NCBI GenBank assembly: GCA_030710605.1 | Contig: CP092874.1 | Location: 75,048,133 to 75,112,132 of the forward strand | Direction of reading: 5' to 3' | DNA length: 64,000 bases | Origin: Cordylochernes scorpioides | Lineage: Eukaryota; Arthropoda; Arachnida; Pseudoscorpiones; Chernetidae | In this document: one piece after another, positions 1 through 64,000 of the stretch | How positions within the stretch are numbered: position 1 is the stretch's first letter | Layout of the letters: each line of letters opens with the position of its first letter | The notes under the pieces: generated by a model | The model's database searches: none | What the model was told of the DNA's origin: nothing | The model's input: only the letters and a program-made list of their open reading frames with translations | Made by a program: the position numbers and the translations under genes

Positions 1-47
1 CTTTCACTCGGATAAAACCTGGGCGAAGCCGGTTACACATCCGCTAG
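1..47 (+). mobile_element. Helitron 3' terminus, cut by the window edge
   Basis: The segment has an ACTCGG-type subterminal motif, a GC-rich hairpin (CCTGGGCG/GCCGG) and, about ten bases further on, CTAG followed by T. This is the Helitron 3'-end layout (hairpin, short spacer, CTRR, insertion before T). The same layout ends five other elements in this window. The rest of the element lies outside. Confidence 0.6.
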
Positions 48-561
48 TACATATATAACAATTTAAATCAAAAATCGTAAAAGTTACAAATGAAGAAACA
101 TTTATATTATGCTACACTCACTTTTACCTTATATAATTGTATTCAAAGCGGCCACACATTCATAAGTATTTATCTAGAGTTCAAAATCGAATAAATACAG
201 AAAATTTCATTTTTTGGCTAGAATAATTATATATATAGGAACTGTATTCACAAATAAAAGGAAAACATGTTTACTCTAAACACACACATACAAACTTCAC
301 TTTTCAACACTGTTTTAATTTCATTTTTTAATAACATGGCAAACATGGTAGATTAACATGGCGGAGAAGATATAATAACATGGATGACAAGAAAATTGCA
401 ACATTGTGTAAATATACAAAGTGCTTGAACCTCACTTGTGTAAAATACTGAGTTATATTTTTGCAATTGTCCATTTCACATCGCCTTCATTTATATTCAA
501 TAAATACTACAGAGTATTTTTTCAATAGCACAGTATATTGATACATCACCATAACAAGATA
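48..561. other. AT-rich DNA without recognised gene
   Basis: Only short AT-rich sequence is seen, with no open frame of coding character and no repeat that recurs elsewhere in the window. Confidence 0.6.
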
Positions 562-720
562 CAGTAGAACCTCCCTTTAGCGGACACCTCTCTACAAAAG
601 ACAGTTTTCATTTGCAAAATTATCATTTTTACAATTTAGCAACTCATGGTAAGAGGACTCCGCTCCCTAAAGGACATTTTGACTCTGCAATTAGATGTCC
701 TTTACAGGGAGGTTCTTCTG
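562..720. mobile_element. pogo-like MITE (CAGTAGAACCTCC family)
   Basis: Terminal inverted repeats CAGTAGAACCTCCC and GGGAGGTTCTTCTG are flanked by TA on both sides, as in Tc1/mariner/pogo elements. The interior contains complementary GGACA/TGTCC motifs and no coding capacity. Relatives lie at 9165, 42147, 43628, 57915 and 63934. Confidence 0.75.
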
Positions 721-849
721 TACAGACAGAAAAATATATATATTGAAAGAGAGTGAATGCTCTATTAAAGTTCAAGAAAGTGGGGATTTACTGGTATACT
801 GATAGGAATATATAGATAATTTACAGTACTGGACTGACAGTATTCTTCC

Positions 850-1319
850 TGTGGTTACAGGACTAAGGGGAGAGGACGCAAACAGGGCATACACACCCCC
901 ACTGCCACCCCTCCACCCACACCCCTCACCCCCGGCTCCCCATTTCCATATTTTAACGCCATCGACACTAAGTTTGATGAGCCGGGGTTCCTCCATTGTA
1001 GGGTATACATCCCAGAACCCATTTGGGGGGGCTCACTTGACAACATCCTATACCCTGACATGCGCCGTCCAACATTCTCTAGGCACACGTCCGAACATTT
1101 CTGGGTTGAGACAGAAGTCCGCTGGCCCTTGCTCAACAGAGATGTTGAGTTTGGGTCATCGGGCTCTGTCCCTTCCCTTCTGTAGGGCCTCACTATCACA
1201 GCGTTAGGTTCAACAGCACAGTACAACATTCGCTCACATAACATGCGCGGGACTTCCATCTTACCCGTACATCAACACACCCGATGTCTTCATGGAGCAC
1301 CACCACGTCCTTTGGGCAG
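850..1319 (+). other. GC-rich block ending in a splice donor; candidate first exon
   Basis: This is a sharp GC- and C-rich island in AT-rich DNA. It ends CCTTTGGGCAG|GTAAGC, a good donor, and the CTTTGGGCAG end resembles the TCTGGGCAG core of the exon-like modules downstream. Open frames exist on both strands but overlap and match no known family, so coding is doubtful. It may be the promoter and first exon of the module series that follows. Function unknown. Confidence 0.3.
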
Positions 1320-1767
1320 GTAAGCTATCTTCTTTATTTTTTCCTCTTTTTTAAAAATACTCTTTATTATAATTATAATTGTCAAATCAATTAAGAACCA
1401 CAATTGAAAGAACGATTTCTGAATAGGCCCTAAATATAACCTATATTTACGATGGAACTTTTATTCTGTTGAGAGAAGAGCTAAATCCGGATCTCTCCTT
1501 ATTTTTATATTAAAATTATTTTAGTTTATTTGATAACAGGAATTTGAGAGTATTCATATTTAAATTTTATATTACTCTTAAAAATTATTACAAACTTTTT
1601 AAAAGATTCTGTTATAGTTATCCATAATGTGATTATTTTTATTGAACAGTTTAATTTGTACTATTTTACAAGATAATGTTATGTTTCAATCTCAAAAGTA
1701 AATAAATAATATTAATTTAAATTAAAATTCACAGAAAAAAAAGGTTAAGATGGATTTTGTGATGCAG
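1320..1767 (+). other. AT-rich, intron-like sequence
   Basis: AT-rich sequence between the donor at 1320 and the acceptor GATGCAG at 1761-1767. A second AG acceptor lies at 1733-1734. No gene or repeat is recognised. Confidence 0.3.
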
Positions 1768-1928
1768 CTGGGGGAGTGAGCGAGTGTCGTCTGGGCAGCG
1801 ACCTAAACTATTACCGTTCAAGTGGCGCCACAACGTGGGGTCTGCAGACGAAGATTTGGGGGGGGTCTTCGTCTGCACTACCTGACGGGATTTTGTGAGC
1901 CCACACGCGGAGGCATATTTCAATGGGG
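1768..1928 (+). ncRNA. Exon-like structured module (long form 1)
   Basis: The module is bounded by TTGTGATGCAG and GGGG|GTAAGT. It contains hairpin 1 (GTCG at 1786, loop TCTGGGCAG, CGAC at 1799) and hairpin 2 (GCAGACGAAGA at 1844-1854 against TCTTCGTCTGC at 1866-1876, 11 perfect pairs, G-rich loop). The same layout with different stem sequences recurs at 8769 and 9449. No long open frame exists. Inference: an exon of a structured noncoding RNA. Alternative: a retroelement leader, because TGGCGCCACAACGTGGGG inside it resembles an LTR-element primer-binding site. Confidence 0.35.
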
Positions 1929-2215
1929 GTAAGTACATCTACATTGATTAATAAAACTTTGTTTATCTGTCATAGCAATTATTTAGACCGATGTCCGACA
2001 CCAAAGATCTCTAAGAAACCTTCATAGGCCAACACAACATGGAAACATAAGTCCAAATTAAAAGATTTAAAATGTCATTATAGAGAAATATAGTATTAAA
2101 ACCAGAAAGGCTGTACTTAGAAACTTATATATCATTTAAATTCAATAGTATAAATAGAAAATTTGATCTGCCCCTACAATTTGTAAATATAATAAAATAA
2201 TAGCAGCTTTAAGAG

Positions 2216-2895
2216 TGAATTTTACCTAGCCTTGCAATGATTGTATCACGGATCTAGTCTAGGTTTTAGCTATCTCTCTCCTACAATATTTTTTATTTAA
2301 ATAGGAACGTAGATGAATCTTCTCTAAATACCCAATGGCTTTATTTATTTTATTCAAAGAAAATTAGAAAAGTTAAGAGATTTGTGCTCCACCTAAGAAC
2401 TACACATATCTCACCTAGACTCAATATATTGCTATTGTTGTATTTTCAATAGTCCTGCGATGATTTTATCACGGGTCTAGTCTATTTTTAGCTATATCTC
2501 TCTTTACATTATTTTTTTCTTTAAATATGACCGTAGAGGAATTTTCAACTTCAAAATTATTTGTTTATTTTATTCAAAGTAAATTAGAAAATTTAACAGA
2601 TTTGTGCTCCACCTAAAAACTACACGTATCTCATCTAGACCCAACATCTTGCTATTGTTTTATTTTCACTAGTCTTGCAATGATTTTATCATGGGTCTAG
2701 TCTAGTTTCTAGCTATCTCTCTCCTTACATTATTTTTTCTTTAAATATGACCGTAGAGGAATTCTCTCAATACTCAAAGTATTTGTTTATTTTATTTATT
2801 TTATTCAAAGGCAATTAGAAAATTTAAGAGATTTGTGCTCCACCGAAGTACCACACAAATCTCACCTATACTCAAAAGCTTGCTATTGTTGTATT
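2216..2895. repeat. Tandem repeat, about 220 bp x 3
   Basis: Three diverged head-to-tail copies are marked by ATCACGG(A/G)TCTAGTCTA at about 2244, 2468 and 2690 and by TTTGTGCTCCACC near the end of each unit. The sequence is non-coding. The 287 bp before it show nothing. Confidence 0.8.
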
Positions 2896-3174
2896 TTGAA
2901 ATGTGAAAAAGAAACGTTATTTCAGACTAATGTAATATTTTATTAAGATAAAACGTCCATAAATTCGCGAAAATTCATAAATACAATTATTTCTCTCACT
3001 ATTTTGCTATTTCATTTTCCCCATAAAATGCTTCATTTCTTTACTAAATGTTTGTTACCATCGTCTTAGAATGTGCTTAGCCTCCATATTTAATATTATA
3101 AATGTTTTTGGAAAAGAGAAGTATTTACACTGCTTTCAGGCTTTGGCCTTCATCAGTATTGGCATATATATATA

Positions 3175-3375
3175 CTCATGGACAAAACTTAAGGTAGTTG
3201 TACCTTTTACCATATATATCGAGATTCAGAGAATAACTCTGAAAGATATTACAGTTACCTTTATTGAAGACAGACGAGATAACCAAGTATGAACAAAATT
3301 GCCTCTGCCTCCTTCAAAATAACAGACGACCGGCGACATCAAATACTTTCCACTTCCTTAAGTTTTATTCATGAG
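3175..3375. mobile_element. Tc1-like MITE (CTCATGGACAAAAC family)
   Basis: Terminal inverted repeats CTCATGGACAAAACTTAAGG and CCTTAAGTTTTATTCATGAG are flanked by TA. The 201-bp interior has no real frame. A related copy lies at 41896-42101. Confidence 0.75.
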
Positions 3376-3842
3376 TATATATGAGACACGAACAGAATTT
3401 TAAATTGTAACGGTTTTGGGTGTATCTTCCGAAAATACTAAACTTTATGTACCAGTCTATATACCAAAAGTTTTCATTAAGAGTATTACCAATGATAACA
3501 AAAATCTATATTAATAAAATGCAAATTTCATAAGAGTACATCACTATAAACTTTCGTTACAATGCATCAATTTCAACCAAATTTTCAACATTTATGTAAA
3601 ACGAGATGGAGCAGGTTTTGCTTAACATCAAAATATTTTTCCTAACTTTAAAATACATAACTTTGCTGTTATCGATAAAATACAAAAAAATTCAACAGAG
3701 TAAAAGTATTTATACTTTCAAAAGTGTTTACTTTCCGCTACTTTCCGCTACTTCGCCGTTTAAAATAACTGCTCTAATTCGAAATATTTGGTATGTTTTA
3801 TTTGTGTTCACTCTATTTCTATTTATTTGAAGTATTATAATT
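3376..3842. other. AT-rich DNA without recognised gene
   Basis: Nothing recognisable is seen apart from a short local duplication of CTACTTTCCG near 3735. The motif TTCGCCGTTTAAAATAACTG recurs at about 4168, linking this stretch to the repeats that follow. Confidence 0.5.
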
Positions 3843-4146
3843 TCCATGTTTCAAAAACCTATTTCAAAAAGGTTGTTAGAAATATGTAAGGCCTGAAATA
3901 GCTTTACATGCGAACATTATGATGCCAAGCGTAGCTTAATAACTGCTCTTGAAATATTTTGTATGTTTTATTTATTTATATATATATTTTCATTTCCATG
4001 TTTCAAAAACCTATTTCAAAAAGGTTGTTAGAAATATGTAAGGCCTGAAATAGCTTTACATGCGAACATTATGATGCCAAGCGTAGCTTAATAACTGCTC
4101 TTGAAATATTTTGTATGTTTTATTTATTTATATATATATTTTCATT
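3843..4146. repeat. Tandem duplication, about 152 bp x 2
   Basis: Two almost identical units start CCATGTTTCAAAAACC, run through ATGCCAAGCGTAGC and end in a TTTATTTATATATATA tract. Near-identity indicates a recent duplication. A T-rich stretch without features follows to 4510. Confidence 0.85.
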
Positions 4147-4510
4147 TTTAGATTTAACTGATCTAATTCGCCGTTTAAAATAACTGCTCTAATTCGAAAT
4201 ATTTGGTATTTATTTATTGAAGTCCTTTTTTAAATTTTCTTATGGAGTTTTTTAATTATTGCTTTTATCTTTTAAATACAGTTTATTTATTATATTTTCT
4301 ACATATATAGGTTGTATCTAAAAAATAGGTTATTTATATTTTTAAATAAGCGAGGGATTTCTTTAACAGATTCATTTTTTTATCTTTTTGAGGTCCTTTT
4401 TCAAAATTTTATTTAAGATATTTTAATTTATTTGATTAAGTATTTTATATTTAGATTATTTATAGTTTTTTTTTACCATATAGGGGTTGTATTTTGTATT
4501 TTAGAAAATT

Positions 4511-5125
4511 ATTTCTATTTTTTTCCTCAAAAAAACATGCTTTTTCATTGCCGTGTCCTGCGGTTGGTCTATTTTTGAGGCTTTTTAATGATAACTGGTT
4601 TTGTACATTAATTTTTTTGCTTTTTAATATTATGCTTTGAGTTTTTTATAATCTTTTTATCATATCTGGAAGGTTATTTTGAAGAAAAAGCATGCATTTT
4701 TCTTATTTGTTATTTTTCTTATTTCTATTTTTTTCCTCAAAAAAGCATGCTTTTTCATTGCCGTGTCCTGCGGTTGGTCTATTTTTGAGGCTTTTTAATG
4801 ATAAATGGTTTTGTACATTAATTTTTTAACTTTTTTTTTTTTTAATATTATGCTTTTAGTTTTTTATAATCTTTTTAACATATCTGGAAGGTTATTTTGA
4901 AGAAAAAGCATGCTTTTTTCTTATTTCTTATTTTTCTTATTTCTATTTTTTTCCTCAAAAAAGCATGCTTTTTCATTGCCGTGTCCTGCGGTTGGTCTAT
5001 TTTTGAGGCTTTTTAATGATAAATGGTTTTGTACATTAATTTTTTAGCTTTAATATTATGCTTTTAGTTTTTTATAATCTTTTTAACATATCTGGAAGGT
5101 TATTTTGAAGAAAAACTTTAGGAAT
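4511..5125. repeat. Tandem repeat, about 215 bp x 3
   Basis: Each unit contains GCATGCTTTTTCATTGCCG, GTCCTGCGGTTGG, ATGATAAATGG and a TTTTGAAGAAAAA end. It is T-rich, non-coding, and sits directly upstream of the Helitron reading frame, so it is probably part of that element. Confidence 0.85.
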
Positions 5126-5225
5126 TTTAATTTTTACCTCAAAAAGACAGGTATTTTTTATGCTTTGTTTATAAATTGCTGGTTTTTAAGCTTTTGTTAT
5201 TAATCTCAATATTTTTTTTCAGAAT

Positions 5226-5720
5226 ATGCCTCGCCGCAGCCGACCTTTAATTGGTAGGAATACGGCTGCTTCCAGGAGATATAGGAATGCTATAGCTATT
5301 GAGACACCACTTCAAAGTGCGACGCGTCGTGCGCTTCGCCGTCTTAGGTATTCTGAAGCCCGCGTCGCAGCTGCAAAAACTATGCAAGTTCCTGTTCAGC
5401 GTATTCAGCTTTGGACTCATAAGCCGTTTTCAGGTTTGCAGTATAATACCCATATTGATTATACAGCTGATTCATCTGTCGATATAGGCCAAATGTCTCG
5501 GGTATGCCAGTTTTGCTCTGCTTTGAGATTTAGAGATGAACCCTTTGGCCTCTGTTGTAAACAAGGTAGAGTTTCTCTACTTGCTATTGAGTCCCCTCCA
5601 GAACCTATTTTCTCTTTGCTCTCTGGCCTACATCCTCTATCGAAGTCCTTCTTGCTGCATATCCGTAGATATAACTCTATATTCCAAATGACATCTTTTG
5701 GTGCTAGACAAGTTGTAACT
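5226..5720 (+). pseudogene. Helitron Rep/helicase protein, N-terminal fragment
   Basis: The frame starts just after a poly-T/CAG acceptor-like motif. It encodes an Arg-rich N-terminus, a Cys motif (CQFCSALRF...GLCC) and then the stretch SPPEPIFSLLSG...HPLSKSFL...RRYNSIFQMTSFGA, characteristic of the region where the Helitron_like_N domain of Helitron replicase-helicases begins. Similarity stops abruptly after FGA. The HUH nuclease and PIF1-like helicase parts are absent, so this is a truncated gene of a once autonomous Helitron. It is less AT-rich than its surroundings. Which 3' end belongs to it is unclear; 6945-6981 lies downstream in the same orientation. Confidence 0.75.
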
Positions 5721-5764
5721 GTAAATATGCATATTTTGTGTGGTATTACAAAAGTTTCAATAAA

Positions 5765-5942
5765 TATCTTTTTTAAATATTTTCTCTTCAAGCCCATCAT
5801 ACACCACACATGCTACATTTTTCACATGTTTCAATGTGTAGGGTTTTCAACCCTATCTTTTTAAATATTTTCTCTTCAAGCCCATCATACACCACACATG
5901 CTACATTTTTCACATGTTTCAATGTGTAGGGTTTTCAACCTT
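5765..5942. repeat. Tandem duplication, about 88 bp x 2
   Basis: Two adjacent nearly identical copies are marked by TTCTCTTCAAGCCCATCATA and GTGTAGGGTTTTCAACC. They lie just beyond the point where the Helitron frame loses its family similarity. Confidence 0.85.
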
Positions 5943-6357
5943 CATGGTAAGGTATTCTTACTTAAGAAGTATACTGTGTTAGAAAAATTTATGGTTTTTA
6001 ATTATTGGTTATTTTATTGTGTTTATTTTACATACATGTGTTTATATTACATAGTATGTGTTGTTTTTTGATAATTTGATTGGAAATATTAGTTTTAGCA
6101 CAACTTGCTTCATACCGTAATGTTATATCTGTGTTGGCTTGCTGAACAATACTGCCCAACATGAATTTACCTATGTTTACCCAAATTACCATTTTAGCAT
6201 AAGTATACATCTTGCACCTAATAAGAGACCTAAACAATGTGTAAGGTTGAACAAAGAGTGGTCTAACATACACATTGTTTCGGTTTCAGTGAACAAAGAG
6301 GTCAGTAAATTTTATTAGAAAAAAAAAAACTATTCCATGTAATGTAATAGAAACAAA
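5943..6357. other. AT-rich DNA without recognised gene
   Basis: No frame or repeat is recognised here. Confidence 0.5.
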
Positions 6358-6637
6358 ATACGACCACTACGTCCCGGGTTCGATCCCCGCATTGGACACT
6401 TTTTTCTGTTTAAAAAAAAAATGCTCCAATGGCCCCCCCGATTCTTGCAAAAGTCCAACCCCACCAGCGAGTGCAAGTAACCAAACGGGGCTCTGGCACA
6501 TTTGTAAGTGCAAAGTCGAACTGCTTTCACATGTGTAGACATGTGGTGCGCTTACAGTAAAAAGCAGTCGCTAACTACCCACCATGCTTATCATGACCTG
6601 TACCACGTGTACTAGGGATAAGCAAAAAAAAAAAAAA
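6358..6637 (+). mobile_element. tRNA-derived SINE, 5'-truncated
   Basis: The copy starts inside a tRNA-like head: GGTTCGATCCC (6377-6387) is a pol III B box. An A-rich linker follows, then a body of about 200 bp (from TGCTCCAATGG to CTAGGGATAAGC) and a poly-A tail. It matches the copy at 51303-51612 closely but lacks the A-box end of the head. Confidence 0.8.
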
Positions 6638-6944
6638 TAATGAGGATTGAAGATTTTGATTTGTGTTGAAAATTTTGCATGCATTTCTCTATTTCTGTTC
6701 TTATCTTGCAAAGCTAATGGATTGTTTAGGTTGCTTATTTTTGACTCGCCAATTTGTTTAGTGATAAAGTGGTATAGCGTTCTTTTTCAGAGCATCACCC
6801 TACAAAAAAATTACCTGACCTTTCCTAATATTCAGATAGATTGATTATATCAACGTACTAGACTACAAACATTCCCTTGAGTAAAAACAATTATTTAAAA
6901 AAAAATCTTATCTAAATATATATCACTCGGGTAGATATGCACAC
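6638..6944. other. AT-rich DNA without recognised gene
   Basis: Nothing recognisable; an open frame of 65 codons in it shows no family features. Confidence 0.45.
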
Positions 6945-6981
6945 GGGTCAATCCCGGGGCGAAGCCCGGGTCGGCGTCTAG
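6945..6981 (+). mobile_element. Helitron 3' terminus
   Basis: The hairpin CCCGGGGCGAAGCCCGGG is followed after about seven bases by CTAG and then T. An ACTCGGGT motif precedes it. This may end the Helitron whose gene fragment lies at 5226. The 5' end was not located. Confidence 0.65.
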
Positions 6982-7506
6982 TATATTATAAAGCGAAAAC
7001 TTTAATAAAACTTAGACACTAGTTTTTATATAGTTCTTGGGTTTTCATTCGTTTAATTGACAATCAATTCCTTTTTTTAAAGCACCTTGTTTAAAATACT
7101 CAATATGTTTGAAATGCAACATAAACTTGCGGTAGGATATGGTATTCATGTACCTAAAGAGGCACTTCTCTCCTGTTAAAAACATCCTCTCGTAGGATGT
7201 TATGAAATCGAAACTTCCATTGTACTGATGAGGGTCATAGCCCGAAATCATGGTAAACAGTTTGTTGACTTTTTCCTGAATTTGTTTAAACTGGTGTTGT
7301 AGTTTATTCTTTATCACTACCTTAACGTTTTATACTGGGTGATGACACAAAACGCTTTGTTTTTTTATGTTGTTGTTGTTTTTAACGGGTGAAGTGACTC
7401 TTTTGGTACATGTTTATAAGTTTTTATTGAATTAGCGATATATTTTGTGAAAATTGAATTTTCTAATCCAAATATCAAGACGTTTAAGTTATATTATGTA
7501 ATGCAG

Positions 7507-7567
7507 GAGGAGTCGTCTGGGAGGAGCGACCTTTCTCACCATCTACTGACACCAACCGCACCATGAG
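7507..7567 (+). ncRNA. Exon-like module, short form a
   Basis: 61 nt between TGCAG and GAG|GTAAGACC. Hairpin 1 is GTCG, loop TCTGGGAGGAG, CGAC. The second hairpin of the long modules is absent because the donor lies before it. One frame is open but is not conserved across the copies, so coding is unlikely. Confidence 0.35.
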
Positions 7568-7830
7568 GTAAGACCTTGGTATACATACAGATTGTCTTAG
7601 GGCTTAATTTACATAAACTGGTGTTGTAAATCATTTTTTATCATTATCTTAACGTCCTATGCTGGGGTGATAAACCAAAAATATATATATTTTATATTAA
7701 TGTTGTGTTTTAACGGAAGAGGTGACTCTTTTGGTACGTGTTTATAAACATTTATTGATTTATTGATATTTGAAAAACTGAATTTTATAATTCAAACCAC
7801 AAGAAGTTTAAGCTATATTTTGTAATGCAG

Positions 7831-7891
7831 GAGGGGCAAGGAGTTGTCTGGGGAGGAGCGACCTTTCTACTGACACCAACCGCACCATGAG
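7831..7891 (+). ncRNA. Exon-like module, short form b
   Basis: 61 nt between TGTAATGCAG and ATGAG|GTTAG, a weaker donor than its neighbours have. It carries a short insertion and a deletion relative to form a, so the reading frame shifts while total length is unchanged. Confidence 0.33.
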
Positions 7892-8150
7892 GTTAGACCG
7901 GAAACCATGGTATACATATTGGATTTTGCCTTAATTTGCATAAACTGGTATTTGGCAACATTTTTTTATCACTACCTTAACGTCCTATGCTGGGTGATGA
8001 ACCAAAATGCCTTGTTTTTACTTTTTTTTAACGGGAGAGGTGACTCTTTTTGGTATATGTTTATAAATATTTATTGAATTAGTAATAGTTTGAGAAACTT
8101 AATTTAATAATTCAAATATCAAGAAGTTTAAGTTAGATTTTGTAATGCAG

Positions 8151-8212
8151 AAGGAGTCGTCTGGGGAGAAGCGACTTTTCTCACCATCTTTTGACACCAA
8201 CCGCACCATGAG
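8151..8212 (+). ncRNA. Exon-like module, short form c
   Basis: 62 nt between TGTAATGCAG and ATGAG|GTAAGACC. Hairpin 1 is AGTCG, loop TCTGGGGAGAAG, CGACT. It is one nucleotide longer than forms a, b and d, which argues against a conserved reading frame. Confidence 0.35.
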
Positions 8213-8462
8213 GTAAGACCTTGGTATACAGATTGGCTTAATTTGCATAAACTGGTGTTTTGTATCATATTTTCTCACTACCTTAACGTCCTATGTTGGA
8301 GTGATGAACCAAAATGCTTTGTTTTTAATGTTTTTTTACGGAAAAGGTGTCTCTATTGGTATATGTTCATAAGTATTTATTGAATTAGTAAGAGTTTGAG
8401 AGAAACACACTGAATTTTCTAATCCAAATATCAAGAAGTTTAAGTTATATTTTGTAATGCAG

Positions 8463-8523
8463 AAGGAGTCGTCTAGGAGGAGCGACCCTTCTCACCATCT
8501 ACTGACATCAACCGCACCATGAG
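8463..8523 (+). ncRNA. Exon-like module, short form d
   Basis: 61 nt between TGTAATGCAG and ATGAG|GTAAGACC, very similar to form a. Hairpin 1 stem GTCG/CGAC is kept although the loop is changed to TCTAGGAGGAG. Confidence 0.35.
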
Positions 8524-8768
8524 GTAAGACCTTGGTATACAGATTGGCTTAATTTGCATAAACTGGTGTTGTGGATCATTTTTTAATCATAACTTTAGCG
8601 TCCTATGCGGGAGTGATGAACCGAAATGCTTTTTTTTTTAACCGTAGAGGTGATTCTCTCTCTCTTTTGATTCCTATTTATAAACATTTATTGATTTAGT
8701 GATACTTTAAAAACTGAAAATTTTATTATTCAAATCCCAAGAAGTTTAAGATATATCTTGTATTGCAG

Positions 8769-8911
8769 GAGGAGTCGGCTGGGCAGCGGCGACCCCAACC
8801 ACTAACACCAACCGCAACACGGGACAAGACCGGCAAAGATTGGGGGGAATCCTTGCCGGCGATGTCTTTGCGGAACTGTAGCATGGCACACGCCGGGACA
8901 AATTTCTATCT
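8769..8911 (+). ncRNA. Exon-like structured module (long form 2)
   Basis: 143 nt between TATTGCAG and TCT|GTAAGTT. Hairpin 1 is GTCG...CGAC with the CTGGGCAG core. Hairpin 2 is CCGGCAAAGATT (8830-8841), loop GGGGGG, AATCCTTGCCGG (8848-8859), 11 of 12 pairs. The stem sequence differs from that at 1844, but pairing, position and G-rich loop are the same. This is the main evidence for RNA-level constraint. Confidence 0.38.
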
Positions 8912-9164
8912 GTAAGTTGAACTGAGTTGATCAACCATACTATTTTACATATAATTACTGTATCCAATATCAGATACTGAAGTTCTAGTCTTCTAAAAAT
9001 TGTTTTTCGGTCTTTTGACTAAGATCAAAGTGTAGCTTGGACTTGAAGGATGGTATTTATAATAAGCATATGCTTTTTAATGTTTTTTTTTCCGAAAAAT
9101 TATGATACGATGCATGATATTATTTGAAGAAAAAAAGCATTCAGGAATAGGGGTTTTTGTTTAA

Positions 9165-9347
9165 GCAGAACTTTTCAGTTAAGAACAACACCTAGCTGCA
9201 GAGCTAAATTGTCCTTTAGAAAGAAGTATTCTCTTACCTAAGAGTTGCTAATTAGTAAAAATGTTAATTTCGGGAATGAAAGCTGTCCTTTATAGAAAAA
9301 GGTCTCCTCTAGCGTGAGGGTAGTGTCCTCTCATGGAGGTTCTACTG
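9165..9347. mobile_element. pogo-like MITE, diverged
   Basis: The right end GGAGGTTCTACTG followed by TA is clear; the left end is worn. The interior GTCCTTTA/GAGTTGCTAA motifs match the CAGTAGAACCTCC family. Confidence 0.6.
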
Positions 9348-9448
9348 TATAAATTAACTCAAAGAAAGCCATTCTACATGAGTATTTCTGACTGAATATA
9401 TGTCAAATATAGTTAGTCAAAGTAATGTATTTTGTTTTTTTTTTTCAG

Positions 9449-9589
9449 GAGATATTGGAGTCGTTTGGGCAGCGGCTCTCACCATCCTACTGGCATCGCA
9501 CTGTGAGACAAGACTGACGTATATTGGGACGTCCTCGTCAGCGATGCCTTGAAGAACTGAGTCGTCTCTTATCAATCATCTTACCAAAC
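9449..9589 (+). ncRNA. Exon-like structured module (long form 3)
   Basis: 141 nt between a poly-T/CAG acceptor and AAC|GTAAGATC. Hairpin 1 here is GAGTCG, loop TTTGGGCAG, CGGCTC, in which both arms have changed yet pair. Hairpin 2 has the stem CTGACG (9514) and CGTCAG (9536) around a loop containing TTGGG. No further module was seen downstream. Confidence 0.36.
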
Positions 9590-11048
9590 GTAAGATCATC
9601 TGCTTATACGTCGAGAAAATAGTATCATATACGAAGCCATCTTTTCGGATATCAAAATCTGAGCATTGCATATTGAAGCATTCTCAAGATATTAAAATCA
9701 AATTGAACTCAAATGACTTTTAATATGCCAAATCATGGCATTAAGCATTGTATACACCTTTAAAAAAATGGAAATGAATATTTTGCTTCTTTCAAGATAC
9801 AATATAATGATCTTTATATTTTGATGTATTTTTCCATCAAGAGCGCGGACATTCAAGTATGATCGTTGCTAAATCATTGATTGGAAAATGTCGTCAGCAG
9901 ATATTGCATATCTGTGCGTTTTTTACTACACAAGTGAATGTGTTTGCATCTAGTTGCTCACTCAAGATGCTCAGTACAACGGTGAATGCTCCAAATGTCT
10001 CCAAGGATTCTTGGTCAATAACCAGCGATATTCTGCTGATCAATAGAATAAAAATGGGATCCGCCATATTCAATACTTGAGTATTCTTCTTTCAACGTGG
10101 AAATGATCCAGAAATGATATCATGATGACAAAATGTGGCTCAATAGCTTCCCTGTAAACTCAATATACTATCGAATGAAACATTCTAGTGAAAGCTTGTC
10201 ATTGACATCAAAGAATGAAATGTTATCTATCTAAAGAAATATTATTGCAAAATATATAGAAAATGTTAATATGGAAGACACGGAGAAGCTCAAAATTTTG
10301 GTGTGGTTTGATATTTGCAATATTTTCTTTGAAAGCATATCAAAACTGGAATGAAAAAAAAAAACGTGTGAAATTCACAACGTAGTTCAATTTTCACCTT
10401 CTTGAAGATGGCAAAGAATCTCTCTCAATTTCATCAAATCACTATAAAATGTATCACTTTTATCAAATGTTAAATAATTCAAATTGGAAAAATCCTATCT
10501 TAAGCGATTATAGCTTTAATATCGATATTTATTGTTTATCAATAAGATACCAAACCTCTAAACGTGATTTTCTTCAAATGACTTCACTCGAGTAAATTTA
10601 ATTATGAATTTGAACAGTTGAATGATGCCAAATTTGGGACTTGCTCAAAAATGGCTAAATATGATGAACGCACGCGTCTCATGAAAATCAACACGATCGT
10701 TCATTAAAGATATTCAAGGCTTTTCAAAAGCTAAAATATCAACTGAATGGAGGAAATTGCTAATTCGATATTTTATGTTCTAAAGAAGAGATTAAACTAT
10801 CCCAATATTTGAAATTTCAGCTCCTAATCTGTAAAGATATATTGTAAATATCATAATCCATTAAACTCTTTTTGACTATGAAAAGCCCCACTTCATGGAT
10901 TTTTTAACAATTTGGCCCAGTTTGAAACACTCGTTTGATAATCAGAAAATATTTCAAGCCTCAGAATAAGTGCAAATATCACGATATTCTGTAAAATTTG
11001 CTATCACGAAACTTCCAATTAAATCTTATATTCAAGAAGATTGGGAAA
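9590..11048. other. Unique left flank and start of the duplicated host segment
   Basis: AT-rich, no recognised gene. From 10613 the sequence is nearly identical to the sequence that begins immediately after the N gap at 37052, with a few percent divergence. Nothing left of 10613 reappears in the window. Confidence 0.6.
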
Positions 11049-11335
11049 GGATATCGAAACTTGGCTATCCTTTAATTCGCCCCGTCAGTTGTCCACAATG
11101 CTATTGAATGCATGTTCCCAGCATCCTTTGATTCCCCCCATCAACTGCCCACAATGCTATTGAATGCCATGTTCGCAGCATCCTTTAATTCCCCCCATCA
11201 ACTTCCCACAATGCTATTGAACGTCATGTTCCCAGCATCCTTTGATTCCCCCCATCATCTGCCCCCAATTCTATGTTCCCAACATACTTGAATGCAACCC
11301 ATCCTCTAATTTCTAGAGGAATGCTATGTTTCATA
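11049..11335. repeat. 60-bp minisatellite, about 4 units (left copy)
   Basis: Units have the form CAGCATCCTTTGATTCCCCC, CATCAACTGCCCACAATG, CTATTGAATGCCATGTTCC. The right copy of the host segment has about ten units. Confidence 0.8.
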
Positions 11336-11478
11336 TATTTTTTATATTTCCCATCGCCTACTGGATCCTCATATTGCTATAAATGCTATTTTCTAATAAT
11401 TCACAAATAAATATTAAGCCCAATCTATAAAGAGAATTGTGCACATATCTTTAATAAAGTCTCAGATCAGTTCGATTT

Positions 11479-12402
11479 GTAACGCTTGCTCGCATACCAA
11501 CCTATCAACGGCTGTCACTTTTGTAACGCTTGCTCGCATACCAACCTATCAATGGCTGTCACGATTGTAACGCTTGCTCGCATACCAACCTATCAATGGC
11601 TGTCACGATTGTAACGCTTGCTCGCATACCAACCTATCAATGGCTGTCACGATTGTAACGCTTTCTCGCATACCAATCTATCAATGGCTGTCAAGATTGT
11701 AACGCTTGCTCGCATACCAACCTATCAATGGCTGCCACGATTGAAACGCTTGCTCGCATACCAACCTATCAATGGCTGTCAAGATTGTAACGCTTGCTCG
11801 CATACCAACCTATCAACGGCTGTCACGATTGTAACGCTTTCTTGCATACCAACCTATCAATGGCTGTAAAGATTGTAACGATTGCTCGCATACCAACCTG
11901 TCAATGACTGACAAGATTGTAACGTTTGTTCGCATACCAACCTATCAATGGCTGTCAAGATTGTAACGTTTGCTCGCATACCAACCTATCAATGGCTTTC
12001 AAGATTGTAACGCTTGCTCGCATACCAACCTATCAATGGCTGTCAAGATTCTAACGCTTGCTCGCATACCAACCTATCAATGGCTGTCAAGATTGTAACC
12101 CTTGCTCGCATACCAACCTATCAATGGCTGTCAAGATTGCAACCCTTGCTCGCATACCAACCTATCAATGGCTATCAAGATTGTAACGCTTGCTCGCATA
12201 CCAACCTATCAATGGCTGTCAAGATTGTATCACTTGCTCGCATACCAACCTATCAATGGATATCAAGATTGTAACCCTTGCTCGCATACCAACCTATCAA
12301 TGGCTATCAAGATTGTAACGCTTGCTCGCATACCAACCTATCAATGGCTGTCAAGATTGTAACACTTGCTCACATACCAACCAATCAACGGCTGTCATGA
12401 TT
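11479..12402. repeat. 44-bp minisatellite, 21 units (left copy)
   Basis: The unit begins GTAACGCTTGCTCGCATACC and continues AACCTATCAATGGC, TGTCAAGATT. The length, 924 bp, is exactly 21 units. Open frames over it are accidents of a period that is not a multiple of three. The matching array in the right copy has 33 units. Confidence 0.92.
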
Positions 12403-12909
12403 ATTATTACCCTATCCCCACATTGCTATGAATATCATATTCCCAGCATTCTTCAATGCCTATCATCAGCTGCTCATTCCCAACAATTGCTATTCAATGC
12501 AATCCTCTCTGTATACTTCAATTCCTTACATCAATTAATTCTTATGATCCCAACAATCTTACAATCTATTCAATTGGTTGGGATAATCTCTATTGATTAC
12601 TACATATTCAAGGCAAGCAGCAGGCACTAGAACTGCCATTTCCAGTATAGCATTATTTAAATGATCCTGTTAAACCTGTCATTACCTCTCTTGGATACCA
12701 CAGGAATTCAAGCAAGCATTTTCAAAAATAAAACTCCATATTTCTTGTAAATAAAAATAATACAAATTTTGGGGATATATGACTTTGTGTTTATTTTAAC
12801 AAGCCATCACATCGTCTTTTATATAGCATTTTAAGAGTGAAACCGTCAATTTTCAAAATGAGTTTGTCGCATTCAAAAATAAGTTTGTTAAGTATAAAAA
12901 TCAAAAGAC
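12403..12909. other. Host segment between minisatellite and Copia
   Basis: Collinear with 39775-40281. No gene is recognised. Confidence 0.6.
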
Positions 12910-12914
12910 AAATA

Positions 12915-13011
12915 TGTTGAAATAAATGTGTTTCAGCAACCCTGGCAGTACAGAACAAAGGAATGTGTATAGCCCCAATGTTTACATTTTTGTTATATAT
13001 ATATATATATA
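12915..13011 (+). repeat. Copia 5' LTR, first part
   Basis: It matches the start of the LTR at 23282 (CAGCAACCCTGGCAGTACAG and beyond) up to a TA tract where later insertions entered. The rest of this LTR resumes at 19029. Confidence 0.9.
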
Positions 13012-13696
13012 CTAGACGAATAACCCGGGCAACGCCCGTGTTTTACCCGATTGAATGTTTTTATTCCAATACTATTTGTTACAATTATAAATTGGAGCCG
13101 TGGATGTCACTCTTGTGAAACGTCCCGCTCCAAACTTTACATGTACATTAGGTCAGCTGGTATTACCCCTCATTTTCACCGCTAGAGGCGCGAGCGAATT
13201 GACTTTTTGTAAATATACATAATTATAAAGATAAAGCTTCTATAGAAGATAATGATCATAATGATAATGAAATAATAATAATAATATAATAATAATTATT
13301 ATTATTATCATTAGATAATGATAATGATCATAATGATGATGCGCGCGCATCCGTGACAGAGATGAGGAATTGTTGAGGAAAGACGGTCGTGACTATATAT
13401 GTTGATTAATAATAATAATAATAATAATAATATAATAATAATTATTATTATTATCATTAGATAATGATATAATGATCATAATGATGATGCGCGCGCATCC
13501 GTGACATGAGGAAAGACGGTCGTGACTATATATGTTGATTAATAATAATAATAATAATAATATAATAATAATAATTATTATTATTATTATCATTCGATAA
13601 TTATATAATGATCATAATGATTATGCGCGCGCATCCTGAGGAAAGACGGTCGTGACTATATATGTTGATAATAATAATAATAATATAATAATAATA

Positions 13697-13740
<44 letters not shown>

Positions 13741-13829
13741 CATTATATAATAATAATGATCATAATGATGATGCGCGCGCATCCGTGACAGAACCGGCCG
13801 CCCATGACGGTCGTGACTATATATGTTGA
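13012..13829 (-). mobile_element. Non-autonomous Helitron with repeated 5' end
   Basis: Read on the minus strand it starts TCAACATATATAGTCACGACC and ends with a hairpin (CACGGGCG/GCCCGGG) and CTAG, inserted between A13011 and T13830 without duplication. The TC end is reiterated: its plus-strand GTTGA edge occurs at 13405, 13538, 13668 and 13829, each unit with an AAT/ATT microsatellite and GCGCGCGC. The sister copy is at 58783-59227. No protein is encoded. Confidence 0.85.
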
Positions 13830-13832
13830 TAT

Positions 13833-14171
13833 TGTTGCATCATGGCTAATGAACCTATTTTATTTTATTTTAGTAATATTATTTTTCATATATTTTAAAT
13901 TCAAAATTATATTTTATTTTTATTTATTTTATTAAACAGAATATATGTATTATAGAATCATCATTTGTATTTAGGTACACGTGTGACTTCACTGCTCTCT
14001 TTGATGTGAGAAATAAATAAATTATTCTGGAGGCTACTTAAAGTATACTTATCTCATTATTCCCTTTTATAAATTTGTAGGATGGTTGAAACACGCTCTG
14101 GTAAGATGCAAGACCCAGCACAGGAGAGAATCATGGCTGAAGAGTCTGCCAAGCCGCAACCTGGTGCAACA
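13833..14171 (+). repeat. Gypsy-1 5' LTR
   Basis: It is delimited by comparison with the 3' copy. It contains the start of gag (from 14082), so the first 30 codons of Gag are LTR-encoded. A putative primer-binding site TGGTAGAGATGC begins two bases after the LTR and lies inside the gag frame. Confidence 0.92.
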
Positions 14172-15245
14172 ATTGGTAGAGATGCTAGTTCCGACCCAGT
14201 TGTCCTGAATCCCAACATCGACATCCCCAAGTATGATGGAACGGAAGACCCTCGCCCATGGATTGAATCTCTTGAAGAAATTGGCTTCCTGTACCATTGG
14301 GCAGACTACATTATCTCTCGTTATGCTGCCATGAATATGATTGGTAGCGCCAAAACCTGGCTGAACCTACACAAGATAAGTTTCACCAGCTGGGAAAATT
14401 TCAAGAGCCGCCTAATTGAGGATTTTGCCTCAGACGCCAACAAAGAAGAAATGAAGATGAGACTAAACAGGATGCAACAGTGGAATGAACCTGCAATCAG
14501 GTTCGCAGAAGATATCCTTGTACTGTGCAACAAGGTCGACCCCCAAATGGAAGAAGAGACTAAATTAAACTGGGTTATTGGAGGGTTAAAGAAAGAATAC
14601 TCTTTTGCCCTTCACCTAAACCCTCCTAAAAATACCAACGAACTTCTAGAAATTTGTAAAAAGCTGGATTTGTTCGAAAAGAATTACCAAGAACGTGTAG
14701 AAAAATCAAAAGCTCTATATAATGGACCACGCTCTCCTCGTCCCCATCATCAAGAGCAATGGAAGAGCTCTCCGTCGTACAGAAGACCATACCAGAACAC
14801 CTCCAAGCCCCAGGCCCCCGCTCCGAGGTACTACCAGAACACCTCCAAGCCCCAGGCCCCCACTCCGAGGTACTACCAGAACAAGCCTCTGCCCCAGGTA
14901 TCTGCCCCTAGACGATCTTACACTCCCAATCCTGAGCCAAAACCGGTCTACCCAAGTAAAACATACAATAAGAATCCAAATTCAAATAGGAATAGGACAG
15001 AAGACGGGAGACCAAAATGTTTCAAGTGTAACAAGCCAGGACACGTAGCGCGGTATTGCAGAGTCAGGTTTGTAAGAATTGTGGAAGAGGACCCCATAGT
15101 TACACAAGACAAGGTCGAAGAAGAAATCCGAATGGATAATGGAACTGAGAAGTCGAGACCTCTGCTCTACGCTGACGTAAGTAATAGCCCGTACTCGAGT
15201 ATCCTTACAAGGAATAGATATGCCGCATTAGAAGATTTAAACTAA
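14082..15245 (+). CDS. gag: Gypsy-1 Gag
   Basis: 387 residues, the structural protein that forms the retrotransposon particle. A retrotransposon Gag capsid-like region spans roughly residues 45-210. A Pro/Gln/Tyr-rich linker with tandem YYQN(T/K)-type repeats covers about 240-290. A CCHC zinc knuckle, CFKCNKPGHVARYC, lies near residue 312. The ATG is inside the 5' LTR and the frame crosses the LTR border without interruption. It ends 56 bases before the open part of pol, which is in another frame, so pol was probably expressed by frameshifting. The frame is intact. Confidence 0.92.
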   Translation: MVETRSGKMQDPAQERIMAEESAKPQPGATIGRDASSDPVVLNPNIDIPKYDGTEDPRPWIESLEEIGFLYHWADYIISRYAAMNMIGSAKTWLNLHKISFTSWENFKSRLIEDFASDANKEEMKMRLNRMQQWNEPAIRFAEDILVLCNKVDPQMEEETKLNWVIGGLKKEYSFALHLNPPKNTNELLEICKKLDLFEKNYQERVEKSKALYNGPRSPRPHHQEQWKSSPSYRRPYQNTSKPQAPAPRYYQNTSKPQAPTPRYYQNKPLPQVSAPRRSYTPNPEPKPVYPSKTYNKNPNSNRNRTEDGRPKCFKCNKPGHVARYCRVRFVRIVEEDPIVTQDKVEEEIRMDNGTEKSRPLLYADVSNSPYSSILTRNRYAALEDLN

Positions 15246-15301
15246 GCATCGCGCCTGAGTCCGTCAATCAAAGCAAGTCGACCATAAATGGAATTAAAAA
15301 G

Positions 15302-16597
15302 TTGGACCCCAAATATAAAATGAACATTAACGTGGATAGAATCGGTATCTGCGAAGCTTTGATTAATACAGGCGCCGATCTTTCAGTGGTCGACCTTAGT
15401 ACAGCTCTTAACACAGGTCTTGAAATAATAAATCCTGATAAAATGTGCTCCGGACCCGATGGCAAAGAATTAGATATCATAGGAAATATTATTTTAAATA
15501 TAAAATTTGATGACAAAATAATTGCACATCAATTTGTGATAATGAGAACACATTTGCGAATATTTATACTTGGACGTGATTTTCTTAAGAAAATGAAAGC
15601 AAAAATTGATTGTCAGCGTGAAATAATAAAATATGACTTGACAGAAAATCGTGACGTAATCAAACATCAACAGAAGAAAATAAAAAGTGCAAAGGATGCC
15701 ATTATACCAGAACTTTCTATTAAATTGATTAATGCATTTGTAGAAGCAGAGGATGGCGAATACATCATCGAGGAGAACCATAAAATGTTTCAAACAAATG
15801 GACTTCGACTAGCGAGAAGCTTAATAAATGTTGTGAATAAGGAAACATATATCTGGATAACAAACCCTTACCCTCGACCATTAAAAATATTAAAAAACCA
15901 AACATTGTGCTTTGGAAGCCAGCCAGCCGAAGTGAATCTTATGGAAGAAAGTGAACAAAAAGAACATAAAGAACCCCAATTTCAGATAAACGAAAATTTA
16001 GCATATAAGGAAAAGGAGCAATTGAAACAAATTTTGGAAAAGTACGAGGATTTGTTTTCGTCGGGATTAGGAAGATCCAACTTAGCGAAACATCGGATCG
16101 ATACAGAAGGCGCGAAACCGATCAAACACAAGCCGTATAGGGTGAGCGCGAAAGAGCGAGAAATCATAAAAGAACAAATTGATGAAATGCTCAGAGACGG
16201 CATAATTAGGCCATCCTCGAGTCCATGGTCCTTCCCTGTAATCTTGGTCAAGAAGCGAGATGGTAAGTACAGATTTTGCGTTGACTACAGAAAATTGAAT
16301 GATGTAACAGTGAAGGATGTTTACCCAATTCCCAGAATTGATGAAGTATTGGATACACTTCAAGGATCCAAATACTTTTCAGCAATTGACCTTAAATCAG
16401 GATATTGGCAAGTAGAGGTTGAGGAGAAAGATAAAGAAAAGACAGCCTTCACTACAGCACATGGCCTATATGAGTTCAACGTAATGCCCTTTGGTCTATG
16501 CAATGCCCCTGCTACATTTGAGAGGAACATGGAAAATATGCTTGGTAATCTTAGATGGCAAATTTGGTTATGTTATCTAGATGACGTAATCATTTAG
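15302..16597 (+). pseudogene. pol: Gypsy-1 pol: protease and N-terminal reverse transcriptase
   Basis: A retropepsin-like segment comes first, where the expected catalytic DTGA motif reads NTGAD: Asp to Asn in the active site (codon at 15364). A linker and the reverse transcriptase fingers and palm follow (FCVDYRKLN, FSAIDLKSGYWQ, MPFGLCNAPATF, CYLDDVII with the YLDD site). A TAG at 16595-16597 truncates the frame directly after YLDD; the homologous codon of the other Gypsy copy is sense. The frame opens without a good ATG. Confidence 0.9.
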
Positions 16598-17413
16598 AGC
16601 TCGGATTTTTCAACACATCTCAAAAGAATAGAAGCTGTTTTAAAATGTTTTCGCGAGGCTAATTTAAAATTGAACAACAAAAAATGCCAATTTGCTTTCG
16701 AAGAACTGGAGATTCTTGGCCATATAACTACTCAACATGGTATAAAACCAGCGTTGCATAATATCAAGGCTATTAGAGATTTTCCTCGGCCCAAAAAGAT
16801 AAAAGAAGTTCAATCATTTTTAGGAATGTGCTCATATTATAGAAAATTTATCAAAGGTTTTTCAAAAATTGCCGATCCATTAACCAGTCTTATAAAAAAG
16901 AATGTACCTTTTACCTGGACAGAAAATCAAGAAAAAGCATTTCAAACCCTTAAAGTAGCATTGATAAATCCCCCAATCTTAGGGCACTTTGATCCGAATG
17001 CAATTACTTACATTCATACTGACGCATCTAACATCGGCCTGGGTGCAACATTAGTCCAAAAGTTCGGCGATAAAGAAAAAGTTATCTCATATTTAAGTCG
17101 AACACTGAGCAAACCTGAGCAAAATTATTCGACTACCGAAAAAGAATGTTTTACTGTTGTGTGGTCAATGGCCAAGTTACGACCCTACCTATATGGAAGG
17201 CACTTCAAAATCGTAACTGATCATCACGCACTATGCTGGCTTAAGAATCTGAAAGATCCGACCGGCCGATTAGCACGATGGGCACTGAAGATTCAGGAAT
17301 ATAATTTCGAAATTATACACAAATCGGGTAAAAACATCTGGACGCTGATGGTCTATCTAGAGGACCCTTACCTGAAAACGAATGGGACGAAGATTATGAA
17401 ATACTATTTCTGA
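16598..17413 (+). pseudogene. pol: Gypsy-1 pol: RT thumb and RNase H
   Basis: The reading continues after the nonsense codon with the RT connection (SFLGMCSYYRKFI) and RNase H ([31 protein letters not shown]). Near 17330 a one-base difference in an A run relative to Gypsy-2 throws the frame off, and it stops at 17413. Confidence 0.88.
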
Positions 17414-17552
17414 ATCAAATAATAGACGAAAAGGATGATTTTATTGAGAATATTAAGGAGAACCTTAGTGGAAACAAGCGTTCAATTACACAGAACTTCA
17501 AAGAAGAAAATGGGTGTATCTACAAGATAATTCCAAATCCTGAAGGTAGGGC

Positions 17553-18755
17553 ATGGTTGCTGGTAGTGCCAAAGAAGAGAAGGAAGTCATGAGTGAATAC
17601 CACAACCATATGCTGAATGGCCATCTGAGCGTCGCCAGAACCACTTACCGATTGAAGAATAAATACTATTGGCCTTCCATGTTGAAAGATGTTTCAGAAT
17701 TTGTAAAGACGTGCCATCTTTGCCAAAGTCGGAAAGGTTCAAATCACTTGCCTTCTGGACTTCTACAACCTATTCCCCCAGCTAACTACCCTTTTGAAAG
17801 AATCGGAATTGACTTTGTTGGCCCCTTGCCATCAACGAAAAGAAGAAGGAAGTGGATAATTGTGTTGACTGATTATTATACCAAGTATGCTGAAACAAAG
17901 GCAGTATCAGAAGCAACCGTGAAAGAAGTCTCAACATTTTTAATCGAACATATTATTTTACGTCACGGGGCCCCAAGATTTCTTATTAGCGATAGAGGTT
18001 CACAATTCACTAGCAATTTGATGAAGGAGGTAATGAAAATGTGCAAAGTTAAACACTGCTTCACAACGAGCTACCACCCCCAGACTAACGGACTAACGGA
18101 ACGGCTAAATAGAACTTTAATCAATATGATCAGCATGTATGTGAACACAGACCAAAAGAACTGGGATGAAATCCTCCCTTTTATCACCCACGCGTATAAT
18201 ACCACGATTCAAGAAACCACAGGCTACTCTCCATTTTTCCTGTTGTTTGGAAGGGAACCCATGTCCCTCTTAGACGACGAGAATATCCCAATGGACAGTA
18301 ACAGGGACGATTACGACGAATATATAGAAAACTACTTAGATAAAATAGCAAGGACGAGACAGGTAGTCATTAACAACACAGAGAAGACTCAGGAAAGAAT
18401 GAAAAGAAATTATGACAAAAAACACAATGAGAAAATCTATGAACCAGGACATTTAGTGGCAGTTTGGACACCAGTCAGGAAAATCGGAAAATGTGAAAAA
18501 CTATTGAGAAAATATTTTGGCCCATATCGAATATTAAAGAAGCTGTCTAACGTAAATTACTTAATTGAGCCGAAGGATAATCCTGGGCAAGACCCAATGA
18601 TTGTCCATGTCTCAAGACTCAAGGCCTATTTTGAGAGAATTGATGAGGTAATTTCACGAGGACGTGACGACCTCTGGAGAGGGGGAAGTGTTGCATCATG
18701 GCTAATGAACCTATTTTATTTTAATTTTAGTAATATTATTTTTCATATATTTTAA
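17553..18755 (+). pseudogene. pol: Gypsy-1 pol: integrase
   Basis: About 400 residues. An HHCC zinc-binding domain (HNHMLNGH...CHLCQ) is followed by the DDE catalytic core (GIDFVGPL, ISDRGSQF, LTERLNR) and a GPY/F-type C-terminal module (FGPYRILKKL). The start shown is an accident of an upstream frame shift; in the other copy the zinc domain is joined to more N-terminal sequence. The frame runs into the 3' LTR. The catalytic residues are present. Confidence 0.9.
18676..18688 (+). other. Gypsy-1 polypurine tract
   Basis: GAGAGGGGGAAG lies immediately before the 3' LTR. It primes plus-strand synthesis in this element type. Confidence 0.85.
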
Positions 18756-19028
18756 ATTCAAAATTATATTTTATTTTTATTTATTTTATTAAACAGAATA
18801 TATGTATTATAGAATCATCATTTGTATTTAGGTACACGTGTGACTTCACTGCTCTCTTTGATGTGAGAAATAAATAAATTATTCTGGAGGCTACTTAAAG
18901 TATACTTATCTCATTATTCCCTTTCATAAATTTGTAGGATGGTTGAAACACGCTCTGGTAAGATGCAAGACCCAGCACAGGAGAGAATAATGGCTGAAGA
19001 GTCTGCCAAGCCGCAACCTGGTGCAACA
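18689..19028 (+). repeat. Gypsy-1 3' LTR
   Basis: 340 bp, with one indel and two substitutions against the 5' LTR. It carries a dead copy of the gag start. Confidence 0.93.
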
Positions 19029-19151
19029 ATATATATATATATATATATAATTTGTTTTATTCTCTAATTAATATGTTTGTAATCTTGGTAAAGATAATTA
19101 ATTAAGATATTATCTTAATTTGTAGTATGTTAAATAAACTACAAAATAACA
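19029..19151 (+). repeat. Copia 5' LTR, second part
   Basis: After a TA tract the LTR resumes (TTTGTTTTATTCTCTAATTA) and ends AATAACA, matching the end of the LTR at 23282-23464. Confidence 0.9.
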
Positions 19152-19232
19152 GATTATGAGACTGAAGTTTAAATTATAACAAAGAAATATCAAGAACGTG
19201 TTTAGTAAGTACAATTTTAAATATATTTTAAA

Positions 19233-19943
19233 ATGAGCGTAATTAATTCTAATTTGCCAATTTTGACTGGTACAAATTTCAACAGCTGGAAATTCATAGT
19301 TAAACTATTGTTAGAAGTAAAACAAATACATCTAACATTAGAAAAGGAAATTGATGATTTTTTCGATGAAAAAGAACGCGAGTTATTTGCAATTAAGGAT
19401 GCAAAGGCAAAATCTACGCTTGTTCAATGTTTAACTGATAAACATCTAGACATAATTAAAGATGCAAAAACAGTTAAAGAAATGATGAAAGCGCTCGAAA
19501 ATATATTTGAAAGAAAAAGTGTGTTTACAAAACTAACACTAAAAAGAAAGTTGTTGACTTTAAAATGTCAACATAATGAAAAGGTAGAGGACCATTTTCT
19601 TAAATTTGATTCTATAATTCGTGAATTGGATAATATAGGTTCCAAAATGGATGAATCTGACAAAATATGTCATCTGTCATTGTCATTGAATGAAGAGTAT
19701 GAAAATGTAATCACAGCAATAGAAACAATAAATACTGAAATCAAAATGGAATTTGTTAAGGCAAGATTGCTGGATAAAGAACTCAAAAGGAAAACTAAAC
19801 AAGGGGAACCTAGGAATCAAGAAATGACATTTGGATTATTCACATTTACATGTTATAATTGTGTCAAGAAAGGTCACAAGGCTACAGAATGTAGCAATAA
19901 AAATATTTTTTCAAAAGAATCAAACACAAAAAGAGATAAATGA
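19233..19943 (+). CDS. gag: Copia Gag-like protein
   Basis: 236 residues, starting MSVINSNLPILTGTNFNSWK, typical of Copia Gag (UBN2-type) proteins, with a helical capsid region and a zinc knuckle CYNCVKKGHKATEC near residue 206. A frame change after the knuckle separates it from protease; whether that is natural or a lesion cannot be told. AT-rich codon use contrasts with the Gypsy gag next to it. Confidence 0.88.
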   Translation: MSVINSNLPILTGTNFNSWKFIVKLLLEVKQIHLTLEKEIDDFFDEKERELFAIKDAKAKSTLVQCLTDKHLDIIKDAKTVKEMMKALENIFERKSVFTKLTLKRKLLTLKCQHNEKVEDHFLKFDSIIRELDNIGSKMDESDKICHLSLSLNEEYENVITAIETINTEIKMEFVKARLLDKELKRKTKQGEPRNQEMTFGLFTFTCYNCVKKGHKATECSNKNIFSKESNTKRDK

Positions 19944-19954
19944 AAGGCAAAGAG

Positions 19955-20295
19955 AGAGTCAACCTGGAAATCAAGCCTATCAGATGGATGACAAACTATC
20001 ATTTGTAGCAATGAATGCTGTAGATTGCTATGAAAATGATAATTTTATTTTAGACTCAGGAGCAACACAGAACCTGATCAAAAGAGAATTGGAAAAATAT
20101 ATGACAGATGTGAAGATTTTAGAACATAAGGTTGAAATTCATATCACTAATGGTGAAAATATGTCAGCTAATAAAAGTGGAACTTTAAATGTAAAGATCA
20201 ATAATATCCCAATAGCAATCCATGGACTAATAGTTGATGGCATTGAACAGATCTTATTGTCAGTAGGAAAATTACACAACAGGGCCACCAAGTGA
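19955..20295 (+). pseudogene. pol: Copia pol: protease segment
   Basis: It contains the aspartic protease motif FILDSGATQNL, with the catalytic D-S-G-A intact. The frame opens at 19831, overlapping gag in another frame, and ends where the next segment begins one frame away. Confidence 0.85.
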
Positions 20296-21053
20296 TATTT
20301 AAACAAAATGAAGTACTAATAATTACAAGAAACCATGAATTAAAGTGTAATAATTATAGAAACTTGTTCTCACTTAAAATAGAAATAGACAGTAACCCTG
20401 AAAGTGTTACAGCGCATGCAGTCAAAACCGATGACACATTGTGGCACAGAATATTGGGACATCTGAATAGGTACAGTTTAAAGAAATTAGGGCTACCAAG
20501 TTCACAAGAGAAATGTGAAACCTGTATCAAAGGAAAAAGCACAAGAAGATCATTTGAGAAAACCTGGAAAACAACAAAGGAAATTGGAGAACTGATACAT
20601 TCAGACTTATCAGGACCAATTGATCCACCAACATATGATGGAGAAATATATTTTCAGGTACTAATAGATGTCTACTCACACTTTGTAGTAGTGCGATTTC
20701 TCAAATCAAAAAGTGAAGCCGAACAAAACATAATTGATTTTATCAAGTTGATAAAAACTAACATAACAAGAAAACAAGAAAAATTAGAGTAGATAATGGT
20801 GAGGGATTTTCATCTGGAAACTTCAAGCAGTTTTGCAGAACAAAAGGAATTCAAATAGAATATACCTCACCTTACACACCACAACAAAATGGCACATCTG
20901 AGAGAATGAGCCGAACATTGATTGATAAAGTGAGAACAAAGTTGGAAGAAACAAATCTACCAAAATATATCTGGGGAGAAGCCATTTACCGCTCAGCATA
21001 CGAATTAAACAGAAGTCCAACAAGTGTGAACAAAGGAATACTTCCGGCTGGCA
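20292..21053 (+). pseudogene. pol: Copia pol: integrase, split
   Basis: A GAG-pre-integrase zinc region (LWHRILGHLNR...CETCIKGK) is followed by the catalytic core start (IHSDLSGPID). A frameshift near 20790 separates it from VDNGEGFSSGNF and the TPQQNGTSERM part with the glutamate. At 21053 the coding sequence is cut by a Helitron and resumes in the same sense at 21779. Confidence 0.88.
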
Positions 21054-21778
21054 TCTACTTATATATTTGCCTTATTCTGTCTGTTTGTCTGTTTGTCTGA
21101 AGCTCACGGATAGAATGCGCGCTCATTGGCTGCCAGGGAACACGTGTCCTCCCTGCCCCCCTCTAGACAACCCTGTTATTCAAAAACCATACATCCAATC
21201 GCCATGAAATTCTGGGATATTATTAGGTATATCCCCGGAAAGGTTTCCGAAAAAAAATTTCTTGAATATCTTGAATATCCTTAGAGTTATTTGCAGAATT
21301 GTAGATATAACTCGCAAGCAGCGCCGCCAGACGGTGATAGGCTTAAGCTTGCTGCTCCACCCCTGTTGACCTTGGGTCGTCGTGTGAGTCACAGCATGAT
21401 GCAACAAAAAACACTCTCTCTGGGGATTGCGGCGTCAACAACCTATAAGTTTGCCTCTCTCATAAACCTGTCTATACAGACCACCCTGACTATAGCGACC
21501 ACTCTAGACAACCCTGTTATCAGCTGCCTGCCTATACAGACCACCCTGTCTATAGCGGTCACCTTAGGCAACCCTGTTATCAGCAGTGTGATACATCCAC
21601 CTGTCTATACAGACCACCCTGTCTATAGCGACCACTCTAGACAACCCTGTTATCAGATGTGTGATACATCCACCTGTCTATACAGACCATCCTGTTAATA
21701 GCGACCACCCAAGTCAACGTTTTTAAAATATATTCGCACTCGGGTAAACCCCGGGCGTTGCCCGGGCCATTCGTCTAG
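21054..21778 (+). mobile_element. Non-autonomous Helitron inside Copia pol
   Basis: It starts TCTACTTATATATTTGCC and ends with hairpin CCCGGGC/GCCCGGG (21750-21766), eight spacer bases and CTAG, between A21053 and T21779. The interrupted integrase frame continues across the junction when the 725 bp are excluded, so the borders are exact and there is no target duplication. It carries CATCCAATCGCCATGAAATT near the 5' end and an internal CCTGTCTATACAGACCACCC repeat. Confidence 0.92.
21480..21710. repeat. Internal repeats of the Helitron
   Basis: Three to four units contain CTATACAGACCACCCTGTC, TATAGCGACCACTCTAGACA and ACCCTGTTATCAG. CCTGTCTATAGCG is also the terminal motif of the MITEs at 61216-61936. 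Confidence 0.75.
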
Positions 21779-22379
21779 TATGGTATAAACGAAATGACCT
21801 ATCCAAACTTAAGGTTTTAGCTCAAGAGCTTGAAGACTAATTCTACCCAAACCAAGAAAACTAGATGCTAGAGCAAAATCAACAATCATGGTTGGATACA
21901 GTGGAAGCGGATATCGCATCTGGGATCCGGAAACTGATAAAGTAATGATTTCAACAGATGTAACATTTGATGAAACATTAACTAAATTTGATAAGGAAAT
22001 CATCTCAGACCAAAAAGAACCTAAAAGAATAATAACTGAATCTCAAGATGAGGAAGAAAACCCACAAACATCAGAACAATCAGACAAAGAAGAAAGTGTA
22101 ACTACAAGATCGGGTCGAATAATCAAACCACCAAAGTATCAAGAAGATTATGAACTATATTCAGTATATTGCTTGTTTACAAATGGTGAAGATCCAGTTT
22201 CTTACAATCAAGCAATTAGGCAAAAGGAATGGAAAGAAGCTATTGATAAAGAAATTAGATCTCATGAAGAATTGAAAACATGGTCTTCAATAAAATTAGG
22301 AGAAAATCAAATATCAAACCAATTGATACAAAATGGATTTTCAGAACCGAAGAGGATGGAACCAAAAAGGCTCGCTTAG
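21779..22379 (+). pseudogene. pol: Copia pol: integrase C-terminus and linker to RT
   Basis: It continues the integrase after the Helitron. GYRIWDPETDKV is the usual Copia motif upstream of the acidic linker, and WKEAIDKEIRSHEEL marks the approach to the reverse transcriptase. An indel near 22315 ends the frame. Confidence 0.85.
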
Positions 22380-22639
22380 TAGAAAAAGGATTCCAAATGG
22401 AAGAATCATCTGATATGATGTACGCTCCAGTAGCTAGAATGTCAACAATAAGAATGTTACTCTCTCATGCAACAAACAAAAACTGGGAAGTGAATCAAAT
22501 GGACATTCCAACAGCATTTTTAAATGGAAATATTGAATCAGACATTTACATCAAAGCACCACAAGGAGTGAAACAAGAAAATGGAAAAATATTAAAACTG
22601 AATAAAGCTAAGAGAATCACCAAATTCTTTGAACAATAA
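22280..22639 (+). pseudogene. pol: Copia pol: reverse transcriptase, internally deleted
   Basis: The N-terminal RT is present (KARLVEKGFQ, YAPVARMSTIRMLL, QMDIPTAFLNG). After KLNKA the sequence jumps, and the palm segment with the YVDD catalytic site is missing. This copy cannot supply reverse transcriptase. Confidence 0.87.
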
Positions 22640-22647
22640 ATTCAATG

Positions 22648-23180
22648 AAATAGCTAGTGTCGTACTTGAGTAGAACTCTGGATAAACCCACTCAAGCAAC
22701 TTGGAAAGCTGTGAAACGAATAGTGAGATATTTGATGGCAACCAAAGATTTTGGACTGATATATACAGTATCATCCAACAACTTGATTTCATATTCAGAC
22801 TCTGACTGGGCCAGAGATAAAATTGACAGAAAAAGTACAAGTGGAAACATAGTACTACATGGATCAAATGCAGTTTCTTGGTTTTCTAAGAAACAGGGAT
22901 GTGTTTCTCTTTCGACAGCAGAAGCAGAATATGTAGTAGCTGCTGCTTCTATACAAGACCTAGTTCATCTGAAGGAAATAAATAAGGACTTTACATAATT
23001 TGAGGACACAACTTTGCTAGTAGACAACAAGAGTGCTATCTGCATGGCCAAAACTTTTGAAAACTCCGAAAGAAGTAAACACATTAATATAAGAACTCAC
23101 TACATAAAGGATTTATTGGCCAAAGACATAATCAAAATAGACTACATTGAGGGATCCAAAATTCAGCAGACATGTTAACT
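22648..23180 (+). pseudogene. pol: Copia pol: RNase H
   Basis: SYLSRTLDKPTQATW, SYSDSDWARDKIDRKSTSGN and STAEAEYVVAA are the characteristic Copia RNase H motifs. A stop near 22998 and further indels follow, but similarity continues to about 23180 (DNKSAI, HINIRTHYIKDL). Confidence 0.87.
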
Positions 23181-23272
23181 AAACCCTTATGTAAAGACAT
23201 GTTGAACAAATTCATGAAACTTTCCAGCATGAGGAGAAATTTTTACAATTGACATTTGTAAAAATGCTAATT

Positions 23273-23280
23273 GAGGGGGG
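23273..23280 (+). other. Copia polypurine tract
   Basis: A GAGGGGGG run lies directly before the 3' LTR. Confidence 0.8.
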
Positions 23281-23281
23281 T

Positions 23282-23464
23282 TGTTAAAATAAATGTGTTT
23301 CAGCAACCCTGGCAGTACAGAACAAAGGAATGTGTATAGCCCTATTGTTTACATTTTTGTTAGTTTGTTTTATTTTCTAATTGATATGTTTGTAATCTTG
23401 GTAAAGATTATAAAATAAGATATTATCTTAATTTGTAGTATGTTAAATAAACTACAAAATAACA
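23282..23464 (+). repeat. Copia 3' LTR
   Basis: 183 bp, TGTTAAAAT to AATAACA. It differs from the 5' LTR at more positions than either Gypsy LTR pair does, which fits an older insertion. Confidence 0.92.
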
Positions 23465-23570
23465 AAATATCATAAAGATTAATTAAATACATTTGACATT
23501 AAGTCCAAAACACTAATATAAGAGCAAATAACCACGAAATAAATTAGAAACAGATTTTATTGGATAAACT

Positions 23571-23764
23571 GGTGTTCTTGTGTGGCCAGGAAGCAATTTT
23601 TGCGAATACGAGCAAACCATCCTTCACTGTCTCCTGATGTAATTCTACTGATTGCATGAGGGATAAACTCACCTAACGCGATGTCATGTCGAGGAAGCAG
23701 CGACCTTACCAATGTTTTAATTTTTCTAAATGAAAATTCGATTGGATTTAGCATATATGAATAT
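23571..23764 (-). pseudogene. DD34E transposase, C-terminal part (left copy)
   Basis: SYMLNPIEFSFRKIKTLVRSLL is the C-terminal catalytic block (with the Glu) of an IS630/Tc1-type DDE transposase. The upstream part of the gene resumes at 35762, beyond the inserted Gypsy-2. The right copy is uninterrupted (40380-40812). Confidence 0.75.
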
Positions 23765-24112
23765 TGTTGCACTGGGCTGCGGTTTGGCAGATTCTTCAGT
23801 CTTGAGTCTCTCCTCAGACGTGTCTTGCATCTTTCCAGAACGTGTCTCAACCATCTTACAAGGTTAAACCAGTCAATAATAAGACAACTATAAATTTAGG
23901 TAGCACCTCGAATCTCTCTTTATTTACCACATCAAAGTTTAAAGCATGTAGGGTATTTAGTGTATCAAAATACAAATGTTTTATAGTACATAATATTTTA
24001 TATTAATAATCTGTTTTATAAAAATAAATAAATTTATAATTTAAATTTTAAATATATTTAAAATAATATTATAAATAATTTTAAAAATAGGCGCATTAAT
24101 CATGATGCAACA
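23765..24112 (-). repeat. Gypsy-2 3' LTR
   Basis: Delimited by TG/CA ends, the target duplication and the adjacent minus-strand polypurine tract (GGAGAGGGGGAAG at 24113-24125). It serves as the uninterrupted reference for the split 5' LTR. Confidence 0.93.
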
Positions 24113-24497
24113 CTTCCCCCTCTCCAGAGGTCGTCACGTCCTCGTGAGTGACCTCATCAATTCTTTCAAAATAGGGTTTGAGTCTTGAGACATGGACAAT
24201 CAATGGGTCTTGGCCAGGATTATCTTTCGGCTCAATTAAGTAATTTACGTTGGACAGCTTCTTTAATATTCGATATGGCCCAAAATATTTTCTCAATAGT
24301 TTTTCACATTTTCCGATTTTCCTGACTGGTGTCCAAACTGCCACTAAATGTCCTGGTTCATAGATTCTCTCGTTGTGTTTTTTGTCATAGTTTCTTTTCA
24401 TTCTTTCCTGAGTCTTCTCTGTGTTGTTAATGACTACCTGTCTCGTCCTTGCTATTTTATCTAAGTAGTTTTCTATATATTCGTCGTAATCGTCCAT
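24096..24497 (-). pseudogene. pol: Gypsy-2 pol: integrase C-terminus
   Basis: It includes the GPY/F-type module FGPYRILKKLSN. A one-frame break at about 24480-24500 separates it from the catalytic core upstream. Confidence 0.88.
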
Positions 24498-25393
24498 GTT
24501 ACTGTCCGTTGGATATTCTCGTCATCTAAGAGGGACATGGGTTCCCTCCCAAACAACAGGAAAAATGGAGAGTAGCCTGTGGTTTCTTGAATTGTGGTAT
24601 TATATGCGTGGGTGATAAAAGGAAGGATTTCGTCCCAGTTCTTCTGATCCGTATTCACATACATGCTGATCATATTGATTAAAGTTCTATTTAGCCGTTC
24701 AGTTAGTCCGTTAGTCTGGGGGTGGTAGCTCGTTGTGAAGCAATGTTTAACTTTGCACATTTTCATAACCTCCTTCATCAAATTGCTAGTGAATTGTGAA
24801 CCTCTGTCGCTGATAAGAAATCTTGGAGCCCCGTGACGTAAAAATATATGTTCGATTAAAAATGTAGAGACTTCTTTCACTGTCGCTTCTGGTACTGCCT
24901 TTGTTTCAGCATACTTGGTATAATAATCCGTCAACACAATGATCCATTTCCTTCTTCTTTTCGTTGATGGCAAGGGGCCAACAAAGTCAATTCCGATTCT
25001 TTCAAAAGGGTAGTTAGCTGGGGGAATAGGTTGTAGAAGTCCAGATGGCAACTGATTTGAACCTTTCCGACTTTGGCAAAGATGGCACGTCTTTACAAAT
25101 TCGGAAACATCTTTCAGCATGGAAGGCCAATAGTATTTATTCTTCAATCGGTATGTGGTTCTGGCGACGCCCAGATGGCCATTCAGCATATGGTTGTGGT
25201 ATTCACTCAATATTTCTTTCCTTCTCTTCTTTGGCACTACCAGCAACCATTCTCTACCTTCAGGATTTGGATTTTTCTTGTAGAGACACCCATTTTCTTC
25301 TTTAAAGTTCTGTGTAATTGAACGCTTGTTTCCACTAAGGTTCTCCTTAATATTCTCAATAAAATCATCCTTTTCGTCTATTATTTGATTCAA
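24473..25393 (-). pseudogene. pol: Gypsy-2 pol: integrase
   Basis: HHCC zinc domain (HNHMLNGH...CHLCQSRKG) and the DDE core with GIDFVGPL, ISDRGSQF and LTERLNR. The segment N-terminal to the zinc domain is in frame, unlike in Gypsy-1. Confidence 0.9.
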
Positions 25394-25525
25394 AAATAGT
25401 CTTTCATAATCCTCGTCCCATTCGTTTTCTGGTAAGGGTCCTCTCGATAGACCATCAGCGTCCAGATGTTTTTTTCCCGATTTGTGTATAATTTCGAAAT
25501 TATATTCCTGAATCTTCAGTGCCCA

Positions 25526-25900
25526 TCATGCTAATCGACCGTTCGGATCTTTTAAATTATTAAGCCAGCATAGTGCGTGATGATCAGTTACGATTTTAAA
25601 GTGTCTTCCATATAAATAGGGCCGTAATTTTGATATCGACCACACTACAGCTAAACATTCCTTTTCGGTGGTTGAATAATTTTGCACAGGTTTACTTAGG
25701 GTTCGGCTCAAATATGATATTACCTTCTCTTCGCCACCGATATTTTGAATTAGTGTTGCGCCTAAGCCGATGTTAGAGGCATCTGTGTGAATGCAGGTGG
25801 CTGCATTTGGATCAAAGTGACCTAAAATTGGCGGATTCATAAGAGCTTTTTTAAGGTTTTGGAACGCTTCTTCCTGTTTTCCTGTCCAGATAAATTGCAC
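25526..25900 (-). pseudogene. pol: Gypsy-2 pol: RNase H
   Basis: [24 protein letters not shown] and TDHHALCWL are present. It ends at a nonsense codon where Gypsy-1 has an Arg codon. Confidence 0.88.
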
Positions 25901-26454
25901 ATTTTTCTGATGAGACTGGTCAATGGGTCAGCGATTAATGAGAAATCTTTAATAAATTTTCTATAATATGAGCACATTCCTAGGAATGATTGCACTTCTT
26001 TGGCCTTCTTGGGCTGAGGAAAATCTCTAACGGCTTTTATATTATATTCGGCAGGTTTTATACCCTCTTGGTTGGTTATATGTCCAAGGATCTCAAGTTC
26101 CTCGAAAGCAAATCTGCATTTCTTGGCGTTCAGTTTTAAATTAGATTCGCTGAAGCATCTGAGGACAGCTTCAATTCTTTTAATGTGGGTTGGAAAGTCC
26201 GAGCTGTATATAATTACATCGTCCAGGTAGCAAAGGCAAATCTGCCATCTCAGATTTCCGAGGACATTGTCCATGTTCCTCTCAAAAGTAGCAGGGGCGT
26301 TGCATAGACCGAAGGGCATTACGTTGAATTCATATAACCCATGTGCAGTAGTGAAAGTCGTCTTCTCTTTGTCTCTCTCTTCAATTTCGACTTGCCAATA
26401 TCCCGATTTGAGATCTATTGCTGAGAAGTACTTGGATCCTTGGAGAGTATCCAT
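25837..26454 (-). pseudogene. pol: Gypsy-2 pol: RT palm and thumb
   Basis: It contains FSAIDLKSGYWQ, MPFGLCNAPATF, CYLDDVIIYSSD with an intact YLDD site, and SFLGMCSYYRKFI. Frame breaks occur at both ends. Confidence 0.9.
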
Positions 26455-26768
26455 TACATCATCAATTCTTGGGATTGGATAAACATCCTTACTGTTACTT
26501 CATTTAATTTCCTGTAGTCCACACAAAATCTGTATTTGCCATCTCGTTTTTTTACCAATATAACGGGAAAGGACCAGGGACTTGAAGATTGTCTAATTAT
26601 TCCTTCTTCGAGCATCTCGTCTATTTGATCCTTTATGATGGTTCGTTCCTTAGCGCTTACCCGGTAAGGTTTGTGCTTTATTGGTTTTGCGTCTTCTGTA
26701 TGAATCTGATGTTTTGCCAAACTGGTCCTACCTAACCTCGATGAGAACAAATCAGTATACTTGGCCAA
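26454..26768 (-). pseudogene. pol: Gypsy-2 pol: RT fingers
   Basis: It contains the primer-grip-proximal block (SSPWSFPVILVKKRDGKYRF, CVDYRKLNEV) and runs out of frame at the next segment. Further N-terminal sequence to 26934 is present but interrupted by stops. Confidence 0.87.
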
Positions 26769-26933
26769 AATTTGTTTTAACCTCTCTTATTCTTTAAATG
26801 ATAAATTTTTGTTTATTTGAAATTGTATTTCGTCATTTTCATTCTGCTTCTCTTTATTCTCTATAAAATTTACCCCTGCAGGAAGACTTCCATAAGCCAA
26901 TGTTTGGTCTTTCATGATTTTTAAAGGTCGAGG

Positions 26934-27504
26934 TTAAGGGTTCGTTATCCAGATATGGGTTTTCTTATCCGTGACAGTAAGCAAACTTCTTGCCAATCGA
27001 AGACCATTTGTTTGAGTCATTCTGTTGTTCTCTTCGATGACATATTCGCCATCCTCCGCTTCTATTGAGGCCCTAATCAATTTAATAGATAGTTTAGGTA
27101 TAACGGTATCTGTAGTGCTCTTTATTTTTTTTAGATCATAATTGCTTACGTCATGATTACTCATCAAATTATATTTTATTGTTTCTCGTTTACAATCAAT
27201 TTCAGCATTCATTTTTTTAAGGAAATCTCGTCCAAGAATAAGAGTTCGTAGATGCGCGTTCATTACTACAAATTCGTGGGATAATTCAGTGTCATCAATT
27301 TTTAAATCTAAAATAATGCTACCTACCATATCTAATTTTTTTCCCATCGGGTCCTGAACATGTTTTAGTGAGACTATTTATTTCACGGCCAGCAAAAAGT
27401 TTTGTCCTTAGGTCGACCACTGAAAGATCGGCGCCTGTATCAATCAAAGCTTCGCATAACCCTATCTTGTCCACATTAATATTAATTTTGTACCTAGGGT
27501 CCAA
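26934..27504 (-). pseudogene. pol: Gypsy-2 pol: protease region
   Basis: ALIDTGADLSVVDL keeps the catalytic Asp that Gypsy-1 has lost. A frameshift near 27340 splits the domain; ILGRDFLKKMNAEID follows in another frame. Confidence 0.88.
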
Positions 27505-27560
27505 CTTTCTAATTCCATTTATGGTCGACTTGCTTTGATTGAAGGAATCAGGCGCGACAC

Positions 27561-28142
27561 TTAGTTTAAATCTTCCAACACGGAATATCTATTCCGTGTA
27601 GGAATATTCATTTGTGTGTCATTACAAACATCCGCATAGAGGCGAGGCCGTGTATAATCTTTCCTTTCGTCCATTTGAAGGTTTTCTTGGCTCTTGTCTT
27701 GGGAAACTGAGAGGTCCTCTTCTACGATCCTCACAAATTTGACTCTGCAATACCGCGCTACGTGTCCTGGCTTGTTACACTTGAAACATATTGGTCTCCC
27801 GTCTTCTGTCCTATTCCTGTTTGAATTTGGACTCTTATTGTAGGTTTTCCTTGGGTAGACCGGTTTTGGCTCAGGAATGGGAGTGTAAAATCGTCTAGGG
27901 GCAGATACCTGGGGCAGCGGTTTGTTCTGGTAGTACCTCGGAGCGGGGGCCTGGGGCTTGGGGGTGTTCTGGTAGTACCTCGGAGCGGGGGCCTGGGGCT
28001 TGGAGGTGTTCTGGTCTGGTCTTCTGAACGACGGAGCGTTCTTCCATTGCTCTTGATGGTGGGAACGAGGAGAGCGTGGTCCATTATATAGAACCTTTGA
28101 TTTTTCTATACGTTCTTGATAATTATTTTCAAACAAATCCAT
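27561..28142 (-). pseudogene. gag: Gypsy-2 Gag, C-terminal part
   Basis: YYQN-type tandem repeats in a Pro-rich linker and the zinc knuckle CFKCNKPGHVARYC. It is separated from the N-terminal part by an indel. Confidence 0.88.
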
Positions 28143-28723
28143 CTTTTACACAATCTTAGGAGTTCGTTGGTATTCTTAGGAGGGTTTAAGTAGAGGGCAA
28201 AAGAGTACTCTTTCTTTAACCCTCCAATAACCCAATTTATTTTATTCTCTTCTTCCATTTGGGGGTCGACCTTGTTGCACAGAACCAGGATATCCTCTGC
28301 AAACCTGATTGCAGGTTCATTCCACTGCTGCATTCTGTTCAGCCTCATCTTCAATTCTTCTTTGTTGGCGTCTGAGCCAAAATCCTGAATTAGGCGGCTC
28401 TTGAAATGTTCCCAGCTGGTAAAACTTATCTTGTGTAGGTCCAGCCAGGTTTTGGCGCTACCAATCATGTTCATGGCTGCATAGCGAGAAATAATATATT
28501 CTGCCCAGTGGTACAGGAAGCCAATTTCTTCAAGGGACTCAATCCATGGGCGAGGGTCTTCTGTTCCATCATATTTGGGGATGTCTATGTTGGGGTTCAA
28601 AACAACTGGGTCGGCACTTGCATCTCTACCAATTGTTGCACTGGGCTGCGGTTTGGCAGATTCTTCAGTCTTGAGTCTCTCCTCAGACGTGTCTTGCATC
28701 TTTCCAGAACGTGTCTCAACCAT
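28106..28723 (-). pseudogene. gag: Gypsy-2 Gag, N-terminal part
   Basis: It starts MVETRSGKMQ inside the 5' LTR, as in Gypsy-1. The capsid-like region is nearly identical to the other copy up to NELL, after which the frame shifts. Confidence 0.88.
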
Positions 28724-28878
28724 CTTACAAGGTTAAACCAGTCAATAATAAGACAACTATAAATTTAGGTAGCACCTCGAATCTCTCTTTATTTACCACA
28801 TCAAAGTTTAAAGCATGTAGGGTATTTAGTGTATCAAAATACAAATGTTTTATAGTACATAATATTTTATATTAATAA
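28634..28878 (-). repeat. Gypsy-2 5' LTR, gag-proximal part
   Basis: 245 bp, matching the 3' LTR. It is cut at A28878, where a Helitron composite entered, and resumes at T35655. Confidence 0.93.
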
Positions 28879-29690
28879 CTAGCGGACCCGCCCGGCTTCG
28901 CCCGGGTTTTACCCGAGTAAAAGTTTGTCTAACGAATCTCTCGATAAAGTGAACATTTTTTTCCCGGTCCCTTGAAAAATACTCGATAAGTTGAATAAAA
29001 TCAATATTAATTGGTTCCCTCGGTAATTGGAAGTTAAAGGAATAGTATCTTGCCTTGGAATTGTATCATTATTCTTGTATGGATGTACCCGGCTTCGCCC
29101 GGGTTTTACCCGAGTAAAGGTTTGTTTAACGAATATCTCGATAAAGTGAACATTTTTTCCCGGTCCCTTGAAAAATACTCGATAAGTTGAATAAAATCAA
29201 TATTAATTGGTTCCCTCGGTAATTGGAAGTTAAAGGAATAGTATATTGCCTTGGAATTGTATCATTATTCTTGTATGGATTATTCTTGTATGGATGTACC
29301 CGGCTTCGCCCGGGTTTTACCCGAGTAAAGGTTTGTTTAACGAATATCTCGATAAAGTGAACATTTTTGCCCGGTCCCTTGAAAAATACTCGATAAGTTG
29401 AATAAAATCAATATTAATTGGTTCCCTCGGTAATTGGAAGTTAAAGGAATAGTATCTTGCCTTGGAATTGTATCATTATTCTTGTATGGATGTACCCGGC
29501 TTCGCCCGGGTTTTACCCGAGTGAAGGTTTGTCTAACGAATCTCTCAATAAAGTGAACATTTTTTCCCGGTCCCTTGAAAAATACTCGATAAGTTGAATA
29601 AAATCAATATTAATTGGTTCCCTCGGTAATTGGAAGTTAAAGGAATAGTATCTTGCCTTTGAATTGTATCATTATTCTTGTCTCAAATAA
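28879..29690 (-). repeat. Four tandem Helitron 3' ends
   Basis: Units of about 197-211 bp each begin with CCCGGCTTCGCCCGGG (28891, 29088, 29299, 29495), continue through GGTTCCCTCGGTAATTGG and end ATTATTCTTGTATGGATG. Only the outermost has CTAG. A fifth hairpin copy lies at about 30230. Confidence 0.88.
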
Positions 29691-30339
29691 ATTGCCGTGT
29701 CATCCTGAATTCTGTCTTTCCTAATTTTCTACATTACAAAATCATCGTATCATCATGATAATATTTAGAGCAGATTTTTGAATTATAACAGATAAATTAG
29801 AATAATTATCTTGATTATTTCTAGGCGAAAAGTTATTTCAAAAATTTTATTTGCTAGAAACCTTCCCAGTACTATACTAAATAACTTCCCAAAGTTTCAT
29901 GGCGATCCAATGAGTGGTTTGGTCAGGCATAAAGGACAAACAAACAGACATACATTCATTTTTATATATATATATATTAACAGTAATTAAACGTAACAGT
30001 AAGAAAATGTTGATTTTAAAATATTTTAATTTTAAAATATTTTAATTTTTTCATATTTTAAATATGTAAATAGAGTCTCTTAAGAAAGACCACCTAAAAA
30101 CATGAATCAACTTGTTTCTCCTGTTGGTGGTCTCTCATTGAAGATTCTAATTGCTATTAAAGAATCTCTAATAGACCTTTAATAAGAGACTGCCTCTTGG
30201 AGAGACGGTGTAGCTACGAAATGGATATTCCCGGCTTCGCCCGGATTTTACCCGAGTAAAGGTTTGTCTAACGAATCTCTCGATAAAGTGAACATTTTTT
30301 CCCGGCCCCTTGAAAAATACTCGATAAGTTGAATAAAAT
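29691..30339 (-). mobile_element. Helitron 5' segment and linker
   Basis: 29691-29978 repeats the Helitron 5' part (CATGGCGATCCAATGAGTGG, CAGACATACATTCATTTTTA). Then comes about 250 bp of unrelated AT-rich DNA with a GTCTCTTAAGAAAGACC-type inverted motif, then another 3'-end unit interrupted by the LINE. Confidence 0.7.
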
Positions 30340-30437
30340 CATTATTAATTTTTTATTTTATTTAATTTTTATTTATTGTTACAAAAGCACGAAGTCCAAA
30401 GGACTATTGTGCTGTGCTAGTATTATTTATATATATA

Positions 30438-33400
30438 TTAATAATTATTTACACGATGGATTAGTATTGTTTTGTAAATTATTGTACAAATAGTTCTAAA
30501 CTTAACAAAGTTCTCATAAGATAGAGTATATACACAAAGAGAATTTGGTAATGTTTCAAAGTATCTACATACAATTTGATTAGTCAGAGGGCAAGATAAA
30601 AGAAGATGCTCTGGTGATTCAACATCTAAGCGACATTCACATGTTGGATCATTGATAGCATTCAGTTTGAATAAGAAACTTAAGAAGGGTCCTTTGCCAG
30701 TTAAGAATAAAGTAGTGAATTTATCAGAAGAAATGAAATTTGGGACAGCAATTGGAAAGAATTTCTTGAACAGTTCATTAGATTGAGAAAGATAAAACTT
30801 AAATTTTAGATCCAGATATAGTTTGTTTAATTCTTTTTGAAGGGGTTTTTTGAGTGTTCGATCTGTGAGAGAATTTGTCATATTATACTTTGTTTGTAAT
30901 AATTCAAGATAATCGGACAGTAAAGGGGTTTTCGCTAGTATATGTGTGATGTAAGAAGATGAAGTCCTATAAGCATGAATGCATCTAATAAGAATTTGAT
31001 ATTGTATAGAATTCAACTTGGATCTTTTTGCTGCAGTGATAAAAGGAAACCAAATATTTGATGCATAGCTTATTGTAGAGCGTATCATAGCTTTATATAA
31101 GATCAATCTACGTCGAGTATCAATGCCCCAAGTACGTGCACATAATGAGAATAATATATTCTTAAGTTTCGTAGCTTTCATAATTATATTGTCAACATGT
31201 GTTCCAAAATTAATCTTATTCCTTTGTCTATGATTTTTAAAAATAACTCCCAAAATTTTAACAGTTTCTGATGGTTGAATTATTTTTCCATCAAAATTAA
31301 TAGGCAATTTTTCATAGTTATGTAGATAGAGTATACCTGTTTTGTTTGGACTTAGTGAAAGTTTTACCTTTTCACACCATGCTTTGATTTTTATTAAACA
31401 TTTGGTAATATTAAACTGAAGATCATAGATGTTTGAACTCCATACCACAAATGTCACATCGTCCGCGAAAGCAATTACTCTAGCAAAACTTTCGTTAAAA
31501 GATAAGTTGAAATCATTAAGTAATATATTCCAAAGAATAGGAGAAATAATACCACCCTGGGGACATCCCTTATTTATCTTTTTTATACACTTTACATTAG
31601 TATATTTAAACTCTACACTCCGGTCTTCAAAGTAAGAATTAATTATTTTTATAAGTACCGCTGGAAAATTTGCCTTGTCCAATTGTTGGAGAATTGCCGG
31701 ATGCCATGCGTTGTCGAAAGCTCCGCTGATGTCCACTGTTACTATTGCCGTATTTTCTGTTTCTCTTTTCAGAAGACTTAATTTAGTTATTTCTTGTAAA
31801 GCAGAGATTGTTGATTTTTCTTGTGTAAATCCATGTTGAGCAGGATGCATAACATTATTACTATTAATATGATTTAAAAGTTCAATATGAATTAGACTTT
31901 CAAAAATTTTACCTAAATTAGAAGACAAGCTTATAGGGCGGTAGGCTTTCGGATCTTTATAATTTTCTTTATTAGGTTTTTTTATAATCATTACTGCTGA
32001 CTTTCTCCAGGCCTCCGGATAATAATTAAGTCCCATACAAGCATTGAACAATTTTGTTAACACAGGAGATATATGATGAACTGCCGTTTTGATCATCTGA
32101 TTGCTTATATGATCTATTCCTGGAGCCTTGCCATTTTTAAGTTTTTTAATTATTGAACAGATTTGAATATTATCAAAATAAATGATTTTATCATTAGAAA
32201 AAGTATAACTCTTGTCTCTGATTAATTTATGATAGTTTGTGTCAGAAGATTGACAGTCATTCGGAAATAGAGAAGATAAAAGATTTTTCATTTCTGATTC
32301 GAGCACATCTTGAGATACATCTAGAATTGGTAAATCAAAAGACCTAGGAGAAATTTTTTGTTTAAAAGTTTTGTAAGTATTACCAAAAGGAGATGTATTT
32401 TCAACTTCCTCCAGGAATACCCTCCAGCTTACATTTCTTGTTTTTTCAATAATATTCATATACTTATTTCGTATTTCTTTATACATTTTTTCATCAACTA
32501 GCTGTCTATTAGACCGTTTACCCCGATAATATAAATTTCGAACATATTTAAAATGATTTTTAAAAAGTTCCAGTTCATCCGTCCACCAATTAAATGGATT
32601 ATTATTTAAATATTTTGGTTTTAATCGTAGAGATGCATATGCAGCTTCAATTAATATGTCAGTTATGAGAGAAACTACACAGTTTATATCGTTTATATTT
32701 ACTATTTTACCTAATTTCATCATTGCCTCATTTATCCTAGACACATTGATTGCCTGCTCATATTTTTGCCAATTGGCTCTTTTTTCTTGAAAATACCATG
32801 TAGAATTATTTTCATGTAATAAACTTTCTGTTTCCAGACTAATGTCGAATGAGATTGCGTGATGGTCTGTGATTTGCGAAAGATTTAACGTTTTCCATCC
32901 ATTAACAAGTACATGAGCATGACTATTAGTAATAGTAAGGTCTATTATACTTAATCCTCGACATGTTTTGTTTCGATTGTTATGTATGAGCATATTGTGA
33001 AAATCAATTATAGGTTGAAGTCTTCTACCGTTTTGATTAATAGTATTATCAAACCACATCTGACTTCGAGCATTAAAATCTCCAGCTAAAATCAATGGAT
33101 TTGTGTTAAAATTTTTAATTAATTTATCAAGGAATTGAACATGACAGGTATCCATTTTATTAGGGTGTATATAAATATTTGAAAGAATAATTTGCCGTTT
33201 AGTAGTTTGTACTGATATAGTGGTTGCAAATGAATTTGAAAACTCTTTAATTAATTTACATGATAAGAAAGGGTTTTTAACGATTGTTGCGGTATATATT
33301 GGAACTCCCGGTATATTTGCATAATATATTTTTGAACGCATATTAAAGATTACTTCATTATTTATACTATATGGTTCTTGAACTATAATCATATCATATT

Positions 33401-33485
33401 TTTCTTTAGAAATAAATTCCCTTATTTCATTATTAACCAAATTGCTTTTCCGCGTGTTTTGTTGTAGAATTTTTAATTTGAACAT
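30438..33485 (-). CDS. LINE ORF2: endonuclease and reverse transcriptase
   Basis: About 1015 residues without interruption, the normal length for R1-type ORF2. An APE-type endonuclease at the N-terminus has VQEPY (~35), GDFNAR (~135) and TDHHAISFD (~206). Reverse transcriptase follows with DISGAFDNAW (~585), GCPQGGIISP (~640) and AFADD (~673), the catalytic pair. A C-terminal CCHC-like motif, CECRLDVESPEHLLLSC, comes next. ISGAFDNAW and GCPQGG are typical of the R1/LOA group. The first ATG is at 33485; a longer in-frame opening would need TTG. No RNase H was seen. It nicks target DNA and copies the LINE RNA there. Confidence 0.88.
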   Translation of the reverse strand: MFKLKILQQNTRKSNLVNNEIREFISKEKYDMIIVQEPYSINNEVIFNMRSKIYYANIPGVPIYTATIVKNPFLSCKLIKEFSNSFATTISVQTTKRQIILSNIYIHPNKMDTCHVQFLDKLIKNFNTNPLILAGDFNARSQMWFDNTINQNGRRLQPIIDFHNMLIHNNRNKTCRGLSIIDLTITNSHAHVLVNGWKTLNLSQITDHHAISFDISLETESLLHENNSTWYFQEKRANWQKYEQAINVSRINEAMMKLGKIVNINDINCVVSLITDILIEAAYASLRLKPKYLNNNPFNWWTDELELFKNHFKYVRNLYYRGKRSNRQLVDEKMYKEIRNKYMNIIEKTRNVSWRVFLEEVENTSPFGNTYKTFKQKISPRSFDLPILDVSQDVLESEMKNLLSSLFPNDCQSSDTNYHKLIRDKSYTFSNDKIIYFDNIQICSIIKKLKNGKAPGIDHISNQMIKTAVHHISPVLTKLFNACMGLNYYPEAWRKSAVMIIKKPNKENYKDPKAYRPISLSSNLGKIFESLIHIELLNHINSNNVMHPAQHGFTQEKSTISALQEITKLSLLKRETENTAIVTVDISGAFDNAWHPAILQQLDKANFPAVLIKIINSYFEDRSVEFKYTNVKCIKKINKGCPQGGIISPILWNILLNDFNLSFNESFARVIAFADDVTFVVWSSNIYDLQFNITKCLIKIKAWCEKVKLSLSPNKTGILYLHNYEKLPINFDGKIIQPSETVKILGVIFKNHRQRNKINFGTHVDNIIMKATKLKNILFSLCARTWGIDTRRRLILYKAMIRSTISYASNIWFPFITAAKRSKLNSIQYQILIRCIHAYRTSSSYITHILAKTPLLSDYLELLQTKYNMTNSLTDRTLKKPLQKELNKLYLDLKFKFYLSQSNELFKKFFPIAVPNFISSDKFTTLFLTGKGPFLSFLFKLNAINDPTCECRLDVESPEHLLLSCPLTNQIVCRYFETLPNSLCVYTLSYENFVKFRTICTIIYKTILIHRVNNY

Positions 33486-33527
33486 TGACAAAAAAAAAAA
33501 CAAAAAAAAAACAAGAATAAGTCTATT

Positions 33528-34631
33528 CTAATCCAAAGTAACAATATCATGATCTAAATCTGCATAACATGTTCTTTGTATCTCATATTTCATTTGTTGA
33601 AGGAACACAGGACATAATTTGTCATTAGAACGATGATTATTGCTATTCCTATATTTAGGATGTGTAGAGCAATTTATGCACTTGGGCAAGGATTGACAGT
33701 TAACATGTTGGTCATTGTCTCCGCAATTTTTACATTTTATGATGTTAAATGAATTTTTACTATGACCATAACTTTGACATTGACGTACAAGCACCTTATC
33801 CTTCATATATGTAACCTGTATGTCTGTATATATACGTTGTAATTTCTTCATAATTTGGTATGTAGCCGGGGAAATGCGGAGAACAACATCCTGTACATCA
33901 GTATTTGATCTCATAGCGAACAGAACCTTTATCTTCTTCTCTCGACCTTCTAACTCTGGGTTCATATTGCATAAAATCGAAGGCAATTCCTTAATATCTG
34001 TAGATTTAGTAATTGACTTAAGAACAATTGTAGGATCTAGTGGTTTTGGTGCATAAATTAATGCTTTTTGATTTACCTCATCAATCTTTTTAAACTCTTC
34101 AATCAATGTATTCAAATCTTCACCTGAATCAACTTTAAGTATTACGCCAGATTTTGATTTTATTATTTTATTTATTTTGACTTTAGATCTATCATTTCTC
34201 ATCTTTTTAATACCATTATTTACTTCGCCTAATACTTCAGCCGGGGAAACATTTAACTTGGATTTAAATATTATTGTTTTATCCGTTACGTTTTGATTTT
34301 GCATAACTATTTTATCGTCTTCACTAGTAACTCTCGTAGCTTGAGCATATGACCTATTATAAAATTGACTTGAAGGAGATATTTTCTTTATTGATTCGTC
34401 CAGATTTCCAAGTCTATCACAAATAGAGCCATTGATTACAGCGATATCTCCCATTGTATCCATCAATATATTCAATTGCTTTAGCAAACCCTGTACAATT
34501 GTAAGATCATTTTGATTTATGCTTTTATTTGTAGATGGGTACTTTGATTTTAATGTGTCAGCAATTTGTTCCGAGATGATCTTATGCTGAATCCTACATT
34601 CCTCAGTACGTTTTTCAATTTTATCGACCAT
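33528..34631 (-). CDS. LINE ORF1: RNA-binding Gag-like protein
   Basis: 367 residues. A coiled-coil-prone N-terminus and a central region precede C-terminal zinc knuckles (RQCQSYGHSKNSF, CKNCGDNDQHVNC, CINCSTHPKYRNS) near residues 285-335. The first knuckle lacks its expected first and last Cys, so RNA binding may be impaired or this family differs. It lies 42 bases upstream of ORF2, separated by oligo-A runs on the plus strand. Confidence 0.82.
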   Translation of the reverse strand: MVDKIEKRTEECRIQHKIISEQIADTLKSKYPSTNKSINQNDLTIVQGLLKQLNILMDTMGDIAVINGSICDRLGNLDESIKKISPSSQFYNRSYAQATRVTSEDDKIVMQNQNVTDKTIIFKSKLNVSPAEVLGEVNNGIKKMRNDRSKVKINKIIKSKSGVILKVDSGEDLNTLIEEFKKIDEVNQKALIYAPKPLDPTIVLKSITKSTDIKELPSILCNMNPELEGREKKIKVLFAMRSNTDVQDVVLRISPATYQIMKKLQRIYTDIQVTYMKDKVLVRQCQSYGHSKNSFNIIKCKNCGDNDQHVNCQSLPKCINCSTHPKYRNSNNHRSNDKLCPVFLQQMKYEIQRTCYADLDHDIVTLD

Positions 34632-34930
34632 ATTGTTCTAACAAGCGGCAAGCGGTCGCGCCGCGCCGTCTGCTGATATGCAAATCAGCTGTATATAAAA
34701 TGTTTAAATATACTTAAGAGTTGGTTATTATATTTATAATAATATAAAAAAGTAAGGTATAAAAGATTTTAAATTTCAAAAACAACTCTAAAAACAAATT
34801 GAAGTAATATTTACCGGAATTCGCGGAGCGCTGCAAGAACACGTCCGCCCGACGATAAATATGCAAATGTTACTCTATGTAATGTAATGTAATGTAATGT
34901 AACCAATGTTATGTAATGTAATGTAACCAA

Positions 34931-35654
34931 TGTTAATTGGTTCCCTCCGTAATTGGAAGTTAAAGGAATAGTATCTTGCCTTGGAATTGTATCATTATTC
35001 TTGTCTCAAATAAATTGCCGTGTCATCCTGAATTTTGTCTTTCCTAATTTTCTACATTACAAAATCATCGTATCATCATGATAATATTTAGAGCAGATTG
35101 TTGAATTATAACAGATAAATTAGAATATTTATCTTGATTATATCTAGGCGAAAAGTTATTTCAAAAATTTTATTTGCTAGAAACCTTCCCAGTACTATAC
35201 TAAATAACTTCCCAAAGTTTCATGGCGATCCAATGAGTGGTTTGGTCAGGCATAAAGGACAAACAGACATACATTCATTTTTATATATATAGATTAATTG
35301 GTTCCCTCCGTAATTGGAAGTTAAAGGAATAGTATCTTGCCTTGGAATTGTATCATTATTCTTGTCTCAAATAAATTGCCGTGTCATCCTGAATTTTGTC
35401 TTTCCTAATTTTCTACATTACAAAATCATCGTATCATCATGATAATATTTAGAGCAGATTGTTGAATTATAACAGATAAATTAGAATATTTATCTTGATT
35501 ATATCTAGGCGAAAAGTTATTTCAAAAATTTTATTTGCTAGAAACCTTCCCAGTACTATACTAAATAACTTCCCAAAGTTTCATGGCGATCCAATGAGTG
35601 GTTTGGTCAGGCATAAAGGACAAACAGACATACATTCATTTTTATATATATAGA
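34931..35654 (-). repeat. Two tandem Helitron 5' segments
   Basis: Two copies of about 357 bp, almost identical, run from TTAATTGGTTCCCTCCG to TTTTTATATATATAGA. The second ends in the true TC terminus. Confidence 0.88.
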
Positions 35655-35757
35655 TCTGTTTTATAAAAATAAATAAATTTATAATTTAAATTTTAAATAT
35701 ATTAAAAATAATATTATAAATAATTTTAAAAATAGGCGCATTAATCATGAGGCAACA
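35655..35757 (-). repeat. Gypsy-2 5' LTR, outer part
   Basis: 103 bp completing the LTR to 348 bp. It ends GCAACA, followed by ATAT. Confidence 0.93.
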
Positions 35758-35761
35758 ATAT

Positions 35762-36003
35762 GGTGACAAATACTTCACGCTGTTTCTTAGCAGACTAACA
35801 GATGCCCATGTTTCTGCGAATGTGTGCGCTCTTTCATTATCCATATAGAAACAGGCATCGTTAAATCCTCATCGCGTGACTACAATTTCATCAAGATCAC
35901 GTAATAATTCGAGGAAAATTGTGCTATTACAGCCGCCAACACGTGTTTGACAACAAATGACAAACTCATTTTTAAAAGTGACGAATTCACACTTAAAATG
36001 CTT
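35762..36003 (-). pseudogene. DD34E transposase, upstream part (left copy)
   Basis: It encodes the block around the second catalytic Asp, with stops. It is collinear with 40562-40812. Confidence 0.65.
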
Positions 36004-36063
36004 TATATGCATACCCAGTTCTGTAGATCCCTGGCAGTCATCTCTTCCACAAGAGACAACCTC

Positions 36064-36250
36064 TTATTAACTTCTTGCAAAATTCCAACCTCACCAGTGA
36101 GTGCAAGTAACCAAAACAGGACTATCTGGCATATTTGTAAGTGCAAAACTGTTTCTACACATGCAGACATGTAGTACACTTACAGTAAAATCAGTTTCCA
36201 ACTTCTACCCACCATGATTATCATGGCCTGTATCTATAAACTTGGGATAA
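36064..36250 (+). repeat. SINE body relic (left copy)
   Basis: TGCAAAATTCCAACCTCACC through CATGATTATCATGGCCTG resembles the body of the SINEs at 6358 and 51303 at much lower identity and lacks the tRNA head. Confidence 0.65.
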
Positions 36251-36951
36251 GTTGAAAGAAAAAATAGGAAGGGTGAACTGCTATGGAATCATTTTGTAAC
36301 TTGTCAAGTTCAATGGCAGTGAGAGATAAACCCTAAAAACATAATATTAGCATGTGTGAATTCACTAACATGCACTTGCTAACAAAGGCAGCTTTAGGGT
36401 ATTTAGGAAACCTATAGATCTTTTGTTGTTTCTTACCCCCTTGGGTAAAGATTACATGAATTCCATGAGTCCATGCTCCTCATGCTGTTTGATCTCATGG
36501 AATGGGGTTTAGGGATGCAGCTTTCGTTGATCATGGCACACTTTGGTGACAGTCTGACTTTACCTGTAATTTGAGTCCGTTTCTAACATGGAAGCCTTTG
36601 AGCCGACTCTAACATGAGTACAGATGCAGATTCTCCGTATCCCTGGAGTGGGACCCTTTCTGATATTTATCAACCGGGTCAGTTGAACTCAGGATTTTTA
36701 AATAGGTCTTTCATCTCTTTCTAACAATGTTGCTTTTGGTCCGCGACTGCTTATTCGTCAGAGTTATTCTGCTTGTTTCAGAGCTGGCCTTCATATCTGA
36801 AGATCGTTCCCCTATCCGCCACATGTGGAGGTGCCCTGTAGCAGTCAGCTCTGCTGGAACACCTATGGACATAAACTTATTGAACATAAATTTTCTATAT
36901 TTAGGTTTCATACAGACCGCTAAGTTATCTTCTTTAGTAAATGCAGGGTTT
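36251..36951. other. Host segment without recognised gene, ends at gap
   Basis: Collinear with 41060-41755. It includes CTCCGTATCCCTGGAG and CAACCGGGTCAGTTGAACTC motifs that also occur in the repeat at 62290-62565. Confidence 0.6.
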
Positions 36952-37051
36952 NNNNNNNNNNNNNNNNNNNNNNNNNNNNNNNNNNNNNNNNNNNNNNNNN
37001 NNNNNNNNNNNNNNNNNNNNNNNNNNNNNNNNNNNNNNNNNNNNNNNNNNN
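36952..37051. other. Assembly gap, 100 N
   Basis: A run of exactly 100 N, a customary scaffold spacer, not a measured distance. Confidence 0.98.
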
Positions 37052-37502
37052 AACAGTTGAATGATGCCAAATTTGGGACTTGCTCAAAAATGGCTAAGTA
37101 TGATGAACGCACGCGTCTCATGAAAATCAACACGATCGTTCATTAAAGATATTCAAGGCTTTTCAAAATCTAAAATCTCAACTGAATGGAGGAAATTGCT
37201 AATTTGATATTTTTATGTTCTAAAGAAGAGATTAAACTATCCAAATATTTGAAATTTTCAGCTCCTAATCTGTAAAGATATACTGTAAAGATCATAATCC
37301 ATTAAACTCTTTTTGACAATGAAAAGCCCCACTTTATGATTTTTTAACAATTTGGCCCAGTTTGAAACACTCGTTTGATAATCAGAAAATATTTCAAACC
37401 TCAAAATAAGTGCGAATATCACGATATTCTGTAATGTTTGCTATCACGAAACTTCCAATTAAATCTCATGTTCAAGAAGATTGGGAAAGGATATCGAAAC
37501 TT

Positions 37503-38118
37503 GGCTATCCTTTAATTCTCCCCGTCAGCTGCCCACAATGCTATTAAATGTCATGTTCCTAGCATCCTTTAATACCCCCCATCACTTGCCTACAATACTA
37601 TTGAATGCCATTTTCCCAGCATCCTTTGATTCCCCCCATCATCTGCCCACAATGCTATTGAATGCCATGCTCCCAGCATCCTTTAATTCGCCACATCATA
37701 TGCCCCCAATGCTATTGAATGCCATGTTCCCAGCATCCTTTGATTCCCCCCATCATCTGCCCCCAATTCTATTAAATGCCACGTTTCCAGCATCCTTTGA
37801 TTCTTCCCATCAGCTGACCACAATGCTATTGAATTCCATGTTTACAGCATCCTTTAATTCCTCACATCAACTTCCCACAATGTTATTGAATGTCATGTTC
37901 CCAGCATCCTTTAATTCGCCCCGTCAGCTGCCCACAATTCTATTGAATGCCATGTTCCTAGCATCCTTTAATACCCCCCATCACTTGCCTACAATACTAT
38001 TGAATGCCATTTTCCCAGCATCCTTTGATTCTCCCCATCAAATTCCCACAATGCTATTGAATGCCATGTTCCGAACATCCTTTAATTCCCCCCATCAACT
38101 TCCCACAATGCTATGTTC
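37503..38118. repeat. 60-bp minisatellite, about 10 units (right copy)
   Basis: Same unit as at 11049. Because the period is a multiple of three, one frame stays open for 218 codons with a 20-residue repeat (ASFNSPHHLPTMLLNAMF-like). No sign that it is translated. Confidence 0.88.
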
Positions 38119-38322
38119 CCAACATACTCGTACTTGAATGCAACCCATCTTCTAATTTCTAGGAATGCTATGTTTCAAAAAAAATTATATTTCCCATCGC
38201 CTACCGGATCCTCATATTGCTATGAATGCTATATTCTAATAATTCACAACTAAATAGTAAGCCCAATCTATAAAGAAGAATTCTGCACATATCTTTAATA
38301 AAGTCTCAGATCAGTTCGATTT

Positions 38323-39774
38323 GTAACGCTTGCTCGTATACCAACCTATCAACGGCTGTCACTTTTGTAACGCTTGCTCGTATACCAACCTATCAACGGC
38401 TGTCACTTTTGTAACGCTTGCTCGCATACCAATCTATCAATGGCTGTCAAGATTGTAATGCTTTCTCGCATACCAACCTATCAATGGCTGTCACGATTGT
38501 AACGCTTGCTCGTATACCAACCTATCAACGGCTGTCACTTTTGTAACGCTTGCTCGTATACCAACCTATCAACGGCTGTCACTTTTGTAACGCTTGCTCG
38601 CATACCAATCTATCAATGGCTGTCAAGATTGTAATGCTTTCTCGCATACCAACCTATCAATGGCTGTCACGATTGTAACGCTTGCTCGTATACCAATCTA
38701 TCAACGGCTGTCACGATTGTAACGCTTGCTCGCATACCAACCTATCAATGGCTGTCAAGATTGTAACGCTTGCTCGCATACCAACCTATCAATGGCTGTC
38801 ACGATTGTAACGCTTGCTCGTATACCAATCTATCAACGGCTGTCACGATTGTAACGCTTGCTCGCATACCAACCTATCAACGGCTGTCAAGATTGTAACG
38901 CTGGCTCGCATACCAACCTATCAATGGCTGTCAAGATTGTAATGCTTGTTCGCATACCAACCTATCAACGGCTGTCACGATAGTAACGCTTGCTCGCATA
39001 CCAACCTGTCAATGGCTGTCAAGATTGTAACGCTTGCTCGCATAACAACCTATCAATGGCTGTCAAGATTGTAACGCTTGCACGCATACCAACCTATCAA
39101 TGGCTGTCAAGATTGTAACGCTTGCACGCATACCAATCTATCAACGGCTGTCACGATTATAACGGTTGCTCGCATACCAACCTGTCAATGGCTGTCAAGA
39201 TTGTAACGCTTGCTCGCATACCAACCTATCAATGGCTGTCAAGATTGTAATGCTTGTTCGCATACCAACCTATCAATGGCTGTCACGATTGTAACGCTTG
39301 CTCGCATACCAACCTATCAACTGCTGTCACGATTGTAACGCTTTTTTGCATACCAACCTATCAATGGCTGTCAAGATTGTAACGCTTGTTCGCATACCAA
39401 CCTATCAATGGCTGTCAAGATTGTAACGCTTGCTCGCATAACAACCTATCAACGGCTGTCAAAATTGCAACCCTTGCTCGCATACCAACCTATCAACGGC
39501 TGTCAAAATTGAAACCCTTGCTCGCATACCAACATATCAATGGCTATCAAGATTGTAACGCTTGCTCGCATACCAACCTATCAATGGCTGTCAAGATTGT
39601 AACGCTTGCTCGCATACCAACCTATCAATGGCTATCAAGATTGTAACGCTTGCTCGCATACCAACCTATCAACGGCTCTCACGATTGTAACGCTTGCTCG
39701 CATACCAACCTATCAATGGCTGTCAAGCTTCTAACGCTTGCTCACATACCAACCAATTAACGGCTGTCATGATT
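38323..39774. repeat. 44-bp minisatellite, 33 units (right copy)
   Basis: 1452 bp, exactly 33 units of the sequence described at 11479. A four-unit block near 38323-38500 is duplicated as a higher-order unit at about 38501-38675. Confidence 0.93.
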
Positions 39775-40379
39775 ATTATTATCCTATCCCCACATTGCTA
39801 TGAATATCATATTCACAGCATTCTTCAATGCCTGCCATCAGCTGCTCATTCCCAACAATTGCTATTCAATGCAATCCTCTCTATATCCTTCAATTCCTTA
39901 CATTAATTAATTCTTATGATCCCAACAATCTTACAATCTATTCAATTGGTTGGGATAATCTCTATTGATTACTACATATTCAAGGCAAGCACCAGGCACT
40001 AGAACTGCCATTTCCAGTATAGTATTATTTAAATGATCCTCTAAAACCTGTCATTACCTCTCTTGGATACCACAGGAATTCAAGCAAGCATTTTCAAAAA
40101 ATAAAACTCCATATTTCTTGTAAATAAAAATAATAAAAATTTTGGGGATATATGTTTTTGTATTTATTTCAACAAACCATCACATCGTCTTTTATATAGC
40201 ATTCTAAGAGTGAAATTGTCACTTTTAAAAATGAGTTTGTTGCCTTTAAAAATAAGATTTTTACGTGTAAAAATCAAAAGACAATATCATAAAGATCAAT
40301 TAAATACTTTTGACTTTAAGTCCAAAACACTAATATAGGAGCAAATAACCACGAAATAAATTAGAAACTGATTTTATTG
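39775..40379. other. Host segment containing the Copia empty site
   Basis: Collinear with 12403-12914 joined to 23465. Near 40281-40290 the sequence reads AGACAATATCATAAAG where the left copy holds the Copia nest flanked by AAATA. Confidence 0.85.
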
Positions 40380-40812
40380 GATAAACTGGTGTTCTTGTGT
40401 GGCCAGGAAGCAAACCATCCTTCACCGTCTCTTGATGTAATTCACTGATTGCATCAGTGATAAACTCACCTAACGTGATGTCACGTCAAAGAAGCAGCGA
40501 CCTTACCAATGTTTTAATTTTGCTAAATGAAAATTCGATTGGATTTAGCATATATGAATATGGTGACAAAAACTTCACGCTGCTTCTTAGCAGACTAACA
40601 GATGCCCATGTTTCTGAGTATGTGTGCGCTCTTGTATTATCCATATAGAAACAGGCATCATTAAATCCATATCGCGTGGCTACAATGTCATCAAACTCGC
40701 GTAAATATTCAAGGAAAATTGTGCTATTACAACCGCCAACACGTGTTTGACGACAAACGACAATTGCATTTTTAAATGTGACGAATTCACACTTTAAATG
40801 CTTTATATGCAT
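40380..40812 (-). pseudogene. DD34E transposase, C-terminal half (right copy)
   Basis: FYMDNTRAH carries the second catalytic Asp and YMLNPIEFSF the Glu, 34 residues apart, the DD34E spacing of IS630/Tc1-type DDE_3 transposases. SFSKIKTLVRSLL follows. The N-terminal DNA-binding part and first Asp were not found, and the 3' part has a frame change. It spans the Gypsy-2 empty site (ATAT, 40558-40561). Confidence 0.75.
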
Positions 40813-40862
40813 ACCCAGTTCTGTAGATCTCTGGCAGTCATCTCTTCCACAAGAGACAACCT

Positions 40863-41062
40863 CTTATTAACTTCTTGCAAAATTCCAACCCCACCAGTGA
40901 GTGCAAGTAACCAAAACAGGGCTATCTGGCATATTTGTAAGTTCAAAACTGCTTTCTACATATGCAGACATGTGGTACACTTACAGTAAAAGCAGTTGCC
41001 AACTTCTACCCACCATGATTATCATGGCCTGTATCTATAAACTTGGGATAAGTTGAAAGAAA
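40863..41062 (+). repeat. SINE body relic (right copy)
   Basis: Same as 36064-36250. AACCCCACCAGTGAGTGCAA and ATGATTATCATGGCCTG align to the younger SINEs. Confidence 0.65.
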
Positions 41063-41796
41063 AAATAGGAGGGGTGAACTGCTATGGAATCATTTTGTAA
41101 CTTGTAACGTTCAATGGTAGTGAGAGATAAACCCTAAAAACATAATATTAGCATGTGTAAATTTACTAACATGCACTTACTAACAAAGGCAGCTTTAGGG
41201 TATTTAGGAAACCTATGGACATGTTGTTATTTCTTGGATAAGAAATCCATACATGAATTCCATGAGTCCATGCTCCTCATGCTGTGTGATCTCATGGAAT
41301 AGGCTTTAGAGATGCAGCTTTCGTTGATCATGGAACACTTTGGTGAAAGTCTGACTTTACCTGTAATTTGAGTCCGTTTCTAACATGGAAGCCTTTGCTG
41401 TCGACTCTAACATGAGTAGAGATGCAGATTCTCCGTATTCCTGGAGAGGGACCCTTGCTGAGGTCTATCAACCAGGTCAGTTGAACTCGGGATTTTTAAA
41501 GAGGTTTTTCACCTCTTTCTAACAATGTTGCTGTTGGTCCGCGACTGCTTATTTGTCAGAGTTATTCTGCTTGTTTCAGAGCTGGCCTTCATATCTGAAG
41601 ATCGTTCCCCTATTCGCCATATGTGGACGTGCCCTGTAGCAGTCAGCTCTGCTGGGGGACCCATGGACATAAACTTATTGAACATAAATTTTCCATATTT
41701 AGGTTTCCTACAGACCCCTAAGTTATCTTCTTTAGTAAATGCAGTGTTTATAAGAAAAAAAAATCCAATACAATAGTGAAGCAGTCAGGAGATTAA

Positions 41797-41850
41797 TTTG
41801 GTGAAACTACTGAGAGGGGTCAACACTGATGAGCCAAGCCTAATACGTAA
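41797..41850 (+). repeat. LTR-element leader-like fragment
   Basis: TTGGTGAAACTACTGAGAGG and GTCAACACTGATGAGCC align with ATTGGCGAAACCGCTGGGAG and following sequence at 43507. They may be worn primer-binding-site regions of one LTR family. Confidence 0.35.
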
Positions 41851-41895
41851 TTTAAATCATTGTAGTAAGGGATAATTATTTTTTTATAATATCCA

Positions 41896-42101
41896 CTCAT
41901 GAACAAAACTTCAGGAAGTTGTACCTTTTAACATGTATATCGGGATTCAGACAATAACTCTGAAAGATATTTGACACACAGTAACCTTTAATGAGGACAC
42001 TCAAGATAACCTAGTGTGAACAATATTGCTTCTGTCCCGTTAAAAAATAAGATGACCGGTGACATCAAAGACTTTCCAATTCCTTAAGTTTTGTCTATGA
42101 C
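41896..42101. mobile_element. Tc1-like MITE, diverged copy
   Basis: The CTCATGAACAAAACTTCAGG start and the CCTTAAGTTTTGTCTATGAC end match the element at 3175-3375. Confidence 0.68.
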
Positions 42102-42146
42102 TATATAATTTTATTTTCACAGATCCAGGTACGCCCTTTTTATATA

Positions 42147-42320
42147 CAGTAGAACCTCCATGAGAGGACACTCGTGCTAGAGGACACCTCTCTACAAAGG
42201 ACATTTTTCATTTGCAAAATTACCATTTTTACTATTTAGCAACTCTTCGGTAAGAGGACACCTCTGTAAAGGACACTTTGGCTCTGCAAATTAGGTGTCC
42301 TTTACAGGGAGGTTCTACTG
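42147..42320. mobile_element. pogo-like MITE
   Basis: CAGTAGAACCTCC and GGAGGTTCTACTG termini with TA on both sides. This is the best-preserved member of the family here. Confidence 0.8.
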
Positions 42321-42355
42321 TAATTATATTCAATGAATTGCCTTTTAGCTCATAC

Positions 42356-42890
42356 TATATAGGTTTTTAACTTCTAATTAAAGTATTTTTTAAAATTAAA
42401 TCAAAGTTTTTTATTTCAAATTAAATTATAGATTTTTAACTTCAAATAAAATTTTTAATATCAAATTAAAGTATTTTTTAAAATTAAATTAAAGGTTTTT
42501 TTTATTTCAAATTAAATTATTTTGTAAATCAAATTAAAGATTTTTAATTTCAAATTAAATTTTATAGTAATTATAGTTTTCTATCACCATATTCCCCCAT
42601 GTTAAATCCTATTGAAAAGGTATTTTCAAAAGTAAAATTGTCTGCACGAAATTTGCTGGCCGATCCACAAAATAATCGAAATTTGGTACAGATTATTGAA
42701 GAATCAGTGACCACTTCTACTGATTGATAGAAAACTATAATTACTATAAACTTTAATTTAAAATTAAAAATCTTTAATTTGATTTTTTTTAATTAATAAT
42801 TTAATTTGAAATAAAAAACTTTAATTTAATTTTTTAAATACTTTAATTTGATATTTAAAAACTTTAATTTAAAGTTAAAAACCTATATAT
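42356..42890. mobile_element. Long-hairpin DNA element carrying a transposase fragment
   Basis: Two AT-rich arms (about 230 and 165 bp) are inverted copies beginning TATATAGGTTTTTAACTT at each outer end and TTTCTATCA/TGATAGAAA at the inner ends. The roughly 138-bp loop is mostly transposase coding sequence. Arms are built of AAATTAAA-type repeats of unequal number. It is a foldback-like non-autonomous element or a tandem-inverted relic of a DD34E transposon. Confidence 0.7.
42578..42727 (+). pseudogene. DD34E transposase C-terminus in the hairpin loop
   Basis: 49 codons and TGA, uninterrupted. FLSPYSPMLNPIEKVFSKVK is the Glu-containing C-terminal block of IS630/Tc1-type transposases. It is related to but clearly distinct from the gene at 40380. 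The DNA-binding region and both Asp residues are absent. Confidence 0.75.
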
Positions 42891-43436
42891 ATTCGATTTT
42901 TTTTTCAAATCCCATTAATGCTAAAAAATACTTTTAAAAAGAGGAAGAGATATATTCACAGAGAGCAAGATTATTCAAAGTACAAAATGTTCAAAAAAGG
43001 CGGAAATGTCATTTAAAACCTTGTTCATCTTAGAAAAATCTCAATAAATGAACAACCTAACAGGCCTTGTCCATATTGTTTGCGGAAGAGCATTGCTCGA
43101 TGCAAATATTATATGTAATTCTTCTGTCCTAAACGTTCATGTCGATAGTTTGCTTAAATACCATTTCTGGGATTCTACCCTTCATTACAGCATATATAAT
43201 CAGAATCGTCCAATACAGTATTAGAGCTCTAAAGAAGCGGTCTGGTATATTGTCAAGTAGCTCCATCCAGATGGGACAACTGTCAATCATCCCTGGACCC
43301 CGGGGGGGACCACAGGTGTGGGGGCTTCTGGGAAGCTGATCTGTAAATAAGGAAAACGGGACGGTGGCTAACGCAGTTCATTAGGATTATCTTTTAACTT
43401 GGGGTAAGTTGTACAAAACTCTCTCTCCCTATAAAT
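42891..43436. other. No recognised gene
   Basis: AT-rich, with a small GC-rich patch at 43290-43340. TTTGCGGAAGAGCATTGCTC near 43079 resembles sequence near 54874, marking a dispersed repeat of unknown type. Confidence 0.5.
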
Positions 43437-43550
43437 ACACCTTATAATAAATTATTTATTCCCAAATTTGCCCTTGCTTTATTTATCTCCGCGACAATAT
43501 TAAATTGGCGAAACCGCTGGGAGGGTTCACCACTAATGAGCTGGGACCGT
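43437..43550 (+). repeat. Possible LTR end with primer-binding site
   Basis: A TATAAATACACC box is followed about 70 bases on by ATTGGCGAAACCGCTGGGAG, shaped like an LTR-element leader. A partner LTR was not found. Confidence 0.35.
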
Positions 43551-43627
43551 CCAGATTTTTTCATCACAGTGGGAACAGTAGAGCTTTAATTTGTTTGTGA
43601 AAGAAACTTGGTGTTTTCATTTGTTAT

Positions 43628-43789
43628 ACATCCTCCCTGTAAAGTACAACACCTAATTGCAGAGCCAAAGTGTCCTTTATGAAGAAGTGTCTTCTTACCG
43701 GAGAGTTGCTAAATAGTAAAAAAAAAAAGGTAATTTTCACAATGAAAACTGTCCTTTGTAGAAAGGTGTTCTCTAGCCGGAGTGTCCTC
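43628..43789. mobile_element. pogo-like MITE, truncated
   Basis: Contains CAACACCTAATTGCAGAGCC, AGAGTTGCTAAATAGT and GTGTCCTCTCA of the CAGTAGAACCTCC family. The right terminus is missing. Confidence 0.6.
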
Positions 43790-43977
43790 TCAACCTATCA
43801 AACAAGATACTGAAGGAGGACTTGAACCAACCCGATCTAGAAGATATGTACCAAACTTCCCCCCGTTAAGAAATTATACCTTCAAATGCAAAATTCAAAT
43901 AATCCAACCATACAAGATATTCTACAAAATAAAGGAGATATCAATCCCCGATTCCGACGACCCGGCCCTGACGCTTA

Positions 43978-44136
43978 GTTAAGAGCTCATCGCCCAACAG
44001 CTGCCCTCCTGCAAGGTCCAGGGGGACCACCTCTACTCCACCAACTCGCCATGTGTAAATAGCCAGGACAAGGTGACTCGCGAGCTGTGCTCGAATGTAA
44101 CACCTGTAAATTGAGACGAAATAAATAAATAAATAA
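43978..44136 (+). repeat. Retroposon 3' tail with AATA-type tail
   Basis: CCAGGACAAGGTGACTCGCG through GTAACACCTGTAAATTGAGA, then an AAATAAATAAAT tail, probably the 3' end of a LINE or SINE. A minus-strand relative is at 61632-61760. Confidence 0.55.
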
Positions 44137-44810
44137 TAGAGGTGTGTGGTTAGAGAAAGCGAGATGTTATTTTATTAGTAATGTTTAATTAGATATATTT
44201 AGTAATTTATGTTCATTATTTTTGTAACTTCAATAAAGAAGACTTATATTTTAGAAGAGAAGTAATTATTGAGATCAACACTACTGAAGGTAACACCCTG
44301 CTTATAGAGAGTAAGCTACACATGTTACCAACTACCTACGCATGAAATCACATCTACTACGATCTGACATACAGCTTTATTGTTATTCTCATATAAAAAA
44401 CAACAAAAAGCTTCATTAAGACATTTTAATCTTATACAGATTCTCCGAGTAGAAATGTAAGGTACATGCAGGAAAAACGGTAATACAGTAGAGTCTACCA
44501 TGAGAAACCACCACGAGAAAAGAAAAAAAAAACACGGTCTCTCATCGGAGACTCAGTCATGATAAGTCAGTGATGATAAGTTATAGTAGATTCTTTCAAC
44601 ACTAAAATTGGTGCTTTACTTTATCATTTATGTAGCCTACATAGACTTAATAAGTAAACCTTCTATGGAAGACACTATTTTGCAGGTTGGCTCTATTATA
44701 TTGTTAAAATGATTTACCTCAACCATTTTTTATATTGTATTCCAAAGTTTGATTACACAGGTCTACAAAATTTTTAAAAGCTTTTGATGTACCATATTGT
44801 GGTCTAAATA
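44137..44810. other. No recognised gene
   Basis: AT-rich. An AATAAA at 44231 and a GTCTCTCATCGGAGAC-like inverted motif near 44540 are the only notable points. Confidence 0.5.
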
Positions 44811-46127
44811 CACAGTGTGGCAAATAATTTTTAAGAATGGGTTTGTAAAATAAAACAGAAACAAGCTAATTCAATTTCTACTATTTTTTATTCAAAATAA
44901 TCCCCTCCGGATTCAATACATATGTACGATTTAATAAGGAATTAAATGCCTCTTGCAGGCCACTTTGAGGAATCGCCTCCAAAGTGCTCGTCGCAGCTGT
45001 CTGGATGGTCGGGATATCATAAAAAAAAATAAAAAATAAAAACTTTTAACTTCAATTTTATTTTTGGGAATAAATAAAAGTCACATGGTGCTAAATCAGG
45101 CGAGTACGGAGGATGATTCAACACACAGACGTTATTTTTGGCCAAAAAGCGACGAACAATGAGTGAGGAGTGACTCGGTGCATTATCATGCAGCAAACAC
45201 CAACTGTCTTCATCGCGATATTCTGGACGAATGCAACGATTTCTGGCAATCAAACGTTTTAAAACGTTTAAATAATACTCTCCAGTAATGGTTTGTCCAG
45301 CGAGAACAAATTCTTTTTGGATAATACCTCTACTATCGAAAAAGGTAATCAGCATTGTTTTGATTTTTGATGGCACTTTTCGCATTTTTTTGGCTTGTGG
45401 AGAGTTTTTTGACTTCCATTCGGCACTTTGGCGCTTTGTCTTTGGGTCATACTGAAAACACCATGTTTCATCACCCGTAACAATTGATTTCAGCAAGTTT
45501 GAATCATTTTCATAGGCAGAAATGATGTCCCTGCAATGTGCAATTCTCAATGATTTCTGCTCGCCCGTTAAAGTGTGTGGAACAAAAATTTAGCACAGAC
45601 TTTAGTTTTATTTTAATCTTCGTGCAGAATGGTTCGAATCGTTTCTTTGTTGATGTGTAAAACCTCTGCCATCATTCTCAGGGATGCACTGCGATTGTTT
45701 GCAACAAATTCTCGAACTTTTTCTATACTTTCTGGTGTCTTCGAAGAACTTGGTCGTCCAGTATGCTTATCATCTTCTAGCGTATTTCTTCCATCCGAAA
45801 AACGTTTGTGCCAAATGAAAACATTTTATTTACTCAAACATAACTACCATAAACTTGCTTCATCAAAATATATGTTTCCGATGCACTTCTACCAAGTTTT
45901 ACATTAAATTTAATGACGCTCTCTGTTCCATCTCAGAATTCCGACGAACAAAAATTTTTACTTTTCAAAAATCGCCTGTATGGTTTTAAAGAGTTAACCA
46001 AAATGGCTGAAACAAAGCCACGCGCTAGATAAGGCTTCGAATATATATACGCATTCGCAATTTCATAACTGGCTCTGCTATTGGCTTTTATCTAGCGCGA
46101 GTCTTAAAAATTATTTGCCACACTGTG
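44811..46127 (-). mobile_element. Full-length mariner transposon, inactive
   Basis: Perfect 26-bp inverted repeats (CACAGTGTGGCAAATAATTT and six more bases) and TA on both sides, 1317 bp, the usual mariner length. The transposase gene runs on the minus strand and is broken. Confidence 0.93.
45030..45940 (-). pseudogene. mariner transposase
   Basis: It has the N-terminal helix-turn-helix part (INKETIRTIL region) with stops and frame shifts. The catalytic part is in a good frame: VTGDETW with the first Asp, LLHDNAPSH with the second, and YSPDLAPCDF with the third 34 residues later, the DD34D mariner signature. The frame is lost again after FPKIKLKLK. It would cut and rejoin its own inverted repeats if intact. 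Confidence 0.9.
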
Positions 46128-46249
46128 TATGTATATGTTATATTTCTAAAAATTGATGAGATACATAAAAACTAACAGTATATTCGTTATCAGCACCTCA
46201 AATTAGGTCAGAAATTGATGCATTACCAAAAACATATTTTTCAGTGTAG
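46128..46249. other. Spacer between mariner and LINE relic
   Basis: AT-rich; nothing recognised. Confidence 0.4.
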
Positions 46250-47084
46250 ACCAGTGTTATTGATGACATGAACCTGACAATAAATAAAAATAAAACTCAC
46301 ATCTGCCGCAATGCCAGTTTAATCGATCTTACACTATCTAACAGTCAAGCAATCACAGCGATCAGAGGATGGCGGACAAATCAATTATCACATATCTCAT
46401 ATCATAGAGCAATAATATTTTATATCTATACAAGTGACCGATTTTCTACTATAACTCACCATTCAAATTGGAAATTTACTGAGAAACTAGCAGATTGGGA
46501 GCGTTTCACTCAAAGTGTGGATGAAGCCGAAAAATAAAATAGTGAAACCCACTTAGAAGCTACTACTTCAAAGGCAACGATCGATCAGACTGTAAAAGAA
46601 CTCTCCAACATAATAGTTGAATCAGCCTATTCTACCCTAAAACCAAAGGAGAACAGGGCAATAAAGAATGCCACAGTCAAATGGTGGAATGCGGAGCTGG
46701 AGCTCATGAAAAATTATGTTTATTATCTAAGAAATTTATAGCTTCGAACAAAAAAAAACCTCCAAATTATATTAAACAAACTTCGAAATTATTAGAAAAA
46801 CTATAATCATGAAATTAACAAAGCCAAAAAAGAATATCCTAGAGGTTATACTTAGAACTCCAAATTATATCAATTATCAACTCCAAAACCAATATGGAAA
46901 CCTTTACCGAATATACAAAAATCTGAAATGTAACCAGAGTAGGAAGGGTCATTTGGAAATTTTAGATACTAACAAAAACATGGATTTATTAAAAAGAGCT
47001 GAGAATCTTTTGGGCAACTTATTTCCAGATGACAAATATGAATATGATACAAAACTCATAAAAATATAAGAAATCACAGCTTAA
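46250..47084 (+). pseudogene. R1-like LINE 2: endonuclease end and linker
   Basis: SLIDLTLSNSQAITAIRGW and the following SNWKF...ADWERF align with the end of the endonuclease domain of the LINE at 30438, but on the plus strand. The linker with VKWWNAELELMKN and ENLLGNLFPDD follows across stops. The element is then interrupted by an I-like LINE and resumes at 49980. Confidence 0.78.
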
Positions 47085-47125
47085 GAATTCTCTTCTTCTT
47101 CTTCTTCTTTCTTATCTCCACTCAA

Positions 47126-47359
47126 TCATATTAAGGTATCAAGCTTGAGACTTTTGATGGTGTCTGCTCTGTACCAGTCATCGGCAGCATTAGATTTCCA
47201 TTCCTGCAGGCATTGGGTTTGGATGGTACGGAGGAGGTCTCTTTCGTCTAGTTGGGTGGTGGATTCTCTTGCTTCAGGTAGGCCAAGAGCTCCAGCCTTT
47301 GCCAGAGAGTCTGCCAGCTCATTACCAGGAATTCCAAGGTGAGCTGGAAGCCATTGCAC
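47126..47359 (-). pseudogene. I-like LINE: RNase H end and C-terminus
   Basis: WLPAHLGIPGNELADSLAK is the C-terminal RNase H motif. Compared with the fragment at 58493, an internal stretch before DTIKSLKL is deleted here. The remaining RNase H sequence lies upstream to about 47600 with stops. Confidence 0.8.
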
Positions 47360-47958
47360 TGTGACTGAGCTGTTGGCTGGGAGTCGGTTTACAGACTTAG
47401 CAATGCTCTTGAGGAGGGGTTCTTGACTGGAGAAGCAGCTTTGAAGGGTATAAATGGCTGCTCTTGAGTCGGAGTAGATTATTATTTTGCTTGGCGAGTT
47501 GATGTTGATGTCTTTTAGAGCCGTATCTATAGCAGGGAGTTCTGATTTATAAACTGAAAGATTAATGACCGAGAAGTCCTCACTTCTTTTTTCTAGATTT
47601 GATTCATTTTGTCTCCTCTCTTATTGTAAAGACGTTGCTGTATCACCTCATAAGCATAAATAAATAACTGAAAGATGTCTAGGGTGGAAAGGGAGATATT
47701 TTCCAGGATCTTATCTTTGTAGATAGCAATTCCACTGCCAGACAGTCCAGTTTCAAGTTGGCTACCGTTAGTGTAAATTGTGATGTTGAAGAGGGAGAGC
47801 TTTTTTTCCCCAATGATTTGGACGCCAAGAACTTTAAGTAATTCTGGCTGAGTTTCATGTTTGTGGGGATTGGCTGGTAGATGAGGGAAACAGGTGAGTT
47901 TGTTGCGAATTCTGTGTGTGGGGATAGGAATTTCTGTGTTTGGGATTAATTGGGATGT

Positions 47959-49060
47959 CTAAAAGATTAGAGTTGTGAGCCAGGTTGAAGGAGTGGGGCG
48001 TTTTAATCTTTGATTTGGGACCCAATTTCTAATAAATTTTCCGGTAAGATGTTCTTTTGGAGAGTTAATATTTTTGGTTATAAATTTTGAAAAACAGATT
48101 TTTCTCCCTAGGTGCAGGGGAATAAGGTTAGATTCGAGTTCAGCAATGCGATTTGGGCCGGATCCTCGAAGCCCGCTGATGATTTTAGCTGCGCTTGCTT
48201 GGATTTTGTCTATTTTGGATAGGTTGGTTTTACTTGCATTGATCCAGGCTGGTGTAGCATATTCCAAAATAGGTCTTACGAGTGCAAAATACGTTGTGCG
48301 TAAGATATTGGGATTCGCACTCCAGTTTAAGCCTGATTTTTTTTTTCAGGATTTTGAGTCTATTTTTGGCTTTGTTTATCATTATGTCAATATGTTTTTT
48401 GAAAGTGAGAGTAGGGTCGAGTGTGACACCAAGATGGGAATCTGAATAATGGAATATTGAGTTATTCAAGGGAATATTTGGGGTCCAGTGGCGAAAGCGG
48501 TTGTTGATGGTGAAAAGGCCAATTTCAGATTTGCTGGTGTTAATAGATAATTTCATTTTCTGAGTTACCTTTTGCAGATTTTTCATGGCTTTATTCAGAG
48601 AGTGTTCTGCATCGGAGAGGTTGTTTTTGGAGACCCAGATGATTATATCATCTGCATAAAGAGCAATTTTAGATGGTGGTTTGATGAAAGTGTGTACATC
48701 AGTTAGGTATATATTGAAGATAATAGGACTTAGGATTGATCCTTGGGGTAGACCTTGGTAAATACGAGTGGTTTTTGATTTGATGTTGTTGAAATTAACC
48801 TGTATGGTGCGTTTGGATAGAAAATTGCTGATCCAACTCAGCATATTTTCCTCTATTCCAAGTTCATCGAGTTTGAGAATTAGCTTTTCCTTCCAGTCTC
48901 TGTCGAAGGCTTGGGAAAGGTCGATGAAGGCTGATATAGTAGATTTTGTAGGTTTATGATGGAAGCTGTCCTAGATTTGTTGAACGAAGTAAAAGATTGA
49001 ATCCTCTGTGCGCTTTGATATTTTTTAAAAGCTCTTTGATGAGGGTCTAGTAGGTTGTTG
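47959..49060 (-). pseudogene. I-like LINE: reverse transcriptase core
   Basis: GLPQGSILSPIIFNIYLTD and LYADDIIIW (catalytic YADD) are followed by thumb sequence to LIPLHLGRK. Upstream, AFIDLSQAFDR lies before 48845. Two frame changes break it. Confidence 0.85.
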
Positions 49061-49063
49061 AGG

Positions 49064-49621
49064 TTAAGATAAAAAAAAAGTTAACCTATTGAGAATCATG
49101 TGTTCCATGATTTTGCCGGGAATAGAGGTCAGAGAGATAGGTCTGTAGTTGGTTGGGTGGCTCTCAGGCTTGCCTGGTTTGTGGATGGGGATAATTGTGG
49201 CATGTTTCCACTCTTTAGGGAGGGTAGACGAGCTCCAACTGTAATTGAAAAAGCTTAAGAGTTCTAGTTTGGCATGGGAACTGAGATTTTTCAACATGGG
49301 TCCAGTGATGTTGTCTGGACCAGGAGCTTTTATAGGGTCAAGATGACTTAAAGCTTCGTCCAGCTCATGCTCTTGAAAAGGTTTACTGAAAATGTTGTGG
49401 TTGAGTTTGGATTTTGCAAGGTTTCTGGTGAGCCTAGATTTTCTACCTATTATTTTATCCTGTAAATTAAAATTAAGTTTTGCAGTGGAGCTGTAATGGT
49501 GGGCAAAATGATTTGCTATGCTGTATTTGTCTGTGAGGGGATTTCCAGAATTATCCTTGAAAGTATTTGAGCTATACTGGAAGATGGAGTGTCCTGATTG
49601 AGGGCATGTAGCAGTCTCCAT
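49064..49621 (-). pseudogene. I-like LINE: RT N-terminal part
   Basis: IKAPGPDNITGPMLKNL, KEWKHATIIPIHKPGK and NYRPISLTSIPGKIMEHMI are typical LINE RT fingers motifs. It is open over 185 codons. Confidence 0.85.
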
Positions 49622-49979
49622 AGTTTTGTGTCGCTGGTTTTTGGGTCAATTGAAGAGCAGAGTTCAATCCACTTATTCTGTATGATTTGGTCGGCCTTAA
49701 TTTTATTTTCGCAACAAGGTGATTGTAATCTCTGATGAGGAGGGTGTTGTTGTTCTCAATGAGGACTAGGTAAACTTGGTTCCTATCTTCTATTTCATCT
49801 TTCAAAAGATCTAGTACATCTCTGTATCCAGGAATGTAAAATTTTCTGTTTCCTCTGGGGATATTTTGTTTGGCAGAAATTAGGACTGCAGACTTCCAGT
49901 TCTTCCATCTGTCTTCCAAAGAGGAATTTAGTGGGATTTTGCTGAGAAGACTGTCTATCGATGTTCTTCTAAATGATAC
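49572..49979 (-). pseudogene. I-like LINE: linker before RT
   Basis: WKNWKSAVLISAKQNIPRGN and the following basic stretch are the region between endonuclease and RT. The element's 5' truncation lies at about 49980, where plus-strand LINE 2 resumes. Confidence 0.72.
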
Positions 49980-50072
49980 AGGTATAACAATCGCCATCAG
50001 TGAAATAAATAATATAATCAATAATTTAATTCTTAAGAAATCTCTAGGAACAGATAATGTTTCGAACAATAT
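49980..50072 (+). pseudogene. R1-like LINE 2: RT start
   Basis: ISEINNIINNLILKKSLGTD aligns with the RT entry of the LINE at 30438. It ends at the solo LTR. Confidence 0.72.
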
Positions 50073-50579
50073 TGTTGCGTTTTGGTTGACAAAGAATAAC
50101 TTCTGTGGTTACAAAGGATCTATAGGACTTTATTTGAGCCTAATCAATAAAATAATTACAGAAAAGTGCAAAATAAAACAACAACAAAGAAAGCAGCAGT
50201 TGCAAACTCACCAACTGCAGCACAGTGAAGGGAAGCAGGAGACAGAAGTTGGTAGAACCTTCTAGAATCTTCCAGGAAGTACACCGGCGTCGGCGGTAAC
50301 CAGCAGTCCTAACCTCTTGAGAAATAAGTTTGCTTGGAGTACACCACGTAGCTTGCTTCATTCTTCTACCTCCTAGCATGAGTTCCTCATCCCTATATAT
50401 CCCAGAGTAGATCTTTCCAGAATGGTCAAAGTTGGTCAGCCAATCAGAAAGCAGCCAGCACTAAGACTTGCGCAATGACTTTAGATTGGCCAATCAGTTG
50501 TTCTCCGATTTTTCTACATTATTCTATAACATTCTAAAAAATTCTATTCTGTAATGCGCGCTTTATTTTTCACGTAACA
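50073..50579. mobile_element. Solo LTR of a Gypsy-type element
   Basis: 507 bp from TGTTGCG to GTAACA, flanked by ATAT (50069-50072, 50580-50583). Removing it and one ATAT restores continuous LINE sequence, so the borders are exact. No internal region remains, as after recombination between LTRs. It is a different family from Gypsy-1 and -2 apart from the shared terminal TGTTGC. Confidence 0.88.
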
Positions 50580-50583
50580 ATAT

Positions 50584-51302
50584 GATAAAAACACTCTCTA
50601 AGCAATTTGTCGCTCCAATTTTGGTAAAGCTATTCCAAAAGTGCTTGAATCTAGGATATTTTCCTGGTTAATAGAAAAGTGTAGAGGCACTAACCATTCC
50701 AAAACTAGGTAAATCTGATATGAGCAACTTTAAGAGCTATAGACCTGTTTAAACTCGAACATTTCTAAAATATTATTAATAACAATGCATTGAGTTTCAT
50801 GAAAATTCTAATCTACTTAGCAACCATCAACATGGATTCACAAAATGACGATCGATTATTATGCCATTAACTGAAATAGTGAAAATAGCTCTAGAACATA
50901 AAATTAAGGAATACACAACCATAATTACAGTTGATATAAGCGGAGCTTTTGACAATGCCTGGTGGCCATAAGTGATAAAGAGACTGGATTAAGACAATGT
51001 TCACGCTTCGATTATTAAACTAATACAATCATTCTTTAACAATAGAACAGTGAATTTTAAATATACTTCCTCTATAAATATTAATAAAAAAACGAACTAA
51101 AGTATGTCCACAAGGAGGACCACTATCTCCCACATTATGGAACATACTGATTGAAGAATTGTTAAACACTAATCAGGATGATAACAGTGACACAGTTGAT
51201 TATGCTGAAGACATAACTATAATATGCTGGAACAAAAGCCATGACGAACTAAAAACAACTTAGTAAAATTAATACCTGGTGTGAAAGCAGTAAATTACAG
51301 AT
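50584..51302 (+). pseudogene. R1-like LINE 2: RT core
   Basis: VDISGAFDNAWWP, CPQGG and a DYAEDITII where the catalytic ADD should be (second Asp pair altered), with multiple stops. A SINE interrupts it. Confidence 0.8.
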
Positions 51303-51612
51303 TTTTTTTTTTGCTTATCCCTAGTACACGTGGTACAGGCCATGATAATCATGGTGGGTAGTTAGCGACTGCTTTTTACTGTAAGCGCACCACATGTCTA
51401 CACATGTGAAAGCAGTTCGACTTTGCACTTACAAATGTGCCAGAGCCCCGTTTGGTTACTTGCACTCGCTGGTGGGGTTGGACTTTTGCAAGAATCGGGG
51501 GGCCATTGGAGCATTTTTTTTTTTTAACAGAAAAAGTGTCCAATGCGGGGATCGAACCCGGGTCGTAGTGGTCGTAAACCAAACGGTTTAACCAGCCTTC
51601 CACCGACCCCCC
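51303..51612 (-). mobile_element. tRNA-derived SINE, full length
   Basis: 310 bp with 11-bp target duplications AAATTACAGAT (51292-51302, 51613-51623). On the minus strand: a tRNA-like head with A-box-like GCTGGTTAAACCG and B box GGTTCGATCCC, an A-rich linker, the conserved body, and a poly-A tail. It is mobilised by a LINE. It lies within LINE 2. Confidence 0.9.
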
Positions 51613-51623
51613 AAATTACAGAT

Positions 51624-51739
51624 ATCAAAGGATAAACCGAAAATATTATACTTATATAACTGAAAAATGGTGCAAATTCCTTAATAGTAATATAGCTAGA
51701 CCTTTGCAAATATAGATAAAGAATTCTTCCTGAATTGAA
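51624..51739 (+). pseudogene. R1-like LINE 2: short RT continuation
   Basis: The frame SKDKPKILYLYN continues the LINE beyond the SINE; then Penelope-like sequence begins. Confidence 0.6.
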
Positions 51740-52113
51740 ATTAGACGAAAAACATGGTGAAGGAAGACGAGTTTCTTTTATTGATGCATAGGTGCAAGCT
51801 TTCGGGTAAAAAACCCTTCAACAGGCGAGCAATGAAGCGCGACTTATAAGAACTATGGTACAAATGGTAGGAAGGGATATATATATATAAAAAAGGAAAG
51901 TTTTTAAACTATTTATATATGTTAATATTAACAGAAGACCGAATTTTGAAAAAGTAAATATTAAATCTGCTGTCTGAAACCACGAGACGGCGCATGATTA
52001 GGGCTATTGAAATAAACATGTGGGGGGTTAAATAAAGGACAGGAGAGGATGATAAGCTTCTGGAAGATATATTTTTCTGTTGATGCTGTTCAGTTTGTGG
52101 GATACTATGGATT

Positions 52114-52512
52114 CTAGGATACGTCTTTGGTGTAAGATATGTATGTGCCTGTAATGTATGGTGGGGTTTTTGATGTCAAAGTGTGGCCTGTGCTCTGCAT
52201 ACGTTGATAAATGAGGGATTTGGTATCTTGCCTGGAAATATTACGGGAATGTTCAGTCATCCTGATGGCCACAGATCTACCTGTCTCACCAACGTAAGTG
52301 GCAGGACACTGTTCACATGAGACGGAGTAGACTGCGCCCATAGAACGAAGAGGGTCAGGAGGAGCTGAGAACTTAGTATGAGGATGACGGAAGGATGAAA
52401 GAAGATTCGGGGAGTTTTTATATATGGTACGGATGCCATAAGATTTAAGTTTTCTGGCTATATCTACTGAGGAGGGGGAGTAAGGAAGAAAGCACAAAGA
52501 TCTGTAAGTCAT
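52114..52512 (-). pseudogene. Penelope-like element: GIY-YIG endonuclease region
   Basis: VYSVSC...TYVGETGRSVAIRMTEH is a GIY-YIG nuclease N-terminal block with the metal-site-proximal Cys motif CEQC of Penelope elements. It is preceded by the usual linker (SYGIRTIYKNSPNL). Confidence 0.85.
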
Positions 52513-52678
52513 GGAAGGATTGGAAGTTGTAGGTGTATAAGTATATTTATTAATGAACGAGAGCGAAAAAGAAGCTGCGGAGAGCTGGGTTATGATACGA
52601 TTTCTTTCTATTATTTTAAAGATGTCTATGGAACAATGGGTGTATATTATTTTTGTAAGGGTTCTGACAATTATGATT

Positions 52679-53077
52679 TTATAGGAGGTAGGACTGTGAG
52701 AATTGTAGTGAGTGTAACAGGGAAAGCATTGTTTTTTTTTTATGATAAACTGTAGTGTGAAATGAGGATGGGGTGCGAATAATTAAAATATCAAGGAATG
52801 GGATAACTTGGTTAGTTTCTGTTTCTAGAGTAAAGGAAATATCCTGATTGTAATTATTAAGAGTTAGTAGTATGAAGCTCTCTTGACCTTTTTTGAAAAT
52901 ACAGAAGATATCATCAATGTATCTGCGCCAGAACTGAATTTCTGTAGAGAGGGTATGGGTGATCCATTCATCTATTCTAGTAATGACTATTTCAGCAATA
53001 ATGGTAGATAGAGGGCTGCCCATTGGGGAGCCCCTGAACTGTCTGTAATGGTGCTGTAGGAATGTGAATGTGTTCAT
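52679..53077 (-). pseudogene. Penelope-like element: reverse transcriptase
   Basis: FRGSPMGSPLSTIIAEIVI, FWRRYIDDIFCIF with YIDD at the active site, and IPFLDILI downstream, all typical of Penelope RT. It is interrupted on both sides by frame changes. Confidence 0.86.
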
Positions 53078-54074
53078 GCTTAAGCATATTTTGGTGAGTT
53101 AGACTATGGTTGTAGAAGTGTGGGTCTCGACATTTTGTGATTGAAGGAAATGAATCAAGCTATCTGTGATGAGTTCATGGGGAAAAAGAGGTAGAGGGAG
53201 GTGACGTCAAAGGAACACATAGTAAAGGTAGGATCAGGTTTAGAGCTGTTAATTCATTAATAAAGTGAGGAGTGCTATTAATTGAAAGGGTATTATTGTA
53301 ATTGGTTAATAAAGGGGAGAGGAAGCTGGAAAGATATTTAGCTAGAGGATAAGCAGGCGATATGTGATAGGCTATGATGGGACGAAGAAGTACTTCTGGT
53401 TTATGTACTTTAGATGGCCGTATATATAGGCTGAACTATGGAGGTTAGAGGTAAATGAGATATAATCTTCAGGTGAGATGTTTTTAAATTTCTTGAGTAG
53501 GAGAAGTGAGGTTTTGAAATCCTTGACAACAGAGAGGCTAATTTGGTCTGTGATGGGTGAAAAAGTGGTGTCATCACTAAGTAAATTATGTATTTTTGAA
53601 ATTAACTATCCTGATTCAAGATAACTGTATTAGCACCCTTGTCAGACTTAGTGATAACTATTGATTTATGAAGTTTGAGTTTTTTTAGTGTAATGGTGTT
53701 TTCAAGATGGTTATAGGGAGGAAGAAAGGCTTAGATAGATTCTTAGCTACCATGGACCTAATGGAAAACTTCTCTTGCAGATTGAAGGATTTGATGGATG
53801 ATTCAATGGCGCTGATGATTACTGTAGGATTGGGATTGGAGGGGATGCGGTACTTCAGTCTTTTCTCAAGAAGCGAGGTCTCAGATGGCGACAGAGTGTG
53901 GTTTGATAGGTTAATGACAGTAGAAGACTTGGGGCCAAGGTCATGAGAGAAGGTGTAACGGAAGGCATATTTATTTTTCCAAAAGAGAAGTTTCTTATGG
54001 TGTCTGTCTAGAATTGTTTTTGCTTGAGACTTAATATCAATAGTGATTTTTATAATAAGCTTCGAAAGATCTGC

Positions 54075-54214
54075 CTGGAGATTACTTAGAGTTATCTCAT
54101 TATTCCCTTATATAAATTTGTAGGATGGTTGAAACACGCTCTGATGAGATGCAAAACCTGGCACAGGAGGAAATCAAGTTTGAAGAGCCTGCCAAGCCGC
54201 AACCTGGTGTAACA
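54075..54214 (+). repeat. Gypsy LTR fragment (3' part)
   Basis: It matches the last 140 bp of the Gypsy-1 LTR, including TAGGATGGTTGAAACACGCT and the gag start, diverged, ending GTAACA. The rest of the LTR is replaced by Penelope sequence. Confidence 0.82.
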
Positions 54215-54600
54215 CTGAAGAAAATTACAGGAATACACTATGAAAAATCCAATAATCATCTCAAACGTTTTTCATCTCTTCTAAAATATCAAATTTTACC
54301 AAACCAAATTTCTATAATGTTCAATTCTTTATGGGTCGAGGTAACTTCAAATCATATCTCTTCAGAATTAGGAAAATAGATTCGCCCAGATGCTCATGTG
54401 GAGCGGAAGAAGAAACCCCTGAACATATTTTGAATTCATGCTCATTGGTGTCCAACCTAAGACAGCAGAGCAAGATGGAAAGAACCTATCTGGTTCAAAT
54501 CGTTTATAATAAAGAAATATATACAAAATTTAATTTGTTCTATATACTTTTTATCATAAATAGACAGCTTTATGCAGCTTGAGGAACTACACTACTATAC
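54215..54600 (+). pseudogene. R1-like LINE 2: C-terminus
   Basis: CSCGAEEETPEHILNSC matches the C-terminal CCHC-like motif of the LINE at 30438, with FLTGKGPF-like MGRGNFKSYLF before it. It is the end of the same broken element that starts at 46250. Confidence 0.78.
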
Positions 54601-54920
54601 GACTTGATTTACATCAATGTAAATAATTAATAATTTACTTTAGAATATAACTCATTGTAAATAGATCAACTTTCTCTCTCCATGATACTAGTCATTACAG
54701 ATAAGTTCATTAAATAAACTTCTATCATTTCGCAACCTATTGTAAATAACTACCTTGTGGTTTCGTTTTATCTGCTTATGTTGTTGTTTATTTATTTGAT
54801 GTATATGTTTATTTACAGATGACGCGCTAATGCATCATAATATAAATGTTCTAAAAAAAGACTCAATTTGATGTTTGCGGAAGAACGATTGCTCGAAGCA
54901 TATTATATTTTTATAAATAA
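54601..54920. other. No recognised gene
   Basis: AT-rich. It probably includes the LINE 2 3' untranslated region. TTTGCGGAAGAACGATTGCT near 54874 resembles 43079. Confidence 0.45.
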
Positions 54921-55093
54921 AGAAGGCATATCCTGACCAAAAGCACATGTGCTTTTTAGATGATATTCATTAATTTAACCTGTTCCCTGATATTTGGCCA
55001 GCCCACTTTCTTGATAAATCAAGAAAAGCCATCCACTAGATGGCGCTCTGACATCTAAAAAGCACAAGTGCTTTTGATCAGTATATGCCTTCT
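54921..55093. mobile_element. MITE with 42-bp inverted repeats
   Basis: Ends AGAAGGCATATCCTGACCAA and CAGTATATGCCTTCT are inverted over about 42 bp (through GCTTTTTAGATG). The interior is non-coding. A diverged half copy is at 57620-57780. Confidence 0.78.
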
Positions 55094-55631
55094 ATATTTT
55101 TAATATCAACACCTGACCTTTTTATTTTCATTTTCTATTGTTTTTTCATGTGTTGAGCGTATTTACGCAAATTTGGCCTTAAATACCCATTTCTTGTTTT
55201 CTCAAGAAGCCTCTGGGACCAATTGTGTATTTTCTTTTGGTAATTCTGTTACCTACTCTACTATACAACACGAAATATTGTAAATAGTTTCACGCGCAAT
55301 TATCCAGATAGGATATAGCGTGTCTTATTTGCAACTGTTAAAAAATAAATCAATTATCATTATTATTTTTTCCTAAGTTTTTTAAGGAATTTAATTTTCA
55401 AACCTGTCATCAATAATTCAATTTTTTCTTTTTTAATATTAAAATAGAGATAAAATAATTTTATTATGAAATTTCCTATTTACACACGCGTAATCAATTT
55501 AGTTTTCAAAATAAACCTAAACATATTTAGTTCATAAAGTTCAAGAAACTTAGAGTTATTGATTACTATCTTTTTTGAAATATAAAATTCAACGGATATA
55601 CGTAATTTAATATCTGCAATTGATTTTAAAT

Positions 55632-55634
<3 letters not shown>
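55094..55634. other. AT-rich DNA with a short dispersed repeat
   Basis: The stretch 55164-55228 (TTTGGCCTTAAATACCCATT, GAAGCCTCTGGGACC) recurs inverted at about 57829-57890. Nothing else is recognised. Confidence 0.5.

Positions 55635-55683
<49 letters not shown>
55635..55683. repeat. TA microsatellite
   Basis: About 24 uninterrupted TA dinucleotides. Confidence 0.97.
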
Positions 55684-55687
<4 letters not shown>

Positions 55688-55771
55688 TTTTTCATATAAA
55701 TTTGGTCAATCACAAATGCTTTAAAATCTGTGGATTTCTACCGAAAAGGAAACGCTTTCAATTTCAAATGG

Positions 55772-55902
55772 CCAATCAGAATTAACCACGATTGAGCAGA
55801 CTAAATGTTTAGTGCTGCAACTTTATTTACAATTTTTAGATGTTTATAAATAACTTTTGAGTCAACAACTCTCCGAGTTAGACTTAAATTATTCTTTTTA
55901 AA
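55772..55902 (+). promoter_or_regulatory. Candidate RNA polymerase II promoter
   Basis: GGCCAATCAG (CCAAT box) at 55771, TATAAATA at 55845-55852, and an ATG 51 bases beyond the TATA box. Spacing fits a compact promoter, but AT-rich DNA makes chance TATA boxes common. Confidence 0.3.
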
Positions 55903-55981
55903 ATGTTCGAGTTACTAGTACAACCTAGATCCTCTGTAGATATGTTAGCGAGTATAGGAATTTTATTAAATTTTTTTGCAC
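55903..55981 (+). CDS. Possible first coding exon of an unknown gene
   Basis: ATG followed by 26 codons, starting MFELLVQPRSS, with a hydrophobic stretch toward the end (LASIGILLNFFA). It is cut by a good splice donor GCAC|GTAAGTAC. It lies in the longest stretch here without recognised transposons. No second exon was found, so this may be chance. Confidence 0.25.
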
Positions 55982-57100
55982 GTAAGTACTTTTTTTTTGT
56001 GTTAAGGATCAGCTAATATATATTTTATATAGGGTCACCAAAGTATTAATAAATTCATATTTTTAACTGATATAAATATCAGCCTTATTAAATGGGTATC
56101 TAAGGCATTTTTATTAAATGACGAAATAAACAAGATAATCGTATCATTTTGATATCGCTCAGGATATTGGCATGAAACAATAAAACCCTAAACATTATTT
56201 TAAAAGAATTTGTATAAATCCTTATTTTTAAATTTATTAAGAGATATAATTCGTGTATGCTTGACAATCAAAGATGATCACATCGTGCTCGAAAGTGAAG
56301 TTCCTAAAAGTATACCATTAGGTTTAAAAATAATTTTTGCGATGTGGGAAATGTATAATTAATCAAAATATATTTTTTACATATTTTTATAGAAAATCGT
56401 CCTTAATTTTTTTCTAAAGTACTTAGATATATTTTAGCTAAGCAAGCATTTATATTGCACACTATTTGTTACAGATTAATTTTGTTTTAGCGAGAGATTA
56501 ATATAAATGAACAAGAGGGGGTCTGAAGATTGCTGTAATGACATTCTAACTAACAAATACTTCTATCAGACAATCAGAATATAGGTTCCTACATCTGCAA
56601 GGGTTGATGGTGTATGAAACATGGCAAGAAATCTTCCAACTGCTCAAATATGAACAATGCACAATAGCACACCACATTATAACATCACTTGGGACCAAAA
56701 CTTTATATTTTTTATAACCAAATTGTTGTAATATTCATAATTAAAATGATTTGGAGATGAAATTTTACTATAGAATTATGTTATAACCAAGTTGCTGTTT
56801 TAAAAGGGGCTTTTATATCAAGGTTTCACTGTATATAAAAGTTTATTTAAAAAAATATAGTCCCACTCATCTTTAATTCAACATCCCAAGAGATCAGAAT
56901 TTCTGATTAAAGTCTGTGTTAAGATGATTATCAATTCATTGCAAGATTCACTGCTAATGGACACTTTCTTAGTACAGTTTATTGTCAACTCTTAAGGGGG
57001 TGTTGAATTATAGACAGTTAATGTAAATAGGATGATTGGCATTTGAGAAACGGTTGAATTATAGTTGGTTGAATTGAAAAGGCTACATTGTATCTTCTTC
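55982..57100. other. No recognised gene
   Basis: AT-rich. If the exon before it is real this would be intron. CAGTTGAATTATAG-type motifs near 57010-57090 and GGTTTCACTGTA at 56822 look like worn pogo-type ends. Confidence 0.45.
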
Positions 57101-57218
57101 TTCTTTCTTATCTCCACTCAATCACACTAAGGTATCAAGCTTGTAAAGCTTGAGATTTTTGATGGTGTCTGCCGGGGAAGAGTAGAGCTCATCAATGGAT
57201 GAGTCAATACAGTCAATG
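57101..57218 (-). repeat. I-like LINE 3' tail copy
   Basis: TTCTTTCTTATCTCCACTCA, TCAAGCTTGTAAAGCTTGAG and TGATGGTGTCTGCC match the 3' end of the LINE at 47085. It is 5'-truncated. Confidence 0.8.
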
Positions 57219-57619
57219 CTACATTGTATTCCTATTCAAAACAATATCAATTATTGATTTCAATAAATATAACTTATAGTTGGACTAAAGAACATTATTC
57301 AAAATTAACATCCAATCAGAAATTAGCATTGTTAATTGGCAGCCAATCAGAAATAAGCATTATTAATTGGCAGCCAATAAGAAATAAACTTATATTTACA
57401 TCAGCCAGGGAAGAGAAACCTGGCAAAGTGTAGTTATGTGTATTCACAATAATATCGCAGCCTTTGAAATTTGGTAAAATATTAAAAACAACTTGTTAAT
57501 CCATAAATATAGATAAATTGATGATGTGGTATGGTCATTCAGCAGTTAGAGCCCCAAAGTTGTCTAATTGAATCAAAATTCTTATTTTCTCTTCATATTA
57601 ATATCAATAAAAATAATAA
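57219..57619. other. No recognised gene
   Basis: AT-rich, with local repeats of AGCATT(A/G)TTAATTGGCAGCC near 57327-57372. Confidence 0.5.
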
Positions 57620-57890
57620 GGCATATTCTGACCAGGAGCACATATGCTTTTCAGATGGCAGATCACCATCTGTTGGAACAGAAATCAACTAAACATTGAT
57701 TTAGCCTGTTCCCTGATATTTGGCCAATCCAATTTCTTGATATCAAGAAAAGTCATCCACAAATACGTTTCGCGCTGTTGGCGCTCGTAAGCATTTAGCA
57801 GGCTGTACCACTGTGACCAAAAAGATTTTTGGTCCCAGAGGCTTCTTAAAAAACCAAGAAATGGGTATTTAAGGCCAAATTGATTTTTCA
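57620..57890. repeat. Diverged MITE and inverted dispersed repeat
   Basis: AAGGCATATTCTGACCAGGA and CCTGTTCCCTGATATTTGGC match the element at 54921. GTCCCAGAGGCTTCTT to GGCCAAATTG is the inverse of 55164-55228. Confidence 0.6.
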
Positions 57891-57914
57891 TATTAATAAC
57901 AATATATTTATTAC

Positions 57915-58053
57915 TCTGTAAAGGACACATAGTTGCAGAAACAAAGTGTGAGAGGTGTCCTCTTACTGGAAAGTTGATAAATAGTAAAAATGATAATTTT
58001 GTCAATGAAAATTGTCCTTTATAGAGAAGTATCCTCTCACGGAGGTTTTACTG
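57915..58053. mobile_element. pogo-like MITE
   Basis: Right end GGAGGTTTTACTG before TA; internal GTCCTTTATAGAGAAG. Left end worn. Confidence 0.65.
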
Positions 58054-58462
58054 TATAACATTTAAGCCCTGGGTTTATGACCAATATGTTCAGAGATTTT
58101 AATACAATACCTAATCCAAATTAAGACCAAAACATTTTTTTCAAATTACTTATCTCTTTGATAATGCGCAATTTGGATTATAGATTATAAACACAAGGTA
58201 ATAAGACCATCCCACACTATTTATTTATATGAATTTGGTCATATTACCTTGTGTTTACTTATCTCTTTGTATTTAGCAAATGTTTCACAGTTTAGAAACA
58301 TGTCATTATTTCAACATATGGAACCACTATTTTGCCACCTCAGAGGTTGATAGGAGGTTTTAACTGATGATCCTTCTTTAAATCAACAATTTCACCTAAC
58401 AATGAAGATAAAATATTGGATTTAAGACAGGAATTTCTGAATCTGTGGATTAGTCTTAAAGA
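58054..58462. other. No recognised gene; short palindrome
   Basis: 58190-58258 is an inverted repeat (AACACAAGGTAATAAGACCA and TGGTCATATTACCTTGTGTT) related to the flanks of the hammerhead-like repeats at 60032 and 60610. Confidence 0.55.
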
Positions 58463-58782
58463 ATCCTCTTCTCCTTTCTTATCTCCACTCAATCATATCA
58501 GGGTATCAAGCTTGTAAAGCTTGAGACTTTTGATGGTGTCTGCCGGGGATGAGTAGAGCTCATCAATGGATGAGTCAATACAGTCAATAATGCGTTTTGG
58601 GGTTGCAGGTTGACACTTAGTACATAGTGGGAAAACCTTGCAACCATTCTGGAAAGTCATTGTAGGTAGATGACCAGACTTAAGTCTGGAAATCAAAGAC
58701 TGTTGTTCTCTTGGGAGGACAGAACTGATGCCTGTCCCTCCTGCTCTGTACCAGTCATGTGCAGTATTTGAATAATAAGATA
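58463..58782 (-). pseudogene. I-like LINE C-terminus and 3' tail
   Basis: It encodes DWYRAGGTGISSVLPREQQS, then a zinc-like FPLCTKCQ motif and SIDELYSSPADTIKSLKLYK up to the stop, followed by the CTC-rich tail. It is a longer 5'-truncated copy of the element at 47085 and keeps the part deleted there. A Helitron borders its right side. Confidence 0.8.
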
Positions 58783-59227
58783 TCAACATATATAGTCACG
58801 ACCGTCTTTCCACCGTCAATTCCTCATGTCACGGATGCGCGCGCATCATCATTATGATCATTATCTAATGATAATAATAATAATAATTATTATTATATTA
58901 TTATTTTATTATTAATATATATAGTCACGACCGTCTTTCCTCAATTCCTCATGTCACGTATGCGCGCGCATCATCATTATGATCATTATCTTCTATAGAA
59001 GCTTCTATCTTTATAATTATATATATTTACAAAAAGTCAATTCGCTCGCGCCTCTAGCGGTGAAAATGAGGGGTAATACCAGCTGACCTAATGTACATGT
59101 AAAGTTTGGAGCGGGACGTTTCACAAGAGTGACATCCACGGCTCCAATTTATAATTGTAACAAATAGTATTGGAATAAAAACATTCAATCGGGTAAAACA
59201 CGGGCGTTGCCCAGGTCATTCGTCTAG
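58783..59227 (+). mobile_element. Non-autonomous Helitron, sister of 13012
   Basis: Starts TCAACATATATAGTCACGACC after A58782 and ends with hairpin CACGGGCG/GCCC, spacer and CTAG before T59228. It has two 5'-type units with the ATT microsatellite, against four in the copy at 13012-13829. The 3' 200 bp are nearly identical. Confidence 0.88.
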
Positions 59228-59546
59228 TTTAGATATATAAGATATTATAAGAATCCTTACATTTTCTAAACAAAAATATATATGATGCATTAGCCCTCCA
59301 TCTGTTATCAGAAATTGAAACTATTTTAGATGCTATGATAATAAAGTGAGAGCATTAATCTTGCTCACATCATATGAAGAGATTGAGATTGATTTATTAC
59401 AACGTCCATTATATAAGATTGAATACAGAATAAATATAAATATGAATAAATAAGATTATATAATGATAAATATATGATTAATTAGATATAAATAATTGAT
59501 AAATATACATATATTCATGATAAAATTGTGAAAAAAGTTCAAAATT
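59228..59546. other. No recognised gene
   Basis: AT-rich; nothing identified. Confidence 0.5.
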
Positions 59547-59743
59547 ATAAAATATTTTCTCACAATGAGTTTCTTTTTATTACAAAATGCTAGCTTTCAA
59601 GCGAAAATCGCTCTTCAACGGGCTTAATAAAACATCGACTATATCCTACAAGAAATATTTACAAAAACATACGCCCTCAGCATGGATATTTACACTAGCG
59701 TTTTGTAATAAAAATAAACTCATTGTGAGAAAATATTTTGTAA
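59547..59743. repeat. Penelope-type terminal repeats in inverted orientation
   Basis: AAAATATTTTCTCACAATGA to ACAAAATGCTAGC is repeated inverted at 59695-59743. The left arm continues into a minus-strand GTTGAAGAGCGA...TCGCTTGAAAGCTAGC block (59589-59622), shaped like a Penelope hammerhead core. Confidence 0.55.
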
Positions 59744-59786
59744 TTTTAAAATATACATATATATATAAAATATATATAGTCTTCAT

Positions 59787-59960
59787 TGGTGGCGCCCAAC
59801 GCGGGATAGACTGCACCACCGGTGGACTGCGAGAGTTCACAGAGTGGGCAGGTCGAGGTGTTGGCTGGTGTTACCCACCTCAAGACCAAGATGGTACTTG
59901 TAGATGGTAGCCACACTGGTTTGCCGAAGAGAGGGAGAGAAACTGTGGCATAAATAACCC
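59787..59960 (+). repeat. LTR-element leader-like segment
   Basis: GGTGGCGCCCAACGCGGGAT is a typical primer-binding-site/leader sequence of LTR retrotransposons and begins a GC-richer island. Neither an LTR before it nor a gag after it was found. Confidence 0.4.
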
Positions 59961-60031
59961 AATGAACCATTATTTCTTGTCAAAATTAAAAGTGTGGTTT
60001 GATAAAGTACAATTTGGATTATAGATTATAA

Positions 60032-60246
60032 TACAAGAAAATAAGACCTAATCCAAATAATTTATTAGTGTGTGACATTTCAGCAACAGCATTGTCACCA
60101 TCATCAGACAAAAGAATAAAATCAATTTTATTGTTTGTATTTTATGTTTTCTTTATTTTTTATTCTTTTGTCTGATGATGGTGACAATGCTGTTGCCGAA
60201 CATCGCACACTATTAAATTATTTGGATTAGGTCTTATTTTCTTGTA
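60032..60246. repeat. Palindrome with two hammerhead-like motifs
   Basis: Arms of about 88 bp are inverted (CAAGAAAATAAGACCTAATC outward). The right arm (+) has CTGATGA at 60172, a stem GGTGACA/TGTTGCC with loop ATGC, and GAA; the left arm has the same on the minus strand, ending GAAATGTCAC. This is the order of a hammerhead ribozyme core. Catalysis untested. Confidence 0.55.
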
Positions 60247-60609
60247 AAAGTGTGGTTTCTTTTTCAGGTGCTTTTTCTTTAATTATTAAAATTGACCTAT
60301 TTTTTGTCTTTCCCATGCTATTATATAAGGAAAGTGGGTCCACCTACATTTTACTGATAATGGACAAAGAAAGCCCTTGATAGGGAGTTGGTCAATCCAG
60401 CAGTGGGGAAACCTCCCCACTTTGATCTATTTACCAGACAACCATTGGCTTATATAGGAAGCACTTTTACAGTAATTTATATCTTGTGTAATAGTAGGAC
60501 CTTGTTATAGCAGCCTCATTTATGACACAGGAACTTGGTTATGACACCTTAGTTCTATAGTTCCAAGTTTAAAGGTTCAATTCTCATAACCATAGTTATA
60601 ACAACATTG
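60247..60609. other. No recognised gene
   Basis: AT-rich with TTATAGCAGCC/TTATAACAACA-type inverted motifs near 60495-60605, probably a worn MITE. Confidence 0.4.
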
Positions 60610-60740
60610 ATAAGGCACAATTTGGATTATAGATTATAAACAGAAGGTAATAAGACCAAATCCAAATAAATAAATAGTGTGTGACTTTTCGGTAACAGCG
60701 TTGTTACCATCTTCAGACAAAAGTACTGAATTGGTAAATT
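60610..60740 (-). repeat. Hammerhead-like repeat, single arm
   Basis: Minus strand: CTGAAGA, stem GGTAACA/TGTTACC with loop ACGC, GAAAAGTCAC (60680-60717). Same family as 60032, with paired changes in the stem. Confidence 0.5.
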
Positions 60741-60870
60741 GGTAAAATTTCTGGAAGATGTGGAATGAGGGCCAGGAGCTTGAGATAGTCATGGTACTAG
60801 AGATAGACATGACACAGAACCTAATCTATCTTATCATTCAGATAAAATCCCAGGCTTCTTTATTACAGTT

Positions 60871-61109
60871 TTTTTTTTTTTGCTTATCCCTAGTACACGT
60901 GGTACAGGCCATGATAATCATGGTGGGTAGTTAGCGACCGCTTTTTACTGTAAGCGCACCACATGTCTACACATGTGAAAGCAGTTCGACTTTGCACTTA
61001 CAAATGTGCCAGAGCCCCGTTTGGTTACTTGCACTCGCTGGTGGGGTTGGACTTTTGCAAGAATCGGGGGGCCATTGGAGCATTTTTTTTTTTTTATTTA
61101 TTTATTTAT
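60871..61109 (-). mobile_element. SINE copy lacking the tRNA head
   Basis: Body and poly-A tail nearly identical to 51303-51612, with target duplication TTATTACAGTT (60860-60870, 61110-61120). It stops in the A-rich linker with an AAAT-type extension, so the copy inserted without a promoter head. Confidence 0.85.
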
Positions 61110-61215
61110 TTATTACAGTTAAACTGTGAGAATCATATTCACACCTTCTACATAAAAAGAAATTCATTGGGCTCTACATACATATCTCAAGAGAATGTAA
61201 ACAATTAATGTTATA

Positions 61216-61440
61216 CAGTTAAGCCTGTCTATAGCGCCTCCCTCTCTATAGCACCCAATTTTAAATACGTACTACGATTAGATTTACATTAAAAGTGACC
61301 TGTCTATAGCACCCTATTTTGGTTAGTCCCAAGAGGGGACGCTATATTTTCTGATTTTAGATATATGGTCTGGTAACAACTTTGATTTTATGGAGCCATG
61401 GAGAGGAAACAACAGTATTTATAGCACTATGGTAAAAATA
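61216..61440. mobile_element. MITE (CAGTTAAACCTGTCTATAGCG family), incomplete
   Basis: Starts CAGTTAAGCCTGTCTATAGC after TA. Internal TTTTAAATACGTACTACG is shared with the next two copies. The right end is worn. Confidence 0.65.
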
Positions 61441-61611
61441 CAGTTAAAGCTGTCTATAGCGCCCCCTCTAAATAGCGTCTCCCTCTCTTTAGCGCCCGAT
61501 TTTAAATACGTAGTACGATGCTATTTACATTAACCTATCTATAGCACCCCCTCTCTATAGCACCCAATTTTGGTGAGTCCCAAGAGGAGGCGCTATAGAC
61601 AGGTTTAACTG
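61441..61611. mobile_element. MITE (CAGTTAAACCTGTCTATAGCG family)
   Basis: Termini CAGTTAAAGCTGTCTATAGC and GCTATAGACAGGTTTAACTG with TA on both sides; 171 bp, non-coding, with internal repeats of the terminal motif. Confidence 0.82.
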
Positions 61612-61631
61612 TATAATTATATTTTTAATAT

Positions 61632-61760
61632 TTTATTTATTTCGTGTCAGTTTACAGGTGTTACATTCTGTGCATAACTCACGGAGTCACATTGTCCTGG
61701 CTTTTTAATCATGGTGAGTTGTTGAGTTAGAGGTGTCCCCTCACAACCTTACAAGAGATG
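61632..61760 (-). repeat. Retroposon 3' tail copy
   Basis: TTTATTTATTTCGTGTCAGT through ACAGGTGTTACATTC to GTCCTGGCT is the inverse of 43978-44136. Confidence 0.55.
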
Positions 61761-61775
61761 GCATTTTTTATAATA

Positions 61776-61936
61776 CAGTTAAACCTGTCTATAGCGCCCC
61801 CTCTAAATAGGGCCTCCCTCTCTATAGCACCCGATTTTAAATACGTAGTACGATGTGATTTACATTAAAAGTGACCTGTCTATAGCACCCTATTTTGGCG
61901 AGTCCCAAGAGGGGGCGCTATAGACAGGTTTAACTG
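61776..61936. mobile_element. MITE (CAGTTAAACCTGTCTATAGCG family)
   Basis: Perfect 20-bp-range termini CAGTTAAACCTGTCTATAGC and its inverse, TA on both sides, 161 bp. Confidence 0.85.
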
Positions 61937-62095
61937 TACTAGGTTCAGTACATGAATAGGTTCAGAAAGCAAGTTTTGACCTTTTGGTAATGGCCTTGTT
62001 TCCAACAGACTAAAGTGTCCCAAATAGAGTTGACCAAGGTGCACAATGGTGAAAATACTGTTACAGAAATGCCGCATTTATCTTTTTATTTGGTG

Positions 62096-62175
62096 TTGGT
62101 ACAATTTGGTTTATTGATTGAAAACACAATCCAAATGTATAGTGTGTGACGTTTCGGTACCAACACTGTTCATTT
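62096..62175 (-). repeat. Hammerhead-like repeat, partial
   Basis: Minus strand GTTGGTACCGAAACGTCACA keeps the GAAAC-GUC-ACACA part of the motif; the CTGATGA part is lost. Confidence 0.45.
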
Positions 62176-62176
62176 T

Positions 62177-62259
62177 ATTTCTTCTTCTTTCTTATCTCCA
62201 CTCAATCATATTAGGGTATCAAGCTTGTAAAGCTTGAGACTTTTGATGGTGTCTGCTTT
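62177..62259 (-). repeat. I-like LINE 3' tail copy
   Basis: TTCTTCTTTCTTATCTCCAC to TGATGGTGTCTGC, a very short 5'-truncated insertion. Confidence 0.78.
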
Positions 62260-62289
62260 GACAACTATCATGACTGGGTGAAGTAGAAT

Positions 62290-62565
62290 GCCTTTTTGTC
62301 ATTAAGACTGAGCACTACTCAGTGGCAGGCCGACTTAGCTCCAAAAGAAATGGCCGCCTCTGGCATGAGGAACAGATGCCATGTGCAGCCGCTCCTAACA
62401 TGGAGTACAAACGCTGCTCATCCTGTATCCCCGGTTTAGGAACCCTTACAGGGTACTATCAGCCGGGCCAGCTGAGCCCAGGTTTTTTAGTGAGCTTGTT
62501 ACTGCTCCCCCTCTTCCTTTTTCATCCGGGCTTGGGACCGGCAAAGGCGGAGTTTCATTTTATTT
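62290..62565 (+). repeat. Dispersed repeat, SINE-like
   Basis: GCTCATCCTGTATCCCCGG and CAGCCGGGCCAGCTGAGCCC match, less diverged in GC, motifs in the host segment at 36620-36700 and 41425-41500. It ends GGGACCGGCAAAGGCGGAG. It is GC-rich and an open frame across it is probably incidental. Confidence 0.45.
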
Positions 62566-62875
62566 GATGTTATTAATCCCATGAATTTCATCTATCAGTC
62601 AATTGGTGCTTATCAATAGTACAGATAACTAGAATCATACTTAGAGACTGTAAGCCCATCACTAGTTTGCAAATCAAAAGACATTTAACCTTAGTGCTTA
62701 TAAGATGTCAAAAGTCCCCCATTTGGGTATTTACACTTATCTGTAAGTTGGGCAATCAGAGTATGTGAGCAATTCTATTTTTAATAAAACCCTGCTTCAA
62801 TGTTGATTTGACCCTAGGACCTAGAAGTTAAAATCAGCAACTAAGCCAACTTTAAATTCCTTTCTAAAAAACATA
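62566..62875. other. No recognised gene
   Basis: Nothing identified. Confidence 0.45.
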
Positions 62876-63914
62876 CAGTATAACCTCGTTAATTCGACAC
62901 ATGCAAATTCAACACTACTTTAATTAGACCATATTCTGATGTCCCGACCCCCGGCCTATCAAATAACAAACCGTAATTCGACAGTATCGATAATACGACG
63001 GTTCCAATAGTTCGACCATTTTAAAATTCTAATTTCTACAGATGAATGTTTTTTTTACATGCAACTTTACCGCTAAAAAGGTATTATGGGGGCGGAGCGT
63101 GGCGATGATCGGCGGGCGCCAATAGGATCACTCCTGCGCACTTTTGGTTTCTGTTAGTTTATGTTTTACTTTGCAGTGCTGTTGCGCAATGTCGTGAGTG
63201 ATATTTTAAAAAAATATTTTTTTTTTTGTGGTAATTTAGGCATCGTGCGCTAATAAATAATATTTTCTTTTTAATTTTCAGCATTGAAATATTTTAGTTA
63301 TTTTAAAATTTACAAATAATTTCCTTTTAAATAAATAAATCTTCATAAAATGTAGCCACAATGATTATGATAACATTATATTTCATTATTACATTTCCAT
63401 GTTATAAAAGTTTAAACACAAAATCAATAACACCTGCAGCAACAGTAGATGCCTTTAATACAATAAAAACACTTTGTTATTTAAAACACATTCCAGAGGA
63501 AGAAAGGCATGCATGTTTTTTTAAATAGACCATCTGGAATACATCCTGAATAGGATTTCAGCGCAAAAACAGACATCTATAAAGGAATTTTTAAATTTTC
63601 TTTTTATTTTCCTTATTTATTTCCTTTCAACTGCTATATACTTCAAATAGAACAAAATATTATTTGTAATTATTTATGTTTCAAAAATATGTATTATTGC
63701 CATTTTGTCCCTGATACTAAAAGTTAATCATGAAAATTTCAAAAAAAAAAATAAAAAAAGCTCACACACAATGGTTTCAATTAATATAATTAATTTATAT
63801 TACAAAGCAATTTTTAAAAAATATTATTTTAATGAATTATCTTAATTCAACACTTCCTTTAATTCAACCGAAAGCTCTGATCCCTTGGGGTGTTGAATTA
63901 AAGAGGTTCGACTG
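62876..63914. mobile_element. Tigger/pogo-like non-autonomous transposon
   Basis: Termini CAGTATAACCTCGTTAATTC and its counterpart ending GAGGTTCGACTG, TA on both sides, 1039 bp. Subterminal AATTCGAC/GTTGAATT repeats occur on both sides. Inside is a GC-rich patch with GGCGGAGCG and CCAATAGG (63090-63125) that could be the old promoter. No transposase remains. Confidence 0.72.
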
Positions 63915-63933
63915 TATTTGTTGGTTCTAAATA

Positions 63934-64000
63934 CAGTAGAACCTCCCTTAAGCAGACACCCTGCTAGTGGACACCACTCCACAAAGGACAGTTTTCATTT
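63934..64000. mobile_element. pogo-like MITE, cut by window end
   Basis: CAGTAGAACCTCCCTTAAGC after TA, then GGACAGTTTTCATTT, the left half of the family described at 562. Confidence 0.72.

Follow-up and report, generated by a model that had tools for sequence, protein, structure and literature searches.

Structured 3'-untranslated elements that are bound by RNA-binding proteins are known from the histone stem-loop. Several exons of one transcript share a repeated element in Firre, a mammalian nuclear lncRNA, in which the element (RRD) occurs in 7 of 13 exons in human and in 11 of 23 in mouse (PMC4820808). In vertebrates, introns located more than 50 nt past the stop codon trigger decay (PMC3711448). 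The locus described here, from an arachnid genome, probably that of a pseudoscorpion, lies in a 64-kb window (the whole stretch of DNA that was analysed) and consists of an exon, E0, followed by seven related modules, M1 to M7. As in Firre, several exons of one putative transcript would have in common a repeated element that is restricted to the locus; unlike Firre, the modules follow a conserved coding exon in a multigene family, and we claim no sequence likeness between the two. As in the histone stem-loop class, pairing is kept, the loop is more constant and the element lies downstream of a stop codon, but here each of several exons has its own copy of the hairpin, and it has neither an Rfam match at the gathering score nor a known binding protein. 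Compared with genes that carry introns in the 3' untranslated region, the locus is alike in having exons after the stop codon that would be spliced, and differs in that these are several, duplicated and hairpin-bearing. The E0 donor, 134 nt past the stop codon, is an unusual place for an intron.

Our preferred reading, to which we give a probability of roughly 0.6, is that M1 to M7 are non-coding exons past the stop codon of a protein-coding gene, and that together they form a spliced 3' untranslated region derived from duplicated exons. Decay of the vertebrate kind, set off by introns past the stop, would tell against it. The features are as follows.

861 to 1319, plus strand: exon E0; the end of the reading frame occupies codons 862-1182 (107 aa) and is followed by the stop TAG at 1183-1185 and 134 nt of untranslated sequence; acceptor TTACAG, donor GGGCAG followed by GTAAGC.
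1768 to 1928, plus strand: long module M1; acceptor GATGCAG, donor GGGG followed by GTAAGT.
1786 to 1802, plus strand: hairpin 1 of M1, GTCG-TCTGGGCAG-CGAC, with a 4-bp stem.
1843 to 1877, plus strand: hairpin 2 of M1, a perfect 12-bp stem with a G-rich loop.
7279 to 8795, plus strand: 311-bp tandem array (TRF and alignment), 4.8 copies of an intron plus the 5' part of an exon.
7507 to 7567, plus strand: short module M2, with hairpin 1 only.
7831 to 7891, plus strand: short module M3, followed by GTTAG, with a G.U in hairpin 1.
8151 to 8212, plus strand: short module M4, an nhmmer match.
8463 to 8523, plus strand: short module M5, an nhmmer match.
8769 to 8911, plus strand: long module M6, which closes the tandem array; donor GTAAGT.
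8830 to 8859, plus strand: hairpin 2 of M6, CCGGCAAAGATT/AATCCTTGCCGG, with one A.C.
9449 to 9589, plus strand: last module M7; acceptor TTTTCAG, its own GTAAG not kept in relatives.
9514 to 9541, plus strand: hairpin 2 of M7, CTGACG/CGTCAG.

Comparison of five C12/C1 copies of E0 with six copies at C1:152 Mb gave a pS of 0.149 and a pN of 0.027 in the E0 frame, a pN/pS of 0.18, an average that includes two of the six C1:152-Mb copies with frameshifts; the alternative frames gave 1.47 and 2.46 in the same comparison. On this substitution pattern E0 is protein-coding and under purifying selection at the protein level. It is 98.2% identical to the copy at C1:142 Mb, against 86.7% for the median 60-base window across the aligned region. 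In sister copies an in-phase first coding exon, encoding MGCFSFCKIFRRK(K), lies upstream of E0; with up to three mismatches, an intact ATG and GTAAG, it occurs at 33 places, all on C1, C3 or C12. The E0 protein had no relatives in Pfam at an E-value of 10 and none among length-matched candidate proteins at the same threshold, its best match to PDB sequences (E 0.82) was not significant, and a single-sequence AlphaFold model had a mean pLDDT of 46.6. By these searches the gene product is a small protein without detectable relatives, and the amplified gene family that encodes it is reported here.

The earlier note had proposed a non-coding RNA gene, a candidate that was dropped after the E0 frame test, given the pN/pS of 0.18 in the exon before M1 and the first coding exon in the sister copies. 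As E0 is under purifying selection and is preceded by a coding exon in its sisters, the modules are most likely the 3' untranslated part of a protein gene; since the frame ends at 1183-1185, we read them as non-coding exons after the stop. The putative transcript would carry a selected reading frame, provided that it includes E0 as well as the modules. The coding frame, its copies, the conserved splice signals and the covariation are present in the DNA itself, and from them we infer splicing, a common transcript for E0 and the modules, and a role.

All seven modules were found where the earlier note had placed them (nhmmer E 2e-27 to 2.8e-12), the next-best place in the whole 64 kb having an E-value of 0.98. 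Their G+C content is 0.50-0.59, that of the flanks 0.25-0.33. The signals claimed to be common to them are largely so: GTAAG immediately follows six of the seven, M3 having GTTAG, and it is in aligned position across M1, M6 and M7, but TGCAG is absent at M7, which has TTTTCAG. When distinct sequences with GTAAG in the final 70 bases of the cut-out are counted, it is retained in M1/N1 (13/13), M6/N2 (25/25) and N3 (6/6), against 13/22 in M7 and 0/6 in N4, a loss that marks M7/N4 as the last exon; M7 is thus probably terminal. Stops occur in at least two of the three frames of each module, and M6 is 143 nt long here and 142 nt in a 97% identical copy, which bears out the claim that lengths vary by one nucleotide and frames are not kept. 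Judged by these signals, the modules resemble duplicated non-coding exons that are spliced.

The likeness among M2 to M6 is not independent, because all five lie, intron included, within the single 311-bp tandem array. Identity within the array is 86.4% in the exon, 80.0% in the intron and 87.5% in columns 249-288 directly before the exon. The alignment identifies the short modules as truncated copies produced by the 311-bp tandem duplication. Judged from the modules, hairpin 1 has a conserved stem of 4 bp; the exact motif of M1 has three occurrences in the genome, all on C12. A change on both arms of hairpin 1 in M7 had been reported, which we could not confirm: its 5' arm, GAGTCG, is identical in M2 and M4 to M6, and the 3' arm alone differs.

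The second hairpin claimed for the three long modules was recovered, with 12 bp in M1, 11 of 12 in M6 and 6 bp in M7. The stem length of M1 was reached in 0 of 400 Markov resamples, and that of M6 was equalled, with one mismatch, in 1 of 400; the perfect 7-bp part of M6 alone was matched by 7.75% of resamples. The 6-bp stem of M7 is not significant alone, and the best 6-bp repeat selected by the script in M7 was a different one, equalled in 40% of resamples. A fully paired 6-bp helix in M1, M6 and M7 with three double changes was obtained in five of seven MAFFT settings, and three double changes arose in 0 of 2000 column shuffles for each of these five; in one setting some fully paired helix appeared in 2 of 2000 shuffles. 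The two default settings and alignment A1 hide the helix by a one-column shift.

Across 45 distinct hairpin 2 sequences (450 cells), 353 cells are Watson-Crick pairs, 41 G.U, 17 A.C and 39 other, so that 87.6% are paired, compared with 33-45% in slid controls. Double-sided changes occur at four of the ten pairs (2, 4, 5 and 6). The native consensus arms pair at 56 of 60 places; when arms are reassigned between types, 4 of 720 combinations reach this value, the native one included. Of ten pairs, a mean of 8.57 form with native arms, 8.41 with an arm from a different copy of that type and 7.82 with an arm from another type, a modest difference. These counts support a hairpin 2 conserved through compensatory change, both between exon types and between gene copies, and give moderate support, from pairing above controls, for a conserved RNA secondary structure. 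The proposal of selection on RNA structure stands for this long-term pairing, but recent stem changes do not favour pairing: among M6 stem variants, four changes keep a pair and five break it, which leaves present selection on the hairpin unproven.

Fold z-scores of M1, M6 and M7 were weak on the plus strand (-2.25, -1.18 and -0.15), whereas the minus strand gave stronger values (-4.29, -3.11 and -1.29); the short modules gave no z-score signal. The z-scores favour the minus strand and the excess of G.U over A.C in hairpin 2 (41 to 17) the plus strand; a minus-strand RNA was rejected, as the splice signals and the G.U excess both point to plus. An outer stem around hairpin 2, present in the folds of M1, M6 and M7, was set aside because we read its positions as non-homologous.

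Conservation against the flanks bears on the idea that an ancestral gene left the modules as exons in decay, none selected today, with hairpins that are relics or palindromes kept by template switching at the DNA level. When C12 and C1:142 copies are compared, identity in the modules is barely above that of the flanks (module/flank identity 0.942/0.915 for M1, 0.852/0.879 for M6 and 0.894/0.855 for M7). In the gene copy at C12:50.1 Mb the upper stem of hairpin 2 is gone from both M1 and M7, two E0 copies are frameshifted and two more are in pieces, all as decay would predict. We nevertheless hold decay to be quite unlikely, since none of the 44 distinct internal modules (M1/N1, M6/N2 and N3) lacks GTAAG and both old branches still have the hairpins, four pairs of which show double changes.

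The 40 M6 matches scored of 42 candidates lie at C1:138.43-139.03 Mb (30), C1:142 Mb (1), C1:152 Mb (6) and on C12 (3); none is on C3, though E0 is present there. For E0, 40 of 185 candidates were scored, and these lie at C1:138-139 Mb (28), C1:142 Mb (1), C1:152 Mb (6), C3 (3) and C12 (2). Spacing in the main cluster is mostly 16-25 kb, with five copies on the plus strand and then the remainder on the minus strand. From this distribution the E0-module unit is a clustered, tandemly amplified multigene family. Between a C12 copy and a C1:152 copy only E0 and one module fragment align in collinear sequence; with the module profile, every one of the six C1:152 copies yields four long modules. By alignment the C1:152-Mb cluster is the older one, in which introns are no longer alignable and the four long modules are still there. 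The window is full of transposons. High-copy occurrence as a transposon had been named as an outcome that would tell against an RNA gene; copy number is indeed high, but the scored copies are clustered. That the unit, modules included, is a large transposable element is very improbable: the many copies, the transposon-rich window and the 145 unscored E0 candidates would fit it, but the scored copies cluster on C1, C3 and C12 at the spacing given above, and E0, constrained at the level of its protein, belongs to a coding frame that an intron interrupts.

Among fifteen copies whose region was read, 11 have a whole E0, with the modules in the same order; E0 is in two pieces in two (C1:138.425 and C1:138.91 Mb), and it was not found in a further two that retain modules (C12:50.1 and C1:138.48 Mb). 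The latter two would suit a separate non-coding RNA within or after the protein gene, with E0 and the modules as neighbours and not as one transcript, as would the non-coding, structured nature of the modules, an E0-module link that is a prediction from sequence, and the unusual position of the E0 donor. This arrangement seems unlikely to us, because the E0 donor is retained in six of six aligned copies, a signal with no purpose unless something is spliced to E0, and because whole E0 and modules keep their order in 11 of 15 copies.

If the modules are the spliced 3' untranslated region of the E0 gene, the gene would comprise the first exon, E0 (107 further codons and the stop), long hairpin exons and the last exon, M7. 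A 311-bp piece (intron plus exon front) would have been duplicated in tandem in the C1:138-Mb/C12 branch; since the duplication break lies inside the exon, the extra exons M2 to M5 hold hairpin 1 only. Each long exon would keep hairpin 2, with a stem of about ten pairs and a T/G-rich loop. Stem letters have drifted between exon types while pairing stayed, which suggests that the folded RNA and not the letters was selected, at least formerly. The hairpins would most likely offer the loop to an RNA-binding factor for localisation, stability or translation of the mRNA. It is possible, but doubtful, that this rapidly amplified arachnid family uses its 3' untranslated region as an exon-amplified array of selected hairpins, in which factor binding is tuned by exon number and not by sequence, and hairpin number shifts copy by copy. 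Should the modules be spliced into mRNA, the family would provide a natural series of hairpin-bearing untranslated exons gained, truncated and lost in dozens of gene copies, with covariation good enough to define the hairpin element, and would make it possible to test how an arachnid mRNA with repeated structured exons past its stop codon evades or exploits decay.

Several other candidates were set aside. The modules were considered as exons of a repeated protein domain, given a W-G-x-S-L likeness between E0 and M6/M1 in one frame, but a 16-module profile had no match to E0 (nothing at E 100), the best BLAST seeds had E-values of 0.1-0.25, and changes in G-run length break the frame. A snoRNA host gene is not favoured: one unit of the repeated intron has GTGATAA in place of the C-box-like GTGATGA, and no terminal stem was seen; the consensus fold of that intron has a double change at 1 of 40 pairs. 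Pattern scans found no viral contigs. The earlier note named no RNA family with this pattern, and Rfam gave 0 matches at the gathering score in the 64 kb, snoRNAs included. Four sub-threshold Rfam matches fall within 800-9700, the best being a U2 fragment in an intron at 8999-9076. A relation of the modules to U2 snRNA was rejected because the U2-like piece, a 37-nt 5' end, is located between M6 and M7, outside the modules.

A profile built from the seven modules described between 1768 and 9589 recovered the same seven places (E 2e-27 to 2.8e-12), the next-best place in the window scoring E 0.98. With borders set by splice signals, the modules are as follows:

Modules of the window
M1, 1768-1928, long module
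M2, 7507-7567, short module
M3, 7831-7891, short module
M4, 8151-8212, short module
M5, 8463-8523, short module
M6, 8769-8911, long module
M7, 9449-9589, long module with a TTTTCAG acceptor

The modules have a G+C content of 0.50-0.59, compared with 0.25-0.33 in the A+T-rich flanks. GTAAG lies immediately 3' of six of the seven (M3 has GTTAG instead) and aligns across the ends of M1, M6 and M7. The TGCAG acceptor, which the earlier note had taken to be common to all seven, is present in M1-M6 and absent from M7.

The proposal in that note of an exon-amplified non-coding RNA gene is not supported, as the upstream exon E0 (861-1319) is coding and the modules lie after its stop codon. E0 is 98.2% identical between contig C12, which carries the window, and the copy at 142 Mb on contig C1 (C1:142), over a stretch including 34 nt of intron; the median 60-base window of all sequence aligned between the two is 86.7%, and the immediate E0 flanks align at 74.6%, a low value due to an insertion. 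Comparison of five C12/C1 copies with six from C1:152 gives, for the frame from 862, a pS of 0.149 and a pN of 0.027 (ratio 0.18, an average that takes in two frameshifted C1:152 copies), while the other two frames give ratios of 1.47 and 2.46. This substitution pattern is that of a protein-coding exon. The frame closes with TAG at 1183-1185, so the modules follow the stop codon; divergence over the remainder of E0 is 5.8%, below the synonymous rate. At C1:152.07-152.44 Mb E0 is frameshifted in two of the six copies read (L045 and L049), and this older cluster is a mixture of open and broken copies.

A first exon (ATG..AA/GTAAG) codes MGCFSFCKIFRRK, ends two bases into the codon that follows and is in phase with E0. 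Its distance upstream of E0 is about 8 kb in the sister copy and between 2.3 and 4.1 kb in the three C1 copies compared; the genome has 33 such places at no more than 3 mismatches, and in the window copy the upstream stretch consists of N bases. The N-terminus of the predicted 121-aa product, MGC followed by basic residues, resembles a myristoylation signal. Searches of Pfam, PDB sequences (best E 0.82) and the protein database gave no significant relative. Our preferred reading, to which we assign a probability of roughly 0.6, is that M1-M7 would be spliced non-coding exons after the stop codon of this gene.

The locus belongs to a family within the assembly searched (2.62 Gb, 24 contigs; window at C12:75048133-75112132). 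The exact 17-nt motif of M1 containing hairpin 1 (GTCG..CGAC) occurs three times in the genome, always on C12. A second copy of the locus, 33 kb upstream, has M6 97% and E0 99% identical and one array unit fewer, and a partial copy lies at C12:50.1 Mb. The 40 M6 matches scored, from 42 candidates, fall at C1:138.43-139.03 Mb (30), C1:142.28 (1), C1:152.07-152.42 (6, more distant than the rest) and C12 (3); the 40 E0 matches scored, from 185 candidates, fall at C1:138-139 Mb (28), C1:142 (1), C1:152 (6), C3:85 (3) and C12 (2). These counts are lower bounds and the positions cover scored matches, 145 E0 candidates being unscored. No M6 match was found on C3 among the 40 scored of 42 candidates. 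Three E0 copies 96-97% identical to that of the window, together with one first exon, lie at C3:85.06-85.21 Mb; these are perhaps genes without hairpin exons. Of the 15 copies whose region was read, 11 have a complete E0, 2 have it split into two pieces, and 2 retain modules although no E0 was found in the stretch read (C12:50.1 Mb and C1:138.48 Mb). These last two copies reduce our confidence in the preferred reading.

M2-M6 form part of a 311-bp tandem array (7279-8795) whose unit comprises an intron and the front of an exon, the five units averaging 80% column identity. Because the final unit is the long M6, M2-M5 are probably exon fronts truncated by tandem duplication. Exon identity in the array is 86.4% against 80.0% for the intron, with 87.5% in the columns immediately preceding the exon; invariant columns number 34 of 51 ungapped in the exon and 140 of 232 in the intron. 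The repeated array intron (7241-8770) has a small inverted repeat, ATCAC..GTGAT, kept despite a C-to-T change that gives G.U in two of five units.

Each of the six copies read at C1:152 Mb consists of E0 and four long modules (N1-N4), without the array; the only collinear sequence that aligns between C12 and this branch is E0 plus a fragment of a module. Among distinct sequences, the final 70 bases of the cut-out contain GTAAG in 13/13 M1/N1, 25/25 M6/N2, 6/6 N3 and the one partial module, in 13 of 22 M7 (ATAAG in 7) and in none of six N4. Under a loose pattern, AG-ended acceptors are present in 12 of 13 M1/N1, the sole exception being one M1 copy, and in all M6/N2, M7, N3 and N4. We read M7/N4 as the likely last exon; the N4 profile aligns to M7 past the GTAAG of M7. 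A loose hairpin-1 pattern is present in 64 of 72 module sequences (8 of 13 for M1/N1); N1 has lost it.

A change on both arms of hairpin 1 had been claimed at 9449; the 3' arm alone differs, and inspection of the window modules shows no double change in this hairpin. Hairpin 2, a stem of about ten pairs with a G-rich loop in the long modules, is a perfect 12 bp in M1 (0/400 resamples as good) and paired at 11 of 12 places in M6 (1/400; 7.75% for the 7-bp perfect part alone), and the 6 bp of M7 are not significant by themselves. Default alignments conceal the helix common to the three modules by a one-column shift. Five other settings yield a 6-bp helix in which every position pairs in each of the three modules and three pairs are changed on both sides, a number reached in 0/2000 column shuffles. 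Fold z-scores for M1, M6 and M7 are -2.25, -1.18 and -0.15 on the plus strand and -4.29, -3.11 and -1.29 on the minus strand; E0 gives -3.28 on the plus strand and a weaker -1.17 on the minus.

The set assembled from all copies has 85 long-module rows (73 distinct; some places taken twice, loci overlapping), and hairpin 2 resolves into two ten-base arms in 83, the two rows from C12:50.1 Mb being excluded as their upper stem is deleted. The 450 cells from 45 distinct hairpins comprise 353 Watson-Crick, 41 G.U, 17 A.C and 39 other combinations. Pairing is thus 87.6% on the plus strand, compared with 82.2% when A.C is counted instead of G.U and 33-45% with one arm slid. Pair 2 is TA, AT or CG, pair 4 AT or GC, pair 5 CG or TA, and pair 6 GC or AT. 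Consensus arms of the six exon types pair natively at 56 of 60 places, which 4 of 720 arm assignments between types equal, native included. Native arms give a mean of 8.57 pairs of ten, against 8.41 when the partner arm comes from a different copy of that type and 7.82 when it comes from a different type, in a comparison that kept the two upper-stem-deleted copies and filed some C1 M7 copies as N3. The support for covariation is good but not overwhelming, because the arms are homologous and the statistics are calculated without a tree.

Comparison of C12 with C1:142 shows no clear excess of conservation in the modules over their flanks (M1 0.942 versus 0.915, M6 0.852 versus 0.879, M7 0.894 versus 0.855), and a hand count from the rows gives four pair-keeping and five pair-breaking variants in the M6 stem. 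The hairpin structure may formerly have been under selection and now be eroding.

Most likely, the modules would become part of the 3' untranslated region by splicing and would there present their hairpins to a putative RNA-binding factor. In vertebrates, it is established that decay is triggered when an intron lies 3' of the stop codon (PMC3711448). The nearest known pattern is Firre, in which a repeated element, present in 7 of the 13 human exons, serves as a signal for nuclear retention (PMC4820808); exon repetition is common to both, but Firre is a lncRNA, and we claim no homology. Neither gene nor pattern is described among the literature matches listed, from a search with subscription literature mostly outside it.

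Other features accompany the modules. The intron between M6 and M7 has a 37-nt match to the 5' end of U2 snRNA (8999-9036); the Rfam U2 match at 8999-9076 reaches 27.2 bits against a gathering score of 46, and stem I is without a marked non-standard pair. The M1-M2 intron has a roughly 212-aa open frame (5226-5861) with no Pfam match; it presumably resembles the beginning of a Helitron protein. One pair of tandem arrays, with units of 57 bp and 44 bp, is present both at 11067-12402 and at 37507-39774, as if one stretch had been duplicated. Transposons, including a mariner-type transposase, lie at 14073-34637 and 45020-45589; we take the others to be two gypsy-like elements, one copia-like element and one Jockey-like LINE. 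The protein of the LINE is 95% identical, over 70% of its length, to one from the pseudoscorpion Cordylochernes scorpioides.
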